DNA of 64,000 bases from Shewanella japonica (GTDB lineage Bacteria; Pseudomonadota; Gammaproteobacteria; Enterobacterales; Shewanellaceae): NCBI RefSeq assembly GCF_002075795.1, contig NZ_CP020472.1, positions 3,207,001-3,271,000 on the forward strand, given 5' to 3'. Under the pieces are notes generated by a model. It was not told the origin of the DNA. It worked only from the letters and a program-made list of their open reading frames with translations, and made no database searches. Both the position numbers and the translations under genes were made by a program. Shown here in pieces: positions 1 to 64,000 of this stretch (the stretch's first letter is position 1; each line of letters starts with the position of its first letter).

Positions 1-354
1 GTAACCCATAGACTCAATTGCTGGAGCAATTACATCAGCTAAAAATTCTTTCTCCTCGGTATCAAAATCATCCCAAGGCAATTGATCCACAAGTTTTTGT
101 AACTTGTCTAATTTAGAGGATTTGTCTAATTCAGAGTTTTCATTAATCACCTTCAGACTTTTAAGAAAGTTAACAGTGACACTCTCAAGTTTTTTAATCA
201 CAGGAGCAGGTGATGGTATTAGCCCCCGTTTTTCCCACAGCGGTAAAGCATAATTGTCGTTTAGGATTAGTTCTTCAATTTTCATGCTACTTCCTTGAGC
301 AAAGCAATTAATACTTAAAATAGATATTAAGATGAAACTCAATAATCTCTTCAT
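1..354 (-). CDS. Cassette protein with signal peptide, DUF5713-like (3' end outside window)
   Basis: The frame is open from an ATG at 354 to the left edge, 118 residues, with no stop inside the window. Residues 1-19 form a signal peptide (MKRLLSFILISILSINCFA). The remainder is a soluble domain with ALPLWEKRGLIPSPAPVI and, near the edge, LPWDDFDTEEKEFLADVIAP. These resemble the DUF5713 family of small proteins of unknown function; this is from memory and moderate at best. It lies left of a complete attC and is therefore the ninth cassette from attI. No function is proposed. Confidence 0.75.
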   Translation of the reverse strand, partial: MKRLLSFILISILSINCFAQGSSMKIEELILNDNYALPLWEKRGLIPSPAPVIKKLESVTVNFLKSLKVINENSELDKSSKLDKLQKLVDQLPWDDFDTEEKEFLADVIAPAIESMGY

Positions 355-358
355 AGGC

Positions 359-458
359 AACTAACGCCTCGCTAAGAGGCGTAAAATGCATGGCTATAAT
401 TAGTGAGGTACGAACGCAAACCATGCTTTTTGCGTCCTACTTTAGTGCCTTGTTATAG
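359..458 (-). other. attC site (cassette 453-824)
   Basis: Core elements on the + strand are AACTAAC at the left end and GTTATAG at the right end. The right element is the complement of the start of its own cassette (GTTATAG near 841), as attC pairing requires. Inner arms ATGCATGGC and the CCATGC-containing partner give the imperfect inverted repeat. About 100 bp. Confidence 0.88.
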
Positions 459-824
459 GGCTTTTCTATCCCAGACAACAAATGATGCGTTCACAGCACT
501 ACTTGCAGATAACGCCAGTTGTTCATTGTCAAAACCATTCAACTCTTGAAACATTGACATAAACTCGGGTGCTTTAGGACTTTCAGAGGCTAAGTAAAAA
601 TCAATATTTTCACACTCAAACTTCCAAAACAAATCATCACTGAATGGGCCTTTATCGTTTGTAATGATTTTAATAAATCGAATAGTTTTTGGGTCAACAT
701 TGATTCTTTTACCAAATGACCCTTTACACAAAAACATATCACCAACTTCAATTAACCATGGGCCACGAGGATAAAAGTTTTCGTTACCTGATTTTTTACG
801 AAATAGTCGATTTAACAATGACAC
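453..824 (-). CDS. Hypothetical cassette protein
   Basis: A 123-residue protein between two attC sites; its stop codon lies inside the downstream attC core, as is common for cassettes. The start is a GTG at 824, preceded by AGGG from the attC core (GTTATAGGG) about nine bases upstream, so the recombination core may double as the ribosome binding site. After a basic N-terminus the protein reads as soluble and mixed alpha/beta, with YPRGPWLIEVGD and FWKFECENIDFYL stretches. I do not recognise the family and propose no function. Confidence 0.75.
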   Translation of the reverse strand: MSLLNRLFRKKSGNENFYPRGPWLIEVGDMFLCKGSFGKRINVDPKTIRFIKIITNDKGPFSDDLFWKFECENIDFYLASESPKAPEFMSMFQELNGFDNEQLALSASSAVNASFVVWDRKAL

Positions 825-834
825 TTATTGAGCC

Positions 835-935
835 CTATAACGCCCATTTAAGGGGCTGATAATTGTTTGCTAGAATGTGTAGCGAAGCGAAACCGAGCAA
901 ACTGTTAGCAGTCCCGCTTTAAATTCTTGTTATGT
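835..935 (-). other. attC site (cassette 930-1268)
   Basis: CTATAAC at the left end and GTTATGT at the right end, with the central pair GTTTGCTAGAAT / GAGCAAAC. The spacer between the arms carries GTGTAGCGAAGCGAAAC, somewhat different from the other sites. About 100 bp. Confidence 0.85.
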
Positions 936-1268
936 TTCTTTGGTTAACACTTCAAGTTTTAGCTTTTCAAGTTGTGAACTAACTTGCCTATATTTCTGTT
1001 GATAATCTGCCGCTGCTTTTAAACAGGCTTCGGTGTAACCATCACTAACCTTATTTTCTTTACCTTCAAGCCATGCTTTAGATTTGTCATGCTCTTTTTG
1101 CAATAGGTCAGAGTAATGCTGTTTTAAGGTCAGGAGTGAGTTTACACGTGAGATATCATTCGCTTTTTTAGCTTCTGACCAAGTCCATCTAGCATATAGT
1201 GCTGAGAGTAAAGCAACCAGAAAGGCACTAATTGCCATATAATCTGAAAATCCCAAGTTCACCTCCAT
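930..1268 (-). CDS. Cassette protein with N-terminal membrane anchor and coiled coil
   Basis: About 112 residues. A hydrophobic segment at residues 10-27 (MAISAFLVALLSALYARW) is followed by a charged helical tail (roughly residues 30-110) rich in K, E, Q and L with coiled-coil character. The predicted form is a single-pass inner-membrane protein with a cytoplasmic helical domain. ATG at 1268 opens the frame, but GGAGG overlaps that codon, so a TTG a few codons in may be the true start. The N-terminus resembles that of the cassette at 4152-4676 in plan: short lead, one TM, basic residues. Function unknown. Confidence 0.72.
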   Translation of the reverse strand: MEVNLGFSDYMAISAFLVALLSALYARWTWSEAKKANDISRVNSLLTLKQHYSDLLQKEHDKSKAWLEGKENKVSDGYTEACLKAAADYQQKYRQVSSQLEKLKLEVLTKET

Positions 1269-1288
1269 ATCGACACCGACTTAAAGAA

Positions 1289-1387
1289 ACATAACGCCTC
1301 ATTAAGAGGCTAAAAATAGTTGGTTAAAATAAGCGACGAAGGAGCAAAAACCAACTGTTTTTGTCCTACTTTAATGACTTACTAGCT
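1289..1387 (-). other. attC site with altered right core (cassette 1392-1778)
   Basis: The left core ACATAAC is normal. The right core reads ACTAGCT where GTTAGCA is expected from the start of its own cassette at 1798-1804, so the normally invariant GTT is changed to ACT. The inner arms GTTGGTTAAAAT / AACCAACTG are intact and show compensated changes relative to the GTTGGCT / AGCCAAC form of other sites. Confidence 0.8.
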
Positions 1388-1391
1388 GTAA

Positions 1392-1778
1392 TTACTTGAT
1401 ATTGCTAGTTATTTTATTTATCTCGGCAGACATTTCTTGCTGTATTACTGGCCTTAACTTTAAGAACTTAGCGTAAGCTGGGTGGTCTAATATTTCAGCA
1501 ATTTGCACTAATTCGTCTGCAGTAAAATGCTTAATGTATATATCTTGAATCTTACCTATAAATTCATCTGAATTAAAAAGCTTTAATAATTTGGTAGCAT
1601 ATTCACTCGATTCTTTCTCTGTATAACCGCCAGAAGTAAACACTTTGGTTAGCGATTCCTTTGTATAAGCGGAAGAAGATTTTTCAAATATGCTTTTGGC
1701 AGCCTGTTTTGCTTGATCGGAATTAACAGCAAAAGAGCTTTGAGAAATGACTAATAAAAAGAATATGAGCTTACGCAT
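1392..1778 (-). CDS. Exported DUF2059-like cassette protein
   Basis: 128 residues. The first 17 (MRKLIFFLLVISQSSFA) form a signal peptide, so the product is probably periplasmic. The C-terminal half (IYIKHFTADELVQIAEIL...PAYAKFLKL) matches the helical pattern of DUF2059 proteins, which carry a phrase like YAKHFT-EEL and an AGQKFL-type turn. The start at 1778 has a near-perfect AAGGAGGT eight bases upstream, so this cassette carries its own strong translation signal. No enzyme activity is known for DUF2059. Confidence 0.8.
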   Translation of the reverse strand: MRKLIFFLLVISQSSFAVNSDQAKQAAKSIFEKSSSAYTKESLTKVFTSGGYTEKESSEYATKLLKLFNSDEFIGKIQDIYIKHFTADELVQIAEILDHPAYAKFLKLRPVIQQEMSAEINKITSNIK

Positions 1779-1797
1779 GTGGTTGACCTCCTTGCAC

Positions 1798-1898
1798 TGC
1801 TAACGCTCTGCTAATAAGTGAACTGAGTGCTGGCGGGCGATTTGCTCAGCAAATGGCATGACAGCCTTGGTGAATCTGAATTTAGCAGCTTGTTAGCT
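1798..1898 (-). other. Divergent attC site (cassette 1897-2190)
   Basis: Cores TGCTAAC (left) and GTTAGCT (right) with outer arms GCTCTGCTAA / TTTAGCAGC. The middle (GCTGGCGGGCGATTTGCTC) differs from the GTTGGCTAAAAT type found in most neighbours, so this cassette probably came from another attC lineage. Confidence 0.82.
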
Positions 1899-2190
1899 AA
1901 GCATCGTGTACTGCATAATGAATAATTCGCTTACAAGCTTCGTTTGAACCTATATGCTCTTGCCTCATGGAATCCAACATTTCTTTGACCAAAAATACTT
2001 CTAGAAAATACGCCTTACCAGAACAATATTTTTCAGCAACTTCAGGTGTCGGTAATGACATTTCTTCATCTGACATTTCAATTACCTGAGCATCTGAAGA
2101 AGCTAGGTAACTCCCCTCAATCAACTCGGCAAAAATTATGCCTTCATCATTGTAGTTCTCAATAGACTCAATTAATTTTCGAAGTTCCAT
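1897..2190 (-). CDS. Small acidic cassette protein, family unknown
   Basis: 97 residues, acidic, no signal peptide or membrane segment. It opens MELRKLIESIENYNDEGIIF and has MSDEEMSLPTPEVAEKYC in the middle. The stop overlaps the attC core. The ATG at 2190 is preceded by AGGTAG, seven bases downstream of the core GTTAGCT. I have the impression of a family of small cassette proteins starting MELRKLIE..., but cannot name it with certainty. Confidence 0.72.
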   Translation of the reverse strand: MELRKLIESIENYNDEGIIFAELIEGSYLASSDAQVIEMSDEEMSLPTPEVAEKYCSGKAYFLEVFLVKEMLDSMRQEHIGSNEACKRIIHYAVHDA

Positions 2191-2198
2191 TACTACCT

Positions 2199-2299
2199 AG
2201 CTAACGCCTTGCTAAGCGGCGCAAAATAGTTGGCTATAATTTGCGAGGAACGAGCGAAAGCCAACTGAATTGCGATCCGCCTGCAGCGCCTTGTTAGTA
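2199..2299 (-). other. attC site (cassette 2294-2686)
   Basis: Cores AGCTAAC and GTTAGTA, central arms GTTGGCTATAAT / AAGCCAACTG, outer arms GCCTTGCTAAGC / GCAGCGCC. About 100 bp. Confidence 0.88.
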
Positions 2300-2686
2300 T
2301 GCCTGCAGCTCATCGGCACACTTATATGACTCACTAGTTGAAGCAAGCTCAAGCATTCTCTTGTTGAATGCCTCTGCATAGGAAAACGCCTTGGTTATTA
2401 AATCATTTGAGGACCCACAAACTGAACTATCAGCACCAACCCACAAAGTTTCCCACTTAGTTTCCAATACTACGCAAACAGTCATCTCAATATCGTCAAA
2501 TGCAGGACGTGCAGGAGCAATGCCATTAGCTACAGATATAAATGAAACTCCTGACTTATCGAAGGCTAAGTCAGCATCTTCGGAAGCATTGTTTACATCA
2601 TATCTAGCTTGCTCCGATTCAAAACGGCAGCCATCAGCATATGCAATACTCGACCATGCAATAAACACTAATATGAGGATTTTCAT
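2294..2686 (-). CDS. Exported cassette protein, Cys-containing
   Basis: About 130 residues from an ATG at 2686, chosen because AGGAGG lies just upstream; an in-frame start at 2701 falls inside the attC core and lacks such a signal. Residues 1-17 (MKILILVFIAWSSIAYA) are a signal peptide. The mature part has four cysteines (DGCRFES, TVCVVLE, SSVCGSS, YKCADEL), consistent with two disulfides in the periplasm. Family and function unknown. Confidence 0.75.
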   Translation of the reverse strand: MKILILVFIAWSSIAYADGCRFESEQARYDVNNASEDADLAFDKSGVSFISVANGIAPARPAFDDIEMTVCVVLETKWETLWVGADSSVCGSSNDLITKAFSYAEAFNKRMLELASTSESYKCADELQAY

Positions 2687-2700
2687 ACTACCTCCTGGCA

Positions 2701-2798
2701 TACTAACGCCCTAATAATGGGCAAAAAATTGTTGGCTAAAATGTTGAGGAACGAAAACAGCCAACTGTTTTTTGTCCTTATTAATTAGCTTGTTATAG
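2701..2798 (-). other. attC site (cassette 2793-3641)
   Basis: Cores TACTAAC and GTTATAG, outer arms GCCCTAATAATGGGC, central arms GTTGGCTAAAAT / CAGCCAACTG. Almost identical to the site at 4050-4147, with paired changes in the central arms that keep base pairing. Confidence 0.9.
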
Positions 2799-3641
2799 CG
2801 CATTGCTACGTTCAAAATTATTTATATCCCAAACTATAGGCGCACCATTATCGTCTAAAAGATAAAACTTAGATTGATTGGAATAAAAAAACTTATCTGT
2901 AAAGGTAATCAAATTAGAGTTAAATGCAGCAACAAACTTTTTGTTAGCTTCAAATACACCTTCTTTCATTTCTTCATTACGCCCAACCAACACCGCATTT
3001 TTACTTATAGGAATAGATAACTCAATATCTTTAGTGTTTAAACCATAATATTGAACCTTGCTGTTTGGGTGCATTAGTAAAAAAGGACAGTCTGATGTAA
3101 TAAAATTTGTATTAGGATCATCAGAGATTAATAAACAATAATACTTATTGCTCAAACACTCCATAACTGTGCTTATTAATTTTAACTCTGATGTTATTAA
3201 ATCAGTTTGATTAAATTTGAATGCATCGCGATTAGAAATATTCACATCTTTGTCGATGCTATCAACAATTTCCTGAGTACGTTTTAACGGTGCTTCTCTA
3301 GTTGATCTACTAGATGGTGTTCGAAGATAAAGAGTCGCGGCTAAAAGAAGTAAATATTGCATTTCATCTTTTGGAGGGAGTGTTTTATGGAGAGAAATAT
3401 ACTCTAATGCTTGCTTTATTTTGGGTTCAATTTCGTTCGCATACCAGTGCTCAACGAGCAATGAGTTTTCGTGTTCTATTGTATAGTAGTCTCGTTTCTT
3501 GCAGCTTTTAATTGGACTAGTTTGAAAAGGTTTTTTGTTATCTATAGGTATCGACCAAAAAATCGATTCTTTAGTTTCACCTTCAGTAAACCCTGCTAAA
3601 TATGAGGCTGGAATATAATGATGACCTGCTTGCCGACCCAT
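2793..3641 (-). CDS. DUF4238 domain protein (cassette)
   Basis: 282 residues, the largest cassette product of this array. The N-terminus GRQAGHHYIPASYLAGFT matches the opening of DUF4238 proteins (typically HHYVP-FLL--F), and the middle (LLISDDPNTNFITSDCPF) matches the family's later conserved TSD-P motif. The length is usual for the family. DUF4238 has no established activity; members often lie in variable or defence-rich loci, which is context only. The ATG at 3641 follows AAGGGAGTG. The stop lies in the attC core. Confidence 0.85.
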   Translation of the reverse strand: MGRQAGHHYIPASYLAGFTEGETKESIFWSIPIDNKKPFQTSPIKSCKKRDYYTIEHENSLLVEHWYANEIEPKIKQALEYISLHKTLPPKDEMQYLLLLAATLYLRTPSSRSTREAPLKRTQEIVDSIDKDVNISNRDAFKFNQTDLITSELKLISTVMECLSNKYYCLLISDDPNTNFITSDCPFLLMHPNSKVQYYGLNTKDIELSIPISKNAVLVGRNEEMKEGVFEANKKFVAAFNSNLITFTDKFFYSNQSKFYLLDDNGAPIVWDINNFERSNAL

Positions 3642-3655
3642 GACACTCCCTTGCG

Positions 3656-3787
3656 CTATAACGCCCGGCTTAGGGGCGGACTTGGAGTTGTTTGTGTTGT
3701 GCTAGCGTAGCGATAAGCACATAAACAACGGAAAGGCCGTCCCAGCCATGCGTTTTTTTGCATGGCGACTACAGCCGCTTGTTATGT
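3656..3787 (-). other. Long attC site (cassette 3790-4032)
   Basis: Cores CTATAAC and GTTATGT enclose 132 bp, longer than the roughly 100 bp of the others. Central arms GTTGTTTGTGTTGTGC / GCACATAAACAAC are present, and an extra hairpin CCATGC-N8-GCATGG (3746-3765) sits near the right side. It still pairs as a variable-length attC. Confidence 0.82.
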
Positions 3788-3789
3788 GG

Positions 3790-4032
3790 CTAGCGGTTAG
3801 TTTCGATAGCATTAAATATAGCCTGAACCGCTTGCCACTCTTTTGTGTTGAAATCTGCAAAGCGCTGCATGCCTGATAGCTCCCGATATAAATCTTCACA
3901 GACTAATTTCTCACTACTAGTGCTGCTCAATTTTTCTATGTAGGAGTTAAATGTACTAACTCCTTGCTCAATATCTCGATCTTTAGCAGAGGAAATAAGA
4001 AATCTAAGATTTTCTATAATTTCAGAATTCAC
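3790..4032 (-). CDS. Small hypothetical cassette protein
   Basis: 80 residues from a GTG at 4032 preceded by GGAGATAA. Predicted all-helical and soluble (IIENLRFLISSAKDRDIEQG, EWQAVQAIFNAIE). No signal peptide, no membrane segment and no recognised motif. A position between two attC sites in the cassette direction and a plausible ribosome binding site support a real gene. Function unknown. Confidence 0.65.
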   Translation of the reverse strand: MNSEIIENLRFLISSAKDRDIEQGVSTFNSYIEKLSSTSSEKLVCEDLYRELSGMQRFADFNTKEWQAVQAIFNAIETNR

Positions 4033-4049
4033 GACTTATCTCCATGAAC

Positions 4050-4147
4050 ACATAACGCCCTAATAATGGGCCAAAAATAGTTTGCTAAAATGTTGAGGAA
4101 CGAAAACAGCAAACTGTTTTTTGTCCTTATTAATTAGCTTGTTATGT
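4050..4147 (-). other. attC site (cassette 4152-4676)
   Basis: Cores ACATAAC and GTTATGT, outer arms GCCCTAATAATGGGC, central arms GTTTGCTAAAAT / CAGCAAACTG. This is the 3' end of the cassette nearest attI. Confidence 0.9.
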
Positions 4148-4151
4148 GGCG

Positions 4152-4676
4152 CTATAGCAAACCTGACTTTGATGTCTTGTAGATAATGCCGTAAATACAT
4201 TTATATTCAACTTGAACGCTAAATCGCCTTAGTTTACTTGCAACCAATTTGTGGTCATCTTCTGATATAGAAGAATCACAAAACACTATAAGGTTGTCAG
4301 AATGCCCAACTGAAAGAGCTGAATGAGGTTCAATATGTGACACTTCTATTTTGGTTACTACTTCATTTATTTCTAATGTTTCAAATAAGGACTTATAGCA
4401 CTCACGATTTTTAATTTTGACTTCATTGTTATCAACAAAAAACTTGATATGGCTTATAAAGGCAGGACCTAAACCTAAATTTTTTAACTCACAGCGCAAC
4501 CCTTGCAATGGTTTATTAACCCATGAAAAGTCTACATATGGTTTAGCTGATAATCGGTTATGCTTCCGTGTTTGTAAACCTTGCCATATAGTTAGCCCTA
4601 AGACTAACAATGCGATCACCACCGAAGCCAGAGCAATCCAATCACTTGCTTCAAATATTTTTAAACTCTCAGGCAA
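4152..4676 (-). CDS. First cassette: membrane-anchored protein of unknown function
   Basis: About 174 residues from a TTG at 4676, chosen because GGAGG stands seven bases upstream; an in-frame ATG at 4697 lies in the attI/cassette junction and has no such signal. A transmembrane helix (IALASVVIALLVLGLTIW) is followed by TRKHNRLSAKPYVDF and a roughly 130-residue mainly beta cytoplasmic domain with GLGPAFISHIKFF. One TM followed by RKHN-LS--P is common in small bacterial proteins of unknown role. As the first cassette it should be the best expressed from a promoter in the intI region. Confidence 0.75.
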   Translation of the reverse strand: MPESLKIFEASDWIALASVVIALLVLGLTIWQGLQTRKHNRLSAKPYVDFSWVNKPLQGLRCELKNLGLGPAFISHIKFFVDNNEVKIKNRECYKSLFETLEINEVVTKIEVSHIEPHSALSVGHSDNLIVFCDSSISEDDHKLVASKLRRFSVQVEYKCIYGIIYKTSKSGLL

Positions 4677-4693
4677 GATGCAACCTCCGTGCC

Positions 4694-4760
4694 ACATAAC
4701 AGCTTATTATATAGCTGCTCGATAATGTTCCTGTTCAAATTAAACTTAGTAGCAACGATA
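4694..4760 (-). other. attI recombination site (extent approximate)
   Basis: The first cassette joins here at CACATAAC (GTTATGTG in cassette sense). Beyond it there is no second inverted core of an attC, only AGCTTATTATATAGCTGCTCGA, which has short inverted elements of the kind found in attI sites. It lies between intI and the first cassette. Boundaries cannot be fixed by eye. About 210 bp of AT-rich sequence separates it from the palindromic promoter. Confidence 0.7.
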
Positions 4761-4970
4761 CTAAGCCAACCGACTGTTTATTATGAATAATAATTTTAGT
4801 TCCTATTAATTTATTCTATATCAACAGGGTAAAATCGAGCTTCTTAATGTAGAGGTCTCTACAATCTTTTGCTAAGTATCATTATTTCAATAACTTAACA
4901 ACATCTTAGAATTTTATCGAGCAAAGAACTATCATTTTTTGCTCACTTTTCTCGCAATTTTTCAAAAAAG

Positions 4971-5002
4971 AATTATAACTGTATATATATACAGTTATAA
5001 TT
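4971..5002. promoter_or_regulatory. 32-bp perfect palindrome: LexA box within a two-way promoter
   Basis: The half-site AATTATAACTGTATAT is followed by its exact complement. The centre, 4979-4994, is CTGTATATATATACAG, a perfect CTGT-N8-ACAG LexA box. TTATAA and TATAAT flank it with a 17-base spacer, and because of the symmetry the same -35/-10 pair exists on both strands: rightwards to intI (start 5014) and leftwards to attI and the cassettes. LexA control of integron integrases is established in other systems; control of cassette transcription from the same box is inference. Confidence 0.85.
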
Positions 5003-5013
5003 AAGTAATTCCT

Positions 5014-5970
5014 ATGAAGAAGCCAACTTTTATTGAAGCTATCAGAGAACAAATTAGGGTTCGCCATTATAGTTTGCAAACCGAGAAATCTTATCTCTAC
5101 TGGGCGCGCTATTTCATCCGATATACCCAAATCAAAAATGCACGCGAATTAGCGCCCTCTCATATTGAGTCCTTCCTGTACTATTTAAGCAACCAACGTG
5201 GGGTTAGTGCTAGTACACAAAAACAAGCATTGTGTGCACTTGTGTTCGTATTTAAGCATGTTCTTGAAGTTAATACTGATAACCTCAATTTTCCTTATGC
5301 GAAAGCCCCTGGCCGTATCCCTCAAGTATTAGATGCTCAACAAGCCAAGCTCATCATTAACCTAATGAATGGTCAGTACAAAATGATAGCAAGCATCCTA
5401 TACGGTAGTGGACTTAGGCTTAATGAAGCACTCAGTTTAAGAGTGAAAGATATTGATTTCACTCACCGTACAATTTTTGTTTTTAGAGGCAAGGGGCAAA
5501 AGGATCGAGTCTGCTTATTACCAGACTGCACTGTTGATAGTCTTGAGGAGCAAATTGAAAAAGTAAAAGGAATACATCATAAAGATATTAAAGCTGGTTT
5601 AGGCTTCACTTCATTGCCACCCTCACTGTTTAGAAAGTATCGGCAAAGCATTAATCAGTTTCACTGGCAGTATATATTCCCAGCTTCCCGCCTATGTGTT
5701 CACCCTATTGATGGCTATATTTGCCGTCATCATATTCATCCGTCTGCATTTGGCCGTGCATTAAGAATTGCAACAACACAGGCACAAGTAGCTAAACGAG
5801 TCACTGCACATACTTTCAGGCATTCGTTTGCAACTCAACTGCTACAACACGGAGCAGATATAAGAACCGTACAAGAGCAGCTTGGACATAAGGATCTTAA
5901 AACAACTCAGCTTTATACCCATGCGGCGGGTATCAACCAAACAGGTATAGTCAGCCCAATGGACAGATAA
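5014..5970 (+). CDS. intI: Integron integrase (tyrosine recombinase)
   Basis: 318 residues, the normal length for chromosomal IntI. The N-terminal SAM-like domain covers about residues 1-95 and the catalytic domain 105-310. Catalytic residues visible: Arg in YGSGLRLNEALSLR, the HTFRHSFATQLL box (H-x-x-R), the GH of QLGHKD, and Tyr in TTQLYTH. The extra helix specific to IntI, absent from XerC/D, is present as SLPPSLFRKYRQSINQFHWQ. It recombines attI with attC sites, the latter as folded single strands. The gene is intact. The LexA box 20 bp upstream indicates SOS induction. The leader from the predicted promoter is very short and has no clear Shine-Dalgarno. Confidence 0.96.
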   Translation: MKKPTFIEAIREQIRVRHYSLQTEKSYLYWARYFIRYTQIKNARELAPSHIESFLYYLSNQRGVSASTQKQALCALVFVFKHVLEVNTDNLNFPYAKAPGRIPQVLDAQQAKLIINLMNGQYKMIASILYGSGLRLNEALSLRVKDIDFTHRTIFVFRGKGQKDRVCLLPDCTVDSLEEQIEKVKGIHHKDIKAGLGFTSLPPSLFRKYRQSINQFHWQYIFPASRLCVHPIDGYICRHHIHPSAFGRALRIATTQAQVAKRVTAHTFRHSFATQLLQHGADIRTVQEQLGHKDLKTTQLYTHAAGINQTGIVSPMDR

Positions 5971-6159
5971 ATAACTTAAAACCAGGAATTAATGTCATAG
6001 TGAAATGCGGCGGCATCTAGCTTCAGTGTTACTTTATACCAATATTAAAATAAAGTGAGCGACTTTAATTGGCGTTGCTCTTTCAATCATATTTTAATTA
6101 ATTTTTGCTAAGTCGAAAGGCTATGAGCCAAAAGTTAACGAAATCAGACTTTAACTCAC

Positions 6160-6779
6160 AATGTGGCATAAATGAGTTATATCCCCTACATTCATACGCT
6201 ACAAACCTTTTAACTCTCTAATCAAATTCACTCAAATTCTAGAAAGCAAAAAGCCCGCTACAAAATAGCGGGCTTCTCTAAATATGGTGGAGAGATAGGG
6301 ATTTGAACCCTACATTGATGCGCTACAACCTGTTAAGTATATTCCGAAATAACTTAAAACCCAGAAAGCAAAAAGCCCGTCACTTTGCAGTAACGGGCTT
6401 CTCTAAATATGGCGGAGAGATAGGGATTTAAACCCTACATTCATGCGCTACAAACCTTTTAACTCTCTAAGCAAACTCACTCAAATTCTAGAAAGCAAAA
6501 AGCCCGCTACAAAATAGCGGGCTTTTCTAAATATGGCTAAGAGATAGGAATTTGAACCCTACATTGATGCGCTACAAACCTTTTAACTCTCTAATCAAAC
6601 TCACTCAAATTCTAGAAAGCAAAAAGCCCGCTACAAAATAGCGGGCTTTTCTAAATATGGCGCAGAGATAAGGATTTGAACCCTACATTGATGCGCTACA
6701 ACCTGTTAAGTATATTCCGAAATAACTTAAAACCCAGAAAGCAAAAAGCCCGCTACAAAATAGCGGGCTTCTCTAAATA
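6160..6779. repeat. Tandem repeats of tRNA-Ser 3' end plus terminator
   Basis: Downstream of tRNA-Ser, a unit of about 124 bp recurs. Copies of the tRNA tail with its encoded CCA (tgg on the + strand) begin at 6285, 6410, 6534 and 6658, and the true tRNA at 6780. A more decayed copy lies near 6170. Each copy keeps about 28 bases of the tRNA (acceptor 3' strand and T arm). A hairpin AAGCCCGCTA...TAGCGGGCTT recurs at 6251, 6500, 6624 and 6746, with a variant using CCCGT/ACGGG at 6373-6400. Two spacer types occur, one with CTGTTAAGTATATTCCGAAA and one with CTTTTAACTCTCTAA. The design recalls the tyrT 3' repeats of E. coli. Confidence 0.9.
6746..6770 (-). terminator. Terminator of tRNA-Ser
   Basis: AAGCCCGCTA-CAAAA-TAGCGGGCTT directly after the tRNA gene, followed by T-rich sequence on the - strand (TTTTTGC). 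The same hairpin is repeated further downstream with each tail copy. Confidence 0.85.
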
Positions 6780-6870
6780 TGGCGGAGAGATAGGGATTTG
6801 AACCCTAGATGGGCTACAAACCCATGCCGGTTTTCAAGACCGGTGCATTCGACCACTCTGCCATCTCTCC
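6780..6870 (-). tRNA. tRNA-Ser (UGA)
   Basis: 91 bases with encoded CCA. Acceptor stem GGAGAGA/TCTCTCC, anticodon loop CTTGAAA (anticodon TGA, reading UCN), a long variable arm (CATGGGTTTGTAGCCCAT) typical of serine tRNAs, and T arm GGGTTCAAATCCC. Discriminator base is G. Confidence 0.97.
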
Positions 6871-6981
6871 GAACGAGCGAGATAATAGCTATCTCCCTCA
6901 CGTGTGTAAAGTAGAAATTGAAATAAATCGTTCATTTGGCTATTTGAGCAGCAATTTGCACTTAAACGTCGAAAAATAGCG

Positions 6982-7314
6982 CTACTTCTCCATTTTAACG
7001 GGCGTTAATCCTTTAGCACGATCATCAATTGCATCATCCAGTTTAAAGCCTGCTTGCTTCCATGTTTGTGCTTCTTCAGGGTTAAACTTCTCTTTTGACC
7101 ACTCTGATGCAGACTCAACATCAAAACTTGCTTTGCTCCACTGCTGAGATTGTTCAGCATTAAAACCACTCTTACTCCAAGTTTGAGCTTTAGCAGCATC
7201 AAAGCCAATCGCTTTCCAATCAGCAATTTCTCGCTCGGACATACCTTTCCATGACGGTGCAGATGCGCAGCTAAACAATAAACCAGCAAGTGCTACAACA
7301 AGTAACTTTTTCAT
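6982..7314 (-). CDS. Small lipoprotein with Trp/Phe repeats
   Basis: 110 residues. The signal peptide ends in a lipobox (LLFSC, Cys16), so the protein is lipidated and probably on the inner leaflet of the outer membrane. Residues 22-95 are a run of 14-residue repeats of the form W-K/S-x-x-G/S/K-F-x-x-x-x-A/S-x-x-x, seen in WKAIGFDAAKAQT, WSKSGFNAEQSQQ, WSKASFDVESASE, WSKEKFNPEEAQT and WKQAGFKLDDA. Each repeat is predicted as a short amphipathic helix. I do not recognise a named family. It is a single-gene unit between tRNA-Ser and rluB. Confidence 0.82.
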   Translation of the reverse strand: MKKLLVVALAGLLFSCASAPSWKGMSEREIADWKAIGFDAAKAQTWSKSGFNAEQSQQWSKASFDVESASEWSKEKFNPEEAQTWKQAGFKLDDAIDDRAKGLTPVKMEK

Positions 7315-7460
7315 TTAATACTCCTTCAACAGTAAACTTATGTAACTGATTAAAAAAACATCAAATAAACTATAGTTAGCGATATGCTCAGTTTCAAGAA
7401 AGCGGCAAGTAAATCTGAGTAACCCTAACTAGCATTCACAATGACATGCAATGAAGTAAT

Positions 7461-7486
7461 AAAAAAGGCCACCTTAGGTGACCTTT
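7461..7486 (-). terminator. Terminator after rluB
   Basis: Inverted repeat AAGGCCACCT-TA-AGGTGACCTT with one mismatch, next to a run of A on the + strand that gives a T-tract in the rluB direction. It lies about 45 bp past the rluB stop. Confidence 0.8.
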
Positions 7487-7532
7487 CTGATTCGTGAGTT
7501 TAGTTGACTTGCATCACGTTGAATAATGATGC

Positions 7533-8405
7533 TTAACTACGTTGACGAGTCGATTTAGGACGCGCAGCAGTTGTTTTGTGCTTTCGTACTGCTCGGCGAA
7601 TTTTCGCGCCTTTAACTTTAGCACGTGCAACACTGTGCTTATCAGTGCCTAATAAAGTACGTGTTTCTGGCTCTAATCCCGCAAGCTGGCGTAAGTAGTT
7701 AACCTGTTCCATATCCAGCTCTGTCCAACCACCACGTGGTAAGGCTTTTGGTAACTCAACCATGCCATAACGAACACGAATAAGTCGGCTTACCTGAACC
7801 TCTTGAGATTCCCATAAACGACGGACTTCACGGTTGCGCCCCTCTTTAAGAGTCACATGCCACCATTTATTGAGTCCTTCACCACCAGCAGGTTTGATAC
7901 TATCAAAGTTTGCTGGCCCATCTTCAAGAGTCACCCCTTTACGAAGACGCTGCACAGCGGCTTCTGGCACATCGCCAAAGGTACGCACTGCATATTCACG
8001 GTCGACTTCATTTGAAGGGTGCATTAGACGGTTAGCTAATTCACCATCAGATGTGAATAATAATAGACCTGAGGTATTGATATCCAAACGCCCTACAGCA
8101 ACCCAACGTGAATCACGTATTTTAGGTAAACGATCAAAGACGGTTGGTCTACCTTCTGGATCTTTTCGACTACAAATCTCGCCTTCTGGCTTATGGTAAG
8201 CCAACACGCGACAAATAATATCATCTTCAGTTTTGATAACGATGGCACGGCCATCAATGCGTATTTTAGCATCTGCTTCAACGCGATCACCTAAACTGGC
8301 AATTTCTCCGTCTACACTAATACGGCCTGCAGCAATCCATGCCTCCATCTCACGACGGGAGCCATGGCCTGCACGGGCCAAGACTTTCTGCAATTTTTCG
8401 CTCAT
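7533..8405 (-). CDS. rluB: 23S rRNA pseudouridine synthase RluB
   Basis: 290 residues. An N-terminal S4 RNA-binding domain (residues 1-60, [18 protein letters not shown]) is followed by the RsuA/RluB catalytic domain with the signature [17 protein letters not shown], whose Asp is the catalytic nucleophile. RluB converts U2605 of 23S rRNA to pseudouridine. The C-terminus is a basic tail ([18 protein letters not shown]) as in other RluB proteins. It abuts scpB (stop of scpB at 8406), the usual scpA-scpB-rluB order, and is probably co-transcribed with it. Confidence 0.95.
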
Positions 8406-8993
8406 CTAGTTCGACTCTTCTGTTTGTTGTGGCGCTAATGAAACCTTTTCAAACAACGCCTGCAATGACTCATCATCCGTTAGCGACGGTAAGTCTGCTA
8501 AGGTTTTTAAGCCAAAATAAGATAAAAACTCTGTCGTGGTTGCATATAATGCAGGTCGCCCTGGCACTTCTTTATGGCCAACGGTTTTTACCCAATGTCT
8601 ATCAGCTAAACTCTTTATTATGTGGCTGCTGACGGCCACACCTCTTACATGTTCAATATCACCGCGCGTTACTGGCTGCTTATAAGCAATCACCGCTAGG
8701 GTTTCTAACGTCGCACGTGAGTATTTAGGGGATTTCTCTTGCCACAAAGGTTGTAAGAATTCACTCAACAACTCTTGGGTTTGAAAGCGATAACCACTGG
8801 CAACTTCAACCAGTTGTACCCCACGCTCTTGATAATCTTGCTGTAACTCATCAAGACAGCTTTTAATTCTGACTCGTGATACATCAAATTTGACTAAAAC
8901 GGTTTCTTTAATCGCTTTAATACTTAACGGTTTACCCATCACAAACAAACTGGCTTCGATTAATTGTTTTAATTGAATGTCATTTATTTGCAT
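8406..8993 (-). CDS. scpB: Segregation and condensation protein B
   Basis: About 195 residues from an ATG at 8993, chosen for AAAGGA just upstream; a frame extension to 9008 is possible. ScpB is a winged-helix dimer that binds ScpA in the SMC-type condensin complex. Typical phrases are IEASLFVMGKPLSIKAI at the N-terminus and ETLAVIAYKQPVTRGDIEHVRGV in the centre. The acidic C-terminal tail is short. It lies 30 bp after scpA and directly before rluB. Confidence 0.94.
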   Translation of the reverse strand: MQINDIQLKQLIEASLFVMGKPLSIKAIKETVLVKFDVSRVRIKSCLDELQQDYQERGVQLVEVASGYRFQTQELLSEFLQPLWQEKSPKYSRATLETLAVIAYKQPVTRGDIEHVRGVAVSSHIIKSLADRHWVKTVGHKEVPGRPALYATTTEFLSYFGLKTLADLPSLTDDESLQALFEKVSLAPQQTEESN

Positions 8994-9023
8994 GATGTCC
9001 TTTCTCATATCAACACTTGGTTG

Positions 9024-9812
9024 TTAAAACGCTTTAACGTAAATCGGTGCTAACGGTTCGTTTTGCACTAAATCAACCAACAACTCTTTGACTAATTCCA
9101 TTAACGCTAAAAAACTCACTACCACACCAGCCTTTCCTTCACTGACATCAAATAAATCAGTAAATGGCACAAAATGTTCTGTTGAAAGTTTAGCTAATAT
9201 TTGGCTCATTCTCTCGCGTGTCGATAATGCTTCACGCTTAACATGATGATGCTCGTTCGCATCAATGCGTTTTAACACTTCAGAAAACGCTTGAGCAATG
9301 TCAACTAGCGATACTTCTGGCGGCATGATGACTGGCTTGATATTCGGTGCTGTTTTAGCTTGTGCTAAAAACACATCTCGTTCCAATCGCGGCAAACCGT
9401 CTAAGTCAGCAGCTGCCTGCTTTATCACTTCATAAGCTTTAAGTTGGCGGATAAGTACCACGCGAGGATCTTCTTCATCTTCCTCTGTGGTCGCGACTTT
9501 AGGTAACAGGAGTCGAGACTTAATTTCTGCCAAGGTTGCTGCCATAACTAAATAATCAGCTGCGAGCTCTATGCGTGCTTCAGTCAAAATATCAATATAA
9601 ACTAAATATTGAGTCGTAATTTTTTCAATTGGCAGGTCAACAACATCCAGTTTTTGCTTGCGAATTAAGTACAATAATAAATCGAGAGGACCTTCAAAGG
9701 TCTCCAAAAACACTTCCAGTGCTTCTGGCGGAATAAACAAATCGGTCGGCATTGCATCTATTGCTTCGCCGCGTACAATCGCAAGAGGTAAACTTTTTTG
9801 TATCCCCTGCAT
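9024..9812 (-). CDS. scpA: Segregation and condensation protein A
   Basis: 262 residues. ScpA is the kleisin that links the SMC ATPase heads. The N-terminal SMC-binding region contains LETFEGPLDLLLYLIRKQKLDV and the helix AADYLVMAATLAEIKSRLLLP. The C-terminal winged-helix ends SFLALMELVKELL. The start at 9812 has AAAGGAA eight bases upstream. It is first in the scpA-scpB-rluB unit. In many Shewanella-type gammaproteobacteria ScpAB occurs although the main condensin is MukBEF, so the partner is not shown by this window. Confidence 0.94.
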   Translation of the reverse strand: MQGIQKSLPLAIVRGEAIDAMPTDLFIPPEALEVFLETFEGPLDLLLYLIRKQKLDVVDLPIEKITTQYLVYIDILTEARIELAADYLVMAATLAEIKSRLLLPKVATTEEDEEDPRVVLIRQLKAYEVIKQAAADLDGLPRLERDVFLAQAKTAPNIKPVIMPPEVSLVDIAQAFSEVLKRIDANEHHHVKREALSTRERMSQILAKLSTEHFVPFTDLFDVSEGKAGVVVSFLALMELVKELLVDLVQNEPLAPIYVKAF

Positions 9813-10081
9813 TGAACAATTCCTTTATTAATATTCTCAATGTAATAAGTTTCAGCGAGTTACATAAAAACAGCTAAGCGATTTAAAAGTAAACTTGCCG
9901 CTGCGACTCTTACTACTAGCGCATATTGTTGAAGCTAGAAATTACCAAACGCGCGATTATACGCACTATTGGCTAGGGTTGAAACAACTATCCATTAATC
10001 TTGTGGCTAAAATCTAACACTTGTCGGTGGCATTACACCAAGCATCAAGCGCAGGCATCTATCAACACCTGCAACAAAGAC

Positions 10082-10702
10082 TTACTCAAATAAACTCGTA
10101 TCACCCGCACCTTCACGGATAATATCAATGTCACCTTCTGACATATCAATCACGGTGGTTTGGTTTTCAGCTAAATAACCACCATGAATAATTGCGTCTA
10201 CGCTGTGTTCTAATATATCTCGGATATGTTCAGGATCTGACTCTGCAAACTCTTCATCAGGCATCACTAAACTGGTCGACATAATTGGTGCTTCAAGCGC
10301 CTCTAATAAAGCCAAGGCAATTAAGTTATTTGGCACACGAATACCAATGGTTTTCTTTTTATCGCACTGTAAACGGCGCGGCACTTCCTTACTCGCTTTG
10401 AAGATAAAGGTATATGGACCTGGCGTGCAGCTTTTCAGTAATCGGTAAGCTTGATTGTCCACACGAGCAAAATTAGCCAATTCAGATAAATCTCGGCACA
10501 TTAGTGAGAAGTTATTATCATTTTCAATTTTACGAATACGCACCATACGGGTCATGGCATCTTTTTCGCCAATCATACAACCCAGTGCATAACCTGAATC
10601 TGTCGGGTAAACAATTACCCCACCTTGCTTTAAAATGTTCACCGCTTGGCTAATTAATCTTGCTTGCGGGTTTTCGTCATGTATATAAAAAAATTGGCTC
10701 AT
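10082..10702 (-). CDS. yciO: YciO-type Sua5/YrdC domain protein
   Basis: About 206 residues from an ATG at 10702 that overlaps the rnm stop (ATGA), indicating translational coupling. The YrdC/Sua5 fold is recognisable from GGVIVYPTDSGYALGC and RIRKIENDNNFSLMCRDLSE, with the IGIRVPNN turn. YrdC/TsaC makes threonylcarbamoyl-AMP for the t6A tRNA modification. YciO is a paralogue whose in vivo role is less certain. The gene order yciO-rnm-trpL is the enterobacterial and Shewanella one. Confidence 0.93.
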   Translation of the reverse strand: MSQFFYIHDENPQARLISQAVNILKQGGVIVYPTDSGYALGCMIGEKDAMTRMVRIRKIENDNNFSLMCRDLSELANFARVDNQAYRLLKSCTPGPYTFIFKASKEVPRRLQCDKKKTIGIRVPNNLIALALLEALEAPIMSTSLVMPDEEFAESDPEHIRDILEHSVDAIIHGGYLAENQTTVIDMSEGDIDIIREGAGDTSLFE

Positions 10703-11559
10703 GTTCGCTCCGTCCAAGATTCTGTTTGCCACACCCACTGCACACCAGCAGGTTGGAATAAATTTTTGCCTAACTCAATCCAATTGCTTGGGAAATGAAA
10801 ATCACTGCCAATTGAACCCGCTAGGTTGTTCAAATGACTTAAAGCGACTAAGTTAGCGCGATCATCAATGCTCTGTTGGCCTAATACCACTTCCATGGCA
10901 TCGCCACCAGCCTCTTTATACTCTCGCACTAAGCGCTTTAACCATTTAGCTGAAAGCTTGTAACCACTGGGGTGTGCCAATACCGCTACGCCACCAGTTT
11001 GATGAATAATGTCAATCGCATTGGCCATGTCAGCCCAATTATTGGGGACATAACCTGTTTTACCTCGCGCTAAATAGCGCTTAAAAACACTCGGCATATC
11101 TTTAGCATAGCCGTTTTCTGCTAACCAACGAGCATAATGACCGCGACTAATAGCTGCGCCTGCGGCAAACTTTTTAGCGCCATCATAGGCACCTTCAATT
11201 CCGGCTTTGGCTAAACGGTTACCAATTTCTTGGGCTCGTTCTTCACGTAATTCACGTTGACGAGTTAAAAAGTTCAGTAAAATTGAGTTTTCTTTATCCA
11301 TATTTAAGCCAACAATATGAATATCGAAGTTGTTCCATCGAGTAGAAATTTCAACACCATCAATTAATTGTAGTGGTGTTTCATGTTGTTGGTTAAATTG
11401 ATGCGCTTCAGCAAGTCCTGCCACAGTATCGTGATCTGTGATGGCGAGCATTTGAACGCCCTTTTCGATGGCACGTTCAACGAGTTCAGAAGGAGTAAGT
11501 ACGCCGTCAGATGCGGTCGTATGGCTATGAAGATCGGCCAAGAGTGTGTCTGTTATCAT
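10699..11559 (-). CDS. rnm: PHP-domain 5'-3' exonuclease RNase AM
   Basis: 286 residues. Metal-binding PHP motifs are DLHSHTTASDG (residues 9-19), ITDHDTVAG (about 40-48), GVEIS, VLAHPSGYKL and GSDFHFP. This is the YciV family, now known as RNase AM, which trims 5' ends of rRNAs and degrades short oligonucleotides and 3',5'-bisphosphates. It is transcribed away from the trp operon and overlaps yciO by four bases. Confidence 0.93.
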   Translation of the reverse strand: MITDTLLADLHSHTTASDGVLTPSELVERAIEKGVQMLAITDHDTVAGLAEAHQFNQQHETPLQLIDGVEISTRWNNFDIHIVGLNMDKENSILLNFLTRQRELREERAQEIGNRLAKAGIEGAYDGAKKFAAGAAISRGHYARWLAENGYAKDMPSVFKRYLARGKTGYVPNNWADMANAIDIIHQTGGVAVLAHPSGYKLSAKWLKRLVREYKEAGGDAMEVVLGQQSIDDRANLVALSHLNNLAGSIGSDFHFPSNWIELGKNLFQPAGVQWVWQTESWTERT

Positions 11560-11726
11560 AACGTTATTGTACTTTAATCTTTGTTGAAAAGCTTAACCCT
11601 ATCGTGATTATTTGCTACATATTCAGCAAATTGATGGCCCTTTGACCTCAATGAATAAAAAAAAGCTAAATTTGAGAAATATTCAATTGACATTAAACGC
11701 CAGCTAAGGTCTTCTATAAGGCATAC

Positions 11727-11750
11727 GTTAGCCAAACGCATTTTGCTAAC
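11727..11750. promoter_or_regulatory. Inverted repeat upstream of trpL
   Basis: GTTAGCCAAA-CGCA-TTTTGCTAAC, a 10-bp stem with one mismatch, followed by TTTTT, about 40 bp before the leader peptide. It could be a repressor operator for the trp promoter or an RNA hairpin in the leader. It does not match the E. coli TrpR operator well by eye, so the role is open. A TTGACA lies upstream near 11686 without a well-spaced -10. Confidence 0.4.
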
Positions 11751-11788
11751 TTTTTAGATAACGACTACATTCAAGAGAATTAATTTAC

Positions 11789-11842
11789 ATGACCAACTTT
11801 AACGCACGTAACATCAATTGGTGGTGGCACTTCCCAAATTAA
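11789..11842 (+). CDS. trpL: trp operon leader peptide
   Basis: A 17-residue peptide, MTNFNARNINWWWHFPN, with three tandem Trp codons (TGG x3 at 11819-11827). Ribosome stalling at these codons when charged tRNA-Trp is scarce shifts RNA folding away from the downstream terminator. It is followed 49 bp later by the attenuator hairpin and then by trpE. Recognised from the Trp run and the position; it is too short for routine gene callers. Confidence 0.95.
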   Translation: MTNFNARNINWWWHFPN

Positions 11843-11890
11843 CGGGTGGTGTGAAGCGTTGTGGTTATTTAAATAACACAAGATTTTACT

Positions 11891-11918
11891 AGAAAGCCCG
11901 CAGAGATGTGGGCTTTCT
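11891..11918 (+). terminator. trp attenuator
   Basis: AGAAAGCCC-N10-GGGCTTTCT followed by a modest T-rich stretch. CGGGTGG at 11844-11850 can pair with the CCCG of the 5' arm and so could form the antiterminator. This gives classic transcription attenuation together with trpL. Confidence 0.9.
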
Positions 11919-12032
11919 TGCTATTTACGGCTTGCACTCTGAAATAAAACTAACGCAAACCAAGCACGAAATTGCTTTAAAAAGAGTATCGAGTATGAAG
12001 AATCAATATCAGAGAGAGGCGCAATAAGCATT

Positions 12033-13583
12033 ATGGAACATCAGTTTGCCCATGTCGTCACACAAAAACAATCGTTAGCATATCATGCTGATCCGCTTAG
12101 TCTTTATCAACATGTTACTGCCAATGCGCCGCACACCATGTTGCTTGAGTCTGCTGAAATCGACAGTAAAGATCACTTAAAAAGTATCGTGCTCACTCAC
12201 GCCGCGATGATGGTGAGATGTGACGGCTATAAGCTTACATTCAGCGCGTTAACCGATAATGGTGCTAGCTTACTTTCTCCTATCAGTGCCTTTTTCAAAT
12301 CAAGTGAGCAGCAACAGCAAGACAAGGTACTCACCGTACATCTTGCCAAGGCTCAAGAGCGACAGGATGAAGACGCACGATTAAAGTCTACCTCGCCCCT
12401 TGATGGGTTAAGAATGTTTATTCAGCACATTCAGACCGACAAAAAAGATGCTTTTGAAGATTTATTTTTAGGTGGAGTCTTAGCTTACGATTTAATCGAT
12501 ACCGTTGAACCTTTGCCTGAAGTCCCCAATGCTGAAAACGATTGTCCTGATTACTTATTTTATCTCGCAGAAACCTTGATATTGGTTGATCATCAGCAAC
12601 AAGATGCAGAAATCATTACTCACCAATTTTCAACCGATACTCAATTCGCTAAAACTCTTGCTCAGCGGGCAATCGATGTTAAACAGCAGTGCCAAACGCT
12701 TGCCCCCGTTCAACCATTAGTTGCCATCGATGCTGAAACTCGCGTCAATATCAGTGACGATACTTTCAAGCAAACGGTTGTGGATTTAAAAGAGCACATT
12801 GTTGCAGGCGATATATTTCAAGTTGTTCCCTCAAGAAGCTTTAGTTTACCTTGCCCGAATACTTTAGGGGCATACCGAGCGCTGCGTTTAACCAACCCTA
12901 GTCCATATATGTTTTATTTCCGTGGACCTGATTTCACTTTATTTGGCGCTTCGCCTGAAAGCGCACTTAAATATGATGCCGCCAGTAATCAAGTTGAAGT
13001 TTATCCTATTGCAGGTACCCGTAAGCGCGGTAAAACTGTCGATGGCCAAATTGACTATGATCTAGACAGTCGTATTGAACTTGAATTGCGTCTTGATAAA
13101 AAAGAGCTCTCAGAGCATTTAATGTTGGTTGATTTAGCCCGAAACGACATTGCACGGATCAGCCAAAGTGGCAGTCGTAAAGTGGCTGAGTTGCTTAAAG
13201 TCGATCGATACTCACATGTTATGCATTTAGTTAGCCGTGTGACTGGGCAATTACGAGAAGATTTAGATGCTCTGCATGCTTATCAAGCTTGTATGAACAT
13301 GGGCACCTTAGTGGGCGCCCCTAAAGTGCGTGCATCCCAACTTGTGCGAGAAGCAGAGCAAGCTCGCCGCGGCAGTTATGGTGGCGCTGTAGGATACATT
13401 AACGGCCTAGGTGATATGGATACCTGTATCGTCATTCGCTCTGCTTTCGTTAAAAATGATGTGGCCTTTATTCAAGCAGGTGCTGGTGTGGTATTTGATT
13501 CCGACCCACAAGCCGAAGCTGACGAAACCCGCCAAAAAGCACAAGCCGTGATTTCAGCGATAAAAATGGGCGGTGGACTATGA
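12033..13583 (+). CDS. trpE: Anthranilate synthase component I
   Basis: 516 residues. It converts chorismate and ammonia or glutamine to anthranilate. The N-terminal tryptophan-feedback motif LLESAEIDSKDHLKS (Ser40) is conserved as in enteric TrpE. The chorismate-binding C-terminal domain shows DIFQVVPSRSF, FGASPESAL, GTRKRG and the closing IQAGAGVVFDSDP. It is the first structural gene after the attenuator. Its stop overlaps the trpG start by four bases (ATGA at 13580), coupling the two subunits of the complex. Confidence 0.97.
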   Translation: MEHQFAHVVTQKQSLAYHADPLSLYQHVTANAPHTMLLESAEIDSKDHLKSIVLTHAAMMVRCDGYKLTFSALTDNGASLLSPISAFFKSSEQQQQDKVLTVHLAKAQERQDEDARLKSTSPLDGLRMFIQHIQTDKKDAFEDLFLGGVLAYDLIDTVEPLPEVPNAENDCPDYLFYLAETLILVDHQQQDAEIITHQFSTDTQFAKTLAQRAIDVKQQCQTLAPVQPLVAIDAETRVNISDDTFKQTVVDLKEHIVAGDIFQVVPSRSFSLPCPNTLGAYRALRLTNPSPYMFYFRGPDFTLFGASPESALKYDAASNQVEVYPIAGTRKRGKTVDGQIDYDLDSRIELELRLDKKELSEHLMLVDLARNDIARISQSGSRKVAELLKVDRYSHVMHLVSRVTGQLREDLDALHAYQACMNMGTLVGAPKVRASQLVREAEQARRGSYGGAVGYINGLGDMDTCIVIRSAFVKNDVAFIQAGAGVVFDSDPQAEADETRQKAQAVISAIKMGGGL

Positions 13584-14254
13584 GCACTCAACAAGCAAGC
13601 GCTAATAAGATGAACACGAATAAAATGAGCATTAGCAATATGAAGCTGTATCTATTAGATAACTTTGACTCATTCACCTACAACTTAGTGGATCAATTTC
13701 GTAGCTTAGGATTTGAAGTACTTATTTACCGTAATGATGTCAGTGCCGATTATTTAGCTGAAAAACTGATAGCAGAGCAAGGCCAAGCAGCATTAGTATT
13801 ATCACCTGGCCCTGGCGCACCACATGAAGCTGGCTGCATGATGGAGTTAATTGCAAAAGTCGCTGGTAAAGTGCCTATGTTAGGCATTTGTTTAGGGCAT
13901 CAAGCTATGGTCGAATATTACGGCGGTAAAGTTGAACGTGCGCCATTTGTCGTTCACGGTAAAGCCAGCCCTACAATTCATAATGGCGAAGGTGTATTTG
14001 CAAACTTGCCTTCTCCACTGCCAGTGGCTCGTTACCACAGCCTAGTCGCTACCCAAGTCCCCGATTGTTTGTCTGTCATTGCGACCACTGAAGACATGCC
14101 AATGGCTGTGATTCACCCACAAGATAAAGCGGTTGGTTTTCAGTTTCATCCTGAATCAATTTTAACCACGCTTGGCAGTACGCTACTGACGCAAACCCTG
14201 ACTTACCTCACCCATGCAATTGAAAGCAACAATAGCCCTAAAGGAGCCTTATAA
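13580..14254 (+). CDS. trpG: Anthranilate synthase component II (glutamine amidotransferase)
   Basis: 224 residues, a class I glutaminase that feeds ammonia to TrpE. The nucleophile Cys is in GICLGHQAM and the His-Glu pair in FQFHPESIL. LLDNFDSFTYNLVDQF marks the usual N-terminus and begins at about residue 24. The extra 20 or so residues before it are rich in Asn, Met and Ser, so an internal ATG (such as the one before KLYLLDN) could be the real start. It is separate from trpD here, unlike E. coli where the two are fused. Confidence 0.95.
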   Translation: MSTQQASANKMNTNKMSISNMKLYLLDNFDSFTYNLVDQFRSLGFEVLIYRNDVSADYLAEKLIAEQGQAALVLSPGPGAPHEAGCMMELIAKVAGKVPMLGICLGHQAMVEYYGGKVERAPFVVHGKASPTIHNGEGVFANLPSPLPVARYHSLVATQVPDCLSVIATTEDMPMAVIHPQDKAVGFQFHPESILTTLGSTLLTQTLTYLTHAIESNNSPKGAL

Positions 14255-15291
14255 TGTCTCAGCTTCAACCACTATTAGACTCTCTTTATCAAGGTAACGC
14301 CCCTACCCGTGAACAAAGTGCACAATTATTCAGTGCTATTGTCGAAGGTGAAATGGATCCTGTTGCCATGGCTGGTATGCTTGTTGCCCTTAAAATGCGC
14401 GGCGAAACGATTGAAGAAATTACAGGCGCTGCAGATGCCCTTCGTCAAGCTGCAAAACCATTTCCTCGTAGCGCGAAGTCGCTCGCTACTGGGGTGGTTG
14501 ATATTGTTGGTACGGGTGGTGACGGTCATAACACCATTAATATCTCAACAACGGCCTCTTTCGTCGCAGCTGCAGCTGGCGCCAAAGTCGCTAAGCATGG
14601 TAATCGTGGCGTATCCAGTAAATCTGGCGCATCGGATGTGTTGTCACATTGCGGCATCGGCTTAACCATGACACCTGAAGCCGCCAGTCAGTGTATCGAA
14701 GACTTCGGTCTATGTTTTTTATTCGCCCCACACTACCATGCAGGCGTACGTCATGCTGTACCAGTAAGACAAGCTCTGAAAACCCGTACTATCTTTAATA
14801 TCCTTGGCCCGTTAATCAATCCAGCCAAGCCAGAGTCAATGCTGCTGGGCGTATACTCACCTAAATTAATCGCTCCGATCGTGAACGTGCTTAATGCACT
14901 CAGTGTTAAACGTGCCATGGTGGTTTATGGCAGCGGACTGGATGAGGTCGCCTTACATGGCGAAACCCAAGTTGCAGAGCTTAATGATGGGCAAATTCGT
15001 TTTTACAAACTTAACCCACACGATTTAGGCGTAGAACCTGCACCGATATCGGCACTAGAAGGCGGAGAGCCAAGTGATAATGCGCTGATTACACAAGCGA
15101 TATTGAAAGGTGAAGGTCAACCAGCCCACCGAGATGCCGTTGCCATCAATGCAGGTTGTGCCTTGTATGTCAGTGGTGTGTGCGACTCTGTGCAGCAAGG
15201 GACTCAACTTGCCCTTGAAACCATCAATAGCGGCAAAGCTTACGCCGTATTAACGCAACTTGCTGAAGCAAGCCAGCAAGAGGAATCTTAA
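14254..15291 (+). CDS. trpD: Anthranilate phosphoribosyltransferase
   Basis: 345 residues. It transfers phosphoribose from PRPP to anthranilate. Substrate motifs visible are VDIVGTGGDGHNTINIST (PRPP/Mg), KHGNRGVSSKSGASD and FLFAPHYH. The start shares one base with the trpG stop (TAATG), indicating tight coupling. Normal family length; third gene of the operon. Confidence 0.97.
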   Translation: MSQLQPLLDSLYQGNAPTREQSAQLFSAIVEGEMDPVAMAGMLVALKMRGETIEEITGAADALRQAAKPFPRSAKSLATGVVDIVGTGGDGHNTINISTTASFVAAAAGAKVAKHGNRGVSSKSGASDVLSHCGIGLTMTPEAASQCIEDFGLCFLFAPHYHAGVRHAVPVRQALKTRTIFNILGPLINPAKPESMLLGVYSPKLIAPIVNVLNALSVKRAMVVYGSGLDEVALHGETQVAELNDGQIRFYKLNPHDLGVEPAPISALEGGEPSDNALITQAILKGEGQPAHRDAVAINAGCALYVSGVCDSVQQGTQLALETINSGKAYAVLTQLAEASQQEES

Positions 15292-15293
15292 TC

Positions 15294-16736
15294 ATGCCTG
15301 AAGTTGTTAATCGCACAGCGAATGAATCCAATGTATTAACCAAAATTGTTGATACTAAAGTCGCGCATATTGCTTCATTAAAGCAGCGTTACCCAGAAGC
15401 TACTCTGCAACCTAAAATATCAGACCGCAGTCTATTTGACGCTCTTAAAGCCCCTAATGCGGGATACATTTTTGAATGCAAAAAAGCCAGTCCTTCAAAA
15501 GGTCTTATTCGCCCAGATTTTGATGTCGAAGCCATCGCTGATATTTATGGTAAGTACGCCGCTGGGATTTCAGTGTTAACTGACGAGCAGTTCTTCCAAG
15601 GCGATATTGATTACATCCCACTTGTGCAGGCTCGAGTCTCTCAACCTATCTTGTGTAAAGACTTCTTTGTCGCCCCATATCAAATCAAACTGGCAGCCCA
15701 TCAAGGCGCCGATGCTGTATTGTTGATGCTGTCTGTCCTTGATGATGAGCAATACAAATTACTGTCTGCAGAAGCGGCTAAATACAATTTAGATGCCTTA
15801 ACCGAAGTCAGTAACCAAGCAGAACTTGAACGTGCTATTGAACTTAATGCGCGTATTGTAGGTATTAACAACCGTAACTTACGTGATTTAAGTACCGATT
15901 TAGCCACCACTGAAGCTTTAGCACCACAAATACCTAACGATAGAGTCATTATTAGCGAGTCAGGTATCTATACCAACCAACAAGTAAAACGACTCAATCC
16001 ATTGGTAGACGGTTACCTTGTTGGCAGCTCTATCATGGCGCAAGACAATATCGACCTTGCCTGTCGACAGCTCATTTTTGGCCATAACAAAGTTTACGGC
16101 TTAACACGCATCGAAGACATCAAAGCGGTAGCAAATTCTGGTGCTGTATTCGGTGGTTTAATTTTCCATCCAGCATCGCCACGCAGTGTCAATGTTGAGC
16201 AAGCTGCAGAGTTAGTTAAACAAAGTCAGCAAGCACAAGTCGGCTTACATTTTGTCGGTGTCTTTGTTAACGCAGCTAATTCAGACATTGTGGCTACAGT
16301 AAAGGCGGTAGGATTATCAGTGGTGCAGTTACACGGTAACGAGTCAACCACTGAAATCAACGAGCTGAAACAGTTACTGAACGATGCGCAACTGGACTGT
16401 CAAATTTGGAAAGCCGTGAGTGTAGACAGTGAAACCAATACCCTTGGCGACAAACCACAAGGGTGCGATCGTTACTTATTAGATAGCAAAAATATCACTG
16501 GATTTGGCGGCACAGGTGAAACCTTTAACTGGCAATCGTTACTCGACACTTCTGCGATGACTTCTTCAGAACGAGAAAACAGCATGCTTGCAGGTGGGCT
16601 AACACCTGAAAACGCATTTGATGCTAACCAGCAAGGTTTTTACGGATTAGATCTCAATTCTGGTGTTGAGTCAGCACCAGGCATTAAAGATGCGCAAAAA
16701 ATTGCAATGGCACTTGCCGCTATCAGAAAAAATTAA
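15294..16736 (+). CDS. trpCF: Bifunctional indole-3-glycerol phosphate synthase / phosphoribosylanthranilate isomerase
   Basis: 480 residues with two beta/alpha barrels. Residues 1 to about 255 are TrpC (FECKKASPSKGLIRPDFD, ILCKDFF, LTEVSN, GINNRNL, ISESG). Residues about 256 to 480 are TrpF (KVYGLTRIEDI, VGVFVN, VQLHGNE, LAGGLTPEN, LDLNSGVE). The fusion is the same as in E. coli and carries out two consecutive steps. It starts two bases after trpD. Confidence 0.97.
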   Translation: MPEVVNRTANESNVLTKIVDTKVAHIASLKQRYPEATLQPKISDRSLFDALKAPNAGYIFECKKASPSKGLIRPDFDVEAIADIYGKYAAGISVLTDEQFFQGDIDYIPLVQARVSQPILCKDFFVAPYQIKLAAHQGADAVLLMLSVLDDEQYKLLSAEAAKYNLDALTEVSNQAELERAIELNARIVGINNRNLRDLSTDLATTEALAPQIPNDRVIISESGIYTNQQVKRLNPLVDGYLVGSSIMAQDNIDLACRQLIFGHNKVYGLTRIEDIKAVANSGAVFGGLIFHPASPRSVNVEQAAELVKQSQQAQVGLHFVGVFVNAANSDIVATVKAVGLSVVQLHGNESTTEINELKQLLNDAQLDCQIWKAVSVDSETNTLGDKPQGCDRYLLDSKNITGFGGTGETFNWQSLLDTSAMTSSERENSMLAGGLTPENAFDANQQGFYGLDLNSGVESAPGIKDAQKIAMALAAIRKN

Positions 16737-16832
16737 TCACCATGGCTCAGAGTAGCCCTGGCATCAAACAGTTAACAATATTACGAAATAGCCAATATGG
16801 ATATTTCACCTAAATTTGATAAGGAAGACCCA

Positions 16833-18038
16833 ATGACAAAGCTTAAGCTTGACCCTTATTTTGGCGAATATGGCGGCATGTATGTCCCGCAAATTTTAGT
16901 TCCAGCGTTAAAGCAGCTAGAAACCGCATTTGTTGACGCCCAAGAAGATCCTGAGTTTCAAAAAGAATTTACTGAGTTACTGAAAAACTATGCCGGTCGC
17001 CCTACCGCATTAACCTTAACCCGTAACTTAAGCCCTAACCCTATGGTTAAAATCTATCTAAAACGTGAAGATTTACTCCATGGTGGCGCGCACAAAACTA
17101 ACCAAGTGTTAGGTCAAGCATTGCTGGCTAAGCGTATGGGCAAAAAAGAAATCATTGCTGAAACAGGCGCTGGACAGCACGGCGTTGCAACGGCACTTGC
17201 CTGTGCACTGCTAGATCTTAAATGTAAGGTTTACATGGGCGCTAAAGATGTAGAGCGTCAATCACCAAACGTATTCAGAATGAAATTGATGGGCGCTGAA
17301 GTGATCCCTGTTACATCTGGTTCTGCAACCCTAAAAGATGCGTGTAATGAAGCTATGCGCGACTGGTCAGCAAGTTATGACAAAGCGCATTACTTACTTG
17401 GCACTGCAGCTGGGCCGCATCCATTTCCGACAATCGTGCGTGAATTTCAACGTATGATTGGAGAAGAAACCAAAAAGCAAATTATTGAAAAAGAGGGTCG
17501 TTTACCTGACGCTGTCATTGCTTGTGTTGGTGGTGGCTCAAATGCTATTGGTATGTTTGCAGACTTTATTGAAGAAACCGACGTTGAGTTAATCGGTGTC
17601 GAACCCGCAGGTAAAGGCATTGATACCCCACAACATGGCGCACCATTAAAACACGGTAAAACCGGTATTTTCTTTGGTATGAAAGCGCCGCTGATGCAAG
17701 ATACTGACGGTCAAATTGAAGAGTCATACTCAGTCTCTGCAGGTTTGGACTTTCCATCAGTGGGGCCGCAGCACGCTTATTTGAATGCCACTGGTCGCGC
17801 ACGATATGAATCAGCAACCGATGATGAAGCCTTAGAGTGCTTCCAACTGCTTGCTCGCTCAGAAGGGATTATTCCTGCGCTTGAATCTGCCCATGCCATT
17901 GCTTATGCAGTAAAAATGGCAAAAGAAGCCACTAAAGAAACAATTCTGGTGGTTAACTTATCAGGGCGTGGCGATAAAGATATCTTTACCGTCTCTGACA
18001 TCTTAGAACAAAAAGCCTCAGCTGAAGCGGCGAAATAA
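16833..18038 (+). CDS. trpB: Tryptophan synthase beta chain
   Basis: 401 residues from the ATG at 16833, chosen because AAGGA lies seven bases upstream and the protein then begins like other TrpB ([20 protein letters not shown]). A frame extension to 16797 is unlikely. The PLP-binding Lys is in [14 protein letters not shown], the phosphate loop is [10 protein letters not shown], and [11 protein letters not shown] is the catalytic Glu loop. It joins indole and serine. Ten bases separate it from trpA. Confidence 0.97.
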
Positions 18039-18047
18039 GGACTTATT

Positions 18048-18860
18048 ATGACTACTCGTTATCAAGCCGCTTTTGACCAATTAGCGCAAAAACAACAAGG
18101 TGCATTTGTACCGTTTGTCACCTTAGGCGACCCAAGTGTTGGCCTATCTTTAAAGATCATTAAAACCCTAGTGGATAATGGCGCAGATGCCCTTGAACTT
18201 GGCTTTCCGTTTTCAGATCCACTAGCAGATGGCCCTGTTATTCAAGGTGCTAACTTACGTGCGCTAGAGTCAGGCACAACGGTTGCTGATTGTTTCTCAC
18301 TTCTATCGCAAGTCCGAGAGTTATATCCAGAAATGCCGATTGGTTTGCTGTTATATGCCAACTTAGTCTTTGCTAATGGTATCGACGAATTCTACGCAAA
18401 AGCAAAACAAGCTGGCGTCGATTCAGTATTGATTGCCGACGTGCCAGTTGAAGAATCTGCGCCATTTAGCGAAGCAGCGCACAAACATGGGGTTGCCCCA
18501 ATCTTCATTGCGCCGCCGAATGCGGACAGCGACACCTTAAAAATGGTGAGTGAGCATGGCCAAGGTTATACCTACTTGTTGTCACGTGCAGGTGTAACAG
18601 GTACGGAGTCAAAAGCAGGTCAGCCAATTAATGAAATCCTTGCCAAGCTTGCCGAGTTTAATGCGCCGCCTCCGTTATTAGGTTTTGGTATCGCCGAACC
18701 ACAACAAGTAAGCGAAGCCATTAATGCAGGTGCTGCTGGTGCGATATCTGGCTCAGCAGTTGTCAAAATCATTGAGCGAAATAAAGACGATGAAAAAGCT
18801 TTATTAAGTGAACTCGGCGAATTTACTCGCAATATGAAAGCGGCAACACACAAGTCATAA
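18048..18860 (+). CDS. trpA: Tryptophan synthase alpha chain
   Basis: 270 residues, TIM barrel. It releases indole from indole-3-glycerol phosphate and channels it to TrpB. Catalytic Glu is in [16 protein letters not shown] and Asp in [12 protein letters not shown]; the [10 protein letters not shown] loop and [10 protein letters not shown] phosphate site follow. Last gene of the operon, followed by an intrinsic terminator. Confidence 0.97.
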
Positions 18861-18906
18861 ATAATGGTTTTACTGCGGAAAAGTTAAGCTTAAATTAAGA
18901 CTAAAG

Positions 18907-18934
18907 ATGCCACTCAACCGAGTGGCATTTTGTT
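18907..18934 (+). terminator. trp operon terminator
   Basis: ATGCCACTC-AACC-GAGTGGCAT followed by TTTTGTTTT, 46 bp after the trpA stop. Confidence 0.92.
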
Positions 18935-19129
18935 TTGATGTTTATGAACTTTTATTAACCCACAATCAAGGTAAAACCGCCAAACACAGACCTGAAGCCC
19001 TTCATATCAACCTAGCAGCCATGCTAGACTCTGAGCTTACTATTTTCACTATGATTAATATAAAACCCTGTTCTATCAGTTGGGAGCAATATTAGTCTGT
19101 AAATTGACTTATTTAGGCCTTAGCATCAT

Positions 19130-19675
19130 ATGAAACAATTGCTTGATTTTCTTCCGTTGGTCATCTTTTTTGCCATCTATAAATTTTATGACATTTATAC
19201 AGCAACAGGCGCACTTATCGCTGCGACAGCTGTGCAACTTATTGTCAGCTATATCCTATACAAGCAAGTTGAAAAAATGCATCTAATCACCTTTGCAATG
19301 GTGACCTTTTTTGGCACCTTGACGTTAATTTTCCATGATGACGCCTTTATCAAATGGAAAGTCACCATTGTTTATGCCTTCTTTGCTATAGCGTTATTAG
19401 TTAGCCAGCTCATCGGCAAACCTATTTTAAAAAGTATGCTCGGCAAAGAAATGAAATGCCCCGACAAAATTTGGGCAAATGTAACCTGGTACTGGGTAGC
19501 ATTTTTCGTCGCTTGTGGTCTAGGTAACATCTACATTGCCTTTAGCCTGCCCCTAGAAACCTGGGTAAACTTTAAAGTATTTGGCTTAACGGCCCTGACA
19601 TTAGTCAATACCGTGGTTACTGTGATGTATTTATACAAGCACATGGAACACGATGAATCGGAACAAATAAAATAA
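19130..19675 (+). CDS. yciB: Inner membrane protein YciB (septation protein A family)
   Basis: 181 residues with five hydrophobic segments ([20 protein letters not shown] first). The N-terminal phrase [20 protein letters not shown] and the C-terminal [10 protein letters not shown] are typical of YciB/IspZ. The family is linked to cell envelope synthesis and septation in enterics and Shigella, with the molecular role unsettled. Followed 16 bp later by yciI and then xthA; probably one unit. Confidence 0.94.
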
Positions 19676-19691
19676 TTCAAGGAACCTATCT

Positions 19692-19991
19692 ATGTGGTAC
19701 ATGATTTCGTCACAAGATGTAGAAAACAGTCTAGAAAAACGCATGAGTGCACGGCCTGCTCACCTTGCAAGGTTAGAAGCATTAGCCGCCGAAGGCCGCC
19801 TATTAGTTGCTGGGCCACATCCTGCAATTGACAGTGAAGAGCCAGCCGAAGCGGGATTTACAGGGTCGCTCGTGGTAGCAGAATTTGACTCATTAGCAAC
19901 AGCAAAAGCATGGGCAGACCAAGACCCATACATCGAAGCGGGTGTGTATGCGAACGTTATTGTTAAACCTTTTAAGCGAGTACTTGTGTAA
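19692..19991 (+). CDS. yciI: YciI family protein
   Basis: 99 residues. A ferredoxin-like YCII fold with [32 protein letters not shown] and [13 protein letters not shown], very close to E. coli YciI. The family has a putative active-site His/Asp; no substrate is firmly known. The stop overlaps the xthA start (last base 19991), suggesting coupling. Confidence 0.94.
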
Positions 19992-20800
19992 TGAAAATTG
20001 TCTCATTTAACATCAATGGTATTCGTGCGCGCTTACATCAACTGCAAGCATTAATTGATAGCCACCAGCCAGACGTTATCGGTTTGCAAGAAACCAAAGT
20101 ACATGATGAAGCGTTTCCTGTAGCTGATGTTGAAGCCATGGGTTATCACGTACATTACCATGGCGGTAAAGCCCATTACGGCGTTGCTATGCTATCAAAG
20201 GCCGAGCCAATCGAAGTCATTAAAGGCTTTAAAGATGATGCAGAAGATGCCCAACGCCGAATGATAATGGGTAAATTCAAACAAGCTAATGGCCGCATAA
20301 TTACCGTGATGAATGGTTATTTCCCACAAGGTGAAAACATCAGTCACGAAACCAAATACCCAGCTAAGCGTAAGTTCTACCAAGACTTAATGCAGCACCT
20401 TGCTGACAACCACACCCCAGATGAAGACATTGCCATTATTGGTGATATCAACATCTCACCAGTGGATTTAGACATTGGTATTGGTGAAGTGAACGCCAAA
20501 CGCTGGTTAAAAACAGGTAAGTGTAGTTTCCAACCAGAAGAACGTGAATGGCTGCAACGTCTAAAAGACTGGGGCTTAGTCGACAGCTTCCGTGAATTAC
20601 ACCCTGAGCGCACTGAACGTTACTCGTGGTTTGATTACCGCAGTAAAGGTTTTGACGATAACCGAGGTCTACGTATTGATGTAGTCATGGTGACCAAGTC
20701 ATTGTTACCACGCTTAACCGAATCTGATGTGGATTACGATTTACGTGGCATCGAAAAGCCATCAGATCATGCGCCGATTTGGAGCACCTTTTCAGACTAA
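19991..20800 (+). CDS. xthA: Exodeoxyribonuclease III
   Basis: 269 residues, the EEP nuclease fold. It cuts at abasic sites and trims 3' blocking groups in base excision repair. Motifs are [26 protein letters not shown] (metal Glu), [22 protein letters not shown] and the final [10 protein letters not shown] (catalytic His). The length matches E. coli XthA. Followed by an intrinsic terminator. Confidence 0.96.
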
Positions 20801-20835
20801 CAAGCTAACTTTTACCTTGTTAACGCTCAATGATA

Positions 20836-20867
20836 AAAAGCCTAACACTACTTGTTAGGTTTTTTTG
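20836..20867 (+). terminator. Terminator after xthA
   Basis: CCTAACA-N5-TGTTAGG with AAAAAG before it and TTTTTTT after it, so it may work in both directions, between xthA and the convergent protease gene. Confidence 0.9.
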
Positions 20868-20915
20868 TGCTTTAAATAGGCTTTGCGTTTACGGGCTGAG
20901 CTAAATAATCAATAA

Positions 20916-21833
20916 CTATTGAAAAGTCACCGTATTAGATTCAAAACCTATTTCGATGTTTAATGATTTTAATTGATTGAGTCCGATAATCCCGATGACT
21001 TGATGATTAAAGCTATCGTTAACAATGACTGAGTCAAGATCGGTAACAATAAAGCGGTTTTCAAATAGTGAAGCCTTACCATTAGACACCACGACAGAAT
21101 CACTCATGCTAATTGGGATCTGTTTACCATTAATATCTTGGCCATAGGCATTAGGAATAACTTCAGAAGCAATAGATAAGTCGACGGCATTCTTACGATT
21201 GATTATCGAATATTGTGAGCCAGTATCTAAAATAAGTCCCACTTCCTGCTCGTTAATATTAACCACAACGTAAGGTATACCAAAACCTGACGAAAATAAG
21301 TTGAGGTTATTCTTGGTTTCATCAAGAGTATATTGAGCCAGTAATTGAGTTTGCAGCTCAGAAAATTGCAGCCCTTTAGCGATTAATTGCAGCAGGTCAA
21401 AACCCAACAAGCCTAAATATTGTTGATTAATACCCGACAAATTATGAGTGTTGATATTAACTCTAGATAGTTCATAGCCTGATACAGTAAATCCTGACAG
21501 TTGGATTTTCTCACTAATCATCATCGCTTGCTCAGATCCAAAGCCATAGCCTTTTTCAACATCCACAGACGTATAATCATCAATACTGGACAAATATCTG
21601 CGATCTAAAACAGAACTTGAAGAGCCTGTATCTATAATCATTCGGCCGGACAAGGCTTGGATCATCACATCCAGATGGAGTTGACCATCTTCCGATTCAA
21701 CAAGTGGTAAATTTTGCTTTATTTGAGTAGCGCTTACTGTGGCTGTATAGCAAGAGAAACTGAGGAATATAGCGCTTATTACAAAAGGTATTTTTATTAC
21801 TGAAGATAATCTTGTTACTGAGGAATAGAGCAT
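20916..21833 (-). CDS. Exported aspartic protease-like protein with two DTG motifs
   Basis: 305 residues. Signal peptide at about residues 1-35 (IPFVISAIFLSFSCYTATVSA). Two retropepsin-like halves follow: MIIDTGSSSSVLD (DTG at 68-70) and LILDTGSQYSIIN (DTG at 203-205), each with a later hydrophobic-Gly motif (LGLLGFDLLQL, VIGIIGLNQL). This suits a two-lobed periplasmic aspartic peptidase of clan AA. Related bacterial genes usually carry one or two such domains of the Asp_protease_2 type. Substrate unknown. It borders the accessory island. Confidence 0.8.
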   Translation of the reverse strand: MLYSSVTRLSSVIKIPFVISAIFLSFSCYTATVSATQIKQNLPLVESEDGQLHLDVMIQALSGRMIIDTGSSSSVLDRRYLSSIDDYTSVDVEKGYGFGSEQAMMISEKIQLSGFTVSGYELSRVNINTHNLSGINQQYLGLLGFDLLQLIAKGLQFSELQTQLLAQYTLDETKNNLNLFSSGFGIPYVVVNINEQEVGLILDTGSQYSIINRKNAVDLSIASEVIPNAYGQDINGKQIPISMSDSVVVSNGKASLFENRFIVTDLDSVIVNDSFNHQVIGIIGLNQLKSLNIEIGFESNTVTFQ

Positions 21834-21994
21834 AGTTTAAAAAGTCCTTTTCAATATCATGAATCTATCATCGCCTAAGTTGTAATCCCTAGTTAAATAA
21901 TTAATAAAAGTAGCACGACTCAATTTTGATGGCTAACTTGAAATTGACTTAAAGCATGACAAACCAAACAACATCAACGCTAAAGCCCATTTAA

Positions 21995-22300
21995 ATGGGT
22001 GGCTATATTAATAATAAAGAAGCGAGTTCATTAGTTGGTGTTGCACCAATGAATAAAGAAAGTGGTCGCTTCAAAGGCCAACGAAAAATTCAAGGTGGAC
22101 GGCATCAGGTCAGGACTGTTTTGTATATAGCAATGATGTCAGCCATACAATCAAACCCTGTTTTTAAAGAAACTTACCAACGTTTAGTCGAAGCCGGAAA
22201 ACCAAAGAAAGTAGCTATTATTGCCTGTATTAGAAAGATGGTCGTGACGCTTAATTCAATGCTAAGAGATGGTGTGATGTGGGAAGCGCCAAAAGCTTGA
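21995..22300 (+). pseudogene. IS110-family transposase, 3' remnant
   Basis: About 100 residues matching only the C-terminal Transposase_20 half of IS110-family enzymes (ASSLVGVAPMNKESGRF, KIQGGRHQVRTVLYIA, MVVTLNSMLRDG). The N-terminal DEDD catalytic half is missing, so it cannot transpose by itself. The remnant ends about 30 bp before a truncated attC (only GTTAGGA at 22328 is left), so the element probably cut into the cassette array and then decayed. Confidence 0.88.
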
Positions 22301-22327
22301 AATTAGCTATTGGCGCCATAGTCTCTT

Positions 22328-22334
22328 GTTAGGA
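22328..22334 (-). other. Truncated attC (right core only)
   Basis: GTTAGGA complements the start of the cassette at 22778-22784 (TCCTAAC), so this is the attC right core of cassette 22342-22767. The rest of the attC is missing, apparently replaced by the IS110 remnant. Confidence 0.7.
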
Positions 22335-22341
22335 AGAACTT

Positions 22342-22767
22342 TTAGAAAGGCCTGCCTAGTATTAATTCGTATTTAGATGCTGGATTAAATACCTGACCTA
22401 AATCACTTTCAGGATACCACTGAGCATTAAGAAACGGTAACGGGTTTTCAGCGATATCCGTCCAACTTGCGTTAGGGAATATAGTTAAAACCCAGTGGTC
22501 ACAATCCCAAGCCCCATAAACCTTTTCATTTGGTAGCCAAAGTAAAATAAATTCTGGATCATAATCTTCACAGTAATTTGTAATGCTTACAGCTGTAATC
22601 TCATAATATGCATCAATTTCGTCATCTTCAGGCGAAACCCAAACAACTCCAGATTTGATCTCTGCTAGGTTACAAATTCCGACTTTGCCCGCTTCAGCTT
22701 TTGAAACGTCGTAATCTAATTGATTGCCTTCTTTGAGATAATCACAAAGGTCAGATGGAAACTCCAT
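22342..22767 (-). CDS. Hypothetical cassette protein
   Basis: 141 residues, acidic, no signal peptide or TM. It is rich in aromatic residues (ILLWLPNEKVYGAWDCDHWV, LPFLNAQWYPE), suggesting a compact beta-rich domain. The ATG at 22767 is preceded by GTTAGGAAGAAC, so the recombination core supplies the Shine-Dalgarno (AGGAAG). I do not recognise the family. Genes of this size and type are common in cassettes; an immunity or binding role is possible but nothing in the sequence proves it. Confidence 0.7.
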   Translation of the reverse strand: MEFPSDLCDYLKEGNQLDYDVSKAEAGKVGICNLAEIKSGVVWVSPEDDEIDAYYEITAVSITNYCEDYDPEFILLWLPNEKVYGAWDCDHWVLTIFPNASWTDIAENPLPFLNAQWYPESDLGQVFNPASKYELILGRPF

Positions 22768-22789
22768 TTTGTGTTCTTCCTAACGAGCT

Positions 22790-24635
22790 TGTAGAATTAC
22801 TCGTTTAAAATTAATTGTTCAATCAATAAACAGTATATGAGTTCCTATTTTGATTCAAGCATTTAGCCTAGGTTTCATTATGATTTCAAGCATTGATTTT
22901 AAGTGGGGATAATTGCGGTTTAAGTGAAGCTTTAGACGTCACTTTTAAAGGTAAAAAGGGCTTCCCCTCTTAATGCATACTATGTTGCAGTTTCTCGATA
23001 TTATGAACAAGACAATACAGTTGCCATTGGGCGTTTACTTTTTCTTGGCCTCGTAAGGTCAGTTTGTTCATGCCTTTATTGACCGTAATATTGCCAAATA
23101 CTGGCTCAATACAACCGAGCCGTTTGCTGTATTGTCGTCGTCCCATCGGGCTGTCTATCTTCACTTTCATCTTATCAATGTAACTGAGCTTTTTGCGTGA
23201 TTCATCATTCTTAAACTGTACTTGCCGACCCGTTTTTATCGGCGGTTTGCGCATGCATTGCTGTTGTAGCGGGCAGTTTTTACAGTCTTTTAAGTAACCA
23301 CAGAATCGGGTGTACTCTTGGTTATAACTTTTAACATTGATACCACTTCGCCACATGTCATTGCCCGCAGGACAGCGGCAGGTCTGAGTGGTTTCATCAT
23401 AATGAAAGTCACTAGAGGTAAATAAGCGCGGCTTGCCCTGACGTCGTTTAAATCTGCGTTTTTCTTGTTCTGTTTCGTAAGTTTCACTGTCTTTAAACAG
23501 CGGGTTTCGTTTTCTAAATTGGTTATCGGCAATGTAAACATCAAAGCCACTTTGCGCCATAAATGCCAAATTAGCTTCACTATTGAACCCGCTGTCTGCG
23601 GTGAATTTAATGGTGTGTTCGTTTGAGGGCATATCGACATGGAGTTTATCGAGCTGTTGTTTTAATTGCGTGACTGCAGGCTTGAGCGTTTGTTGTTCAC
23701 CGACCGAGCCCCACGCTTTTGCTTGTAGGATGATTTGATGTTTATCATCATTTATCGCAATCCCGTTATAACCTTGTATGGTGCCTTTAGATGTCGTCAT
23801 CTTGGCGCTGTCAGGATCGGTGATATTACTTTTTACAGGCTTGCCTTGACTGCCTAACTTCTCTTTGTGTGTCGCAAGGAATGTCGTAATTTTATCCGCA
23901 CTTTTATCCAGCTTTTCTTTTTGCTTTAAATCTTGTGTGGCGAGCTCTTCACTTAGCCCATCTTGCGCTTGATGACGCTCAATAATACGCTGACTTGCAC
24001 GCTGTAGCTTAACTCTTTTACGACCAAGTTCATCGAATGTGCCGCTCCATTCTTTACTCGCATTTGACTTCATCTTACAACCATCAATAGCGAACATATT
24101 ACGACCGATTAATCCCTCTTCGTCACATATCATCAGCACTTGGGTAAAAAGGGGTTCTATTTGCTCATGCATTTTAGCCACAAACCCCGCTATAGAAGTG
24201 TAATGTGGCTGAACGTCACCGGACACACTCATGAACAAAATATTGTTTTCGCAAGCTTTGGCAATGCGTCGGCTACTGATTAAACCATGAGCGTAACCGA
24301 GTAAAATAACCTTCAACATCACAGCGGGAGAATACGCCGCTGCCCCCGTTTTATCATTGTTATACCAGGTATCAAATGTCGATAAATCAAGTTTATTCTC
24401 GATAATATAACAAAGCGCATACTCAAACGTACCAGGCAGAATTTGCTCTGAAAAATTGATGGGAATGAATTTACTTTGACAGGATAAGTCAGGCTTGTAG
24501 TTGGCCATAACAATTTACTGTAGGTGAATAATATCTATTAGATCACAGACATTGATACGCCGCAAGGTTAAAAAACAACCAGATAAGTTTATTTGTAAAA
24601 GACGTTGAAAACGTCATTTGGAGAGAAATTCTACA
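22790..24635 (-). mobile_element. IS1182-type insertion sequence
   Basis: About 1.85 kb bounded by terminal repeats: TGTAGAATTACTC at the left, and TGTAGAATTTCTC as the complement of the right end (12 of 13 match). It holds one transposase gene. Flanks are AACGAGCT (left) and GCCTCAAC (right), with no clear target duplication. Both borders are attC left-core sequence (CCTAACG and CCTCAACG), so the element sits at a cassette junction, or a deletion between two attC sites followed insertion. Confidence 0.85.
22970..24508 (-). CDS. IS1182-family transposase
   Basis: 512 residues, apparently intact. An N-terminal DUF772-type domain (PAVMLKVILLGYAHGLISSRRI) is followed by the DDE core (FAIDGCKMKSNASKEW with the first Asp, and FTADSGFNSEANLAF with the second), then a zinc-like Cys cluster (CRCPAG, CGYLKDCKNCPLQQQC) and a C-terminal block typical of IS1182 (RRQYSKRLGCIEPVFGNI). 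It catalyses transposition of the surrounding element. No frameshift is seen, so recent activity is possible. Confidence 0.93.
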   Translation of the reverse strand: MANYKPDLSCQSKFIPINFSEQILPGTFEYALCYIIENKLDLSTFDTWYNNDKTGAAAYSPAVMLKVILLGYAHGLISSRRIAKACENNILFMSVSGDVQPHYTSIAGFVAKMHEQIEPLFTQVLMICDEEGLIGRNMFAIDGCKMKSNASKEWSGTFDELGRKRVKLQRASQRIIERHQAQDGLSEELATQDLKQKEKLDKSADKITTFLATHKEKLGSQGKPVKSNITDPDSAKMTTSKGTIQGYNGIAINDDKHQIILQAKAWGSVGEQQTLKPAVTQLKQQLDKLHVDMPSNEHTIKFTADSGFNSEANLAFMAQSGFDVYIADNQFRKRNPLFKDSETYETEQEKRRFKRRQGKPRLFTSSDFHYDETTQTCRCPAGNDMWRSGINVKSYNQEYTRFCGYLKDCKNCPLQQQCMRKPPIKTGRQVQFKNDESRKKLSYIDKMKVKIDSPMGRRQYSKRLGCIEPVFGNITVNKGMNKLTLRGQEKVNAQWQLYCLVHNIEKLQHSMH

Positions 24636-24636
24636 G

Positions 24637-24736
24637 CCTCAACGCCTTACTAATGGGCGAATAAATGCTTGGCTAAAATTAGCGACGAAGGAGTGCAAGC
24701 CAAGCGTTTTGCGTCCTTTTGAGTAACTTGTTAGGT
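24637..24736 (-). other. attC site beside the IS (cassette 24731-25168)
   Basis: Left core CCTCAAC (one base from CCTAAC), right core GTTAGGT, central arms CTTGGCTAAAAT / AAGCCAAG. It starts directly after the IS right end. About 100 bp. Confidence 0.85.
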
Positions 24737-25168
24737 GTATGTTATTGCTAAACTACCAAGCTTTTCTTTTGCTTTAAATATGTCTTTGCCTACAACAAAT
24801 ACACGGTACCTTGGATCATTGGGTGCGTTAAAAGCCGGAATATCATTGCGAATTGAATGTATGCCAATTTTATCCAGCATGCTTTCTAGTTCTAGCGCCT
24901 CTGCTTCAACTTTAAAAAATCCAACTAAATGCCAGTGCTCCTGTTTTAGAATGTAATCATAGAAGAACTCACAAGCCTCAGTTTCAGAATCCGATGTATA
25001 GATAGGTTTAGAATCTATTCCTCTTTCAGAATAAAAAACAGCCCATTCGCCCCATATCTTATCTATGCAGTAAGCATCACTTTGGCGTGATAACACAGCA
25101 AAGCTTTCTGGCGTACAACCTTCTGCTAATAATTTTTCAGTTAACTCTGATGCGAACACTTGATACAC
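24731..25168 (-). CDS. Cassette protein, possibly immunity-like
   Basis: 145 residues from a GTG at 25168 lying in the attC core; a GTG three codons on (25159) has the core AGG as a Shine-Dalgarno and is a good alternative. The N-terminal half (KIWGEWAVFYSERGIDSKPI, ACEFFYDYIL) loosely recalls small immunity proteins of polymorphic toxin systems. The C-terminal half (LVGFFKVEAEALELESML, RYRVFVVGKDIFKAKEKL) looks like a ferredoxin-like domain similar to DUF2007. Both resemblances are weak and no function is claimed. Confidence 0.7.
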   Translation of the reverse strand: MYQVFASELTEKLLAEGCTPESFAVLSRQSDAYCIDKIWGEWAVFYSERGIDSKPIYTSDSETEACEFFYDYILKQEHWHLVGFFKVEAEALELESMLDKIGIHSIRNDIPAFNAPNDPRYRVFVVGKDIFKAKEKLGSLAITYT

Positions 25169-25267
25169 CTAACGCCTCGTTAAGAGGCAAATAATATGTT
25201 GGCTAAAATTAGCGACGCAGGAGCAAAAGCCAACTGTTATTTGTCCTGCTTTAACGACTTGTTAAGT
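25167..25267 (-). other. attC site (cassette 25262-25753)
   Basis: Cores ACCTAAC and GTTAAGT, outer arms GCCTCGTTAAGAGGC, central arms GTTGGCTAAAAT / AGCCAACTG. Very similar to sites of the intI-linked array (for example 1289-1387). Confidence 0.88.
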
Positions 25268-25753
25268 GGCTGATACTCTTGATTTTACTTTATCAAAGTC
25301 TTCAATATTAGTGTTAATTTTAGAACCTAAATATATAACTACTTCACGAGCTCCAGCCCCAAGTGCTAGCTCTCGTAAAACTCTTTCTTCTATATCAGTT
25401 AGACCGCCGTCGGTTTTCTCCAATTGATGAACTATGACTCGAGGCGAAGGTTTGATTTTAGATTTATGCAAAGTGTACATCCCATGCTGCAGTATTTTCT
25501 CAGCACACATAAAGTCGGCGACAAATGATCGATTGTGTTTAAAAGGGTTAAGCACTCTAATGTTCGAGCCTGAAAGGGATTTGGCTTCCTTTCCAATTGC
25601 TTTTATTACTTCACCTTTTTTAGTGTTTTCGATTGCTATATAAGGTTCATTTTCATACGACAAATCAGAAGAGAAAGCTTTAATAGAAAGTTTGTTTTCA
25701 CTTAATTCAAAAAGTAAATCATGCGAGAAAAGGCTTCTTATAAATGTAAACAA
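25262..25753 (-). CDS. Truncated MreB-like (actin-fold N-terminal) cassette protein
   Basis: About 163 residues from a TTG at 25753, chosen because CGGAGG lies upstream and the protein then aligns from residue 1 with E. coli MreB; a GTG at 25774 in the attC core is the alternative. Alignable stretches are FIRSLFSHDLLFEL (MreB FRGMFSNDLSIDL), IKAIGKEAKSLSG (VAAVGHDAKQMLG), VADFMCAEKILQH (IADFFVTEKMLQH), KPSPRVIV (RPSPRVLV) and EERVLRELALGAGAREV (ERRAIRESAQGAGAREV). The MreB phosphate loop DLGTAN is replaced by ELSENK, and the protein stops soon after GAGAREV, so subdomains IIA and IIB are absent. It should not bind nucleotide as MreB does. A role as an MreB partner, decoy or inhibitor is inference. 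Confidence 0.82.
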   Translation of the reverse strand: MFTFIRSLFSHDLLFELSENKLSIKAFSSDLSYENEPYIAIENTKKGEVIKAIGKEAKSLSGSNIRVLNPFKHNRSFVADFMCAEKILQHGMYTLHKSKIKPSPRVIVHQLEKTDGGLTDIEERVLRELALGAGAREVVIYLGSKINTNIEDFDKVKSRVSAT

Positions 25754-25772
25754 TACTCTGGGCCTCCGAGCC

Positions 25773-25871
25773 ACTTAACGCCGTTGTAACCGGCTAATAA
25801 TAGTTGGCTAAAATTTGTGAGGCACGAACAAAGCCAACTGTTATTTGTTCGCGTTTACAACCTTGTTAGTT
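25773..25871 (-). other. attC site (cassette 25877-26248)
   Basis: Cores ACTTAAC and GTTAGTT, outer arms GCCGTTGTAACCGGC, central arms GTTGGCTAAAAT / AGCCAACTG. About 100 bp. Confidence 0.87.
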
Positions 25872-25876
25872 GTACG

Positions 25877-26248
25877 TTACTCGCCAGCCTCTAGAACCAT
25901 TTGTCTAGCCCAAGTGGTCACGTTTGCCCACTTTTCATTGGTAGTTCCATTGTGCGCCCAAAACACCACCTCACCATTATTATTGATGCAATAGTAATCA
26001 GAGTTGTCTTCACAGATAGGCATAAGCTCAACAGGTAAATCGTAAAACTTTCGAGCACTCACCAATGCTTCGTATATGTCAGCATGCCTAGGAGGTTCGA
26101 CGATTTCCAATGCTTCAAGTGGAGCATCTCCTAGATCATATCCAGATTTAATGAATGCCACATATTCGGGTGGAAACGTGAAACCTAGCTTTTCTTGAGC
26201 TTCTGCAATTTCAATGTCGGTAGGTATTTTCACTTCGAATTCTTTCAT
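25877..26248 (-). CDS. SMI1/KNR4 (SUKH) family protein
   Basis: 123 residues. Typical SUKH layout: an early helix with EAQEKLGFTFPPEYVAFIKS (the family's L-Y--FL-x-x-N/S-G motif), then LPICEDNSDYYCINNNGEVVFWAH (the strand with D-x-x-x-x-D/N and W). SUKH proteins are widespread immunity proteins against contact-dependent and other polymorphic toxins. No toxin gene is next to it, as expected for an orphan cassette. The ATG at 26248 lies about 25 bp inside the cassette. Confidence 0.88.
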   Translation of the reverse strand: MKEFEVKIPTDIEIAEAQEKLGFTFPPEYVAFIKSGYDLGDAPLEALEIVEPPRHADIYEALVSARKFYDLPVELMPICEDNSDYYCINNNGEVVFWAHNGTTNEKWANVTTWARQMVLEAGE

Positions 26249-26271
26249 TTACTCTGACTCGGATTAAGTAC

Positions 26272-26382
26272 AACTAACGCTTAACATATTGGGCAATTAA
26301 TTGCTGGCTATACTGTGCGAAGCGCCAGCTAGTGAGTAATTGTCCCAGTGAGCTTGCGAACGAAATAATGTTTTTGTTAGGG
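26272..26382 (-). other. attC site (cassette 26383-26733)
   Basis: Left core AACTAAC and right core GTTAGGG, the latter complementary to the cassette start CCCTAAC at 26743-26749. Central arms TGCTGGCTATACTG / GCCAGCTAG are degenerate relative to the others. About 110 bp. Confidence 0.8.
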
Positions 26383-26733
26383 TTACTGTTCACTGTAACC
26401 TCTGAATATTACTTCAACGAAAGAACCAATTTCATTAAAACCGATAAACCAATGCTTAAATTGTTCTTCCGATGTTACCTCTCCGCACTTAACTAAACTC
26501 TCGATGAGATCAGAATTTTTAACTTCATAAACACAATCATCACTTAAATCTGAGACAGCAATTTCATCACTACTTAGCATTTTAAAGTGAGGTACATCGA
26601 AAAATTTCAGAGTAACTTCTTGGGCACTCCAATTTTTGAATTTTATTGATAAATCAAAATTATTCCATTCAATCTTTGGCTGTTCTTCACAGTCAGCAGT
26701 TGATGATTTTAACTTGATAGATGTGACATCCAT
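26383..26733 (-). CDS. Hypothetical cassette protein, first of the CALIN
   Basis: About 116 residues from an ATG at 26733. The frame runs on to 26853, but the cassette begins at the core GTTAGGG (26743-26749), and AGGG in that core gives the ribosome binding site, so the upstream part is not cassette DNA. The protein reads MDVTSIKLKSSTADCEEQPK then a beta-rich domain (WNNFDLSIKFKNWSAQEVTLKFFDV). No motif is recognised. Confidence 0.68.
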   Translation of the reverse strand: MDVTSIKLKSSTADCEEQPKIEWNNFDLSIKFKNWSAQEVTLKFFDVPHFKMLSSDEIAVSDLSDDCVYEVKNSDLIESLVKCGEVTSEEQFKHWFIGFNEIGSFVEVIFRGYSEQ

Positions 26734-26745
26734 ATCGAGTAACCC

Positions 26746-26853
26746 TAACAGCGTATTAGCGAGAATTCCGATAAACACCCTTAGGTACTTTACCAAAACT
26801 TGATCACTAGTAGCTCTATTTATTAATAATTTTAATAACTTAACAGCCACCAT
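26746..26853 (-). other. attI-like sequence bordering the CALIN
   Basis: TAACAGC-G-TATTA-N10-CGATAA at 26746-26774 matches TAACAGC-T-TATTA-N10-CGATAA at 4697-4725 with the same spacing (20 of 29 identical). Both lie just upstream of the first cassette of their array. Further on AAACTT and CTAGTAGC are also shared loosely. This suggests a relic attI. From 26854 to 27146 I see no gene, repeat or integrase fragment. Confidence 0.5.
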
Positions 26854-27146
26854 TATCTAAATCAATCAGCTTAACTATGGATAAAAACGAGAATTGAGTT
26901 AACCAAGAATTATTTGGGGTCGTTATGTGAATATTCATGATTAAAAATTTCAAATGAGATTTGGGTTATTGACAAAAATAATCATTCACTCAACGCGAAA
27001 AGGCGCTCCCAACGGTACTTATACATGATAAAGCCAATCGCCTCTCAATGAGTTAGGAAAGACTGACTTATCTCGTCAATTATGTATGCTAGTGGGCTAA
27101 CGTCCCTATCTCTAGTATCACAAGCATTAACCGGTTCACATAATGG

Positions 27147-28093
27147 TTAATGCGCGTTCGTAAACGTGAGAAATGATTCTGCGGTTGCTGATGGCACTTC
27201 AACCATAGGCAAGTGCCCCACATCCGTCATAACGGCTAATCTGGCATGTGGAATAACCTGCTTGAGAACAGATGCCCCTGACACATGCAATACTCTATCT
27301 TTGTCTCCCCACATTACGAGTACTGGTCCTTTATAATTATTCAAGACCTTATCAAGAGGTAAATCTGGGTGCGGTTCGCCATTTTTCATTCTATGAATTT
27401 GTTCAAATATTTTGCTATTTATTGCTATATTCTCACTTACCTGACTTGCTAAATAACGAATAATTGGCGATGGGATGAATGGCGGTTCGACAAATAAAAA
27501 ATCAAATAACGCTGAGAATTCCGCTTCTGTTTTCGGTAAAACAATGGGGGCTAGTCCCTTCTTAGTCGCAGCAAACATGTCACTGAATTGGGCACCTTCA
27601 ACTCCAAATGGGCTTATGAGCCACAATTTATCAACAGAGTTTGGATATTGAGCAGCAAAATTTCCTGCAATGTATCCCCCATAGAACTACCTGCTAAGCT
27701 AAATTTTTCTAAGCCAATTGCCGCTGTTATTCGATGTAATCTATCGACCTGAGAAGCAACATCATAGTCTAATGCTAAATTCTTTGTGCTATTGCCAAAT
27801 CCTGGTAAATCAATTGCGATAACATCAAATTGATCGACTAAGTAGCCCGATAAACGATTCCAGTTATCTTTATCTGCGCCAAAACCATGCAGTAAAACTA
27901 ATTGTGGCCCGCTACCTCCTCGCAGATATTCAATTTCAAGTTCCCCAACCTTAACTCGATTAACGTCTAGGCTAGCCATACTGCGTTCAGTTTTGATTAG
28001 GTAATGAAATAATGTCGAAACTGGCGTGACGGTATACAAAAAAACTAAGCTGACACTGAGCCCCAACAATAAAAAAGTGAAACGTTTTTTCAT
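27147..28093 (-). pseudogene. Alpha/beta hydrolase split by a one-base frameshift
   Basis: The N-terminal part (start ATG at 28093 after AAAAGGA, ending 27614) has a membrane anchor (FTFLLLGLSVSLVFLYTV), LLHGFGADKDNW (oxyanion loop), IDLPGFG and the nucleophile elbow AGSSMG. The C-terminal part (to 27147) has VLVMWGDKDRVLH (acid Asp) and VGHLPMVE (His). Restoring one C on the + strand in the run at 27676-27680 would rejoin them as SSMGGYIAGNFAAQYP. The triad is complete across both parts. Either the gene is recently broken or the base was missed in sequencing. Substrate unknown. Confidence 0.88.
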
Positions 28094-28159
28094 GTAGTCA
28101 ATTCCTTTTAACATTACAACAAGCCTTCCTTCACGACATTTTATAAAAACTTAAACCAT

Positions 28160-28189
28160 AAAAAGCCCAAGCTAGTTAATAGCTTGGGC
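28160..28189 (-). terminator. Terminator of the molybdenum hydroxylase operon
   Basis: GCCCAAGCTA-GTTAA-TAGCTTGGGC with AAAA before it on the + strand (T-tract in the operon direction). 25 bp past the stop of the large subunit. Confidence 0.9.
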
Positions 28190-28214
28190 GTAAATTCGAC
28201 TATAAATACTTCGT

Positions 28215-30473
28215 CTACATTTTTAACACTTTACTCAGCGGTAAATCGCGATAACGTTTACCAGAGGCTGCAAATATCGCATTGGTTAAACTCGGTGCCA
28301 CTGGCGGCACGCCGGGTTCACCTACGCCTGCAGGTTTGGCATCTGACTCAACAATAATGGTTTCAATTTCTGGTGACTGACCGATGCGTAGCAGCGGATA
28401 GTTATGGAAATTAGATTGCTCGACTTTACCGTCTTTGTAACTAATTTCGCCCATCATTGCGAGGCTTAACCCAAATATAATCGCGCCTTCCGTTTGCGAG
28501 TGCACTCTATCTGGGTTCACCACTGTGCCTGCATCAATGGCGGCGATACTCTTCAGAACCTTTAGCTTATCGCCATCCATTTCAACTAATGTGGCGACAG
28601 CAACATAACTGACGAAGCTGCGATGCACGGCAAAACCCCAGCCTTGATTGGCTTTGATTTTAGGCTGTTTAGCCATAGCCTTTTCAACGGCATTAATCAC
28701 ACCTAAATAGCGGCCAATATCAATGGGAAAATCTTCTAGCGTCTCACCATAGTTACCGTATTTCACCACTTGGTTTTCAAGCTTTTCTTGTCGCGGTTTG
28801 CCCAATAGCTCACGCCACATGTTAATACAGGGTTTGCCTGCATTAACAGCAAGTTCATCGACAAAGCTGCCGACACCAAAACCATGCTGAATATTACACA
28901 CTGAGCGCATCCAACCGATACGGGAATGCGCAGTAGCTTTGACTGATTCCAATTGAATTTGGCTTAAATTAAACGGCATATCCGAAAAACCAAGATCTAA
29001 CTCCCCTGCTGATGGCATATCGACGCCTTCAGCAAAGGTTGAGCTAATTGATGGAAAACCTGTACGGGCAAGTAACGCCGTTGGAGCTTTATTGCCATCT
29101 AACTTTGCTTGGTAATGCTGCGCACTAATCGCATGATAATACCCGTTTTGAATTTCATCTTCACGGCTCCATAACAGCTTTACAGGTTTGGCGATTTTTT
29201 GTGATAACCACGCGGCCTCGGCGCTAAAGTCAGGTTTTGATTTACGGCCAAAACCACCACCTAGTAAAGTGACATTCACTTTAACTTGTTCATCTTTTAA
29301 GCCTAAAACGCCAGCGACATTCTTTTGAGTACTTTGCGGCGTTTGGGTCGATGCCCACAACTCACAGCCGTCTTTGGTGACAGATGCTGCAGCCGCTGGC
29401 GGCTCCATCATGGCATGGGTTAAATAAGGCACGGTATAAACCACTGACAAGCTATTATCATCGCTCCAATCGGTCACGGAGTCACCTAACTGTCGAATCA
29501 CAGTCCCTGGCTCACCGACCCGTTTAACAAGCTCTGCTAAATCGGCATCCGAGTCATATTGGCTGTTTGCTGATTCTGTCCATGTGATGTTTAAGGCTTT
29601 TCGCCCTTGCAGCGCACTCCAGCTATTGGTTGCGATAACGGCAACGCCCCCTAATGGCTGAAATAACGGCGCACCTTTTGATATCGGGATTTGAATCACA
29701 TCCAACACCCCTGCGACTTGACGGGCGGCGCTATCATCTAAAGTAGCCACATCACTACCTAATACTGGCGGGCGAGTAATTGAGGCGTGCACCATTCCTG
29801 CTACTTTGACATCAAAACCATATTCAGCTTGGCCGTTAAGCATATCGTCCATATCAACAATCGTGGGCGATTTTCCGATATGGGTAAATTTTGATGCAGG
29901 CTTTAATGTGACACTATCAAGTGCGGGTGTTGGCAAAGCGGACGCTGCAATCGCGAGCTCACCAAATGATAAGCTTTTACCATTGGTTTTGTGATGCACT
30001 TTACCCGCTTTTGCATACACATCTGATGGGGAGACTTGCCACTGGTTAGCGGCGGCTTGCTCTAACATGCTTCTTGCTGTTGCGCCCATTTGACGCATTT
30101 TTTGATAATGCTTACGAATACTGCGGCTGCCATCGGTGTTTTGACTGCCAAACTCTTCATCTGCGAGACCTTGTACGACAACAATTTGATCCCAATCGGC
30201 TTCTAATTCATCGGCTAAAACTTGTGGCACACCTGTTCTGATCCCCTGACCCATTTCTGAGCGGTGACAGGTTAAATACACCTTATTATCTTCGCCAATG
30301 GCGATAAAGATATTCAGCTGTGCTTGCTTACCTTGGGCTATTGCCTCTTGAGCGATAGCCATAGGGCTCCAAGCTAAACCTGATGCCCCTAGTGCTAAAC
30401 CGCCTCCTACTGCACCAAACAGCTTTAGCACATTACGGCGACTAATATTCTGTACTGCGGTAAATGTGGTCAT
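28215..30473 (-). CDS. Molybdenum hydroxylase large subunit (IorB-like)
   Basis: 752 residues. A twin-arginine signal (ISRRNVLKLFGAVGGG) leads the folded enzyme to the periplasm. The rest is the aldehyde oxidase/xanthine dehydrogenase Mo-binding domain in the isoquinoline 1-oxidoreductase beta layout: CHRSEMGQGIRTGVPQVLAD, VTLLGGGFGRKSKPDF, GEPGVPPVAPSLTNAI near the end (the active-site Glu loop). It hydroxylates an N-heterocycle or oxidises an aldehyde; the substrate cannot be told. Its partner is the 2Fe-2S subunit two bases upstream. Confidence 0.92.
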   Translation of the reverse strand: MTTFTAVQNISRRNVLKLFGAVGGGLALGASGLAWSPMAIAQEAIAQGKQAQLNIFIAIGEDNKVYLTCHRSEMGQGIRTGVPQVLADELEADWDQIVVVQGLADEEFGSQNTDGSRSIRKHYQKMRQMGATARSMLEQAAANQWQVSPSDVYAKAGKVHHKTNGKSLSFGELAIAASALPTPALDSVTLKPASKFTHIGKSPTIVDMDDMLNGQAEYGFDVKVAGMVHASITRPPVLGSDVATLDDSAARQVAGVLDVIQIPISKGAPLFQPLGGVAVIATNSWSALQGRKALNITWTESANSQYDSDADLAELVKRVGEPGTVIRQLGDSVTDWSDDNSLSVVYTVPYLTHAMMEPPAAAASVTKDGCELWASTQTPQSTQKNVAGVLGLKDEQVKVNVTLLGGGFGRKSKPDFSAEAAWLSQKIAKPVKLLWSREDEIQNGYYHAISAQHYQAKLDGNKAPTALLARTGFPSISSTFAEGVDMPSAGELDLGFSDMPFNLSQIQLESVKATAHSRIGWMRSVCNIQHGFGVGSFVDELAVNAGKPCINMWRELLGKPRQEKLENQVVKYGNYGETLEDFPIDIGRYLGVINAVEKAMAKQPKIKANQGWGFAVHRSFVSYVAVATLVEMDGDKLKVLKSIAAIDAGTVVNPDRVHSQTEGAIIFGLSLAMMGEISYKDGKVEQSNFHNYPLLRIGQSPEIETIIVESDAKPAGVGEPGVPPVAPSLTNAIFAASGKRYRDLPLSKVLKM

Positions 30474-30475
30474 GG

Positions 30476-30943
30476 TTATGCCTCCACTTTACTATTGTCT
30501 GCAGCGGTATTGATCGCAGCTTTAATACGGGGATAAGTGCCGCAGCGACAAATATTGCCTGACATCGCATCATCGATTTGCGCTTCAGAAGGTTTGGCTG
30601 TGGTACTAAGTAATGCTGCAGCAGACATGAGTTGCCCAGCTTGGCAATAACCACATTGCGGCACATTGTGTTTCTCCCATGCCGCTTTTAACTTATCAGC
30701 TTCAAGTCCTTCAATGGTCGTTGCAGACTTACCTGCAGCCTGCTTAATGCTGGTTAAACAACCGCGAACAGGTTTACCATCAACATGCACAGTACAAGCC
30801 CCACATAGACCAGCACCGCAACCATATTTAGTACCAGTTAATCCTAAGATATCTCGTAGTGCCCACAATATCGGCATATTCGGATCTGCATCTAAGGTGA
30901 AGCTCTTTCCATTAATTTCAAGTGTTTGCATCTCTTGTGACAT
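30476..30943 (-). CDS. Molybdenum hydroxylase 2Fe-2S subunit (IorA-like)
   Basis: 155 residues from an ATG at 30943 (GGAG six bases upstream). A plant-type 2Fe-2S domain, [18 protein letters not shown], and a second helical 2Fe-2S domain, [17 protein letters not shown] and [12 protein letters not shown], give the usual eight cysteines. It passes electrons from the Mo site to an acceptor, often a cytochrome. No Tat signal of its own, so it probably rides with the large subunit. Confidence 0.94.
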
Positions 30944-30946
30944 CAC

Positions 30947-31603
30947 TTACTCCTTGTTAGCCAACCACCAATTAAGATCGGCTTTAGTATCAATATCAAT
31001 GGCGGCTTGCTCTAACGGTAGTACTGCCAAGCTTTGATTTGATAAATGTTGTAGTAATAAATTTTTAGCACCAGCATCACCTGGTAATTGTTGAAGTTGT
31101 TGAAAATTTTCAGACAAAAATATCGCAGGTACTCCAGGGTTTTGTTGGTAATACGCTGCTGTGGTTTGACCAAAAAGGCAAAACACACGAAAAAGGCTCA
31201 TATAGTGTTGTTGAGTGATAGCAACTTGATCTGCCAGCGATAGCAATAAAGCATCGGCATGTTGTGCTTGGGCATATTCCGCCGCCATCGCAACTGAGCT
31301 GCCAATACCTGTCTGCCAATCTGGGTTGACTAGGTACTCAGTGTTACTTGGTAATAAAGGAAGCAAAGTATCTTTATGACCACCGAGTATCACAACTGGT
31401 TTATCCATGCCCATCTGCTCAGTTGCTTGCGTCAGTTCATCTAAGCTGTGAGCTAGCAAACTTTGGTTTTTAGCCTGAACATCAGGATCGTTCACTTCTG
31501 GACCTGACACCAAAGCAGCAAGCTTAGCGCCATCAAATCGGCTGCTTTGTCCTGCCGCTAGCATCACTGTGGTAATTTTGGGAATAGAAGACAAAAAAGT
31601 CAT
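30947..31603 (-). CDS. MocA-like molybdenum cofactor cytidylyltransferase
   Basis: 218 residues. A nucleotidyltransferase fold with VMLAAGQSSRFDGAKL (the GxxxRxG-type loop, here GQSSRFDGAK), GGHKDTLLPLLP, and LLLSLADQVAI (metal Asp). MocA adds CMP to the Mo cofactor for the xanthine oxidase family. Here it sits between XdhC and the enzyme subunits, which supports a cofactor-tailoring role. The start shares one base with the xdhC-like stop (TGATG). Confidence 0.87.
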   Translation of the reverse strand: MTFLSSIPKITTVMLAAGQSSRFDGAKLAALVSGPEVNDPDVQAKNQSLLAHSLDELTQATEQMGMDKPVVILGGHKDTLLPLLPSNTEYLVNPDWQTGIGSSVAMAAEYAQAQHADALLLSLADQVAITQQHYMSLFRVFCLFGQTTAAYYQQNPGVPAIFLSENFQQLQQLPGDAGAKNLLLQHLSNQSLAVLPLEQAAIDIDTKADLNWWLANKE

Positions 31604-32628
31604 CAGTCCATCACCCTATCAAGCCTACTGACATCATCTTGTTGCGCAAAATGATGATGAAGTACTCCATGACACTGAGATAAAATACTCAAAGCGACTG
31701 AGCTCGGTAGCTCGCCACCAATCGCTAATCCGGCTGGAGCTGAGATAAATCCACTAAAATCTTGTGGGCGTAAACCTGCCATGGCAAACACTTTGTCACG
31801 TCGATGACCAGGTCCAAGTAATGCAATATATCTGATTGCTATCGGCTGCAACGCCGTTAATGCGTCGCTATCTAGCTCAAGGTTATGGTTCATCACAACG
31901 GCAGCATCTAAGTGAGAAAAATCACTGTGCTGGCATTGTGTTAATGGGGTTTTATTAATTTTGGCGGTTGGAAAGTCATAACTTCTTGCATAGGCCGTGC
32001 GGCTATCAAATACGGTAACTTTCCAGTCTAACTGATTTGCCATGGCTGCTAATGGTTGCGCATCTAATCCACCACCAAAAATGCCAAGATGAAAAGGTGC
32101 TCTAACTGGCACTTGTAGAAGTTCACCTTGCTCGTTTGTTATTTGGGTTGTTTTAGTTAACGAAGAGGATTGTAACTGCACTGCAGGAATAAACTTCCCT
32201 CGAGTATTTGCGGCATGGGAACCGTCGTCATTCAGTGATAATTGATAATAGCCCTGTTGGCCGACAGTGAGTTGCTGATGTAGCTCATGCAAACCTAGGT
32301 ATTGGTTATCAGCCAGTAAAGGAACCATCATAATGTGCACAATGCCACCACAGCCTAACTGATAGCTGGTGTCATTTTCATCGGTAGCATCATAGGTAAG
32401 TTGCAATACTTGTTGTGATTGAATCGCATGTTGGGCATGACGACGTAAATCAGCTTCTAAACATCCACCGCTGAGCATTCCTAATGTTTTACCCAAAGGA
32501 TCGAATAACATCATTGCCCCAGGCTTACGGTAAGATGAACCTTCAACAGAGGTAATAATGGCTAATGCCCAATCTAATTGCGGCTTTTCAGCCCAAGTAT
32601 CTAACAATGATAATAAGTGATGTGCCAT
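31603..32628 (-). CDS. XdhC/CoxI family Mo cofactor insertion protein
   Basis: 341 residues. An N-terminal XdhC/CoxI domain (ITSVEGSSYRKPGAMMLFD, GMLSGGCLEADLRRHA) and a C-terminal Rossmann domain (LGIFGGGLDAQPLAAMAN, VFDSRTAYA, ALLGPGHRRDKVF). These proteins bind sulfurated molybdenum cofactor and deliver it to the hydroxylase. First gene of the four-gene unit reading to 28215. Confidence 0.9.
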   Translation of the reverse strand: MAHHLLSLLDTWAEKPQLDWALAIITSVEGSSYRKPGAMMLFDPLGKTLGMLSGGCLEADLRRHAQHAIQSQQVLQLTYDATDENDTSYQLGCGGIVHIMMVPLLADNQYLGLHELHQQLTVGQQGYYQLSLNDDGSHAANTRGKFIPAVQLQSSSLTKTTQITNEQGELLQVPVRAPFHLGIFGGGLDAQPLAAMANQLDWKVTVFDSRTAYARSYDFPTAKINKTPLTQCQHSDFSHLDAAVVMNHNLELDSDALTALQPIAIRYIALLGPGHRRDKVFAMAGLRPQDFSGFISAPAGLAIGGELPSSVALSILSQCHGVLHHHFAQQDDVSRLDRVMD

Positions 32629-32964
32629 AAATCCTTGCCTATCATTTTAATTCCTTTTCGCACTTATTGCGCTAACCCCAAAAGGGAGCAGGCAGCATAA
32701 CGCTGCCAAAGCGAACTGACCTTTGCACCTCAAGTCATTGGATATAGACAAACGAAAATGAGCATACTGCAAAGCGAGTCTGTATAAGCTAACAAAGGAT
32801 AGGCATAAAGCAAAGATTAGTAACGCCTAATAAAAATACCGTTAACGATTTAGTCGGCATATTACCAGCAAGACGGGGCTCTTGCTGGCTTATGAAGTAG
32901 AAGTAAAAGCGTAATAAAATGTAACAATAACTGAATCAATGACCCATTAATTATTGATAACGGC
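32629..32964. other. Intergenic region upstream of the Mo operon
   Basis: About 340 bp. It holds two hairpins: GGCAGC-ATAAC-GCTGCC at 32691-32707, in the leader of the xdhC-like gene, and CCAGCAAGA-N6-TCTTGCTGG at 32865-32888, just past the stop of the next gene, probably its terminator though without a T-tract. I looked for a molybdenum cofactor riboswitch and could not support one. Confidence 0.45.
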
Positions 32965-33609
32965 TTAACCAAGCAGCTGATCTGCTACAAACGGGTTATG
33001 CTGACGTTCTTCTTCAAATGTTGACATCGGCCCATGGCCCGGAATAAAGCTGACTTTATCGCCCAATAGCCAAAGCTTTTGAGTAATTGAATGAATTAAT
33101 TGCTTATGGTCAGATTGCGGAAAATCAGTGCGACCAATAGAGCTTCTAAATAACACATCGCCAACCCAAGCTAAATGCGACTCAGCAGAGTGAAATACAA
33201 TATGGCCAGGTGTATGGCCGGGACAATGCAATACCGATAAGGTTTGTTCGCCGATTGTCACCTTATCACCTTCATTGAGGTATTGTGTCGGCTCAAAGGG
33301 GTCGATATGCGGAAAACCAAAGTTTTGACTCTGTTTAGCTAGATTATCAAACCAAAACTTGTCGGCACTATGTGGGCCAACAATATCAATATTTAATTGA
33401 TTAGATAACATTTTGGCGCCGCCAACATGGTCAATATGCCCATGTGTTAATAATATTTTCTCTAAAGTAAGCCCAAGTTTTTCGACTTCAGTGACGATGC
33501 GGTCAATGTCACCACCAGGATCAACGACTGCAGCGAGTTTGGTTTTTTCACACCAAATCACACTACAATTTTGCTGGAACGGGGTCACTGGAATGATTTG
33601 GTATTTCAT
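32965..33609 (-). CDS. Metallo-beta-lactamase-fold hydrolase (YcbL/GloB-like)
   Basis: 214 residues. The metal-binding motif THGHIDHVGG (H-x-H-x-D-H) is followed by HCPGHTPGHIVF, GDVLFRSSIGRTD (bridging Asp) and PGHGPMSTF. The length and the GRTDFP phrase fit the type II glyoxalase group like Salmonella YcbL, which hydrolyses S-lactoylglutathione weakly. Single gene. Confidence 0.92.
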   Translation of the reverse strand: MKYQIIPVTPFQQNCSVIWCEKTKLAAVVDPGGDIDRIVTEVEKLGLTLEKILLTHGHIDHVGGAKMLSNQLNIDIVGPHSADKFWFDNLAKQSQNFGFPHIDPFEPTQYLNEGDKVTIGEQTLSVLHCPGHTPGHIVFHSAESHLAWVGDVLFRSSIGRTDFPQSDHKQLIHSITQKLWLLGDKVSFIPGHGPMSTFEEERQHNPFVADQLLG

Positions 33610-33939
33610 GTCTTACATCCTCACTTTAGCAGGCGTTTGCTTTGTCGCTATTATGCGTTAAGTGGCGCAAAAAAGTTTGATCTATCTTTGCAATCAACAA
33701 AATAAATTGACGAATAATGATATTCAAAAGCCACTTGAATTAAATCACTCGGTTATTAACACGTGAAAAACGATTAAAAGGTTAAATAATCAACAAGTTA
33801 AAAACGCTGTAAATGATAACAAACATAAATCAGTAAAAGCGAAAGGTAAATTACTAATATACCCTCAGTTTTTGATTGTGATTGATAGTTAAGCTTTCTA
33901 CAATACTACCTTTCTCTAGCCTTTATTCACAGGTACAGC
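33610..33939. other. Divergent intergenic region
   Basis: 330 AT-rich bases between two divergent genes. Apart from the rightward promoter candidate at 33876-33904 I see no repeat, RNA or small gene. Confidence 0.5.
33876..33904 (+). promoter_or_regulatory. Candidate sigma-70 promoter for the S33 hydrolase
   Basis: TTGTGA (33876) and TACAAT (33899) with a 17-base spacer, 35 bp before the ATG at 33940. Confidence 0.45.
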
Positions 33940-35238
33940 ATGCAAATGGATAGCATACTTTCAGGTATTGTTTCAAAGAAACATTTTTTCTCGGTTCCCT
34001 TAAATTATCAACAACCTGAAGGCGAGAAAATTACTGTATTCGCCCGTGAAATTGTTAGCACTGAAAACCAGCATAAAGACTTACCTTATTTGGTTTATTT
34101 TCAAGGTGGGCCGGGCTTTGGTGCTGTAAGACCTGTTGAAAACAGCGGCTGGATTAAACGTGCATTGCAAGAGTTTCGTGTTATTTTACTCGATCAGCGT
34201 GGCACTGGCTTATCAACCTTATTAAATCATGTCACCCTGAGCCATTTATCCCCTGAAGCACAAGTTGAATATGTCAGCCAGTTTCGCGCCGACAATATTA
34301 TTCGGGATGCTGAAACGATTCGATTGCAGCTAACTAACAATACCCAATGGAGTATTTTAGGCCAAAGTTTTGGTGGTTTCTGTGTGCTGCAATATTTATC
34401 AGCGGCGCCAGATTCAATTAAAGAAGCCTATATTACTGGCGGCATTCCTTCATTAACGCGCCAAGCTGACGATGTCTACCAAGCCACTTATAAGCGAGTG
34501 ATTAAAAAGAACAATGATTTTTATCGCCGCTTCAGTGACGCTGCCAAACTGACTGGCGAATTAGCTGAATTTATTGAAAACAACAACGTTATATTAGCCA
34601 CGGGTGAGCAGTTAACGGTTGAGATGTTGCAGTTATTAGGCGTTAACCTTGGTATGGAACAAGGGCCTGAAGCAGTTTATTACTTGTTGGAACAAGCCTT
34701 AATCGACACCGCAAACGGTAAGCAAATTAACCCGTTATTCTTGCATCAATTTTGCCAATTGTTAGATTTTAACACCAATCCAATTTTTGCTTTAATGCAT
34801 GAATCAATCTATTGCCAGCAGTTCCATCAACGTGGCGCAAATTGGTCAGCACATCGTGTGCGAGAACAATTTCAGCAATTTAACTATCAAAAAGGTCAAC
34901 GATTACTCTTTACTGGTGAAATGATATATCCATGGATGTTTGAACAATTTAATCAGCTTAAGCCTCTTAAAGACTTAGCTAATGCTGTTGCAGCCAAATC
35001 TGATTGGACTAATTTATATGACGTCGATATTTTGATGCAAAATACGGTGCCGGTAGCTGCAGCTATTTATAGCGAAGATATGTACGTTGATATGAACTAC
35101 AGCCTTGAAACAGCGGCATTAGTCGATAACTTACAGTATTGGGTGACTTCGGAATATGAGCATAATGGGATCCGCATCGATGGCGAGCACATTCTAGATA
35201 AATTGATTTCATTAAATCGCTCTAAGAGCCTGAGATAA
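33940..35238 (+). CDS. Alpha/beta hydrolase, prolyl aminopeptidase (S33) type
   Basis: 432 residues, no signal peptide. FQGGPGFGAVRP is the S33 oxyanion loop (GGPG), LLDQRGTGLSTL is the conserved DQRGTG, and LGQSFGGFC is the nucleophile elbow with the catalytic Ser. VPVAAAIYSEDMYVDM probably carries the Asp and NGIRIDGEHILD the His. The usual activity is release of N-terminal proline from short peptides. A second ATG lies two codons in. Followed by a strong terminator. Confidence 0.9.
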   Translation: MQMDSILSGIVSKKHFFSVPLNYQQPEGEKITVFAREIVSTENQHKDLPYLVYFQGGPGFGAVRPVENSGWIKRALQEFRVILLDQRGTGLSTLLNHVTLSHLSPEAQVEYVSQFRADNIIRDAETIRLQLTNNTQWSILGQSFGGFCVLQYLSAAPDSIKEAYITGGIPSLTRQADDVYQATYKRVIKKNNDFYRRFSDAAKLTGELAEFIENNNVILATGEQLTVEMLQLLGVNLGMEQGPEAVYYLLEQALIDTANGKQINPLFLHQFCQLLDFNTNPIFALMHESIYCQQFHQRGANWSAHRVREQFQQFNYQKGQRLLFTGEMIYPWMFEQFNQLKPLKDLANAVAAKSDWTNLYDVDILMQNTVPVAAAIYSEDMYVDMNYSLETAALVDNLQYWVTSEYEHNGIRIDGEHILDKLISLNRSKSLR

Positions 35239-35359
35239 ATACTTTTAAGCTGAAAGCAGCGTCAGATCACACTATTGAGCGCTAAATTAATCTTCAGTTA
35301 AGTAAGTGCATCCATACTCAAACCTGTTCCGCCCTTTATGTTGTGAACTAGTGAATTTT

Positions 35360-35396
35360 ATGAGTAGGTTCTTAATGAGCTTACTCATTTTTTTTT
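35360..35396 (+). terminator. Terminator of the S33 hydrolase gene
   Basis: ATGAGTAGG-N11-CTTACTCAT, a 9-bp stem with one G-T pair, followed by nine T. About 120 bp past the stop. The sequence between holds no gene. Confidence 0.88.
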
Positions 35397-35477
35397 GCCT
35401 TCAATTTATTGAATTTAAAAATAAAGATTATAAAGCAATAGGTTGGATTAATTTTGCACTGTAAACACAAATAAAAA

Positions 35478-35506
35478 AGCCAAAGCAAACTCAGCTTGCT
35501 TTGGCT
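35478..35506 (-). terminator. Terminator of gene 35584-36081
   Basis: AGCCAAAGCAA-N7-TTGCTTTGGCT with six A to its left, the T-tract for leftward transcription. Confidence 0.88.
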
Positions 35507-35583
35507 AATCAGAAAATCCCTTATCTAGCTGTCATCAGTTATCAAAATAAACTGAGTTGATTTTATTTAAGCAGTATCGGTCT

Positions 35584-36081
35584 TTAAGCAGTGGTCTCTA
35601 ATTCGTTGTCACTCGGCTTATCACGCAATGAAAAGTATATTTTTGACACAATAAATTCAGCAATCAAAATACCAAAGACCAGAACAAAGAACGCAACCAA
35701 GCCATCAACAGGCCCCGTAAAGGTAATGGCATCACCAAATGCTAAGTTAATTGCTTCAAGCATGATTATTTTTGAAAAGAACAAAATCGCCCAAGTGCTT
35801 AAAGCGCGATAAACTTTTGGTGCAGTTCCTGGTATACTTTTAAAGTAATCAGCTAACTTATGTTCAAAAGCAATAGTGAGCTTAAGTAATAATTGCAGCA
35901 AAATAGCCACAAGTAATGAAATCGAAAATGATGACACGTTAATGTGTTGCCAAAACTCATCAAGTAGATTCAATACCGTTAAATCGACTAAAACGGCGAG
36001 AGTGTAACCCACGAAGTACCGTTGAGGACTATTAAAACCATGTAAGGGTCTTGCTAAAGTTGTTTGCTCTTCAGACATCAT
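35584..36081 (-). CDS. Membrane protein of unknown function
   Basis: 165 residues with about four hydrophobic segments (YFVGYTLAVLVDLTVLNLL, ISLLVAILLQLLLKLTI, LSTWAILFFSKIIMLEAINL, GLVAFFVLVFGILIAEFIV). A short hydrophilic N-terminus precedes the first. I do not recognise a family. A single-gene unit with its own terminator. ATG at 36081, or the next codon, follows a GA-rich stretch. Confidence 0.72.
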   Translation of the reverse strand: MMSEEQTTLARPLHGFNSPQRYFVGYTLAVLVDLTVLNLLDEFWQHINVSSFSISLLVAILLQLLLKLTIAFEHKLADYFKSIPGTAPKVYRALSTWAILFFSKIIMLEAINLAFGDAITFTGPVDGLVAFFVLVFGILIAEFIVSKIYFSLRDKPSDNELETTA

Positions 36082-36207
36082 AAACCTCTAATATTTAATC
36101 AAATAACACCACTTACATCATCCTAACAAGTTGACAACAATCTTCAATCTAAAATTCCGTTTATATTGGGCTATTTTGGTTTCTTTTTACTGCAAACTCG
36201 AAGATGA

Positions 36208-37194
36208 TTAGAATGCGCCAAAATAACTCTTCATGGCTTTTAGTCTTAAGGTTGCTGCGCCTAACATGTCAATCGGTCCAAGTAACGAAAAAGGTTTCTC
36301 AGTTGATATCCAAGCAGACCCTCGGGCGCCTATTGGAATTTCAATACCCTCTGGATCAGTAAACTCAATTAGCACTGTGCGGCCAATATTTTTAGCGTTA
36401 CTCACTAACTGCTGTGCTACGCCTTGCTCTTGGCTACTATGACTGCCTCGTGCTTCACCTGTTGCCAATGACACAGAATGGACTCGTCCTCTAAAAATAT
36501 GGCCTGGATACGCATCGACATAAAACTCTGTAAATTGACCTTGTTTGACTCTGCTCCATAGCTGATCTGGAATACGCATTTCTAAAATTTTTGTTTCAGT
36601 ATTCCACAGTTGGATGTTACCAACCCTTGACCCTGCAGCGGTATCAAGGCGGGTGACTGCACCATCAAATGGAGCTCTAATTTCAAGTTGGCTTGCTTCG
36701 AATTCCACTTGTTGTTTTTGAGCAACTAAAGACTCTCGATCAAATTTCAAAGCATTCAGTCTTGACTGATACTGGTCAATATCGCGCTTAGCAACTACGT
36801 GTTCAACTTGCGTTAATCTAGCTAAATCTTGCTCAGTTTGGCTGATTTCAGTATTTAAACTGTTAATTTCAGCCTCTATTTTGCGCAAGTTATTCGTTTC
36901 TTCATTGTTGACCAATGTATAAAGCAACTGACCTTTTTTAACCTTCTGATTATGCTGCACATAATATTGGTCAATCGACTCTGTAATTGGGCTTAACACT
37001 GCCGTTTGCGCCCGAACAACTGATGAGTCAGTTAAGTCGACTGGTGAATAAAAGCGATGCGCAAAAAACACAGCAAGGTTAATAAGTACACCTACCACTA
37101 CCATTGAAATGTAGTTAGCAGTGGTTTTTTTCACTAAACCGGTTTTTAATAATATCCAGCAAATTAAAATGTATGGGTAAAGTAATTCTTTCAT
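36208..37194 (-). CDS. HlyD family membrane fusion protein (YibH/YiaV-like)
   Basis: 328 residues from an ATG at 37194, which shares a base with the stop of the upstream gene (TAATG); a longer frame to 37269 overlaps that gene and is unlikely. Two N-terminal hydrophobic helices (LLYPYILICWILLKTGLV, YISMVVVGVLINLAVFFA) anchor it. A biotinyl-lipoyl half (YVQHNQKVKKGQLLYTL), an alpha-hairpin (about residues 95-160) and the second half (EIRAPFDGAVTRLD) follow. The two-gene layout recalls E. coli yibIH/yiaWV, where a DUF3302 protein precedes the HlyD-like one. No outer pore or pump gene is nearby. Confidence 0.87.
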   Translation of the reverse strand: MKELLYPYILICWILLKTGLVKKTTANYISMVVVGVLINLAVFFAHRFYSPVDLTDSSVVRAQTAVLSPITESIDQYYVQHNQKVKKGQLLYTLVNNEETNNLRKIEAEINSLNTEISQTEQDLARLTQVEHVVAKRDIDQYQSRLNALKFDRESLVAQKQQVEFEASQLEIRAPFDGAVTRLDTAAGSRVGNIQLWNTETKILEMRIPDQLWSRVKQGQFTEFYVDAYPGHIFRGRVHSVSLATGEARGSHSSQEQGVAQQLVSNAKNIGRTVLIEFTDPEGIEIPIGARGSAWISTEKPFSLLGPIDMLGAATLRLKAMKSYFGAF

Positions 37195-37646
37195 TATGCT
37201 TGTCTCGCTTTTATTACTGCAGAAATTTTCTTCCAATCTGTCACCACGATAAGGATGGCCGCTATCCATAACTCGTTATAAAAAAAGCCGATCGTACATA
37301 GCCAGAACACTAACTTGGCTTGCCCTGTATGCGCCGCATATTTTTTAGGCAGTGAGTGCAATTTCCAATACCCCCAAATCGCTAAGCAAATTGTCACTAT
37401 TAACATCATTGTTAATGCGCCAATAAAGACTTCAGTGTCTAAGAACTTGTCTTTAAGTGCTGATGTTGTTGTCCAGTAATCAGCTGGAATATCTTGATGA
37501 TGGACAGTAAAGCCACTGGCCAAAAATACCGAACCAAGAGCCACTGTGATTAATGCCAATAAGATAAAAAACTTAGCTTTATGACGAGCAAAAAAGCCGT
37601 TAGCTGACTGAGTGTTAGGATGCGTTGTAGTAACTGTATCTGTCAT
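37194..37646 (-). CDS. Inner membrane protein paired with the HlyD-like gene
   Basis: 150 residues with three hydrophobic segments (FFILLALITVALGSVFLAS, VFIGALTMMLIVTICLAIWGYW, LVFWLCTIGFFYNELWIAAILIV written in parts). The position before the HlyD-like gene and the final WIAAILIVVTDWKK recall DUF3302/YibI-type partners, but the match is by context more than sequence. The overlap of stop and start (TAATG) implies co-translation. Confidence 0.72.
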   Translation of the reverse strand: MTDTVTTTHPNTQSANGFFARHKAKFFILLALITVALGSVFLASGFTVHHQDIPADYWTTTSALKDKFLDTEVFIGALTMMLIVTICLAIWGYWKLHSLPKKYAAHTGQAKLVFWLCTIGFFYNELWIAAILIVVTDWKKISAVIKARQA

Positions 37647-37780
37647 AACCTGCCTTAACGTAATGTGAATGAATCATCGGGTATGGCAGAAATTATAGGG
37701 AGTGCTCGCGCGCTAAACTTACCATTATACGCCACGGTTTTTTACTTGATAAAATCGGTCGCAATACATTGGAGCAAAAA

Positions 37781-37807
37781 AAGCGCAATAGTAAGACTAT
37801 TGCGCTT
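37781..37807 (-). terminator. Terminator of the SPFH gene
   Basis: AAGCGCAATAGT-AAG-ACTATTGCGCTT, a 12-bp perfect stem, with a run of A on its left giving the T-tract for leftward transcription. Confidence 0.92.
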
Positions 37808-37846
37808 ATCGATTGTAGCTATTGGCTATTCAGGGCTGAACTGGAT

Positions 37847-38725
37847 TTAATTACTTTTAGTCTCACGAATATCCATAATAGGCATGACCCCCTCACCCAT
37901 CATGGTGCTAGGCAACTTACCATCCCATGCTTGGGCTTCTGTTAACTTCACAATTAGTGGATTGTTTTTAAGAGCTTTCGCCTTTGCTTCAATGGCTTGT
38001 GCTTCTGCTTTACCTCTTAACAGAATTGATTGCGCCTCAGCTTCGGCTATTTTTAAAATACCTTTTGCTTTAGCATCTGCGGTATTCACCGCACGTAATG
38101 CTTCTAGACGCTGTCTTTCAAGCTTATGCTCTTCAGCTGCAGCTAAGTTCTTCTCAGTTTGTTTAATCTCAATCGAGTTAATGTATTTTTGCGGAAGAAT
38201 AATATTCTCGATTTGAATGTTATCTACAACCACTGGGAAGTTTGCCATTTCTTCTGATAAACGACGCTCAATCCCTTGTATTGCACTGGCCCTATCTTGA
38301 ATTAACTGCTCAGCTTCAAACTGTGGGATCGTATCTTTGGTCGCAGAACGAAAACGAGGATCTAAAATACGCTGTTCAAATTGACTTAAGCCGCCATAAC
38401 TTTTAAACAAATCTAAAGCGGCTTCTTTATTGACAGTCCAGTTAACCGATACTTCGATGGTTACAGGCATTTGCTCTTTAGTGCTTGAAGCCATTTTTTC
38501 CGCATTTTTACGGGTTCTAACTTCAATGACTTCGACAGTTTCAATAAATGGGATTTTAAAATGTAATCCAGGGTTTTGTTGATCCATTGCTTCGCCAAAG
38601 CGTTTAACAACCCCTACATGCCCCTCGATAACGATGTAGTAAGAGTTAAAAACTGCAATGATTAGTAATAATAAAGGCAAGGCTTTAAATAACGAACCTG
38701 TGCTAAAAACATCCTTGATATTCAT
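37847..38725 (-). CDS. SPFH/prohibitin family membrane protein
   Basis: 292 residues. One N-terminal membrane helix (LPLLLLIIAVFNSYYIVIEG) is followed by the SPFH (band 7) domain, with GVVKRFGEAMDQQNPGLHF and IPFIETVEVIEVRTRK, and a coiled-coil C-terminal part rich in Ala and Glu (AKGILKIAEAEAQSILLRGK). Such proteins form large ring assemblies in the inner membrane and often guard membrane proteases, as HflC does. No protease gene is adjacent, so the partner is unknown. Confidence 0.9.
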   Translation of the reverse strand: MNIKDVFSTGSLFKALPLLLLIIAVFNSYYIVIEGHVGVVKRFGEAMDQQNPGLHFKIPFIETVEVIEVRTRKNAEKMASSTKEQMPVTIEVSVNWTVNKEAALDLFKSYGGLSQFEQRILDPRFRSATKDTIPQFEAEQLIQDRASAIQGIERRLSEEMANFPVVVDNIQIENIILPQKYINSIEIKQTEKNLAAAEEHKLERQRLEALRAVNTADAKAKGILKIAEAEAQSILLRGKAEAQAIEAKAKALKNNPLIVKLTEAQAWDGKLPSTMMGEGVMPIMDIRETKSN

Positions 38726-38929
38726 AAACTTCCTTTTGATTTAATGACGTAGTTAAATTAAAGGCGCTAGATTACCTAAAACAAACAAAATCGCAACATC
38801 AAATCAAAAAGAACCTTGTAAAGCATGTATTCGCAAGCACGTTACTCAGTGACAGTAAAGCTATTCGATCAACACTAAGCTAATCACTAGCCATACCTTT
38901 ATATTGCTTGGCTTACCCCATAAAACCAA

Positions 38930-40944
38930 TTAACTCGTTGCCTTCTTTGATGGCCTTTTCTTAGAGGCCGATTTTGCACCCGTTGTGGACTTGCGTTTAT
39001 AACCCGTTTTAGCGCCGCTTCGGCGTTTTTTGTAACCAGGACCTGTCACACCCGCTAAGGCATTAGGTAACTGATTAGCAGCTTGAGTAACCAATTCATT
39101 GAGCTGGGTAATTAAAGGAGACATAAATGCATCGTAACGTAATTGCTTTTGGCTAATGGCATCTAAACTACTTTCCCATAATGCGGTCATATCAGGTGTG
39201 GTCGCACTTTCTGGTAGTGAATGAACGAGTCCGACTCCGACTTGGGTTGCCACAATTGACTTCCCTTGACGCTGCAAATAACCTCGTTTAAATAATAATT
39301 CAATAATGCCTGCACGAGTCGCTTCAGTGCCGAGTCCATCGGTATCTTTAAGGATTTTTTTTACTTCGCTATTGCTCACAAAACGATTAATCCCTGTCAT
39401 GGCGCCAAGTAATGTCGCATCGGTAAAGTGCTTCGGTGGTTGGGTGGTTTTCTCAAGCAGCTGACCACGTTCGCAGTGTAATTGCTGACCATTTACGAGC
39501 GGAGGTAAGGTGCTGAGTTCCTCTTCATCTTTATGCCCACTTGGGCCATTTATATCACTCATGCTTGTTTTACTCGATTGGCTTGAAGCAAATAGTTGTT
39601 TCCACCCCATTGCAGTTTCTTGTTTCGCTTTAGTGGTAAAGAGTCCTCCAGCGATGGTCACTTCCACTTGGGTTTCATCATAAAGATAAGCTGGATAAAA
39701 CTGGGCTAAATATTGCCTCGCAATGTGCGAGTACAATTTCGCTTCTTTGCTCGATAAAGAGGTTAAATTAGCCATTTTTTCAGTGGGAATGATGGCATGG
39801 TGAGCGTCGACTTTTTTATCATCCCAAGCTTTAGATTTAAGCTTAGCATTTGGCGAATCAATTTTTGCAGTTAACGTCGCGTCATTACTGACAATTGCTT
39901 TTATCACCTGCGGTGCAAGGCCATGTTGTTCAGCAGGTAAATAACGACTATCTGAGCGAGGATAAGTAATCAGTTTATGGCGCTCGTATAAGCTTTGACA
40001 AGTATCTAAGACGTCTTTTGCGCTCATTCCGAAACGTTTAGCTGCATCAATTTGCAGTGACGATAAGCTATAGGGCAAAGGTGGATTTTGGCGTTTACTT
40101 TTTGCTTCAAGCTTAGTTACTTGTGCAGGCTGATCAGTAATTCGACCAACAACATTTTCAGCTAAGCCCTTTGCTAACACGCGACCTTCTTCATCCATAT
40201 ATGGCTGGCACGCTTCACTTGGCTTCCATTTAGCGGAGAATGATTCATTTTTGTCAGTTAATAAATGCGCAAGTACTTCATAAAAAGGTTTAGGGACAAA
40301 ATTGGCTATTTCCTCATCACGCCTCACAACTAAACCTAAAACCGGTGTTTGTACTCGGCCAACCGACAATACTCCTTGATAACCCACTTTTTGCCTTGAA
40401 TGGTATAGGCTCGTGTCATATTCATGCCATATAGCCAATCAGCACGACTGCGAGCTAATGCTGATGTTGAAAGCGGAACGAACTCTTTATTGCTGCGCAT
40501 TTGTCCTAGTGCTCTTTTGACAGCACTAGGGTTCAAGTCGCTAATCAGCAAACGTTGGGTTTGGGCAAGTTTATCGGCTTTTACACCCGCATGTGCTATC
40601 ACTTCATCAACCAGCAATTGTCCTTCTCTATCTGGATCGCCCGCATTAACAAGACTTGAGGCTTGTTTTATCAATTTTTTAAGGGTGGACAACTGCGAAC
40701 GCGTTTTAGATTTAGGCTTAAGCTTCCAACTGTCAGGCACAATTGGTAAATGTGCCAATTGCCAGGACTTGTAGGCTGGATCGTAAGCGTCTGGCTCAGC
40801 TTGCTCCAGCAAGTGCCCGACACACCAAGAAACATAGTTGCCATTAGCATCCATGATATAACCGTCGCCTTTTTTATGGGGCTTTGGCAATACATCGGCA
40901 ATAGCGCGACCTAAGCTGGGTTTCTCGGCAATATACAGGATCAT
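38930..40944 (-). pseudogene. topB: DNA topoisomerase III, split by a one-base frameshift
   Basis: The N-terminal part (40944 to 40336) holds the Toprim domain: [35 protein letters not shown] and the [15 protein letters not shown] motif. The C-terminal part (frame ending 38930) continues [20 protein letters not shown], with the active-site Tyr region KLITYPRSDSRYLP and a basic tail (KKRRSGAKTGYKRKS). A T run on the + strand (40388-40392) needs one more base to rejoin them. Together about 671 residues, close to the usual length. It decatenates DNA with RecQ. Read it as a sequencing error, a recent mutation, or possibly -1 slippage on C-AAA-AAG. A LexA box lies 64 bp upstream. Confidence 0.9.
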
Positions 40945-41007
40945 TCAATTCAAACCGTTTAAATCAGTTAAGCCTTTTAATGCAGGCTTTTTAATATCAT
41001 GCTGATA

Positions 41008-41023
41008 CTGTATATAATTACAG
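41008..41023. promoter_or_regulatory. LexA box upstream of topB
   Basis: CTGTATATAATTACAG, a perfect CTGT-N8-ACAG, 64-79 bp before the topB ATG. It places topB under SOS control. The divergent gene at 41377 is too far (over 350 bp) to be a clear target. Confidence 0.8.
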
Positions 41024-41300
41024 TGGGCAATTACAGTAATTATTTAAAGTTTTTTTACTTTATCCATAAAAAATTTAGTTTGGTAATCGTTGGCAATAAA
41101 TGACGCCTGCACGACAAAATATTACCTTCAAGCATGTTAACGAACTAGAATTGGCGAGTTTTACTGCTTTTTTTTGTAGTTTATTTTCATAACCGAAAAA
41201 TAAAGAATATAAAATCGCCCCAACTGCCATATAATTGACTTTTTATACCACCAAAAACAAACGTTTCATCTAAATTAAGATGATTAAAGCTGAAATAAAG

Positions 41301-41314
41301 TTGATCTGGATCAT
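41301..41314 (+). promoter_or_regulatory. FNR/EtrA-type site
   Basis: TTGATCTGGATCAT matches TTGAT-N4-ATCAA in 13 of 14 positions counting the free spacer. A -10-like TAGGTT at 41337-41342 puts the start site about 41.5 bp from its centre, the usual class II activator position. The gene start is 41377, and AGGAG lies just before it. Confidence 0.6.
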
Positions 41315-41376
41315 CATTGTTAATGAATTCTTGGGATAGGTTTAGTTATCGCAAATTTTGAGCTCAGGAGCCCGTT

Positions 41377-41559
41377 ATGGAATTGAAACAATGTGAGAAG
41401 TGTTACACAGACGTCTGCGTTAACGGGAAATGGTTTCATCATGATCATTTGACCACAAGTGCTTACATGTTAAATGGTGGCTCACCAGAAATGGTTGAAC
41501 TTGCAAAAATGCCAACCACTGAAACTGAGTTAATCGATATGCTGACCAGCACTTTCTAA
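41377..41559 (+). CDS. Small Cys/His-rich protein, probably anaerobically induced
   Basis: 60 residues with CEKCYTDVC and KWFHHDHL, a cluster of three Cys and three His within 25 residues that could bind a metal. The C-terminal half is helical (VELAKMPTTETELIDML). Strong Shine-Dalgarno (CTCAGGAGC) ahead of the ATG and a terminator after it make a complete small transcription unit. The FNR-type site suggests induction without oxygen. Family not recognised. Confidence 0.75.
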   Translation: MELKQCEKCYTDVCVNGKWFHHDHLTTSAYMLNGGSPEMVELAKMPTTETELIDMLTSTF

Positions 41560-41622
41560 GTAAAGTTTGCTGATTTTATACAGCTAAAAGTGGCAACAAA
41601 GCCCTATGAATTTTGATAAAAG

Positions 41623-41646
41623 AGCAGTGCTAACACTGCTTTTTTT
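41623..41646 (+). terminator. Terminator of the small Cys/His gene
   Basis: AGCAGTG-CTAA-CACTGCT followed by seven T. Confidence 0.92.
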
Positions 41647-41755
41647 TATGGCTGCTATTTAAGCCTATAACCAGAGTGTATTTTGGCTTTAGTGCTATTT
41701 TAAATGATAAATTAAGTGCTATGTCGTAAAGAACGATGTGCAGCCTATTTATCAC

Positions 41756-42088
41756 CTAATCTGCATTGTCTGCTAGTTGCTTCGCTTTCATAGTACGTAG
41801 CACTAAAATAACGATAGCAGTAACTGCTGGACTCAATATTGTCAGTGCAGTTTTGGTTGACCATACCGTTATCAGAGCATCGAGATCGTTATGGGATGTG
41901 TAATAATCAACAGGGAAATAGAAAATCAACAACCACAATGGTATCGAGCTTAAGACAATATGAAGCATGTACTTGCTGTTAACTTCTCGTTGCTTAGCTT
42001 TTTTATTGCACAGATGAATAACACCAATGGTGATAACAGAGAAAACCACTGCCACACCCCATAAAAGAAAAGCAATCACCATTCCCAT
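41756..42088 (-). CDS. Small membrane protein, unknown
   Basis: 110 residues with three hydrophobic segments (MGMVIAFLLWGVAVVFSVIT, YMLHIVLSSIPLWLLIFYF, TALTILSPAVTAIVILVLRT). Basic residues lie between the first two and at the end. No recognised motif. ATG at 42088. Between an FNR-linked small gene and a VOC-family gene, with no sign of joint function. Confidence 0.68.
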   Translation of the reverse strand: MGMVIAFLLWGVAVVFSVITIGVIHLCNKKAKQREVNSKYMLHIVLSSIPLWLLIFYFPVDYYTSHNDLDALITVWSTKTALTILSPAVTAIVILVLRTMKAKQLADNAD

Positions 42089-42161
42089 TCATTACCTCAA
42101 CAAACGATTAATTAAACTTCATCACTTCATTAAACTGGCTTATTCGACTTGCTTATTTTGT

Positions 42162-42566
42162 TTACTTATTCAACTCAAGTAAGTCCCATTTATTGCCGTA
42201 TAAATCCTGAAACACCACAACAGTGCCATATTCTTCTACCCTAGGTTCCTCATTGAATACCACTTCATTGGTCTGCATTAACTTATAGTCACGCCAAAAG
42301 TCGTTAGTTTGAAGAAACAAAAATACCCGACCTCCAGTTTGATTACCCACCGACTGCTTTTGAGTTTCATTGTTGGCTTGGGCTAATAACAATTTGGTGC
42401 CATTGCCATTTGGCGGTGACACTAACACCCAACGTTTTCCGCCACCCAAATCGGTATCTTCGACCAAGGTAAACTGTAGTTTTTGAGTATAAAAGGCAAT
42501 AGCGTCATCATAATCGTCAACGACTAATGCAATCATTCCGATTTGCTGTTTAGTAACAGTAGACAT
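42162..42566 (-). CDS. VOC superfamily protein (glyoxalase/bleomycin resistance type)
   Basis: 134 residues, two beta-alpha-beta-beta-beta modules: QIGMIALVVDDYDDAIAFYT at the start and GTVVVFQDLYGNKWDLLEL at the end, the latter typical of this family. Metal ligands are not certain: Glu in WDLLEL and Glu in FTLVED are candidates. Enzyme role open. Single gene. Confidence 0.88.
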   Translation of the reverse strand: MSTVTKQQIGMIALVVDDYDDAIAFYTQKLQFTLVEDTDLGGGKRWVLVSPPNGNGTKLLLAQANNETQKQSVGNQTGGRVFLFLQTNDFWRDYKLMQTNEVVFNEEPRVEEYGTVVVFQDLYGNKWDLLELNK

Positions 42567-42699
42567 GCAATAACCTTTTAATTGAATACGAAATTAGCAC
42601 TAAGATTGTAAGGGTTTAATTAGAAAAAATCTGATTTATTTTATTGATATAAAACAAGTTAAATTTTTAAAGGTAGGATTAAATTCAGCGAGAAGTAAA

Positions 42700-42730
42700 A
42701 ATAAGCCACTCATTAAGGTGTGGCTTATTT
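42700..42730 (-). terminator. Terminator of the signal peptidase gene
   Basis: AATAAGCCA-N12-TGGCTTATT, 54 bp past the stop of the gene at 42784, with A/T runs on both sides. Confidence 0.82.
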
Positions 42731-42783
42731 CGAATTCATTGGTCAGCAAATAGTAAAGTGCTTTAGTGACAATTTAGCCTCTT

Positions 42784-43476
42784 TTAGCCACTGACAAGGG
42801 AATGGAAAAATCTATCATGCCTAGGTAAATAATAATTATCATAATTAAAAGACATCACAACACGCTTTGTGCGTCCGATGATTTCATTGCGAGGCACAAA
42901 CCCAATCACACGTGAATCAGCACTGTTATCCCGATTATCACCCAATACAAGATAATACCCGGTTGGCACAGTAACCTCGTTAAACTTTGAGCGTATTGAG
43001 CCCATTTTATTCACTCTTATTGAATGTGCCACGCCGAGTAAATCTTCAATCTTATCCTGCGTATCATCTTGATAACTTTTACCTTGAGAACGATTACTCC
43101 TATAACTAAGATCATGATAATTAATGTTTTGATGGTTAATCACTAGTTGATTGTTGTTTAACGCTACGGTGTCTCCAGGTACGCCAATGACACGCTTTAC
43201 CAGTCTATTTCCAGCAGCTTCGGAGTCAAAAATAATGATATCTCCGCGAGCTGGATCGCCTGTTTTATATAAAGAAACATGAGTAAAAGGAATGCGAACA
43301 TCGTACGCCATTTTGTTTGCAAGAATTCTGTCACCGATTAATATACTTGGCTTCATTGAGCTTGTAGGCACGGTATACCAATCAGCAACTGCGCTTCTGA
43401 ATACACTCATTAACGCAATAAAAATCAGCAGTGATTTATACTCTTTTAGCAACTTTGTGAGTTTGTTTATCATCAT
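42784..43476 (-). CDS. lepB: Signal peptidase I
   Basis: 230 residues, family S26. One membrane helix (SLLIFIALMSVFRSAVADW) then the catalytic Ser in VPTSSMKPSILIGDRILA and the Lys in NRLVKRVIGVPGDTVAL. Box E is LVLGDNRDNSADSRVIG. E. coli LepB has two helices and 324 residues, and is normally next to lepA/rnc. Here the gene is alone and short, so it is probably a second signal peptidase rather than the main one. Confidence 0.92.
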   Translation of the reverse strand: MMINKLTKLLKEYKSLLIFIALMSVFRSAVADWYTVPTSSMKPSILIGDRILANKMAYDVRIPFTHVSLYKTGDPARGDIIIFDSEAAGNRLVKRVIGVPGDTVALNNNQLVINHQNINYHDLSYRSNRSQGKSYQDDTQDKIEDLLGVAHSIRVNKMGSIRSKFNEVTVPTGYYLVLGDNRDNSADSRVIGFVPRNEIIGRTKRVVMSFNYDNYYLPRHDRFFHSLVSG

Positions 43477-43544
43477 AATCCCTTATGTTTAGCTATGAAC
43501 CTAGTGCTAACGCTAAGCTTGCGGCTTTACGCTTACCGTTTAAT

Positions 43545-43592
43545 GTAATGCACTTTCTGTAATGCACTTTATGTAATGAACTTTACGTAATA
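43545..43592. repeat. Tandem 14-bp repeat
   Basis: GTAATGCACTTTCT, GTAATGCACTTTAT and GTAATGAACTTTAC in a row, then GTAATA. It lies 70-120 bp before the lepB-like start, in its probable promoter region, and could vary in copy number. Confidence 0.85.
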
Positions 43593-43776
43593 ATTTGAGC
43601 ACTTGGTTAAAGCAATTATAAGGCCACTATTATTTACCAATAAAATCAGCAATTTAATGTTTTTAGGGTTAACTAAAATGAGTAATATCACCACCTTTTA
43701 GTCTTTTAACCTAAACAAGTGATACGTCGTCATATGAATATGAGTTAAACAAACCACTCGTTCAAAATTTTCGCAT

Positions 43777-43800
43777 TAAAAAAGGAAGCCGAAGCTTCCT
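43777..43800 (-). terminator. Terminator of the dienelactone hydrolase gene
   Basis: AGGAAGC-CGAA-GCTTCCT with a GNRA-like loop and six A on its left for leftward transcription. Confidence 0.9.
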
Positions 43801-43829
43801 GTTATTGTGGCACCATCAATGACGAGTCG

Positions 43830-44720
43830 TTAACTTAATTTCTCTGTAAAAAAGCTAATGGTACGATCCCATGATAGTTTAGCGTTGGCTTCATCATAGC
43901 GACCTGTCGAATCGTTATGAAAACCATGCTTGGCGCCTTTATACATATGCATTTGATAAGGCACTTTATAACGCTTTAAATCAGCTTCGTAGTCAGGCCA
44001 TGATTTATTAACCCGTTCATCTTCTTCACCAAGTTGTACCATTAATGACGCTTTAATATTTTCTCGAAGCTCTTTCTTAGCGGGTGTCCCGTAAAAAGGC
44101 ACCCCAGCGGTAAGCAAGTCAGATTCGACTGCTGCAAGATAATTGACGATATAGCCGCCGAAACAAAAACCTACCGCGCCTAGTTTTCCATTACTGTTTT
44201 CATGGGATTTTAAGAACTTGGCTGCGGCAATAAAGTCCTGCTGAATTTTATCGCGATCCATTGATCGTTGCATCGCACGGCCTTCGTCATCATTACCAGG
44301 ATAGCCACCAAGTGGATACAGCGCATCTGGTGCGAATGCAATAAAACCTGCCTTAGCAAGGCGGCGAGCGACATCTTTAACATAAGGATTTAAGCCACGA
44401 TTTTCGTGAATCACTAATACAACAGGTAATGGACCCGTTTTATTCGCAGGCACCACAAAATAACCTTGACCTTTACCGTGGCCCTGTGGCGAGTCAAATG
44501 TCTCATAAGTCGCTTTAATATCTGCATCATTAAATGATACTTGCTCAGCAAGAGCATAATTAGGTAAAAGTGCAGATGTCAGAACACTCATGGAGTATCC
44601 CACAGCGACTAAAGTACCCAGCTTCTTCATGAAGGTTCGACGGTCCATACCACCGTGGGCATATTCATCATACCAATCAAACGCTTCTTGCGGGATATCA
44701 TCTCTTTTGGGTTGAGACAT
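43830..44720 (-). CDS. Dienelactone hydrolase family protein with Tat signal
   Basis: 296 residues from an ATG at 44720 with GGAGG upstream; the frame extends to 44750 but lacks a signal there. After 30 hydrophilic residues a twin-arginine motif (MDRRTFMKKLG) and hydrophobic stretch predict export. The hydrolase domain has HENRGLNPYVKDVARRLA, nucleophile Cys in VGFCFGGYIV and His in GAKHGFHND. Related enzymes open lactone rings; substrate unknown. Confidence 0.92.
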   Translation of the reverse strand: MSQPKRDDIPQEAFDWYDEYAHGGMDRRTFMKKLGTLVAVGYSMSVLTSALLPNYALAEQVSFNDADIKATYETFDSPQGHGKGQGYFVVPANKTGPLPVVLVIHENRGLNPYVKDVARRLAKAGFIAFAPDALYPLGGYPGNDDEGRAMQRSMDRDKIQQDFIAAAKFLKSHENSNGKLGAVGFCFGGYIVNYLAAVESDLLTAGVPFYGTPAKKELRENIKASLMVQLGEEDERVNKSWPDYEADLKRYKVPYQMHMYKGAKHGFHNDSTGRYDEANAKLSWDRTISFFTEKLS

Positions 44721-44813
44721 TGTTTTTCCTCCATCAAAATAATGATACACAGATCACGATTTATCTAACCTAGTGGAGCGAAGGAAAAAAGTAAATAGCG
44801 ATTCCTATTTCAG

Positions 44814-45059
44814 TTAGTTGACGTCTTTTTCAATACCATAAATATCTTCATCAATTGTTTCTATACGAGCCTCAAAAATAGCCCTTGCATCGTGCAAACC
44901 TTGGTTGTAAAAATGCGCGCCAATATTTTTGCCTAAAAAATCTAACAAGAACTCTGCTTCAAATTGACCTAAGTCTTGGTCTAGCTCATCTTCAAAATAA
45001 CGTTGAAGCTTGTTAACCATCATTTCTCTTTGTTCTGCTGTCAGTTCAATTTTAGACAT
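44814..45059 (-). CDS. DUF2164 family protein
   Basis: 81 residues. MSKIELTAEQREMMVNKLQRY, ELDQDLGQFEAEFLLDFL and IGAHFYNQGLHDA match the DUF2164 family closely. Small, acidic, soluble and helical. No function known. Independent of purF, which is separated by a terminator. Confidence 0.9.
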   Translation of the reverse strand: MSKIELTAEQREMMVNKLQRYFEDELDQDLGQFEAEFLLDFLGKNIGAHFYNQGLHDARAIFEARIETIDEDIYGIEKDVN

Positions 45060-45156
45060 TAAGCCCTTCTCCTAAACCACAATCTTGTGGGGGTAACGAT
45101 GTAAAAACAGGTTGTATTTAATCTTATATCATAAATGTTTGATTGGGTTTCAGATA

Positions 45157-45187
45157 CAAAAAAGCCAGCTTTCGCTGGCTTTTCAAA
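45157..45187 (-). terminator. Terminator after purF
   Basis: AAAGCCAGC-TTTC-GCTGGCTTT with A on the left and T on the right, so usable in both directions. Confidence 0.9.
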
Positions 45188-45207
45188 TGCAATGACGTCA
45201 CGTCAAA

Positions 45208-46719
45208 TTAAGGATGACAAACGTTGTGCATCTCTAAGTTAGTACCAATGTCTTTGCTATTTGCTTTAGCATCGTCATTACGCAACTGTGTTAGGTGATC
45301 TAAGTAAGCTTGGTCAACATCGTTAGTGATGTATTGACCATCAAATACTGAGGTTTCAAAACGTTTAATTTCTGGATTTTCCATGCCAACTGCATCAACT
45401 AAGTCAGTTAAGTCTTGGAAGATAATACCGTCAGCGCCAATGATTTTAGCAATTTCATCAGCATCACGGCCATGAGCAATAAGCTCATTAGTGGTTGGCA
45501 TATCAATGCCATAAACGTTAGGGAAACGGATTTCAGGAGCAGCAGAAGCAAAGTAAACTTTCTTTGCGCCAGCTTCACGAGCCATTTCAATAATTTGCTC
45601 AGAAGTGGTACCACGAACAATTGAGTCATCCACTAACAATACGTTTTTGCCTTTAAACTCAGTGTTAATAGCATTGAGTTTACGACGAACAGACTTCTTA
45701 CGCTCTTGCTGACCTGGCATGATGAACGTACGGCCAATGTAACGGTTTTTCACGAAACCTTGGCGGTAAGGAAGGTCCATACAACGTGCTATTTCTAACG
45801 CGATATCACATGAGGTTTCAGGAATTGGAATAACAACATCAATGTCGTGATCTTCCCATTCTTTTTGAATTTTAGCGCCCAACTTTGCGCCCATATTTAC
45901 ACGGCTGCCGTAAACAGAGATTTTATCCATTGACGAGTCAGGACGTGCAAAATAAACAAATTCAAAAATACATGGTGCATAGCTTGGTTCAACTGCACAT
46001 TGACGAGTAAATAGCTGACCATCTAATGAGATGTAAATCGCTTCACCTGGCGCAACATCACGCATCACTTCAAAGCCTACGGCATCTAATGCAACGCTTT
46101 CAGAAGCGACCATATACTCAGTACCCGTTGGGGTTTCATGCTTACCAAGCACTAACGGGCGGATACCGAACGGGTCACGAAATGCAACTAGGCCCTGACC
46201 AATAATCATCGCTGCAACAGCGTAAGCACCACGGGTTTGGGCGTGTACTTTAGCCACAGCATCAAACACTTCATCAGCGCTTAACGTTAAGCTTCTTGTT
46301 TCTTGTAGTTCGTCAGCTAACAGGTTTAACAACACTTCAGAATCTGATGTGGTGTTAACGTGGCGACGTTTTTTCACTAGGCCTTCAGCCAACTCAACTG
46401 TATTGGTTAAGTTACCATTGTGAGCCAATGAAATACCAAACGGTGAGTTAACATAAAACGGCTGTGCTTCTGAAGCACTTGAGCTACCTGCGGTTGGGTA
46501 ACGCACGTGTCCAATACCGGCTTTACCTTGTAGGCGTTGCATATGTTTTACTTCGAAAACGTCTTTAACTAGTCCATTTGCCTTACGTAAACGAAACGCG
46601 TTCTTGTCAACAGTCACAATACCTGCTGCGTCTTGACCACGGTGCTGAAGCACGGTCAATGCATCATAAATGGTTTGATTAACCGATGACTGACCAACTA
46701 TTCCGACGATACCACACAT
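45208..46719 (-). CDS. purF: Amidophosphoribosyltransferase
   Basis: 503 residues. First step of purine synthesis: PRPP and glutamine to phosphoribosylamine. The N-terminal nucleophile Cys2 follows Met1 (MCGIVGIVG), so no propeptide is needed. Glutaminase motifs [11 protein letters not shown] and [10 protein letters not shown] are seen, and the PRPP loop is [18 protein letters not shown]. Last gene of folC-dedD-cvpA-purF. Confidence 0.97.
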
Positions 46720-46752
46720 GGGTAAGCTTCCTCATTGTAAGATGTTTTATAT

Positions 46753-47241
46753 TTATATTTTGGGTACAAAGCTGGAGGTATTTTCCAGATAGTCAAAAAA
46801 CCACTGAATAACCACACCAAATTGGGGTACAAGTTCTGATTCTTTCCACCAATCCTGATTTGGCGAACCGGTAAAAGCATCAAGAAAAAATAATATCGCG
46901 CTGACGATTAATGCCCCGCGTAATGCACCAAAACACAAGCCTAAGACTCGGTCGGTGCCTGATAAACCGGTTTTAGAAACCAGTTGACCAAGTAAATAGT
47001 TAACTAACGCGCCAATGATTAGTGTGGCGATAAATAAGATGGCAATGGCTACGCCATTTCGCATAGTTTCGTCGCTCATTTGAGTCAAATGAACGGCTAA
47101 ATCTTGATAAAATTGGCTAGCAATAAAGAAGGCAGCAAACCATACCACTAAAGACATGGCTTCTTTGGCAAATCCGCGAACCAAACTGATGACAGTTGAT
47201 ATGCCGATGACGATGAGAATAGCGTAATCAATCCAAACCAT
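46753..47241 (-). CDS. cvpA: Colicin V production protein homologue
   Basis: 162 residues, four membrane helices. WIDYAILIVIGISTVISLVRGFAKEAMSLV is split here as WIDYAILIVIGISTV and SLVRGFAKEAMSL, the typical N-terminus of CvpA, and RVLGLCFGALRGALIV follows. Required for colicin V export in E. coli and linked to envelope tolerance. 33 bp before purF and cotranscribed with it. Confidence 0.95.
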   Translation of the reverse strand: MVWIDYAILIVIGISTVISLVRGFAKEAMSLVVWFAAFFIASQFYQDLAVHLTQMSDETMRNGVAIAILFIATLIIGALVNYLLGQLVSKTGLSGTDRVLGLCFGALRGALIVSAILFFLDAFTGSPNQDWWKESELVPQFGVVIQWFFDYLENTSSFVPKI

Positions 47242-47356
47242 TGAGATGGGGATCCGGTATAGATGTTAAGACGGCGCGATTCTAACAGAGACAGAAAACT
47301 TTCTCACCCACTGCTAGATAAATTGACTTTGCGCTGTACCAAACAATAGTGAATAG

Positions 47357-47953
47357 TTAGTTTTCTAGGGGATTGTATTTAACAATTTTACCTTGAAGAC
47401 CCGTTATTTTTTTAATTTTCTGTTGCTGAGTTTTTAGCTTGTCGGCCGATAAATCTGGGCCAACAAACACCTTTGTGAGCGAGCCATCAATTGGTTTTGC
47501 AGGTAAGGTATAAGCGGTAAACCCATTTTGACGCAGTTGTTTTACTAACCCTTCAACATTTTTGGCATTATTAAAACCACCGAGTTGTAGCGTATAACCC
47601 GCTTTAATTGGGGGCGCTTTTTTCTCTACAGGCTCAGATTTAGCCACTTGCTGCGTTTGAGTATTCGTTGGTTTTTTAGCAGGTTCAGTTTGATCTTGCT
47701 CCACAGTCTCTTCTTCTGAAGAGCTAACCAAGTCTTGAGTCTGCGCGATTTCTTCGACTTCAAAAGTCTCAGGTTTATACCCTTCACCGATATCATCTTT
47801 AGCTTGTTCAGTGATAACAGGGCGAAGTGGGATCTCGGTAAATTGTTCGACTTCTCGTTGTTTTTTCCCATCGAGCAAATCAGGTAAAAAAATCACCCCG
47901 AGCGCCACAATTACGACAGTTCCAACTAAACGATTTTGAAATTGAGCAGACAA
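47357..47953 (-). CDS. dedD: SPOR-domain division protein DedD
   Basis: 198 residues from a TTG at 47953, chosen because AAGGGA precedes it and the protein then begins as in E. coli DedD (SAQFQNRLVGTVVIVALGVIFL in parts); the longer frame to 48016 overlaps folC. One TM helix, an acidic/Gln-rich linker (EEIAQTQDLVSSSEEET), and a C-terminal SPOR domain (GYTLQLGGFNNAKNVEGLVK) that binds denuded septal peptidoglycan. Confidence 0.93.
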   Translation of the reverse strand: MSAQFQNRLVGTVVIVALGVIFLPDLLDGKKQREVEQFTEIPLRPVITEQAKDDIGEGYKPETFEVEEIAQTQDLVSSSEEETVEQDQTEPAKKPTNTQTQQVAKSEPVEKKAPPIKAGYTLQLGGFNNAKNVEGLVKQLRQNGFTAYTLPAKPIDGSLTKVFVGPDLSADKLKTQQQKIKKITGLQGKIVKYNPLEN

Positions 47954-47966
47954 TGTGTATTCCCTT

Positions 47967-49259
47967 TTATAATAATTCGCTAAAGCCAGCCACAGTGTAA
48001 AATGAGCCAAAAACAATTACCACATCATCAGTGGTAATATTTGCATTAAGACTTTGCCATGCTTGATTTATCGAAGAAAAATGTGATGATTTTTGCGGTG
48101 GTTCATGTTGTGCAAGCATACCAGCTAATGCAGTGGCCTCTAACCCTCGTTCCACTGGTAAATCGGTAAAGTACCATTCATCAATAACGCCTTTCAGTTC
48201 AGACAAGACTGCGGCTGCATCTTTGTCTTTTAACATGCCACATAAAGCAATAATACGTGCAGGTTTATATTGCTGTAACTGGGAAGCCAAATATTTTGCT
48301 GCATGTGGGTTATGGGCCACATCGACTAACACTTTGGGGCTGTCTTGTACTTGCTCTAAACGCCCGGCTAATGATGCTCTAGCAATACCCGTCATAATAT
48401 CTTTAGGGCTAATGCTTGGCCAAGTTTGCTCTATTACTGCAACAGCTGTGGCGGCATTGGCAAGCGGCAGTTTTGGTAAAAGCAACTTATGAAAGACACA
48501 ATTAGCACCAATGTACTGCCAAGTGTCACCATTAAGGTGGTAATTAAAGTCATGGTTAACACGATAAACATTCGCATTAATTTCTGCTGCGTAATCTAAC
48601 ACAGTGTGAGGCAGGTCAGGCTCGCCGATAATAGCTAGGCATTCAGGACGAAACACGCCTGCTTTTTCAAGCCCGACTAGCTCGCGGGTATCACCTAAGT
48701 ATTCTTGATGGTCAATATCAATCGAGGTGATCACACTGACATCAGCATCAATAATATTGGTGGCATCTAAGCGCCCACCTAGCCCAACTTCCAATAGCAC
48801 GACATCAGGCTTTTCAATATTAAATAAGTACAGGCCAGCTAAGGTTGCATATTCAAAGAAGCTCAAAGAAATAGTGGCACTATCTGGCAAAGTTCTCGCT
48901 GTTTCGATTGCATTAAATGCTGCTATTAATGCGCTGTCAGAAACATCTTGCTGATTAATCCGCACTCGCTCATTAAATTTTAACAAATGCGGTGAGCTAT
49001 AAACGCCAACGGTAAAGCCAGCTTGCATTAATACTGACTCAATCATGGCGCAGGTTGTCCCTTTACCATTTGTGCCAGCGACAGTAATCACTTTTGATTG
49101 AGGGGATAGTACATTTAATCGCTTAGCGACCTCTGTTACACGCGTTAACCCCATTTCAATTTCAGTTGGATGAATAGATAAAAGATAATCCAACCACTGA
49201 GACAAGCTTGCCGAATCTGTCGGTGCTGAACAAGGTTGATTGTCACTAACTGAACTCAT
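47967..49259 (-). CDS. folC: Bifunctional folylpolyglutamate / dihydrofolate synthase
   Basis: 430 residues, Mur ligase fold. ATP loop VAGTNGKGTTCAMIE, folate-binding YSSPHLLKFNERVRI, LLEVGLGGRLDATNI and VDVAHNPHAAKYLA are all present. It adds glutamate to dihydropteroate and tetrahydrofolate. In most gammaproteobacteria accD stands between truA and folC; here only 42 bp separate them. Confidence 0.96.
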   Translation of the reverse strand: MSSVSDNQPCSAPTDSASLSQWLDYLLSIHPTEIEMGLTRVTEVAKRLNVLSPQSKVITVAGTNGKGTTCAMIESVLMQAGFTVGVYSSPHLLKFNERVRINQQDVSDSALIAAFNAIETARTLPDSATISLSFFEYATLAGLYLFNIEKPDVVLLEVGLGGRLDATNIIDADVSVITSIDIDHQEYLGDTRELVGLEKAGVFRPECLAIIGEPDLPHTVLDYAAEINANVYRVNHDFNYHLNGDTWQYIGANCVFHKLLLPKLPLANAATAVAVIEQTWPSISPKDIMTGIARASLAGRLEQVQDSPKVLVDVAHNPHAAKYLASQLQQYKPARIIALCGMLKDKDAAAVLSELKGVIDEWYFTDLPVERGLEATALAGMLAQHEPPQKSSHFSSINQAWQSLNANITTDDVVIVFGSFYTVAGFSELL

Positions 49260-49301
49260 GTTATTCCTTAACTCAATGTCATTGATTAGCGGATGGATTA
49301 A

Positions 49302-50087
49302 TCAATCCAACATAAATAATGGCCCCATAGGTGGCTTAGGTAACTCATAATGCTCAGGGTAAGTTACATCCACTAAATATAGACCATTAGGCTTAGATGT
49401 TGGTGCGGCAAACTTGCGATCTTTTAGCGCCAAAAGCTCATTGACCCACTCGACTTTTTGATTAGATTGTCCAATCTCGATGAGTGTACCAACAATATTT
49501 CGCACCATATGATGTAAAAAAGCATTCGCTTTAATATCCACAATAATGAATGCGCCTTGGCGAGTGACATTCACAAATTCTATCGTTCTTACTGGACTAT
49601 GAGCTTGGCACTGTAACGCGCGAAAACTAGTAAAGTCATGTTCGCCAACAAAAAGTTGCGCCGCTTGATGCATTAATTGATGGTCAAGTGCGTAATGATA
49701 GTGACTTAATCCGTGACGTAATATACCAGGCCTAAATTCACTATTATCAATAAGATAACGATATCGACGCGCCGTGGCAGAAAAGCGAGCATGAAATGTA
49801 TCATCGACTTCTTTTGCCCATCGAATGGCAATATCATCTGGTAATTTGGCATTGACCCCTAAGGCCCACGCCGACATTTGACGTGTAGATTGGGTATCAA
49901 AATGGACCACTTGTCCAGTACCGTGCACACCTGAGTCTGTTCGACCTGCACAAATAATTTCAATGGATTCATTGGCTATTGATGATAAAGCGGCTTCGAT
50001 TTTTTCTTGCACAGACACAACTTCTTTTTGTCTTTGCCAACCGAAATATTGACTACCATCGTATTCGACACCTAACGCCACACGCAT
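49302..50087 (-). CDS. truA: tRNA pseudouridine(38-40) synthase
   Basis: 261 residues. Catalytic Asp in [18 protein letters not shown]. Other TruA motifs are [14 protein letters not shown] at the N-terminus, [14 protein letters not shown] and [19 protein letters not shown]. It modifies U38-U40 of tRNA anticodon arms. Lies between fimV and folC. Confidence 0.97.
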
Positions 50088-50129
50088 TGAAATTACCCTC
50101 AGATTTAAAGAGCGCGCATTTTAGCACAA

Positions 50130-50160
50130 AAAAAACGGCGCATGCATTTAGCGCCGTTTG
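50130..50160 (-). terminator. Terminator after fimV
   Basis: AAACGGCGC-N9-GCGCCGTTT with a long A run on its left (T-tract for the fimV direction), between fimV and truA. Confidence 0.9.
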
Positions 50161-50214
50161 TTCGTGATGAAATAGGAAATTAATCGAATGAATGATGATT
50201 AATTAATTTCCAGC

Positions 50215-53200
50215 TTAACTCATCTCGTCAAGTAGTTTGCCAGCTTCGGTTTGCTGGCGTTCATTACCGTCAATTTGAACTTCTTTTAAGATTGCTTTTG
50301 CTGCATCTTCATCTTCAATTTCAATGTAGGCTCTGGCTAAGTCTAACTTGGCGTTCACTGAGTTTTCTTCATCGTCAACATCAATCATTTCAGCATTACC
50401 AATGAGTGAGTTCACTTCGCCCATTTCAACAGCAACATCTTTATATTGATCGCTGATTTCGACATCTTCATCAGCATCATTTAACAATTTATCGATGTCG
50501 ATAAAGCCATTTTCTTGCTCGAAGGTATTTAGCGCAGTATCTGAAACCATGTCAGATGGCTCATCAGAATCTAACCTAGCATCCTGTTTATTACTTTCTT
50601 CTGCATCAAGAGCTGCTAGCGCTTCATCAACCGTTAAATTGTCATCGGTTAATTGGAAGGTCTCGTCATCGATATCATCAACTTGCGCTTCCGATGCTGG
50701 ATGATTTGACGCTTGTTGGAATAAATCAGCTTCCCAATCAAGACTCGCTGCATCCGCTTTTTTTGATTTTAAATCGTCGAAAAAGCCTGACTCTTTCGAC
50801 AATGCCTCTGTATCAGGTTGTTGTTCGATGATGGTATCTGGCTCATCGGCAGATAATCCCGCTAACATGGCATCAAAATCTTGTTCTGAGATGCTGTCCT
50901 GCTCATTTATTTCTTCATCAGATACAAATAATGGAACGTCATCTTGTTCATTAAGTTCAAGCTCATCAAGATCGGTCTCAAGTGTGTCGGCCACCTTTGG
51001 AGCAGTAACTTCACTATTGCTACTATCTAACTCACTCTTGTCTGAATCACTCTTATCAATATCAAAGTCTTCAACATTGAAATCAGCCAATAATGCGTCC
51101 AATTCATCAATATCAGAGTCTTGCTCATCATGACTTTGCTGCACTTGTTGATCGGCTTGCTCAGCTGCTAATAACTCAGCAACTAAAGGATCCTCTTGCT
51201 GCTCACCGGTCGGTATATCATCTTGAATATTCAGTGTTGATTCATCACCCGGTGCAAATTTCAACTCATCTGAAGATTCGGTATTATTTACCGAAACTGG
51301 CTCTATTGCTTCAACATCGGCTAGCAACTCATCTAAATCTGATTCAGACACCGCGGTGCTTTCTTCTAACGTTTCAGCAAACTGATTTTGAGCTTCATTT
51401 GCAGAGTCCGTTTCTAAATCAGAAATAAGCGAGTCAATATCATCATTATCAGTGTCAATGGCTAACTCAGATTCAATTTGCTCAAGCTCTGCTGTCAAAA
51501 CTTGTTCAACATCCAATCCGTCATTGTTTAATGGAGCAAACTCTTTCTCTGTATCAACATCAGCAAGGAGGTCATCAATATCGGACGATTCATCCAAACT
51601 GACAGCAACATCCTCTTCGAGCTCTGCGGCAATCTCTGCAGTGAAATCTTGTTCTTGTTCTGCAGGTACATCTATGGAAGCAAGTAAGCTGTCGATATCA
51701 TCTTCTGCACCACTTTGAGTATCTATTTCAGCTGACTCTTCTGCGGCAGGCTCATCAAAGCCTGCCAGTAAGCTGTCGATGTCATCTTGCGCATCGCTTT
51801 GACTATCTATTTGAGCAGGCTCTTCTGCGACAGACTCATTAACCGCTGGTTCATCAATTGCTGGTTCATCAAAGCCTGCTAGTAAATTGTCGATGTCATC
51901 TTGCGCATCACTTTTACTATCTATTTGAGCAGGCTCTTCTGCGACAGACTCATTAACCGCTGGTTCATCAATTGCTGGTTCATCAAAGCCTGCTAGTAAA
52001 TTGTCGATGTCATCTTGCGCATCGCTTTGACTATCTGTTTGAGCTGGTTCTTCTGCGACAGACTCATTAAGCGCTGGTTCATCATTTGCTGGTTCATCAA
52101 AGCCTGCTAGTAAGCTGTCAATGTCATCTTGTGCATCACTTTGACTATCTGTTTGAGCAGGCTCTTCTCCAGCAGACTCATTAACCGCAGGCTCTTCTGC
52201 AACGGACTCATTAACCGCTGGTTCATCAAAGCCTGCTAGTAAGCTGTCAATGTCGTCTTGTGCATCACTTTGACTATCTATTTGTACTGGCTCTTCTGCG
52301 GTGGACTCATTAACCGCGGGCTCTTCAAAGCCTGCGAGTAAGCTATCAATATCATCTTCTGCAGCACTTTCATCTGAGTCACTGTCGGCAGGAACACTGT
52401 CAACAGGTAATGGTTCTTCCAATGAAGTCTCAATGACATCATCATTGGTATCGAGCCCTTCAAGAAGGCTATCTAAGTCATCCTCATCCGCTTCAAGCGG
52501 CTGCATGTCCTCTTCTTGCTCTTCCATCGCCTCAGCCCAAAGATCATCTAAAGAAGTGCCTTCATCAGATTCTTCCGCTGGTTCTTCTTCGGTGATATAC
52601 ATATCAGCATCAGATTCACCATCGAGAGTGAGCTCTCCTGTATCTTGGTTATCTAGATCTAATAAGTCTTCAATGTTTTCTGGCGATTTCTCATCTTCAT
52701 CTAAGTGAACCGCTAAATTATCAATATCATCGACTTCTGATACGGTCTCTTCACCAGCTTGATCAATCACAGGCTCTGTTTGAGCTGCAGACTCAGGTTC
52801 TGTTTTATTTTTACGACGCATGAGCCAGAAGATAGCGAGGAAAATAATAATCAGTGGTAATGCTGCAACAATTGCTAGCAAAATCATATTATCTGACAAT
52901 GAGCGCCAAAAATCTGTTGGCTCTTCAATAACCTGAGGCTGATTATTTTTTTCAACTAATGCCTGATGTTCTGTATCTAATGCTTGATACTTCTCGGTAA
53001 GTAATTGCAAATCCTCTTGCATTGCAGATAACTGCAAAGTGAGCTCTTGGATTTTTGCTTTCAATGCATTGTTATCTGCATCTTTGACTAATAATGTATC
53101 CTCAGCGCGAGCCAGTTCATCAGTCAGTGACAATGCTTTGGTTTGCGCGTCTTCTAATTTCGCTGTTAGCTCGTCAATTTCAGGCTGCGCTAATAAAGCC

Positions 53201-53724
53201 GCTTGCTGAGCCAATTCTTCAGCAGTCGGTTGCTTGGCAACAATTTGTAATGGTTTTTTGCCCGTCGCAGGCACTGATGTTTCAACAGCAGTAGTATTGT
53301 TCGTTGCAGGTTTAGCCGGATTAGCGTTGGGTAATCTCTTGTCATTATTTTCGGCGCGTAACTTAGCATCTGCAGCACTGATCTGTGCCATCACATCAGC
53401 CGATGGCACGAGTAGGGTCATGCCACGTTCAAGTGAGTTGTAATTATTACTACTGAACGCATGAGGGTTAGCATCAAATAATGCCGCCATCACTTGATAA
53501 ACAGAGACGTTCTGGTTTGGCCTAACTTTTTGGGCAATACTCCAAAACGTATCCGAAGAAGTCGTTGGCCCATATTGACGGGTTGGAGCGTTGACAACTT
53601 CTCCATTGGGGCCGGTAATTTTGAGCGTTTCTGCGTGGGCAGGCTCGATAATTTGAGATGCAGAAACAGCGGCCAATGCACAGGCCATCATGCCAACAAA
53701 ATAAGAGGTTCGAAAAATCACCAA
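50215..53724 (-). CDS. fimV: FimV polar organising / LysM membrane protein
   Basis: 1169 residues. Signal sequence, then a periplasmic LysM-like domain (about 55-110, DTFWSIAQKVRPNQNVSVYQ), a coiled coil (about 175-265), one TM helix (MILLAIVAALPLIIIFLAIF), and a very acidic cytoplasmic region of about 800 residues. The C-terminus (NAKLDLARAYIEIEDEDAAK) is the conserved FimV TPR-type end. Residues about 460-660 are imperfect tandem repeats built on AQDDIDSLLAGFDEPA. FimV organises the cell pole and type IV pili. The acidic part is poorly conserved in sequence but conserved in composition. Confidence 0.93.
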   Translation of the reverse strand: MVIFRTSYFVGMMACALAAVSASQIIEPAHAETLKITGPNGEVVNAPTRQYGPTTSSDTFWSIAQKVRPNQNVSVYQVMAALFDANPHAFSSNNYNSLERGMTLLVPSADVMAQISAADAKLRAENNDKRLPNANPAKPATNNTTAVETSVPATGKKPLQIVAKQPTAEELAQQAALLAQPEIDELTAKLEDAQTKALSLTDELARAEDTLLVKDADNNALKAKIQELTLQLSAMQEDLQLLTEKYQALDTEHQALVEKNNQPQVIEEPTDFWRSLSDNMILLAIVAALPLIIIFLAIFWLMRRKNKTEPESAAQTEPVIDQAGEETVSEVDDIDNLAVHLDEDEKSPENIEDLLDLDNQDTGELTLDGESDADMYITEEEPAEESDEGTSLDDLWAEAMEEQEEDMQPLEADEDDLDSLLEGLDTNDDVIETSLEEPLPVDSVPADSDSDESAAEDDIDSLLAGFEEPAVNESTAEEPVQIDSQSDAQDDIDSLLAGFDEPAVNESVAEEPAVNESAGEEPAQTDSQSDAQDDIDSLLAGFDEPANDEPALNESVAEEPAQTDSQSDAQDDIDNLLAGFDEPAIDEPAVNESVAEEPAQIDSKSDAQDDIDNLLAGFDEPAIDEPAVNESVAEEPAQIDSQSDAQDDIDSLLAGFDEPAAEESAEIDTQSGAEDDIDSLLASIDVPAEQEQDFTAEIAAELEEDVAVSLDESSDIDDLLADVDTEKEFAPLNNDGLDVEQVLTAELEQIESELAIDTDNDDIDSLISDLETDSANEAQNQFAETLEESTAVSESDLDELLADVEAIEPVSVNNTESSDELKFAPGDESTLNIQDDIPTGEQQEDPLVAELLAAEQADQQVQQSHDEQDSDIDELDALLADFNVEDFDIDKSDSDKSELDSSNSEVTAPKVADTLETDLDELELNEQDDVPLFVSDEEINEQDSISEQDFDAMLAGLSADEPDTIIEQQPDTEALSKESGFFDDLKSKKADAASLDWEADLFQQASNHPASEAQVDDIDDETFQLTDDNLTVDEALAALDAEESNKQDARLDSDEPSDMVSDTALNTFEQENGFIDIDKLLNDADEDVEISDQYKDVAVEMGEVNSLIGNAEMIDVDDEENSVNAKLDLARAYIEIEDEDAAKAILKEVQIDGNERQQTEAGKLLDEMS
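51740..52345 (-). repeat. Coding tandem repeats within fimV
   Basis: Seven or so imperfect copies of a unit of about 90-120 bases, each encoding QDDIDSLLAGFDEP followed by variable NES-EEPAQ-DSQSD stretches. Two copies near 51880-52010 are almost identical, so copy number can change by recombination. Confidence 0.85.
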
Positions 53725-53846
53725 TCTTTCCCTTTGAGCGCGATCGGGTTGTCTTCATGACAACTGGCTTTAGGTAATTGTTTTTATTAATTACGACTAT
53801 AAACCAGAATTAGTCACCCTGCTACTGCTGACAGCGGTAAAACGAA

Positions 53847-53871
53847 AAAAGCCTGCAGGCTGCAGGCTTTT
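53847..53871 (-). terminator. Terminator of asd
   Basis: AAAAGCCTGCA-GGC-TGCAGGCTTTT, an 11-bp perfect stem with A run on its left and T on its right. Confidence 0.92.
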
Positions 53872-53899
53872 TAGTCTAAATAACTCTATTCATAGTAGA

Positions 53900-54916
53900 T
53901 TAATAATAATCTCTGATCAGAACTTCAGCTATTTGAACACTGTTTAAAGCAGCACCTTTACGGATGTTATCGGCCGTAACCCATAAATTTATACCGTAAT
54001 CGTGAGAAATATCTTTTCTTACTCGGCCAACAAATACAGGGTCGGTACCTGCTGAGTCAGTTACTACAGTAGGATAGTCTTCATCATTCTCGAAAAGCAC
54101 CACACCTTCAGCGTCACGTAAAACCGCTTTAATTTGTTCAGCTTCAACAGGTTGACGAGTTTCTAAGTGGACTGCTTCTGAGTGACCATAGAACACAGGA
54201 ACACGTACAGCTGTTGGATTAACAACGATATCGTGGTCACCAAAAATCTTTTGAGTTTCCCACACCATTTTCATTTCTTCTTTGGTGTAGCCGTTTTCCA
54301 TAAACACATCGATTTGTGGTAACACATTGAAAGCGATTTGCTTTGGATAAACTTTATTTTCAGCAGGTAAGCCTTGTAACAATTTAGCGCATTGCCCAGC
54401 TAATTCATCAATAGCTTGTTTACCTGAGCCAGACACTGATTGGTAAGTTGCCACGTTAATACGTGAGATACCAAATGCATCATAAATAGGTTTTAATGCC
54501 ACTAACATTTGAATGGTTGAGCAATTAGGGTTTGCGATAATGTTTCGATTACGGAAGTCAGCAATCGCTTGTGGATTAACTTCTGGCACAACTAACGGTA
54601 CGTCAATGTCGTAGCGGAAATGTGAAGTATTGTCGATGACCACACAACCATGCTCCGCTGCTATTGGCGCCCATTTAGCTGAAACGTCACCACCAGCTGA
54701 GAAGAAACCAATTTGTGCTTGGCTCCAATCAAACGTGTCCACATCAAGAATTTCTACTTGTTTACCATTAAAGCTTAAGGTTTCGCCAGCACTGCGGCTA
54801 CTCGCTAATGGGTATAAGTTTGCGACTGGGAATTTTCGCTCTTCAAGGATCTCAATCATAGTTTGACCCACTGCGCCCGACGCACCTAAAACAACAACAT
54901 TAAATTCCTGTGACAT
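53900..54916 (-). CDS. asd: Aspartate-semialdehyde dehydrogenase
   Basis: 338 residues. NADP loop VLGASGAVGQTMIEIL, catalytic Cys in ANPNCSTIQML, and His in the phrase RVPVFYGHSEAVHLE. It reduces aspartyl phosphate on the way to lysine, threonine, methionine and diaminopimelate. In enterics this spot holds the paralogue usg, which has lost the Cys; here the NCST motif is kept, so this is an active-type enzyme. Two bases separate it from pdxB. Confidence 0.93.
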   Translation of the reverse strand: MSQEFNVVVLGASGAVGQTMIEILEERKFPVANLYPLASSRSAGETLSFNGKQVEILDVDTFDWSQAQIGFFSAGGDVSAKWAPIAAEHGCVVIDNTSHFRYDIDVPLVVPEVNPQAIADFRNRNIIANPNCSTIQMLVALKPIYDAFGISRINVATYQSVSGSGKQAIDELAGQCAKLLQGLPAENKVYPKQIAFNVLPQIDVFMENGYTKEEMKMVWETQKIFGDHDIVVNPTAVRVPVFYGHSEAVHLETRQPVEAEQIKAVLRDAEGVVLFENDEDYPTVVTDSAGTDPVFVGRVRKDISHDYGINLWVTADNIRKGAALNSVQIAEVLIRDYY

Positions 54917-54918
54917 AA

Positions 54919-56085
54919 TTAACGCTCGACTCCTGAAAAACCTAATTTAAACATCCAATCTACCTCACAATGACCCGTGTTGACTAGCGACAATGCACTA
55001 AATTCACGCCGATGAGTGTGATTTTTTCTCATATGGTCAAACCCATGGTTATTAAGGAAGCTATTTCTAAACAAATAGTCGTCATCTGCGAGGTTGTAGA
55101 CCAATCTTGCTAGCGTGAGTAATTGAGTTTCAGATACCTTGTCAGTGATGTGTAACTGACTAATGTTAAATTTAGGCAGTAAGTTCAACAGCGATTTTTG
55201 GTGTTCAAGACCAAAGATTTCACACAGTTTTTCGAATAACATATAAGTGCCGCGAGCTTTACCTTCTAAGCTGTATCCTGCGATATGTGGCGTCGCAAAC
55301 TCAACAAGTGGCACTAATTCTGGCATAGGGTTAGGCTCGCCTTCCCACACATCGAGTACCAGTTTGAGATCATCCCGTTGTTGTTTCACCTTAATCAAAG
55401 CGCGATTGTCAATAACCTCACCACGGCAACAATTCACTAACCAAGCATGCGGTTTTAATTGATTCAATTTAGCTTCGTCAAACAAGTACCAAGTTTTGTG
55501 CGGTCCAGTTTTAGTGATAGGAACATGTAAGCTTATTATGTCAGCTTGCTCAATAATGGTGTCTAACGACACAAACTGACGGGAATTTTTGTCGCTGATA
55601 TTAGTCGCGCTGCGGTTGGATAACTGCTGTTCTTCAAGTAATGGATCGCACAATAAGACCTTCATACCATAAGCATTAAGACAATGCTCAAGTGCGCTAC
55701 CTGTGTTACCCGCGCCAACAATTCCTACCACTTTGTCTTTTAAAGGCTGTTTGAATCGTTTAGCTAATTCCAGCATAGCAATAAAGGCAAACTCCCCCAC
55801 TGCTGCTGCGTTACAGCCAGGTGCATTAGTAAAAGGGATATTACGTTGTTCTAGTAAGGCTAAATCAATATGATCAGTACCGATGGTGGCACTACCAACA
55901 AATTTAAGTTTATTGGCTTGTGATAACAACTCTGCATTCACTTTAGTGACAGAACGGACTAGAAGAACATCAACATCAATAAGCTGCTCTGGCGTTAACT
56001 GGCGACCATTTACACGGGTAATCTCTCCGATTTCACCAAATAACGCTTCGACGTACGGCATATTCTCGTCTGCAACTATGTTCAT
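54919..56085 (-). CDS. pdxB: Erythronate-4-phosphate dehydrogenase
   Basis: 388 residues. Vitamin B6 synthesis, second step. D-isomer 2-hydroxyacid dehydrogenase fold with [31 protein letters not shown] (catalytic Arg) and [16 protein letters not shown] (His). The start [17 protein letters not shown] is typical of PdxB. The C-terminal extra domain specific to PdxB is present. Upstream of asd in the same direction. Confidence 0.96.
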
Positions 56086-56223
56086 TCTAATGTTTGACCT
56101 TATTTATGTGAGTTATCCGATCATTCTATCAACTAATGACACTCAGCAGTTATCTACAAAAAGAAATAAAGTGTTCTTAATTGGTAATTTGACTGACTGT
56201 CAAAGTGGGTTAATCGCAATAAA

Positions 56224-56252
56224 AAAGCCTTTAGCATTCAGCTAAAGGCTTT
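56224..56252 (-). terminator. Terminator of fabB
   Basis: AAAGCCTTTAGC-ATTCA-GCTAAAGGCTTT with A run on the left, 45 bp past the fabB stop. Confidence 0.92.
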
Positions 56253-56296
56253 ATCGATATCAAAACACTAACCTACGCCAGCGATGAGATAATATA

Positions 56297-57508
56297 TTAC
56301 TTCATTTTACGCATAATTAATGTGGCATTAGTTCCGCCAAAGCCAAAACTGTTACTCATTACAGTCGTCAGTTCTGCATCACGATATTCTGTAACCAATG
56401 GGATGCCAGCCGCTTTTTCATCTGGAGTATCAATATTGATGCTAGGTGCAATAAAGCTGTTTTCCATCATTAATAAGCTGTAGATGGCTTCATGAACACC
56501 TGCAGCACCCAAGGCATGACCAGTCATAGACTTAGTCGACGCTACTGGTGGAATATTGTCTTGGAAAACTTCATGAATCGCTTCAAGTTCACGAACATCA
56601 CCAACAGGAGTCGATGTGCCATGAGTGTTGACGTAATCAATCGGAGTATCGACATCAGCAAGTGCCATTTGCATACAACGCACAGCGCCTTCACCAGAAG
56701 GTGCCACCATATCGTAGCCATCTGACGATGCACCATAACCAATGATTTCAGCATAAATTTTAGCACCACGAGCTAATGCATGCTCAAGCTCTTCAACAAC
56801 AACGATTCCGCCGCCACCAGAGATAACAAAACCATCTCGGTCAGCATCATAAGTACGCGATGCTTTTTCTGGGGTTTCGTTATATTTAGTTGATAATGCA
56901 CCCATTGCATCGAAGCCCATTGTTAGGGTCCAATCCAATTCTTCTGCACCACCAGCAAACACCATATCTTGCTTACCCATTTGGATAAGCTCAGCTGCAT
57001 GACCAATACAATGCGCAGAAGTTGCACAAGCAGAACTGATTGAATAGTTCATACCTTTAATTTTAAATGGTGTTGCTAAACATGCACTTGCCGTACTCGC
57101 CATAATACGAGGAACAATGTAAGGACCAACACGTTTTACGCTTTTTTCACGTAACGTATCTGCCGCTTGAACTTGGTTTTTAGACGAAGCACCACCTGTA
57201 CCAACAACTAAGCCAACACGATGATGAGAATATTGTTCTTCTGTTAAGTTGGCATCACTGATCGCTTCTTGCATTGCAATGTATGCATATGCGGCAGCAT
57301 CACCCATAAAGCGTAACGCTTTACGATCAATGTGGTCCGCTGGGTTTAATTTAATATCACCCCACACATGACTGCGTAATTTCATTTCTTCGAATTGGTC
57401 AGAATGGGTAATACCACTGCGTCCAGCTTTTAGTGAATCTGTCACTTCTTGCTTGTTATTACCGATGCTAGAAACAACACCTAAACCTGTTATTACGACT
57501 CTTTTCAT
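56297..57508 (-). CDS. fabB: 3-oxoacyl-ACP synthase I
   Basis: 403 residues, thiolase fold. Active-site Cys in [16 protein letters not shown], the two His in [12 protein letters not shown] and [13 protein letters not shown]. The glycine-rich [15 protein letters not shown] closes it. FabB is needed for unsaturated fatty acid synthesis. The divergent gene is mnmC. A TTGTACATGTCAGTAC stretch near 57525 is a possible operator of a FabR/FadR-type regulator, at low confidence. Confidence 0.96.
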
Positions 57509-57644
57509 TATTTGCTATCCATTTTGTACATGTCAGTACCTAATTTTGCTGCCGCAATGATATCCGCTTTAGACGAATAAAGTGGTCAGCTTTCAATAAA
57601 CATAGGTAAAATAATCTCAATTGAACCACATTGAGTAATGAGCT

Positions 57645-59825
57645 TTGACCCAAATAACCACTGACTTCCCTATAGTTACCCGAGATTGTGCAACAATATC
57701 GACTAATTTTCCAAGTAGTTACTGTCAAAACCCTAATTATGCAGCAAGCATAAGGCATTATTATGAAACTGTCTTGTCCAACAAGGCAAACTCAACTAAA
57801 AGCTGCTTGATTGGGCAAATTGGCTTCGGTAACGCCATGGAAATCATGTTGTTGTGGCAATTATCTCAACAATTAAAACGTCCTGTAAGGCTGAGTGTTT
57901 TTGACCCCTATTCAATTAACAGCATTGAGTTGGGTCAATTTTTAGCAATGCCGCAAAATCAAGCAACGATTAATTCACAGCACTTAGCGGAGTTTTCACA
58001 GCAGTTACACACTGCTTGCATTGCCAATATTCAAGGTTGTCAGCGGCTCATATTTGATCATGGTCAATTCATTGTTGATATTTATTTTGGTGATATTGAG
58101 CATAACCTTAAAGGTATTCAAAGTGTCGAAGCTGATGCCGTTGAGTATTGGCATTGCCTTCCTCATACGACCTCAACTGAGTATATAGATCACCATATTT
58201 CAGAAAAATTGTTTTGGCAGATGGGAAGGTTAAGTAAAGATAATGCATGCTTTTATGCTTATCCGCAGGAAATTGACCGTGTTGAATGTTCAGCGATAAC
58301 AGTATTAGCGAGTCAATCAGGCTTCATCATCAATGCGCAAAGTGGCAATAGAGATGACATTAGCAATACCAGTGAACGCTCAAGTACGCCAGATTGCGAC
58401 ATTCCTGCAGCTGAAAGAAAAGCATTAAGGTATTCCCATCAGCGCCAGTACGCTTATTGCTTACCCAGTGCAAGCGCTCAACCTACGAATACATCGACTT
58501 CAAAAGAGAGTGTGGCCATTATCGGCGGTGGTATTGCAGCGGCTCACCTTGCACTATCGCTCGTAGAAAAAGGCAAAAACGTCACGATTTATTGCAAAGA
58601 CAGTATGCTTGCTGATGGAGCTTCAGGTAATAAACAAGGCGCTATTTATCCGCTTTTAACGCCTGATAACAACTTAATGAGCCAATACTTTCAGCAGGCT
58701 TTTTTATTCAGTCGACGTAGGCTTAAGCAACTTGAAAATGCAGGTTACGCTGTTGAGCACCAGTTTTGTGGCGTGTTACAAACGGGGTTTGATGAGCGTA
58801 GCGATGCAAGATTAACTAAAATCATCCAAGGACAAGCTTGGCCAAGTGAAGTTGCAGCCCAAGTGTCACCAAGTGAAGCTAATATGCTCGCTGGTATCAC
58901 CATAGATAAGCCTGCCTTTTACTACCCTTGGGCTGGTTGGATTTGTCCGCATCAATTCGCTCAATCGGCCGTAAACTATGCGCAAGCTATTGCGAAAAAC
59001 AAAGGACTTACAGTCGAGATCAGACTTGATACCCCAATTAGTGAACTAACTCGTCAAGGAACCCTTTGGCAGTTAAACATGACTGAGCAAACCTCAGACT
59101 TACACCCTAAATCCCCCCCTAACTCGAACAAAAACTCTGCGGTTCAATCATTTCTTCATTCTGAGGTCGTTGTTGCATCAGGGGCTCAACTCACTGAGTA
59201 TCAACAAACAAAACAACTACAAGTCACAGGCTTTAGAGGGCAAGTAAGCCATATTCCGTCAAAAGGACAATTAACTAAACTTAATAGCGTTATTTGTGCT
59301 CATGGTTATTTAACCCCTGAAAATAATCAGCACCATTGTGTTGGCGCTAGTTATGTAAAATCGCCTGATGACTTACGTTTTTGCCCTACCGAGCAACAAG
59401 AAAATGCGCAAAAAATGCATCATAGTTTTCCACAAAGAGACTGGGTGAGTGATATTGATGTATCAGACAACAACGCCAGAGTGGGTGTCAGAATGGTCAC
59501 AAGAGACCACTGTCCTATGATGGGGCTTGCACCAAATATTGACGCCATATTAAATCAATATAATACCGAGCCTTTGGATCAACATCAGCTCACTGTAGCC
59601 AGTCGTGACTTTTGGCGCCATCACTCCGCACCAGTATATAGGGGACTTTATGTTTTAGGAGGACTCGGCTCAAGAGGACTAAGTTCAGGACCTTTAGCTG
59701 CAGAAGCTTTAGCTGCAATGATTTGTCATCAAACCCCACCGATCAGCTATGACATGTTTGCAATGCTAAACCCAAATAGAATGTGGTTAAGAAAGCTATT
59801 GAAAGGTAAATCTTTGCTTAGCTAA
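57645..59825 (+). CDS. mnmC: MnmC, tRNA wobble-uridine modification protein; methyltransferase domain degenerate
   Basis: 726 residues. The C-terminal FAD domain (from about residue 285) is typical: VAIIGGGIAAAHLALSLVEK, GASGNKQGAIYPLL, FRGQVSHI and VLGGLGSRGLSSGPLAAEA. It removes the carboxymethyl group from cmnm5s2U. The N-terminal methyltransferase domain is recognisable by IGQIGFGNAMEIMLLWQL and VDIYFGDIEHNL, but the usual GFGTG is GFGNA and the DGFAP-x-x-NP-x-W catalytic motif is absent (EYWHCLPHT stands there). Final methylation may be lost. ATG at 57645 is the first in frame. Confidence 0.88.
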   Translation: MTQITTDFPIVTRDCATISTNFPSSYCQNPNYAASIRHYYETVLSNKANSTKSCLIGQIGFGNAMEIMLLWQLSQQLKRPVRLSVFDPYSINSIELGQFLAMPQNQATINSQHLAEFSQQLHTACIANIQGCQRLIFDHGQFIVDIYFGDIEHNLKGIQSVEADAVEYWHCLPHTTSTEYIDHHISEKLFWQMGRLSKDNACFYAYPQEIDRVECSAITVLASQSGFIINAQSGNRDDISNTSERSSTPDCDIPAAERKALRYSHQRQYAYCLPSASAQPTNTSTSKESVAIIGGGIAAAHLALSLVEKGKNVTIYCKDSMLADGASGNKQGAIYPLLTPDNNLMSQYFQQAFLFSRRRLKQLENAGYAVEHQFCGVLQTGFDERSDARLTKIIQGQAWPSEVAAQVSPSEANMLAGITIDKPAFYYPWAGWICPHQFAQSAVNYAQAIAKNKGLTVEIRLDTPISELTRQGTLWQLNMTEQTSDLHPKSPPNSNKNSAVQSFLHSEVVVASGAQLTEYQQTKQLQVTGFRGQVSHIPSKGQLTKLNSVICAHGYLTPENNQHHCVGASYVKSPDDLRFCPTEQQENAQKMHHSFPQRDWVSDIDVSDNNARVGVRMVTRDHCPMMGLAPNIDAILNQYNTEPLDQHQLTVASRDFWRHHSAPVYRGLYVLGGLGSRGLSSGPLAAEALAAMICHQTPPISYDMFAMLNPNRMWLRKLLKGKSLLS

Positions 59826-59846
59826 AATCCCGATAAAGGAATAACA

Positions 59847-60320
59847 ATGAATCAGCAAATACATCAAGCGTATCTAGGCGAACTGTATGGCATTGCCTTT
59901 TTTACGTTATTTAAAAATATTGAAGAAGACGCCACGCGTATTGCGTTGTGGGATAAATTAATTGAAGTTGAAAGCATCACTGCGGAGATACTGTTGTCTC
60001 ACTTATTAAAACAACCTGAGACATATCCCTTTGATGTGGTAACCATGACTGAAAAAGGTCAGCAAGATGCACGCAAGTGGCTACACCTTCCCTGGGAAGA
60101 GTTATTAAAAACACTTCATGATTGGGCTAAACCCTACGAGCAAGAATACCGTGACTGGCAAGCCTCTGCGACTGAGTATCAATCAATTATGACTATCATC
60201 GCACAACATGAAACAGCCATTTTGAATTGTTTTTTAGCTGAATTACAACAAAAAAATGGCCAAGCATATCTTGACCATTATTTAGAAAACACCCAATTAT
60301 CTAGCATCAAAAGAGGCTGA
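59847..60320 (+). CDS. Conserved-type hypothetical protein
   Basis: 157 residues, helical and soluble (YLGELYGIAFFTLFKNIEED, LWDKLIEVESITAEILLSHL). Starts 21 bases after mnmC with AAAGGA ahead of its ATG, so it is probably in the same transcript. The plan (long helices with E/D and H: GELYGIAFF, HETAILNCF) resembles ferritin-like small proteins, but I cannot place it. Function unknown. Confidence 0.75.
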   Translation: MNQQIHQAYLGELYGIAFFTLFKNIEEDATRIALWDKLIEVESITAEILLSHLLKQPETYPFDVVTMTEKGQQDARKWLHLPWEELLKTLHDWAKPYEQEYRDWQASATEYQSIMTIIAQHETAILNCFLAELQQKNGQAYLDHYLENTQLSSIKRG

Positions 60321-60322
60321 AG

Positions 60323-60868
60323 TTACTTCAACCATTTTTTGACTTTAGTTCGATTATTGTTATCTCGGCTTTCTTTGATCAGTTCATCATCTGCTGTCAC
60401 TTGAGCACTTTTCGATAAACGATCATAAAGCAACACATTGACTGAGGCCGCAAGGTTCATACAACCAACAGTTGGCACATAAACCACCTCATCCGCAGCA
60501 TCAATAATTTGCTGCGGTATGGTGCCATCCTCAGGACCAAAAATATAAAAGGCATTTTGAGGATGTTCAAATAAAGGCAATGGCGTTGCGCCAACAACAA
60601 GATCAACACAGACCAACTTACTGTCTTCAGGTACTTGTTCCAGCAATGATTCAACGCGAGTTAATGGAATGGTTTTAGCTGCATTTTTAGTATCAACGTC
60701 ATACTGAGCCTCACCTGAACGGGCCGCTAATTCATATCTATTTCCGGTATAGAAAACTGAATTAGCTTGATAACAACCAGCCGCGCGCATGATGCCACCT
60801 ACATTTACTGGCGTTTTAGGGTTAACGAGGCCAATCATGGCACTGTGCTTTTGAATAGATTCAGTCAT
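60323..60868 (-). CDS. SpoU/TrmH family RNA methyltransferase
   Basis: 181 residues, SPOUT fold. Motif 1 PKTPVNVGGIMRAAGCYQAN (N-x-G-x-x-x-R), motif 2 FYIFGPEDGTIPQQII (GPE-G type) and motif 3 MNLAASVNVLLYDRL (NL--S-N) bind SAM in the knot. Target RNA is unknown; the size fits a minimal TrmL/TrmH-like enzyme. Convergent with the mnmC transcript. Confidence 0.88.
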   Translation of the reverse strand: MTESIQKHSAMIGLVNPKTPVNVGGIMRAAGCYQANSVFYTGNRYELAARSGEAQYDVDTKNAAKTIPLTRVESLLEQVPEDSKLVCVDLVVGATPLPLFEHPQNAFYIFGPEDGTIPQQIIDAADEVVYVPTVGCMNLAASVNVLLYDRLSKSAQVTADDELIKESRDNNNRTKVKKWLK

Positions 60869-60893
60869 GCCTTTTACTTATTTAATTTCATGC

Positions 60894-61169
60894 TTATTTA
60901 ATTTCACTGATAATTTGACGCAATTGTTGCCAAGCCGATTGTACCAGTTCAAAGTCAGCGGTTTCTAATTCATCATCAGCCAATCCCAAGCAATCTACCA
61001 TTTTTTCGTCAAGCGACTCTAAACTTGTAGATTGTTCCTGTTCCAGTTGAGACAAGACGACAGCGATGTGACCTTGTAGGTATCCACAGGCAAATAAGGC
61101 ATCATCATCGCCATTAGCAACCGTATTTTCAATCCACCCTTCTAATGCTGCATCATACTTCTCTAACAT
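60894..61169 (-). CDS. yfcL: YfcL family protein
   Basis: 91 residues, acidic and helical (YDAALEGWIENTVANGDDDA, FACGYLQGHIAVVLSQLEQ). Matches YfcL of enterics, which also lies near aroC and mnmC. Function unknown. Three bases after the NAD-kinase-like gene, so cotranscribed. Confidence 0.9.
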   Translation of the reverse strand: MLEKYDAALEGWIENTVANGDDDALFACGYLQGHIAVVLSQLEQEQSTSLESLDEKMVDCLGLADDELETADFELVQSAWQQLRQIISEIK

Positions 61170-61172
61170 GGT

Positions 61173-62333
61173 CTAACTCTCCAATAAATCTGGGTTGGCA
61201 ACTTGGTACATCACGTAATCATGATATCCAGTGGTAATTTTATAATAACCACTTAATGCACTATCTAATTCTGGGTCGCCACTATCCACAATTAATGGCC
61301 TTCCTTCAAGTGCTTTTAACTTAGTTTTTGTCGCAAGAATAATTATATTGTCTTTTCCTATCCGTTTTATCAGTTCAGGAGACAATTGCTGATTACCCCG
61401 TCCTAGAATATGTCCTTGCCCACCAATCAAGGTGATCACTAATTTCGTCGGCTTATTTTGGGTCAGTTCGAGTAATTGGTTTGCAGTAACATCACTGGCA
61501 ACGATCTGCTGCTCATGAATAACATCAACACCCAATAAGGTGTTACCTAAATTAAGCTCTTCCATAACTGCTGCCACAGTGGAGCCACTGCCGATGATAT
61601 ATAACTCATCTTCCATTTGATTTATAACATCTGCTGCGATATCAGCTAATACAAGCTCATCGACTTCTTTGCCGCCCATTTTTACCGCTTGGATATATCG
61701 TGGCTCTGCAGGAACGAGCATTTCACCAAATCGTTTGGCTTTTACCGTTCCTTTTCTGAATGCTTCTTCGTCAATATCCATCACATCAGCGCTCATCAAA
61801 CTCACTAACTCACCTTGAAGTAGCATGCTCACGACAACCCCAGCAGCGTTAGGGGTAATAGCGTACACACCGGAATGGATTTTTACTCCAGCAGGCACGC
61901 CTAAAACAGGTAATGAATCATCAACGACTGAATAGATATCTCTAGCAGTGCCATCGCCACCAGCAAACAGTAACAAGTCGAGAGATTCATCTTGCAACGC
62001 TTTTACAGTTTGCTTGGTATCCACTGCAGAGGTGTTGTTATTACTACTCCCTGGTGATATCTGATGAACACACTTGACCGAAAAGCCTAATTCAACCGCT
62101 AAAGTTTCGCCCATATCACCACTGGCGGTCACAATATCAATTTGTTCGCTAAAGGGCTTTATGACAGTTAATGCTTGCTTCATTCTCAATCCGGCTTTAG
62201 CTTCAGCCCCTCTTGAGATCGCCAGCTCTGCCACATTATCAGACCCCTTTAACCCAACACTGCCGCCTAAACCTGCTAATGGGTTAATAATTAAACCTAA
62301 CCGAAAACGCTTCACTGCATACAATCCTTTCAT
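61173..62333 (-). CDS. ATP-NAD kinase-like protein
   Basis: 386 residues. The NAD kinase signature GGDGTARDIYSVVDD is present (the GGDG loop), then GVPAGVKIHSGVYAITP. RLGLIINPLAGLGG opens the domain. Larger than the normal NAD kinase (about 290), and similar to the AcoX/PolyP-ATP-NAD kinase-like group found beside yfcL and aroC in related bacteria. Whether it makes NADP is not shown. Confidence 0.88.
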   Translation of the reverse strand: MKGLYAVKRFRLGLIINPLAGLGGSVGLKGSDNVAELAISRGAEAKAGLRMKQALTVIKPFSEQIDIVTASGDMGETLAVELGFSVKCVHQISPGSSNNNTSAVDTKQTVKALQDESLDLLLFAGGDGTARDIYSVVDDSLPVLGVPAGVKIHSGVYAITPNAAGVVVSMLLQGELVSLMSADVMDIDEEAFRKGTVKAKRFGEMLVPAEPRYIQAVKMGGKEVDELVLADIAADVINQMEDELYIIGSGSTVAAVMEELNLGNTLLGVDVIHEQQIVASDVTANQLLELTQNKPTKLVITLIGGQGHILGRGNQQLSPELIKRIGKDNIIILATKTKLKALEGRPLIVDSGDPELDSALSGYYKITTGYHDYVMYQVANPDLLES

Positions 62334-62389
62334 TTATATCTAAGCTGGGCGATAAAGCCCTTTCTTTGTCACCCTTTGCCCATCACTTT

Positions 62390-63571
62390 CTATGGGTTAA
62401 TACTGTCACTTTTTATAATGGGATTGGGCTCAGTAATCGCTAACGCTGCAATGAGTGATAACCCTGCACACGCTGCGGCAAAAAACCAAGTATGGGTTGA
62501 GCCTGAGCCATCCCCCCAAATAACGCCACTTATCCAAGTGCCAATTGCGCCACCTAAACCAAAACTCAAACTGGCATATAGCGCTTGGCCTTTACTGCGG
62601 TGGGCAATGTCAAAATTGCGATGAATAAACTGGATTGAGGCCGCATGGGTTAACCCAAATGTAAAGGCATGCAACGCCTGACTCAATGAGAGTAAAGCAA
62701 TATTATCCACACCATATGCTAACAAAACCCATCTTAATACCGTTAACAAGATACTGACTAGTAGAAGTAATTTAACCCCAAATCGACCTAATAACCTCGG
62801 CGCCAACATGAACATTAAAATTTCAACGACAACACCTAAAGCAACAAATAAACCGGCAACGCCCTCTGAATAACCAGCCTGTTTTAAATACAATACAAAA
62901 AAGCCATAAAATGGCCCGACACTCATTTGAAGTAAAATGGCTGAAATAAGAAACCATACAACTGCAGAAGATAATTTAAGTGGCGGTCTTGGTGCTGAAC
63001 TTGACAGTTTGACGAGATTACTCGGCAGAGCCATGGCACAAATAAACATGCCGATAAATAATACCATTCCAAGCGCTGGCACAATCTCAGCGCCAAATTC
63101 ACCAATAGCAAATCCCGCGGCAATCACCAAGCATATATAACCGACACTTCCCCAACTTCTAATTGCACCGTAACGATGGGATTCATCGCCTAACGACTCT
63201 AATGTAATCACCTCTAGCTGGGCTAAAATTGCATTCCAAAAAAAAGTATAAATCATCAAACTGATGGCAAGGTAAGTCAAACTGCCATCAAAGAAAAAAC
63301 TGACATAAGTGATAGCAGCTGCCGCTGAACCAAACTTGACTAGCTCTGAACGCATTCCAGTTCGGTCAGCAACCATTGCCCAAACATTAGGTGCAACAAT
63401 CCGAGTTCCCATCAATATCGCCATAAGAAAGCCGATTTCTTGCGCGTTAAAGCCACGGTTATCAAAAAAGACACCGAGATATGGAACCATTAAACCGAGA
63501 ATTGAAAAAAAGAAAAAGTAACAAGCGCTGAGCCAACGGGCGTTGGGCTCAGCAGATACAGCGTTGGGCAT
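62390..63571 (-). CDS. MFS transporter, HcaT/NupG-like
   Basis: 393 residues, 12 predicted membrane helices. The first, WLSACYFFFFSILGLMVPYL, and GFLMAILMGTRIVAPNVWAM (A-motif-like) match the 3-phenylpropionate permease group (HcaT, MFS_1_like). Other signs are HRYGAIRSWGSVGYICLV and HAASIQFIHRNFDIAHRSKG. Substrate unknown. It abuts aroC (stop of aroC at 63572), so it may be cotranscribed with it. Confidence 0.9.
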   Translation of the reverse strand: MPNAVSAEPNARWLSACYFFFFSILGLMVPYLGVFFDNRGFNAQEIGFLMAILMGTRIVAPNVWAMVADRTGMRSELVKFGSAAAAITYVSFFFDGSLTYLAISLMIYTFFWNAILAQLEVITLESLGDESHRYGAIRSWGSVGYICLVIAAGFAIGEFGAEIVPALGMVLFIGMFICAMALPSNLVKLSSSAPRPPLKLSSAVVWFLISAILLQMSVGPFYGFFVLYLKQAGYSEGVAGLFVALGVVVEILMFMLAPRLLGRFGVKLLLLVSILLTVLRWVLLAYGVDNIALLSLSQALHAFTFGLTHAASIQFIHRNFDIAHRSKGQALYASLSFGLGGAIGTWISGVIWGDGSGSTHTWFFAAACAGLSLIAALAITEPNPIIKSDSINP

Positions 63572-64000
63572 TTATTTCATACCAATAACAGGAGTTTGTG
63601 AAACAACATCTTGGTTTTGAGCGCGATGACGAAGTAAATGATCCATTAATACAATTGCTAACATGGCTTCAGCGATAGGCACAGCGCGAATGCCGACGCA
63701 TGGGTCATGACGGCCTTTGGTAACAACATCAGCAGTTGTGCCTTGTGCAGTCATGCTTTGTCCCGGCACTGAAATACTTGAAGTCGGTTTAAGAGCAATG
63801 TGCGCCACTATCGGCTGACCTGAAGAAATACCGCCTAATACTCCACCAGCATGATTTGATTCAAACCCTGCAGGTGACATTAAATCACGTCCTTCAGACC
63901 CTTTTTGGGTTACCACACCAAAACCATCACCAATCTCAACGCCTTTAACTGCATTAATCCCCATTAGAGCATGAGCTATATCGGCATCCAGTCTATCGAA
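63572..64000 (-). CDS. aroC: Chorismate synthase, 3' part only
   Basis: The frame is open through the right edge; the visible 142 residues are the C-terminal part. [28 protein letters not shown]-type (here [11 protein letters not shown]), [20 protein letters not shown] and [18 protein letters not shown] are AroC hallmarks. It makes chorismate from EPSP using reduced FMN, feeding the trp branch found earlier in the window. The apparent start at 63964 is an internal Met. Confidence 0.96.

Follow-up and report, generated by a model that had tools for sequence, protein, structure and literature searches.

SOS control of integron integrase genes is established (PMC3108266). Whether the same switch can also govern transcription of the cassettes is the question raised by an element in front of the integrase gene intI of Shewanella japonica. 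The element is a perfect palindrome of 32 bp (4971-5002) in a stretch of 64 kb, referred to here in its entirety as the window. A first-pass annotation had proposed that the palindrome is one symmetric LexA operator that could switch intI and a leftward cassette promoter (start near 4965) together, so that damage would both shuffle and express the array. Spelled out as a model, this gives two equal promoters, one serving intI with a start at ~5008 and the other, with a start at ~4965, acting as the principal cassette promoter. In Vibrio cholerae the intI and cassette promoters have CRP in common, but not SOS (PMC3948777). The analysis below indicates that the element is an SOS operator of a known kind in an unusual symmetric variant, and that joint SOS control of the cassettes is possible.

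The window harbours a chromosomal (sedentary) integron, in which intI is divergent from an array with attI, seven attC-like sites and cassette ORFs on the - strand. The intI gene (5014-5970, + strand) encodes an integron integrase of 318 aa (TIGR02249, 350.1 bits at a cut-off of 265), which among the plasmid matches listed is closest to a protein of a Shewanella baltica OS195 plasmid (61.5% identity). The attI crossover point, between TAA and C on the + strand and between G and TTA on the - strand, lies at 4697-4700 (- strand), where homology with L017, the locus with the nearest integrase relative, and with other relatives starts; in a 17-row alignment homology begins at TAAC/AGCTTATT in most rows, and the cassettes further left differ. 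A first cassette ORF of 181 aa (4152-4697, - strand; 0 NCBIfam matches) begins at the crossover in the ORF list and is transcribed away from intI, as are the longer ORFs left of intI. Its start codon sits in the core site (GTTATG, with the crossover after the first G; 4690-4702), and the translation start of the first cassette is thus set by the attI junction. The attC of this cassette (4053-4146, - strand) and further attC-like sites at 362, 838, 1292, 2202, 2704 and 3653 were recognized from repeat families D1-D5, and the repeats start with TAACGCC at all seven sites, 4053 included. A 15-nt inverted repeat (TGCTCGATAATGTTC / GAATTTTATCGAGCA, 87% complementary) has one arm at attI (4716-4730) and the other near the integrase promoter (4909-4923); it is partly kept in L017, and its arms are possibly integrase-binding sites. 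A 91-nt unit is repeated in tandem some 255 bp downstream of intI (6225-6870); its five copies have a spacing of 122-125 bp, and the later ones are 63-95% identical to the first. Each copy contains a hairpin-like repeat and the last overlaps the 3' end of an intact tRNA-Ser gene (6780-6870, - strand), an array that looks like the scars of repeated integration at a tRNA gene.

The symmetry of the element was read correctly in the first pass. The palindrome (AATTATAACTGTATATATATACAGTTATAATT) equals its own reverse complement, and is composed of AATTATAA-CTGTATATATATACAG-TTATAATT; no other perfect palindrome in the window reaches 18 bp. As also described before, TTATAA (4973-4978) and TATAAT (4996-5001) are separated by a spacer of 17 bp holding the LexA consensus CTGTN8ACAG (4979-4994), and by symmetry the same set is found on the other strand. 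However, TTATAA shares just 3 of 6 bases with the -35 consensus TTGACA, and a consensus promoter scan requiring at least 4/6 at -35 listed the TTATAA-N17-TATAAT promoter on neither strand. The local G+C around the palindrome is 0.29, and the chance of eight mirrored flank pairs around an existing box of 16 bp was estimated by hand at ~0.294^8 = 6e-5; the palindrome exceeds chance expectation. The S. japonica genome contains 54 CTGTN8ACAG sites, i.e. 53 besides the one in the palindrome, and none of the 35 of these 53 that were examined shows eight mirrored flank pairs. The best of the 35, a single G+C-richer and terminator-like site, has seven. Mirrored flanks as a general trait of LexA-type boxes are thus unseen in this partial control, in which most of the 53 sites are probably not real LexA sites.

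The box itself (CTGTATATATATACAG, 4979-4994) is the exact gammaproteobacterial LexA consensus (PMC3108266) and is located at -35 relative to the intI ATG with 0 mismatches (first box base counted as 0, intI at +35). LexA is present in the same genome, its gene (232137-232739, - strand, 264.2 bits) being preceded by CTGTN8ACAG boxes at 232748 and 232767; these tandem boxes just upstream of lexA belong to lexA itself. A consensus box 35 bp before intI, together with a lexA gene carrying its own tandem boxes, makes SOS control of intI very likely, in line with what had been noted before as known biology. Indeed, the sequence features of an SOS-controlled integron integrase promoter were found: an integron integrase downstream, an E. 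coli-type LexA box within -100/+50, and a LexA of matching type in the host. The site at 4979-4994 is therefore very probably a LexA operator for intI of the known kind. LexA binding at the palindrome, like every start site given here and the strength of any transcript, is predicted from sequence. In undamaged cells a LexA dimer on 4979-4994 would cover the integrase -10 and the start region, keeping intI off, and RecA-driven cleavage of LexA would switch intI on. An E. coli-type box is likewise present in the LexA-controlled PintI promoters of V. cholerae intIA, V. parahaemolyticus intIA and class 1 intI1, and in V. cholerae and some mobile integrons it overlaps the integrase -10, which has been called the 'classic operator organization' (PMC3108266). 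The window differs from these systems in that the flanks are mirrored over 32 bp and that the integrase -10 also reads as a consensus -10 in the leftward direction. Control of intI by an RNA hairpin was considered and rejected: predicted transcripts from 4986 and 5008 fold no better than shuffled sequences (z 0.68 and 1.62).

The conservation pattern of the element was read directly from relatives. Searches with IntI were positive in 79 of 129 genus genomes (E <= 1e-60) and in 61 of 99 relatives (E <= 1e-40). The sequence in front of intI was read at 87 loci (L016-L062 and L112-L151, L151 being the same place as L017), and a box with at most one mismatch precedes intI in 72 of them, 41 at an IntI identity of at least 50% and 31 below. 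Left out of this count were 15 loci: L017 with L151 (one place; box CTGT-N6-ACAG); L023, L028, L040, L051 and L143, with a mobile-element end within the box; and L035, L037, L061, L129, L132, L141, L144 and L149, with no box near intI, a contig end or a partial gene. A one-mismatch box candidate in L129, the left flank of which is off-pattern, was excluded, and L036 and L119 were retained despite a partial gene match. For the flank counts, numbered with the first box base as 0, loci were grouped by IntI identity into a closer set (at least 50%, 41 loci) and a distant set (31 loci), each with 24 non-redundant members. Promoter scores and mirrored-arm tests are based on a hand grouping of 37 and 28 loci (24 and 21 non-redundant), over which the identity grouping adds L041, L145 and L147, three loci that fit less well. 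Outside the genus 31 of 49 loci were read.

The mobile-element ends within the intI LexA box were found in G056 (L023), G049 (L040), G143 (L051), G047 (L028) and G140 (L143). The first three have a common end (GGATAGCCC), in the same orientation in L023 and L040 and in the opposite one in L051, and presumably belong to an element resembling IS1595; L028 and L143 share a different one (GAAGAGCC). In L023, L040, L051 and L028 the missing left half of the box is retrieved ~1.1-1.4 kb upstream. Recurrent insertion in the box would sever intI from SOS control.

Comparison with related integrons, the check that the first-pass annotation had proposed, separates the two arms of the palindrome: the left arm ATTATAA is kept, whereas the right arm is not. 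In the closer set (n = 24 non-redundant) the left flank has T -5 and T -3 in 24/24, A -4 in 23/24, A -2 in 24/24, and T -6 and A -7 each in 21/24, against 10-14/24 at positions -8 to -12. The flank types are ATTATAA (15), ATTATAC (3), ACTATAA (2) and four variants seen once each. No such conservation is seen in the right flank, with 16/24 at the best and 14/24 at the next of ten positions counted. In the distant set the left flank is (A/G)ATAATA in 17/24, with A -6 kept in 20/24 and T -2 in 21/24, the same four-base spacing as in the closer set. Boxes were also found among the 31 loci read outside the genus, without a common ATTATAA flank; several boxed loci there have a CTTGACA/CTTGCA-like -35 on the left, mostly ~19-26 bp from the box, a position compatible with a promoter that approaches from the left.

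These flanks point to the left arm as the site of the integrase -10. Among rightward promoters, TATAAC at -5..0 is the best conserved in the closer set (mean 4.85, z 5.6), a hexamer without the final T that is strongly conserved in -10 elements; in the distant set (21 loci) AATACT at -4..+1 comes first (z 4.4). Each overlaps the box from the left. TATAAC is present in the window at 4974-4979 (+ strand), where its last base is also the first of the LexA box, and predicts a start at ~4986 and a leader of 28 nt for intI. A weak putative -35 at 4951-4957 (+ strand), CTCGCA with a 17-bp or TCGCAA with a 16-bp spacer, aligns with TTGCAA/TTGGCA-like stretches of relatives. By the sigma-70 score, which uses general sigma-70 base frequencies, the symmetric promoters of the window reach 6.6 versus 3.7 for this conserved integrase -10. 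The right-hand TATAAT predicts a start at ~5008, only 6 nt before the intI ATG; as the conserved integrase -10 it is ruled out for the relatives by the unconserved right flank, and in the window the 6-nt leader makes it unlikely. Of the intI promoter as first annotated, the LexA box before intI stands, but TTATAA-N17-TATAAT as its promoter is doubtful, with the right arm unconserved and the best conserved -10 in the left arm. The integrase promoter would rather have its -10 in the left arm and its start at ~4986, and we consider it probable, with some reserve, that the element combines an SOS operator with an integrase -10 in the left arm, the cassette promoter being located elsewhere.

The mirrored right arm (TTATAATT, 4995-5002) is, judged from its distribution, a lineage-specific addition. 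The nearest integrase relative (L017, G051; 83% identity) lacks it, and its box is two bases shorter; with CTGT-N6-ACAG in place of CTGT-N8-ACAG, SOS control may be lost there. The pattern TTATAA-CTGTN8ACAG-TTATAA was found at six sites in 5 of 129 genus genomes. Three of these precede a full-length intI (G000, G100 contig 15 and G115); the others precede a cut intI ORF of 213 aa (G148), an intI start with broken frames (L172, G100 contig 1) and an integrase remnant (L175, G003). A reversed-pattern control gave no occurrences among the genus genomes listed. In the order 5 of 394 genomes have TTATAA-box-TTATAA, two of them outside the genus (G202 and G085), and no integrase is present among the ORFs listed for these two loci (L177 and L178). 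Both have longer palindromes, CATTATAA-box-TTATAATG in L177 (G202) and GAATTATAA-box-TTATAATTC in L178 (G085), the latter between converging ORFs. The version of the distant set, ATAATA-box-TATTAT, was found in 2 of 129 genomes, both times before intI. The full form of 32 bp was seen only in the window among the loci read.

With the sister row L058 removed, 3 of 44 non-redundant loci have mirrored arms of at least six pairs; with L058 included, 4 of 45 do. A column shuffle gave a mean of 0.24 for the 3/44 (P 0.0015), whereas re-dealing of whole flanks gave a mean of 1.64 (P 0.095), a weak test since the left arms are nearly identical; the distant set alone, with 1 of 21 mirrored, is not above chance (P 0.17). 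The recurrence in 3 of 44 loci suggests that the right arm may not be neutral. In the IntI tree the window groups with L017 (support 100/99), and L058, L021 and L056 belong to another supported clade; the right arm would thus have arisen at least twice, or have been gained and then lost, and the mirroring of arms seems to have had more than one origin.

In E. coli, quasipalindromes are known to mutate by template switching, and at a quasi-palindrome like this one such switching offers a simple cause of the right arm. A purely mutational origin of this kind, in which the polymerase switched template and copied the left arm across the LexA box and no new function arose, is a good candidate, though we hold it at somewhat less than even; it concerns the right arm only and is compatible with the other readings. 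It accounts for copies that follow whichever left arm is present: TTATAA stands beside TTATAA in the window, in L058, L056 and L142, in L172 and in L175, GTATAA beside TTATAC in L021, and TATTAT beside ATAATA in L120 and L126. TATCACA likewise stands beside TGTGATA in L076, a Chromatiaceae MAG outside the genus, where a different integrase LexA box has seven mirrored flank pairs (TGTGATA...TATCACA). The placement of the window and of L058, L021 and L056 in different supported clades also agrees with such an origin. On the other hand, in L038 and L040, which look related to L175 when judged by eye, single substitutions could have produced the right arm (CCATAATG, CTATAATG, TTATAATG), and 8 of 8 genus sites of both mirrored patterns stand before the start or a remnant of intI, a possible hint of selection. 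This position says little, because the patterns include the intI-typical left arm. Selection for symmetry is possible.

With the integrase promoter placed in the left arm, the question of joint control becomes one of what the same arm does in the other direction. Read leftward, the left flank spells TATAAT without a mismatch in 18 of the 24 closer loci (mean -10 score 5.37 of 6.0, z 6.2), located in the window at 4972-4977 (- strand) with a predicted start at ~4965, and shares bases with the integrase -10. This conservation, invisible from the window alone, is the best evidence for the idea of the first pass, although no conserved leftward -35 was found among the 24 closer relatives; in the window the leftward sigma-70 elements at the box match 6/6 at -10 and 3/6 at -35. 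The weight of the leftward -10 depends on whether it is anything more than a reflection of the rightward one. TATA is its own reverse complement, so that any TATA-rich -10 looks bidirectional. It may accordingly be a by-product, the same operator transcribing only intI with no leftward RNA and the cassettes being read from a constitutive Pc close to attI, a reading that we regard as a serious but minority possibility. The rightward TATAAC shares four of the six bases of the leftward -10 and the leftward -35 is unconserved, as expected of a by-product, but A -7 and T -6 serve the leftward element alone and are kept beyond the needs of TATAAC, so the leftward -10 may be under selection of its own and may deserve more weight than it is given here.

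Promoters nearer to attI bear on the same point. The leftward promoter best conserved there is anchored to the crossover and starts ~50 nt from attI (z 3.3), with a TTTACA-type -35 in L026, L027, L050 and L052. V. cholerae also has inverse integrase and cassette promoters in the space between intI and attI, co-regulated through one cAMP-CRP site, and its Pc starts 65 bp from attI outside the SOS regulon, unlike the leftward candidate of the window, which lies on the LexA box with its predicted start 265 nt from the attI crossover (PMC3948777). Four toxin-antitoxin systems of the V. cholerae array respond to mitomycin C with increased expression, but LexA does not control them directly (PMC5963079). 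Against the by-product reading, the attI-proximal motif of the relatives is poorly kept in the window. Rival cassette promoters could nevertheless be predicted there on the - strand by promoter scoring: TTAATA-N18-CATAAT (4780-4809, start at ~4773, 73 nt before the crossover), also found by the promoter scan, and TTGGCT-N19-TTTAAT (4739-4769, start at ~4732). The cassettes would then be read mainly from promoters nearer attI (4730-4810). A leftward terminator between the box and attI was rejected, the hairpin at 4919-4944 being listed as terminator-like on the + strand only.

The preferred arrangement, with the cassette promoter elsewhere, leaves room for a weak leftward transcript. Like many -10 elements, the left arm comes close to symmetry, and in the direction of attI it again gives a consensus -10, so that departure of LexA may release a weak leftward RNA from ~4965 together with the intI mRNA; judged from geometry, a polymerase starting at ~4965 would have to straddle the LexA site. 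In the bidirectional promoters described by Warman and Grainger, both directions use one near-symmetric -10 with positions -7 and -11 in common, and the divergent starts fall within 7-25 bp (PMC10268837, PMC12825309), usually 18 bp apart (PMC10268837); such promoters are said to yield 19% of the E. coli RNAs detected (PMC12825309). The left arm has an A and a T four bases apart that can be read as -11/-7 on both strands (A -7 21/24, T -3 24/24), and the divergent starts predicted from it are 18-21 bp apart. Its geometry thus fits that of bidirectional promoters, but the shared -11/-7 reading leaves the rightward spacing from the -35 at only 13-15 bp. The element further differs from those promoters in carrying a LexA operator and in having divergent starts predicted from sequence alone. 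No paper on a bidirectional intI/cassette promoter turned up in the open-licence literature searched; one on gene-less cassettes states for its antisense case that no such promoter was identified. Some LexA-controlled leftward RNA from a bidirectional promoter is, in our estimate, quite conceivable, if on balance rather less likely than its absence. A broader reading, in which integrons of the genus keep a bidirectional SOS promoter, the LexA-covered shared -10 of the left arm firing intI and an attI-directed RNA only after damage and new first cassettes being transcribed on capture, is unlikely though worth stating; the mirrored right arm would then make the switch nearly or fully symmetric in the window, L058, L056, L142, L175 and L120.

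Among known integrons, a close precedent for a cassette promoter at the box is PC2 (P2) of class 1, which lies just upstream of intI1 and overlaps its LexA site (PMC3108266). For PC2 to work, GGG must be inserted, which lengthens its spacer from 14 to 17 bp and breaks up the LexA site (PMC3108266). In the window the spacer is 17 bp while the LexA box is intact and without insertion, unlike the active form of a PC2-type promoter. In the attI2 region of class 2 integrons PintI2 and several Pc promoters are located between intI2 and the first cassette, with a LexA-like box at PintI2 (PMC5559693). LexA does not bind that box, the centre of which includes 4 G/C, whereas the centre of the window box is all A/T, and class 2 intI2 is SOS-independent (PMC5559693).

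The model of two equal promoters on one symmetric operator is improbable, and so, equally, is the leftward RNA as main cassette promoter: the symmetry is perfect, the cassettes run leftward, leftward TATAAT recurs in relatives, and in the window none of the 291 positions from attI to the box outscores the box-anchored leftward promoter, but the -35 of the model is poor, its rightward start leaves a leader without a Shine-Dalgarno sequence, its right arm is unconserved and missing in L017, among 19 non-redundant loci with a recognized attI the box-anchored leftward promoter comes out top of this interval in only two (the window and L058; L042 and L117, of the distant set, have the -10 one base off the scored position), Pc of V. 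cholerae is down 2.1-fold with mitomycin C (PMC3948777), and the class 2 cassette promoters lie in attI2 (PMC5559693). Of the proposed joint control of intI and cassettes, a leftward TATAAT beside the LexA box with cassettes in the right orientation thus stands, but a joint cassette promoter, with no conserved -35 and a top rank in so few loci, is doubtful.

Should no useful RNA run leftward, the palindrome would still be a naturally occurring case of a LexA operator with symmetric flanks. If the bidirectional reading were true, a LexA-covered promoter directed towards both attI and intI would couple capture of cassettes to their expression under stress.
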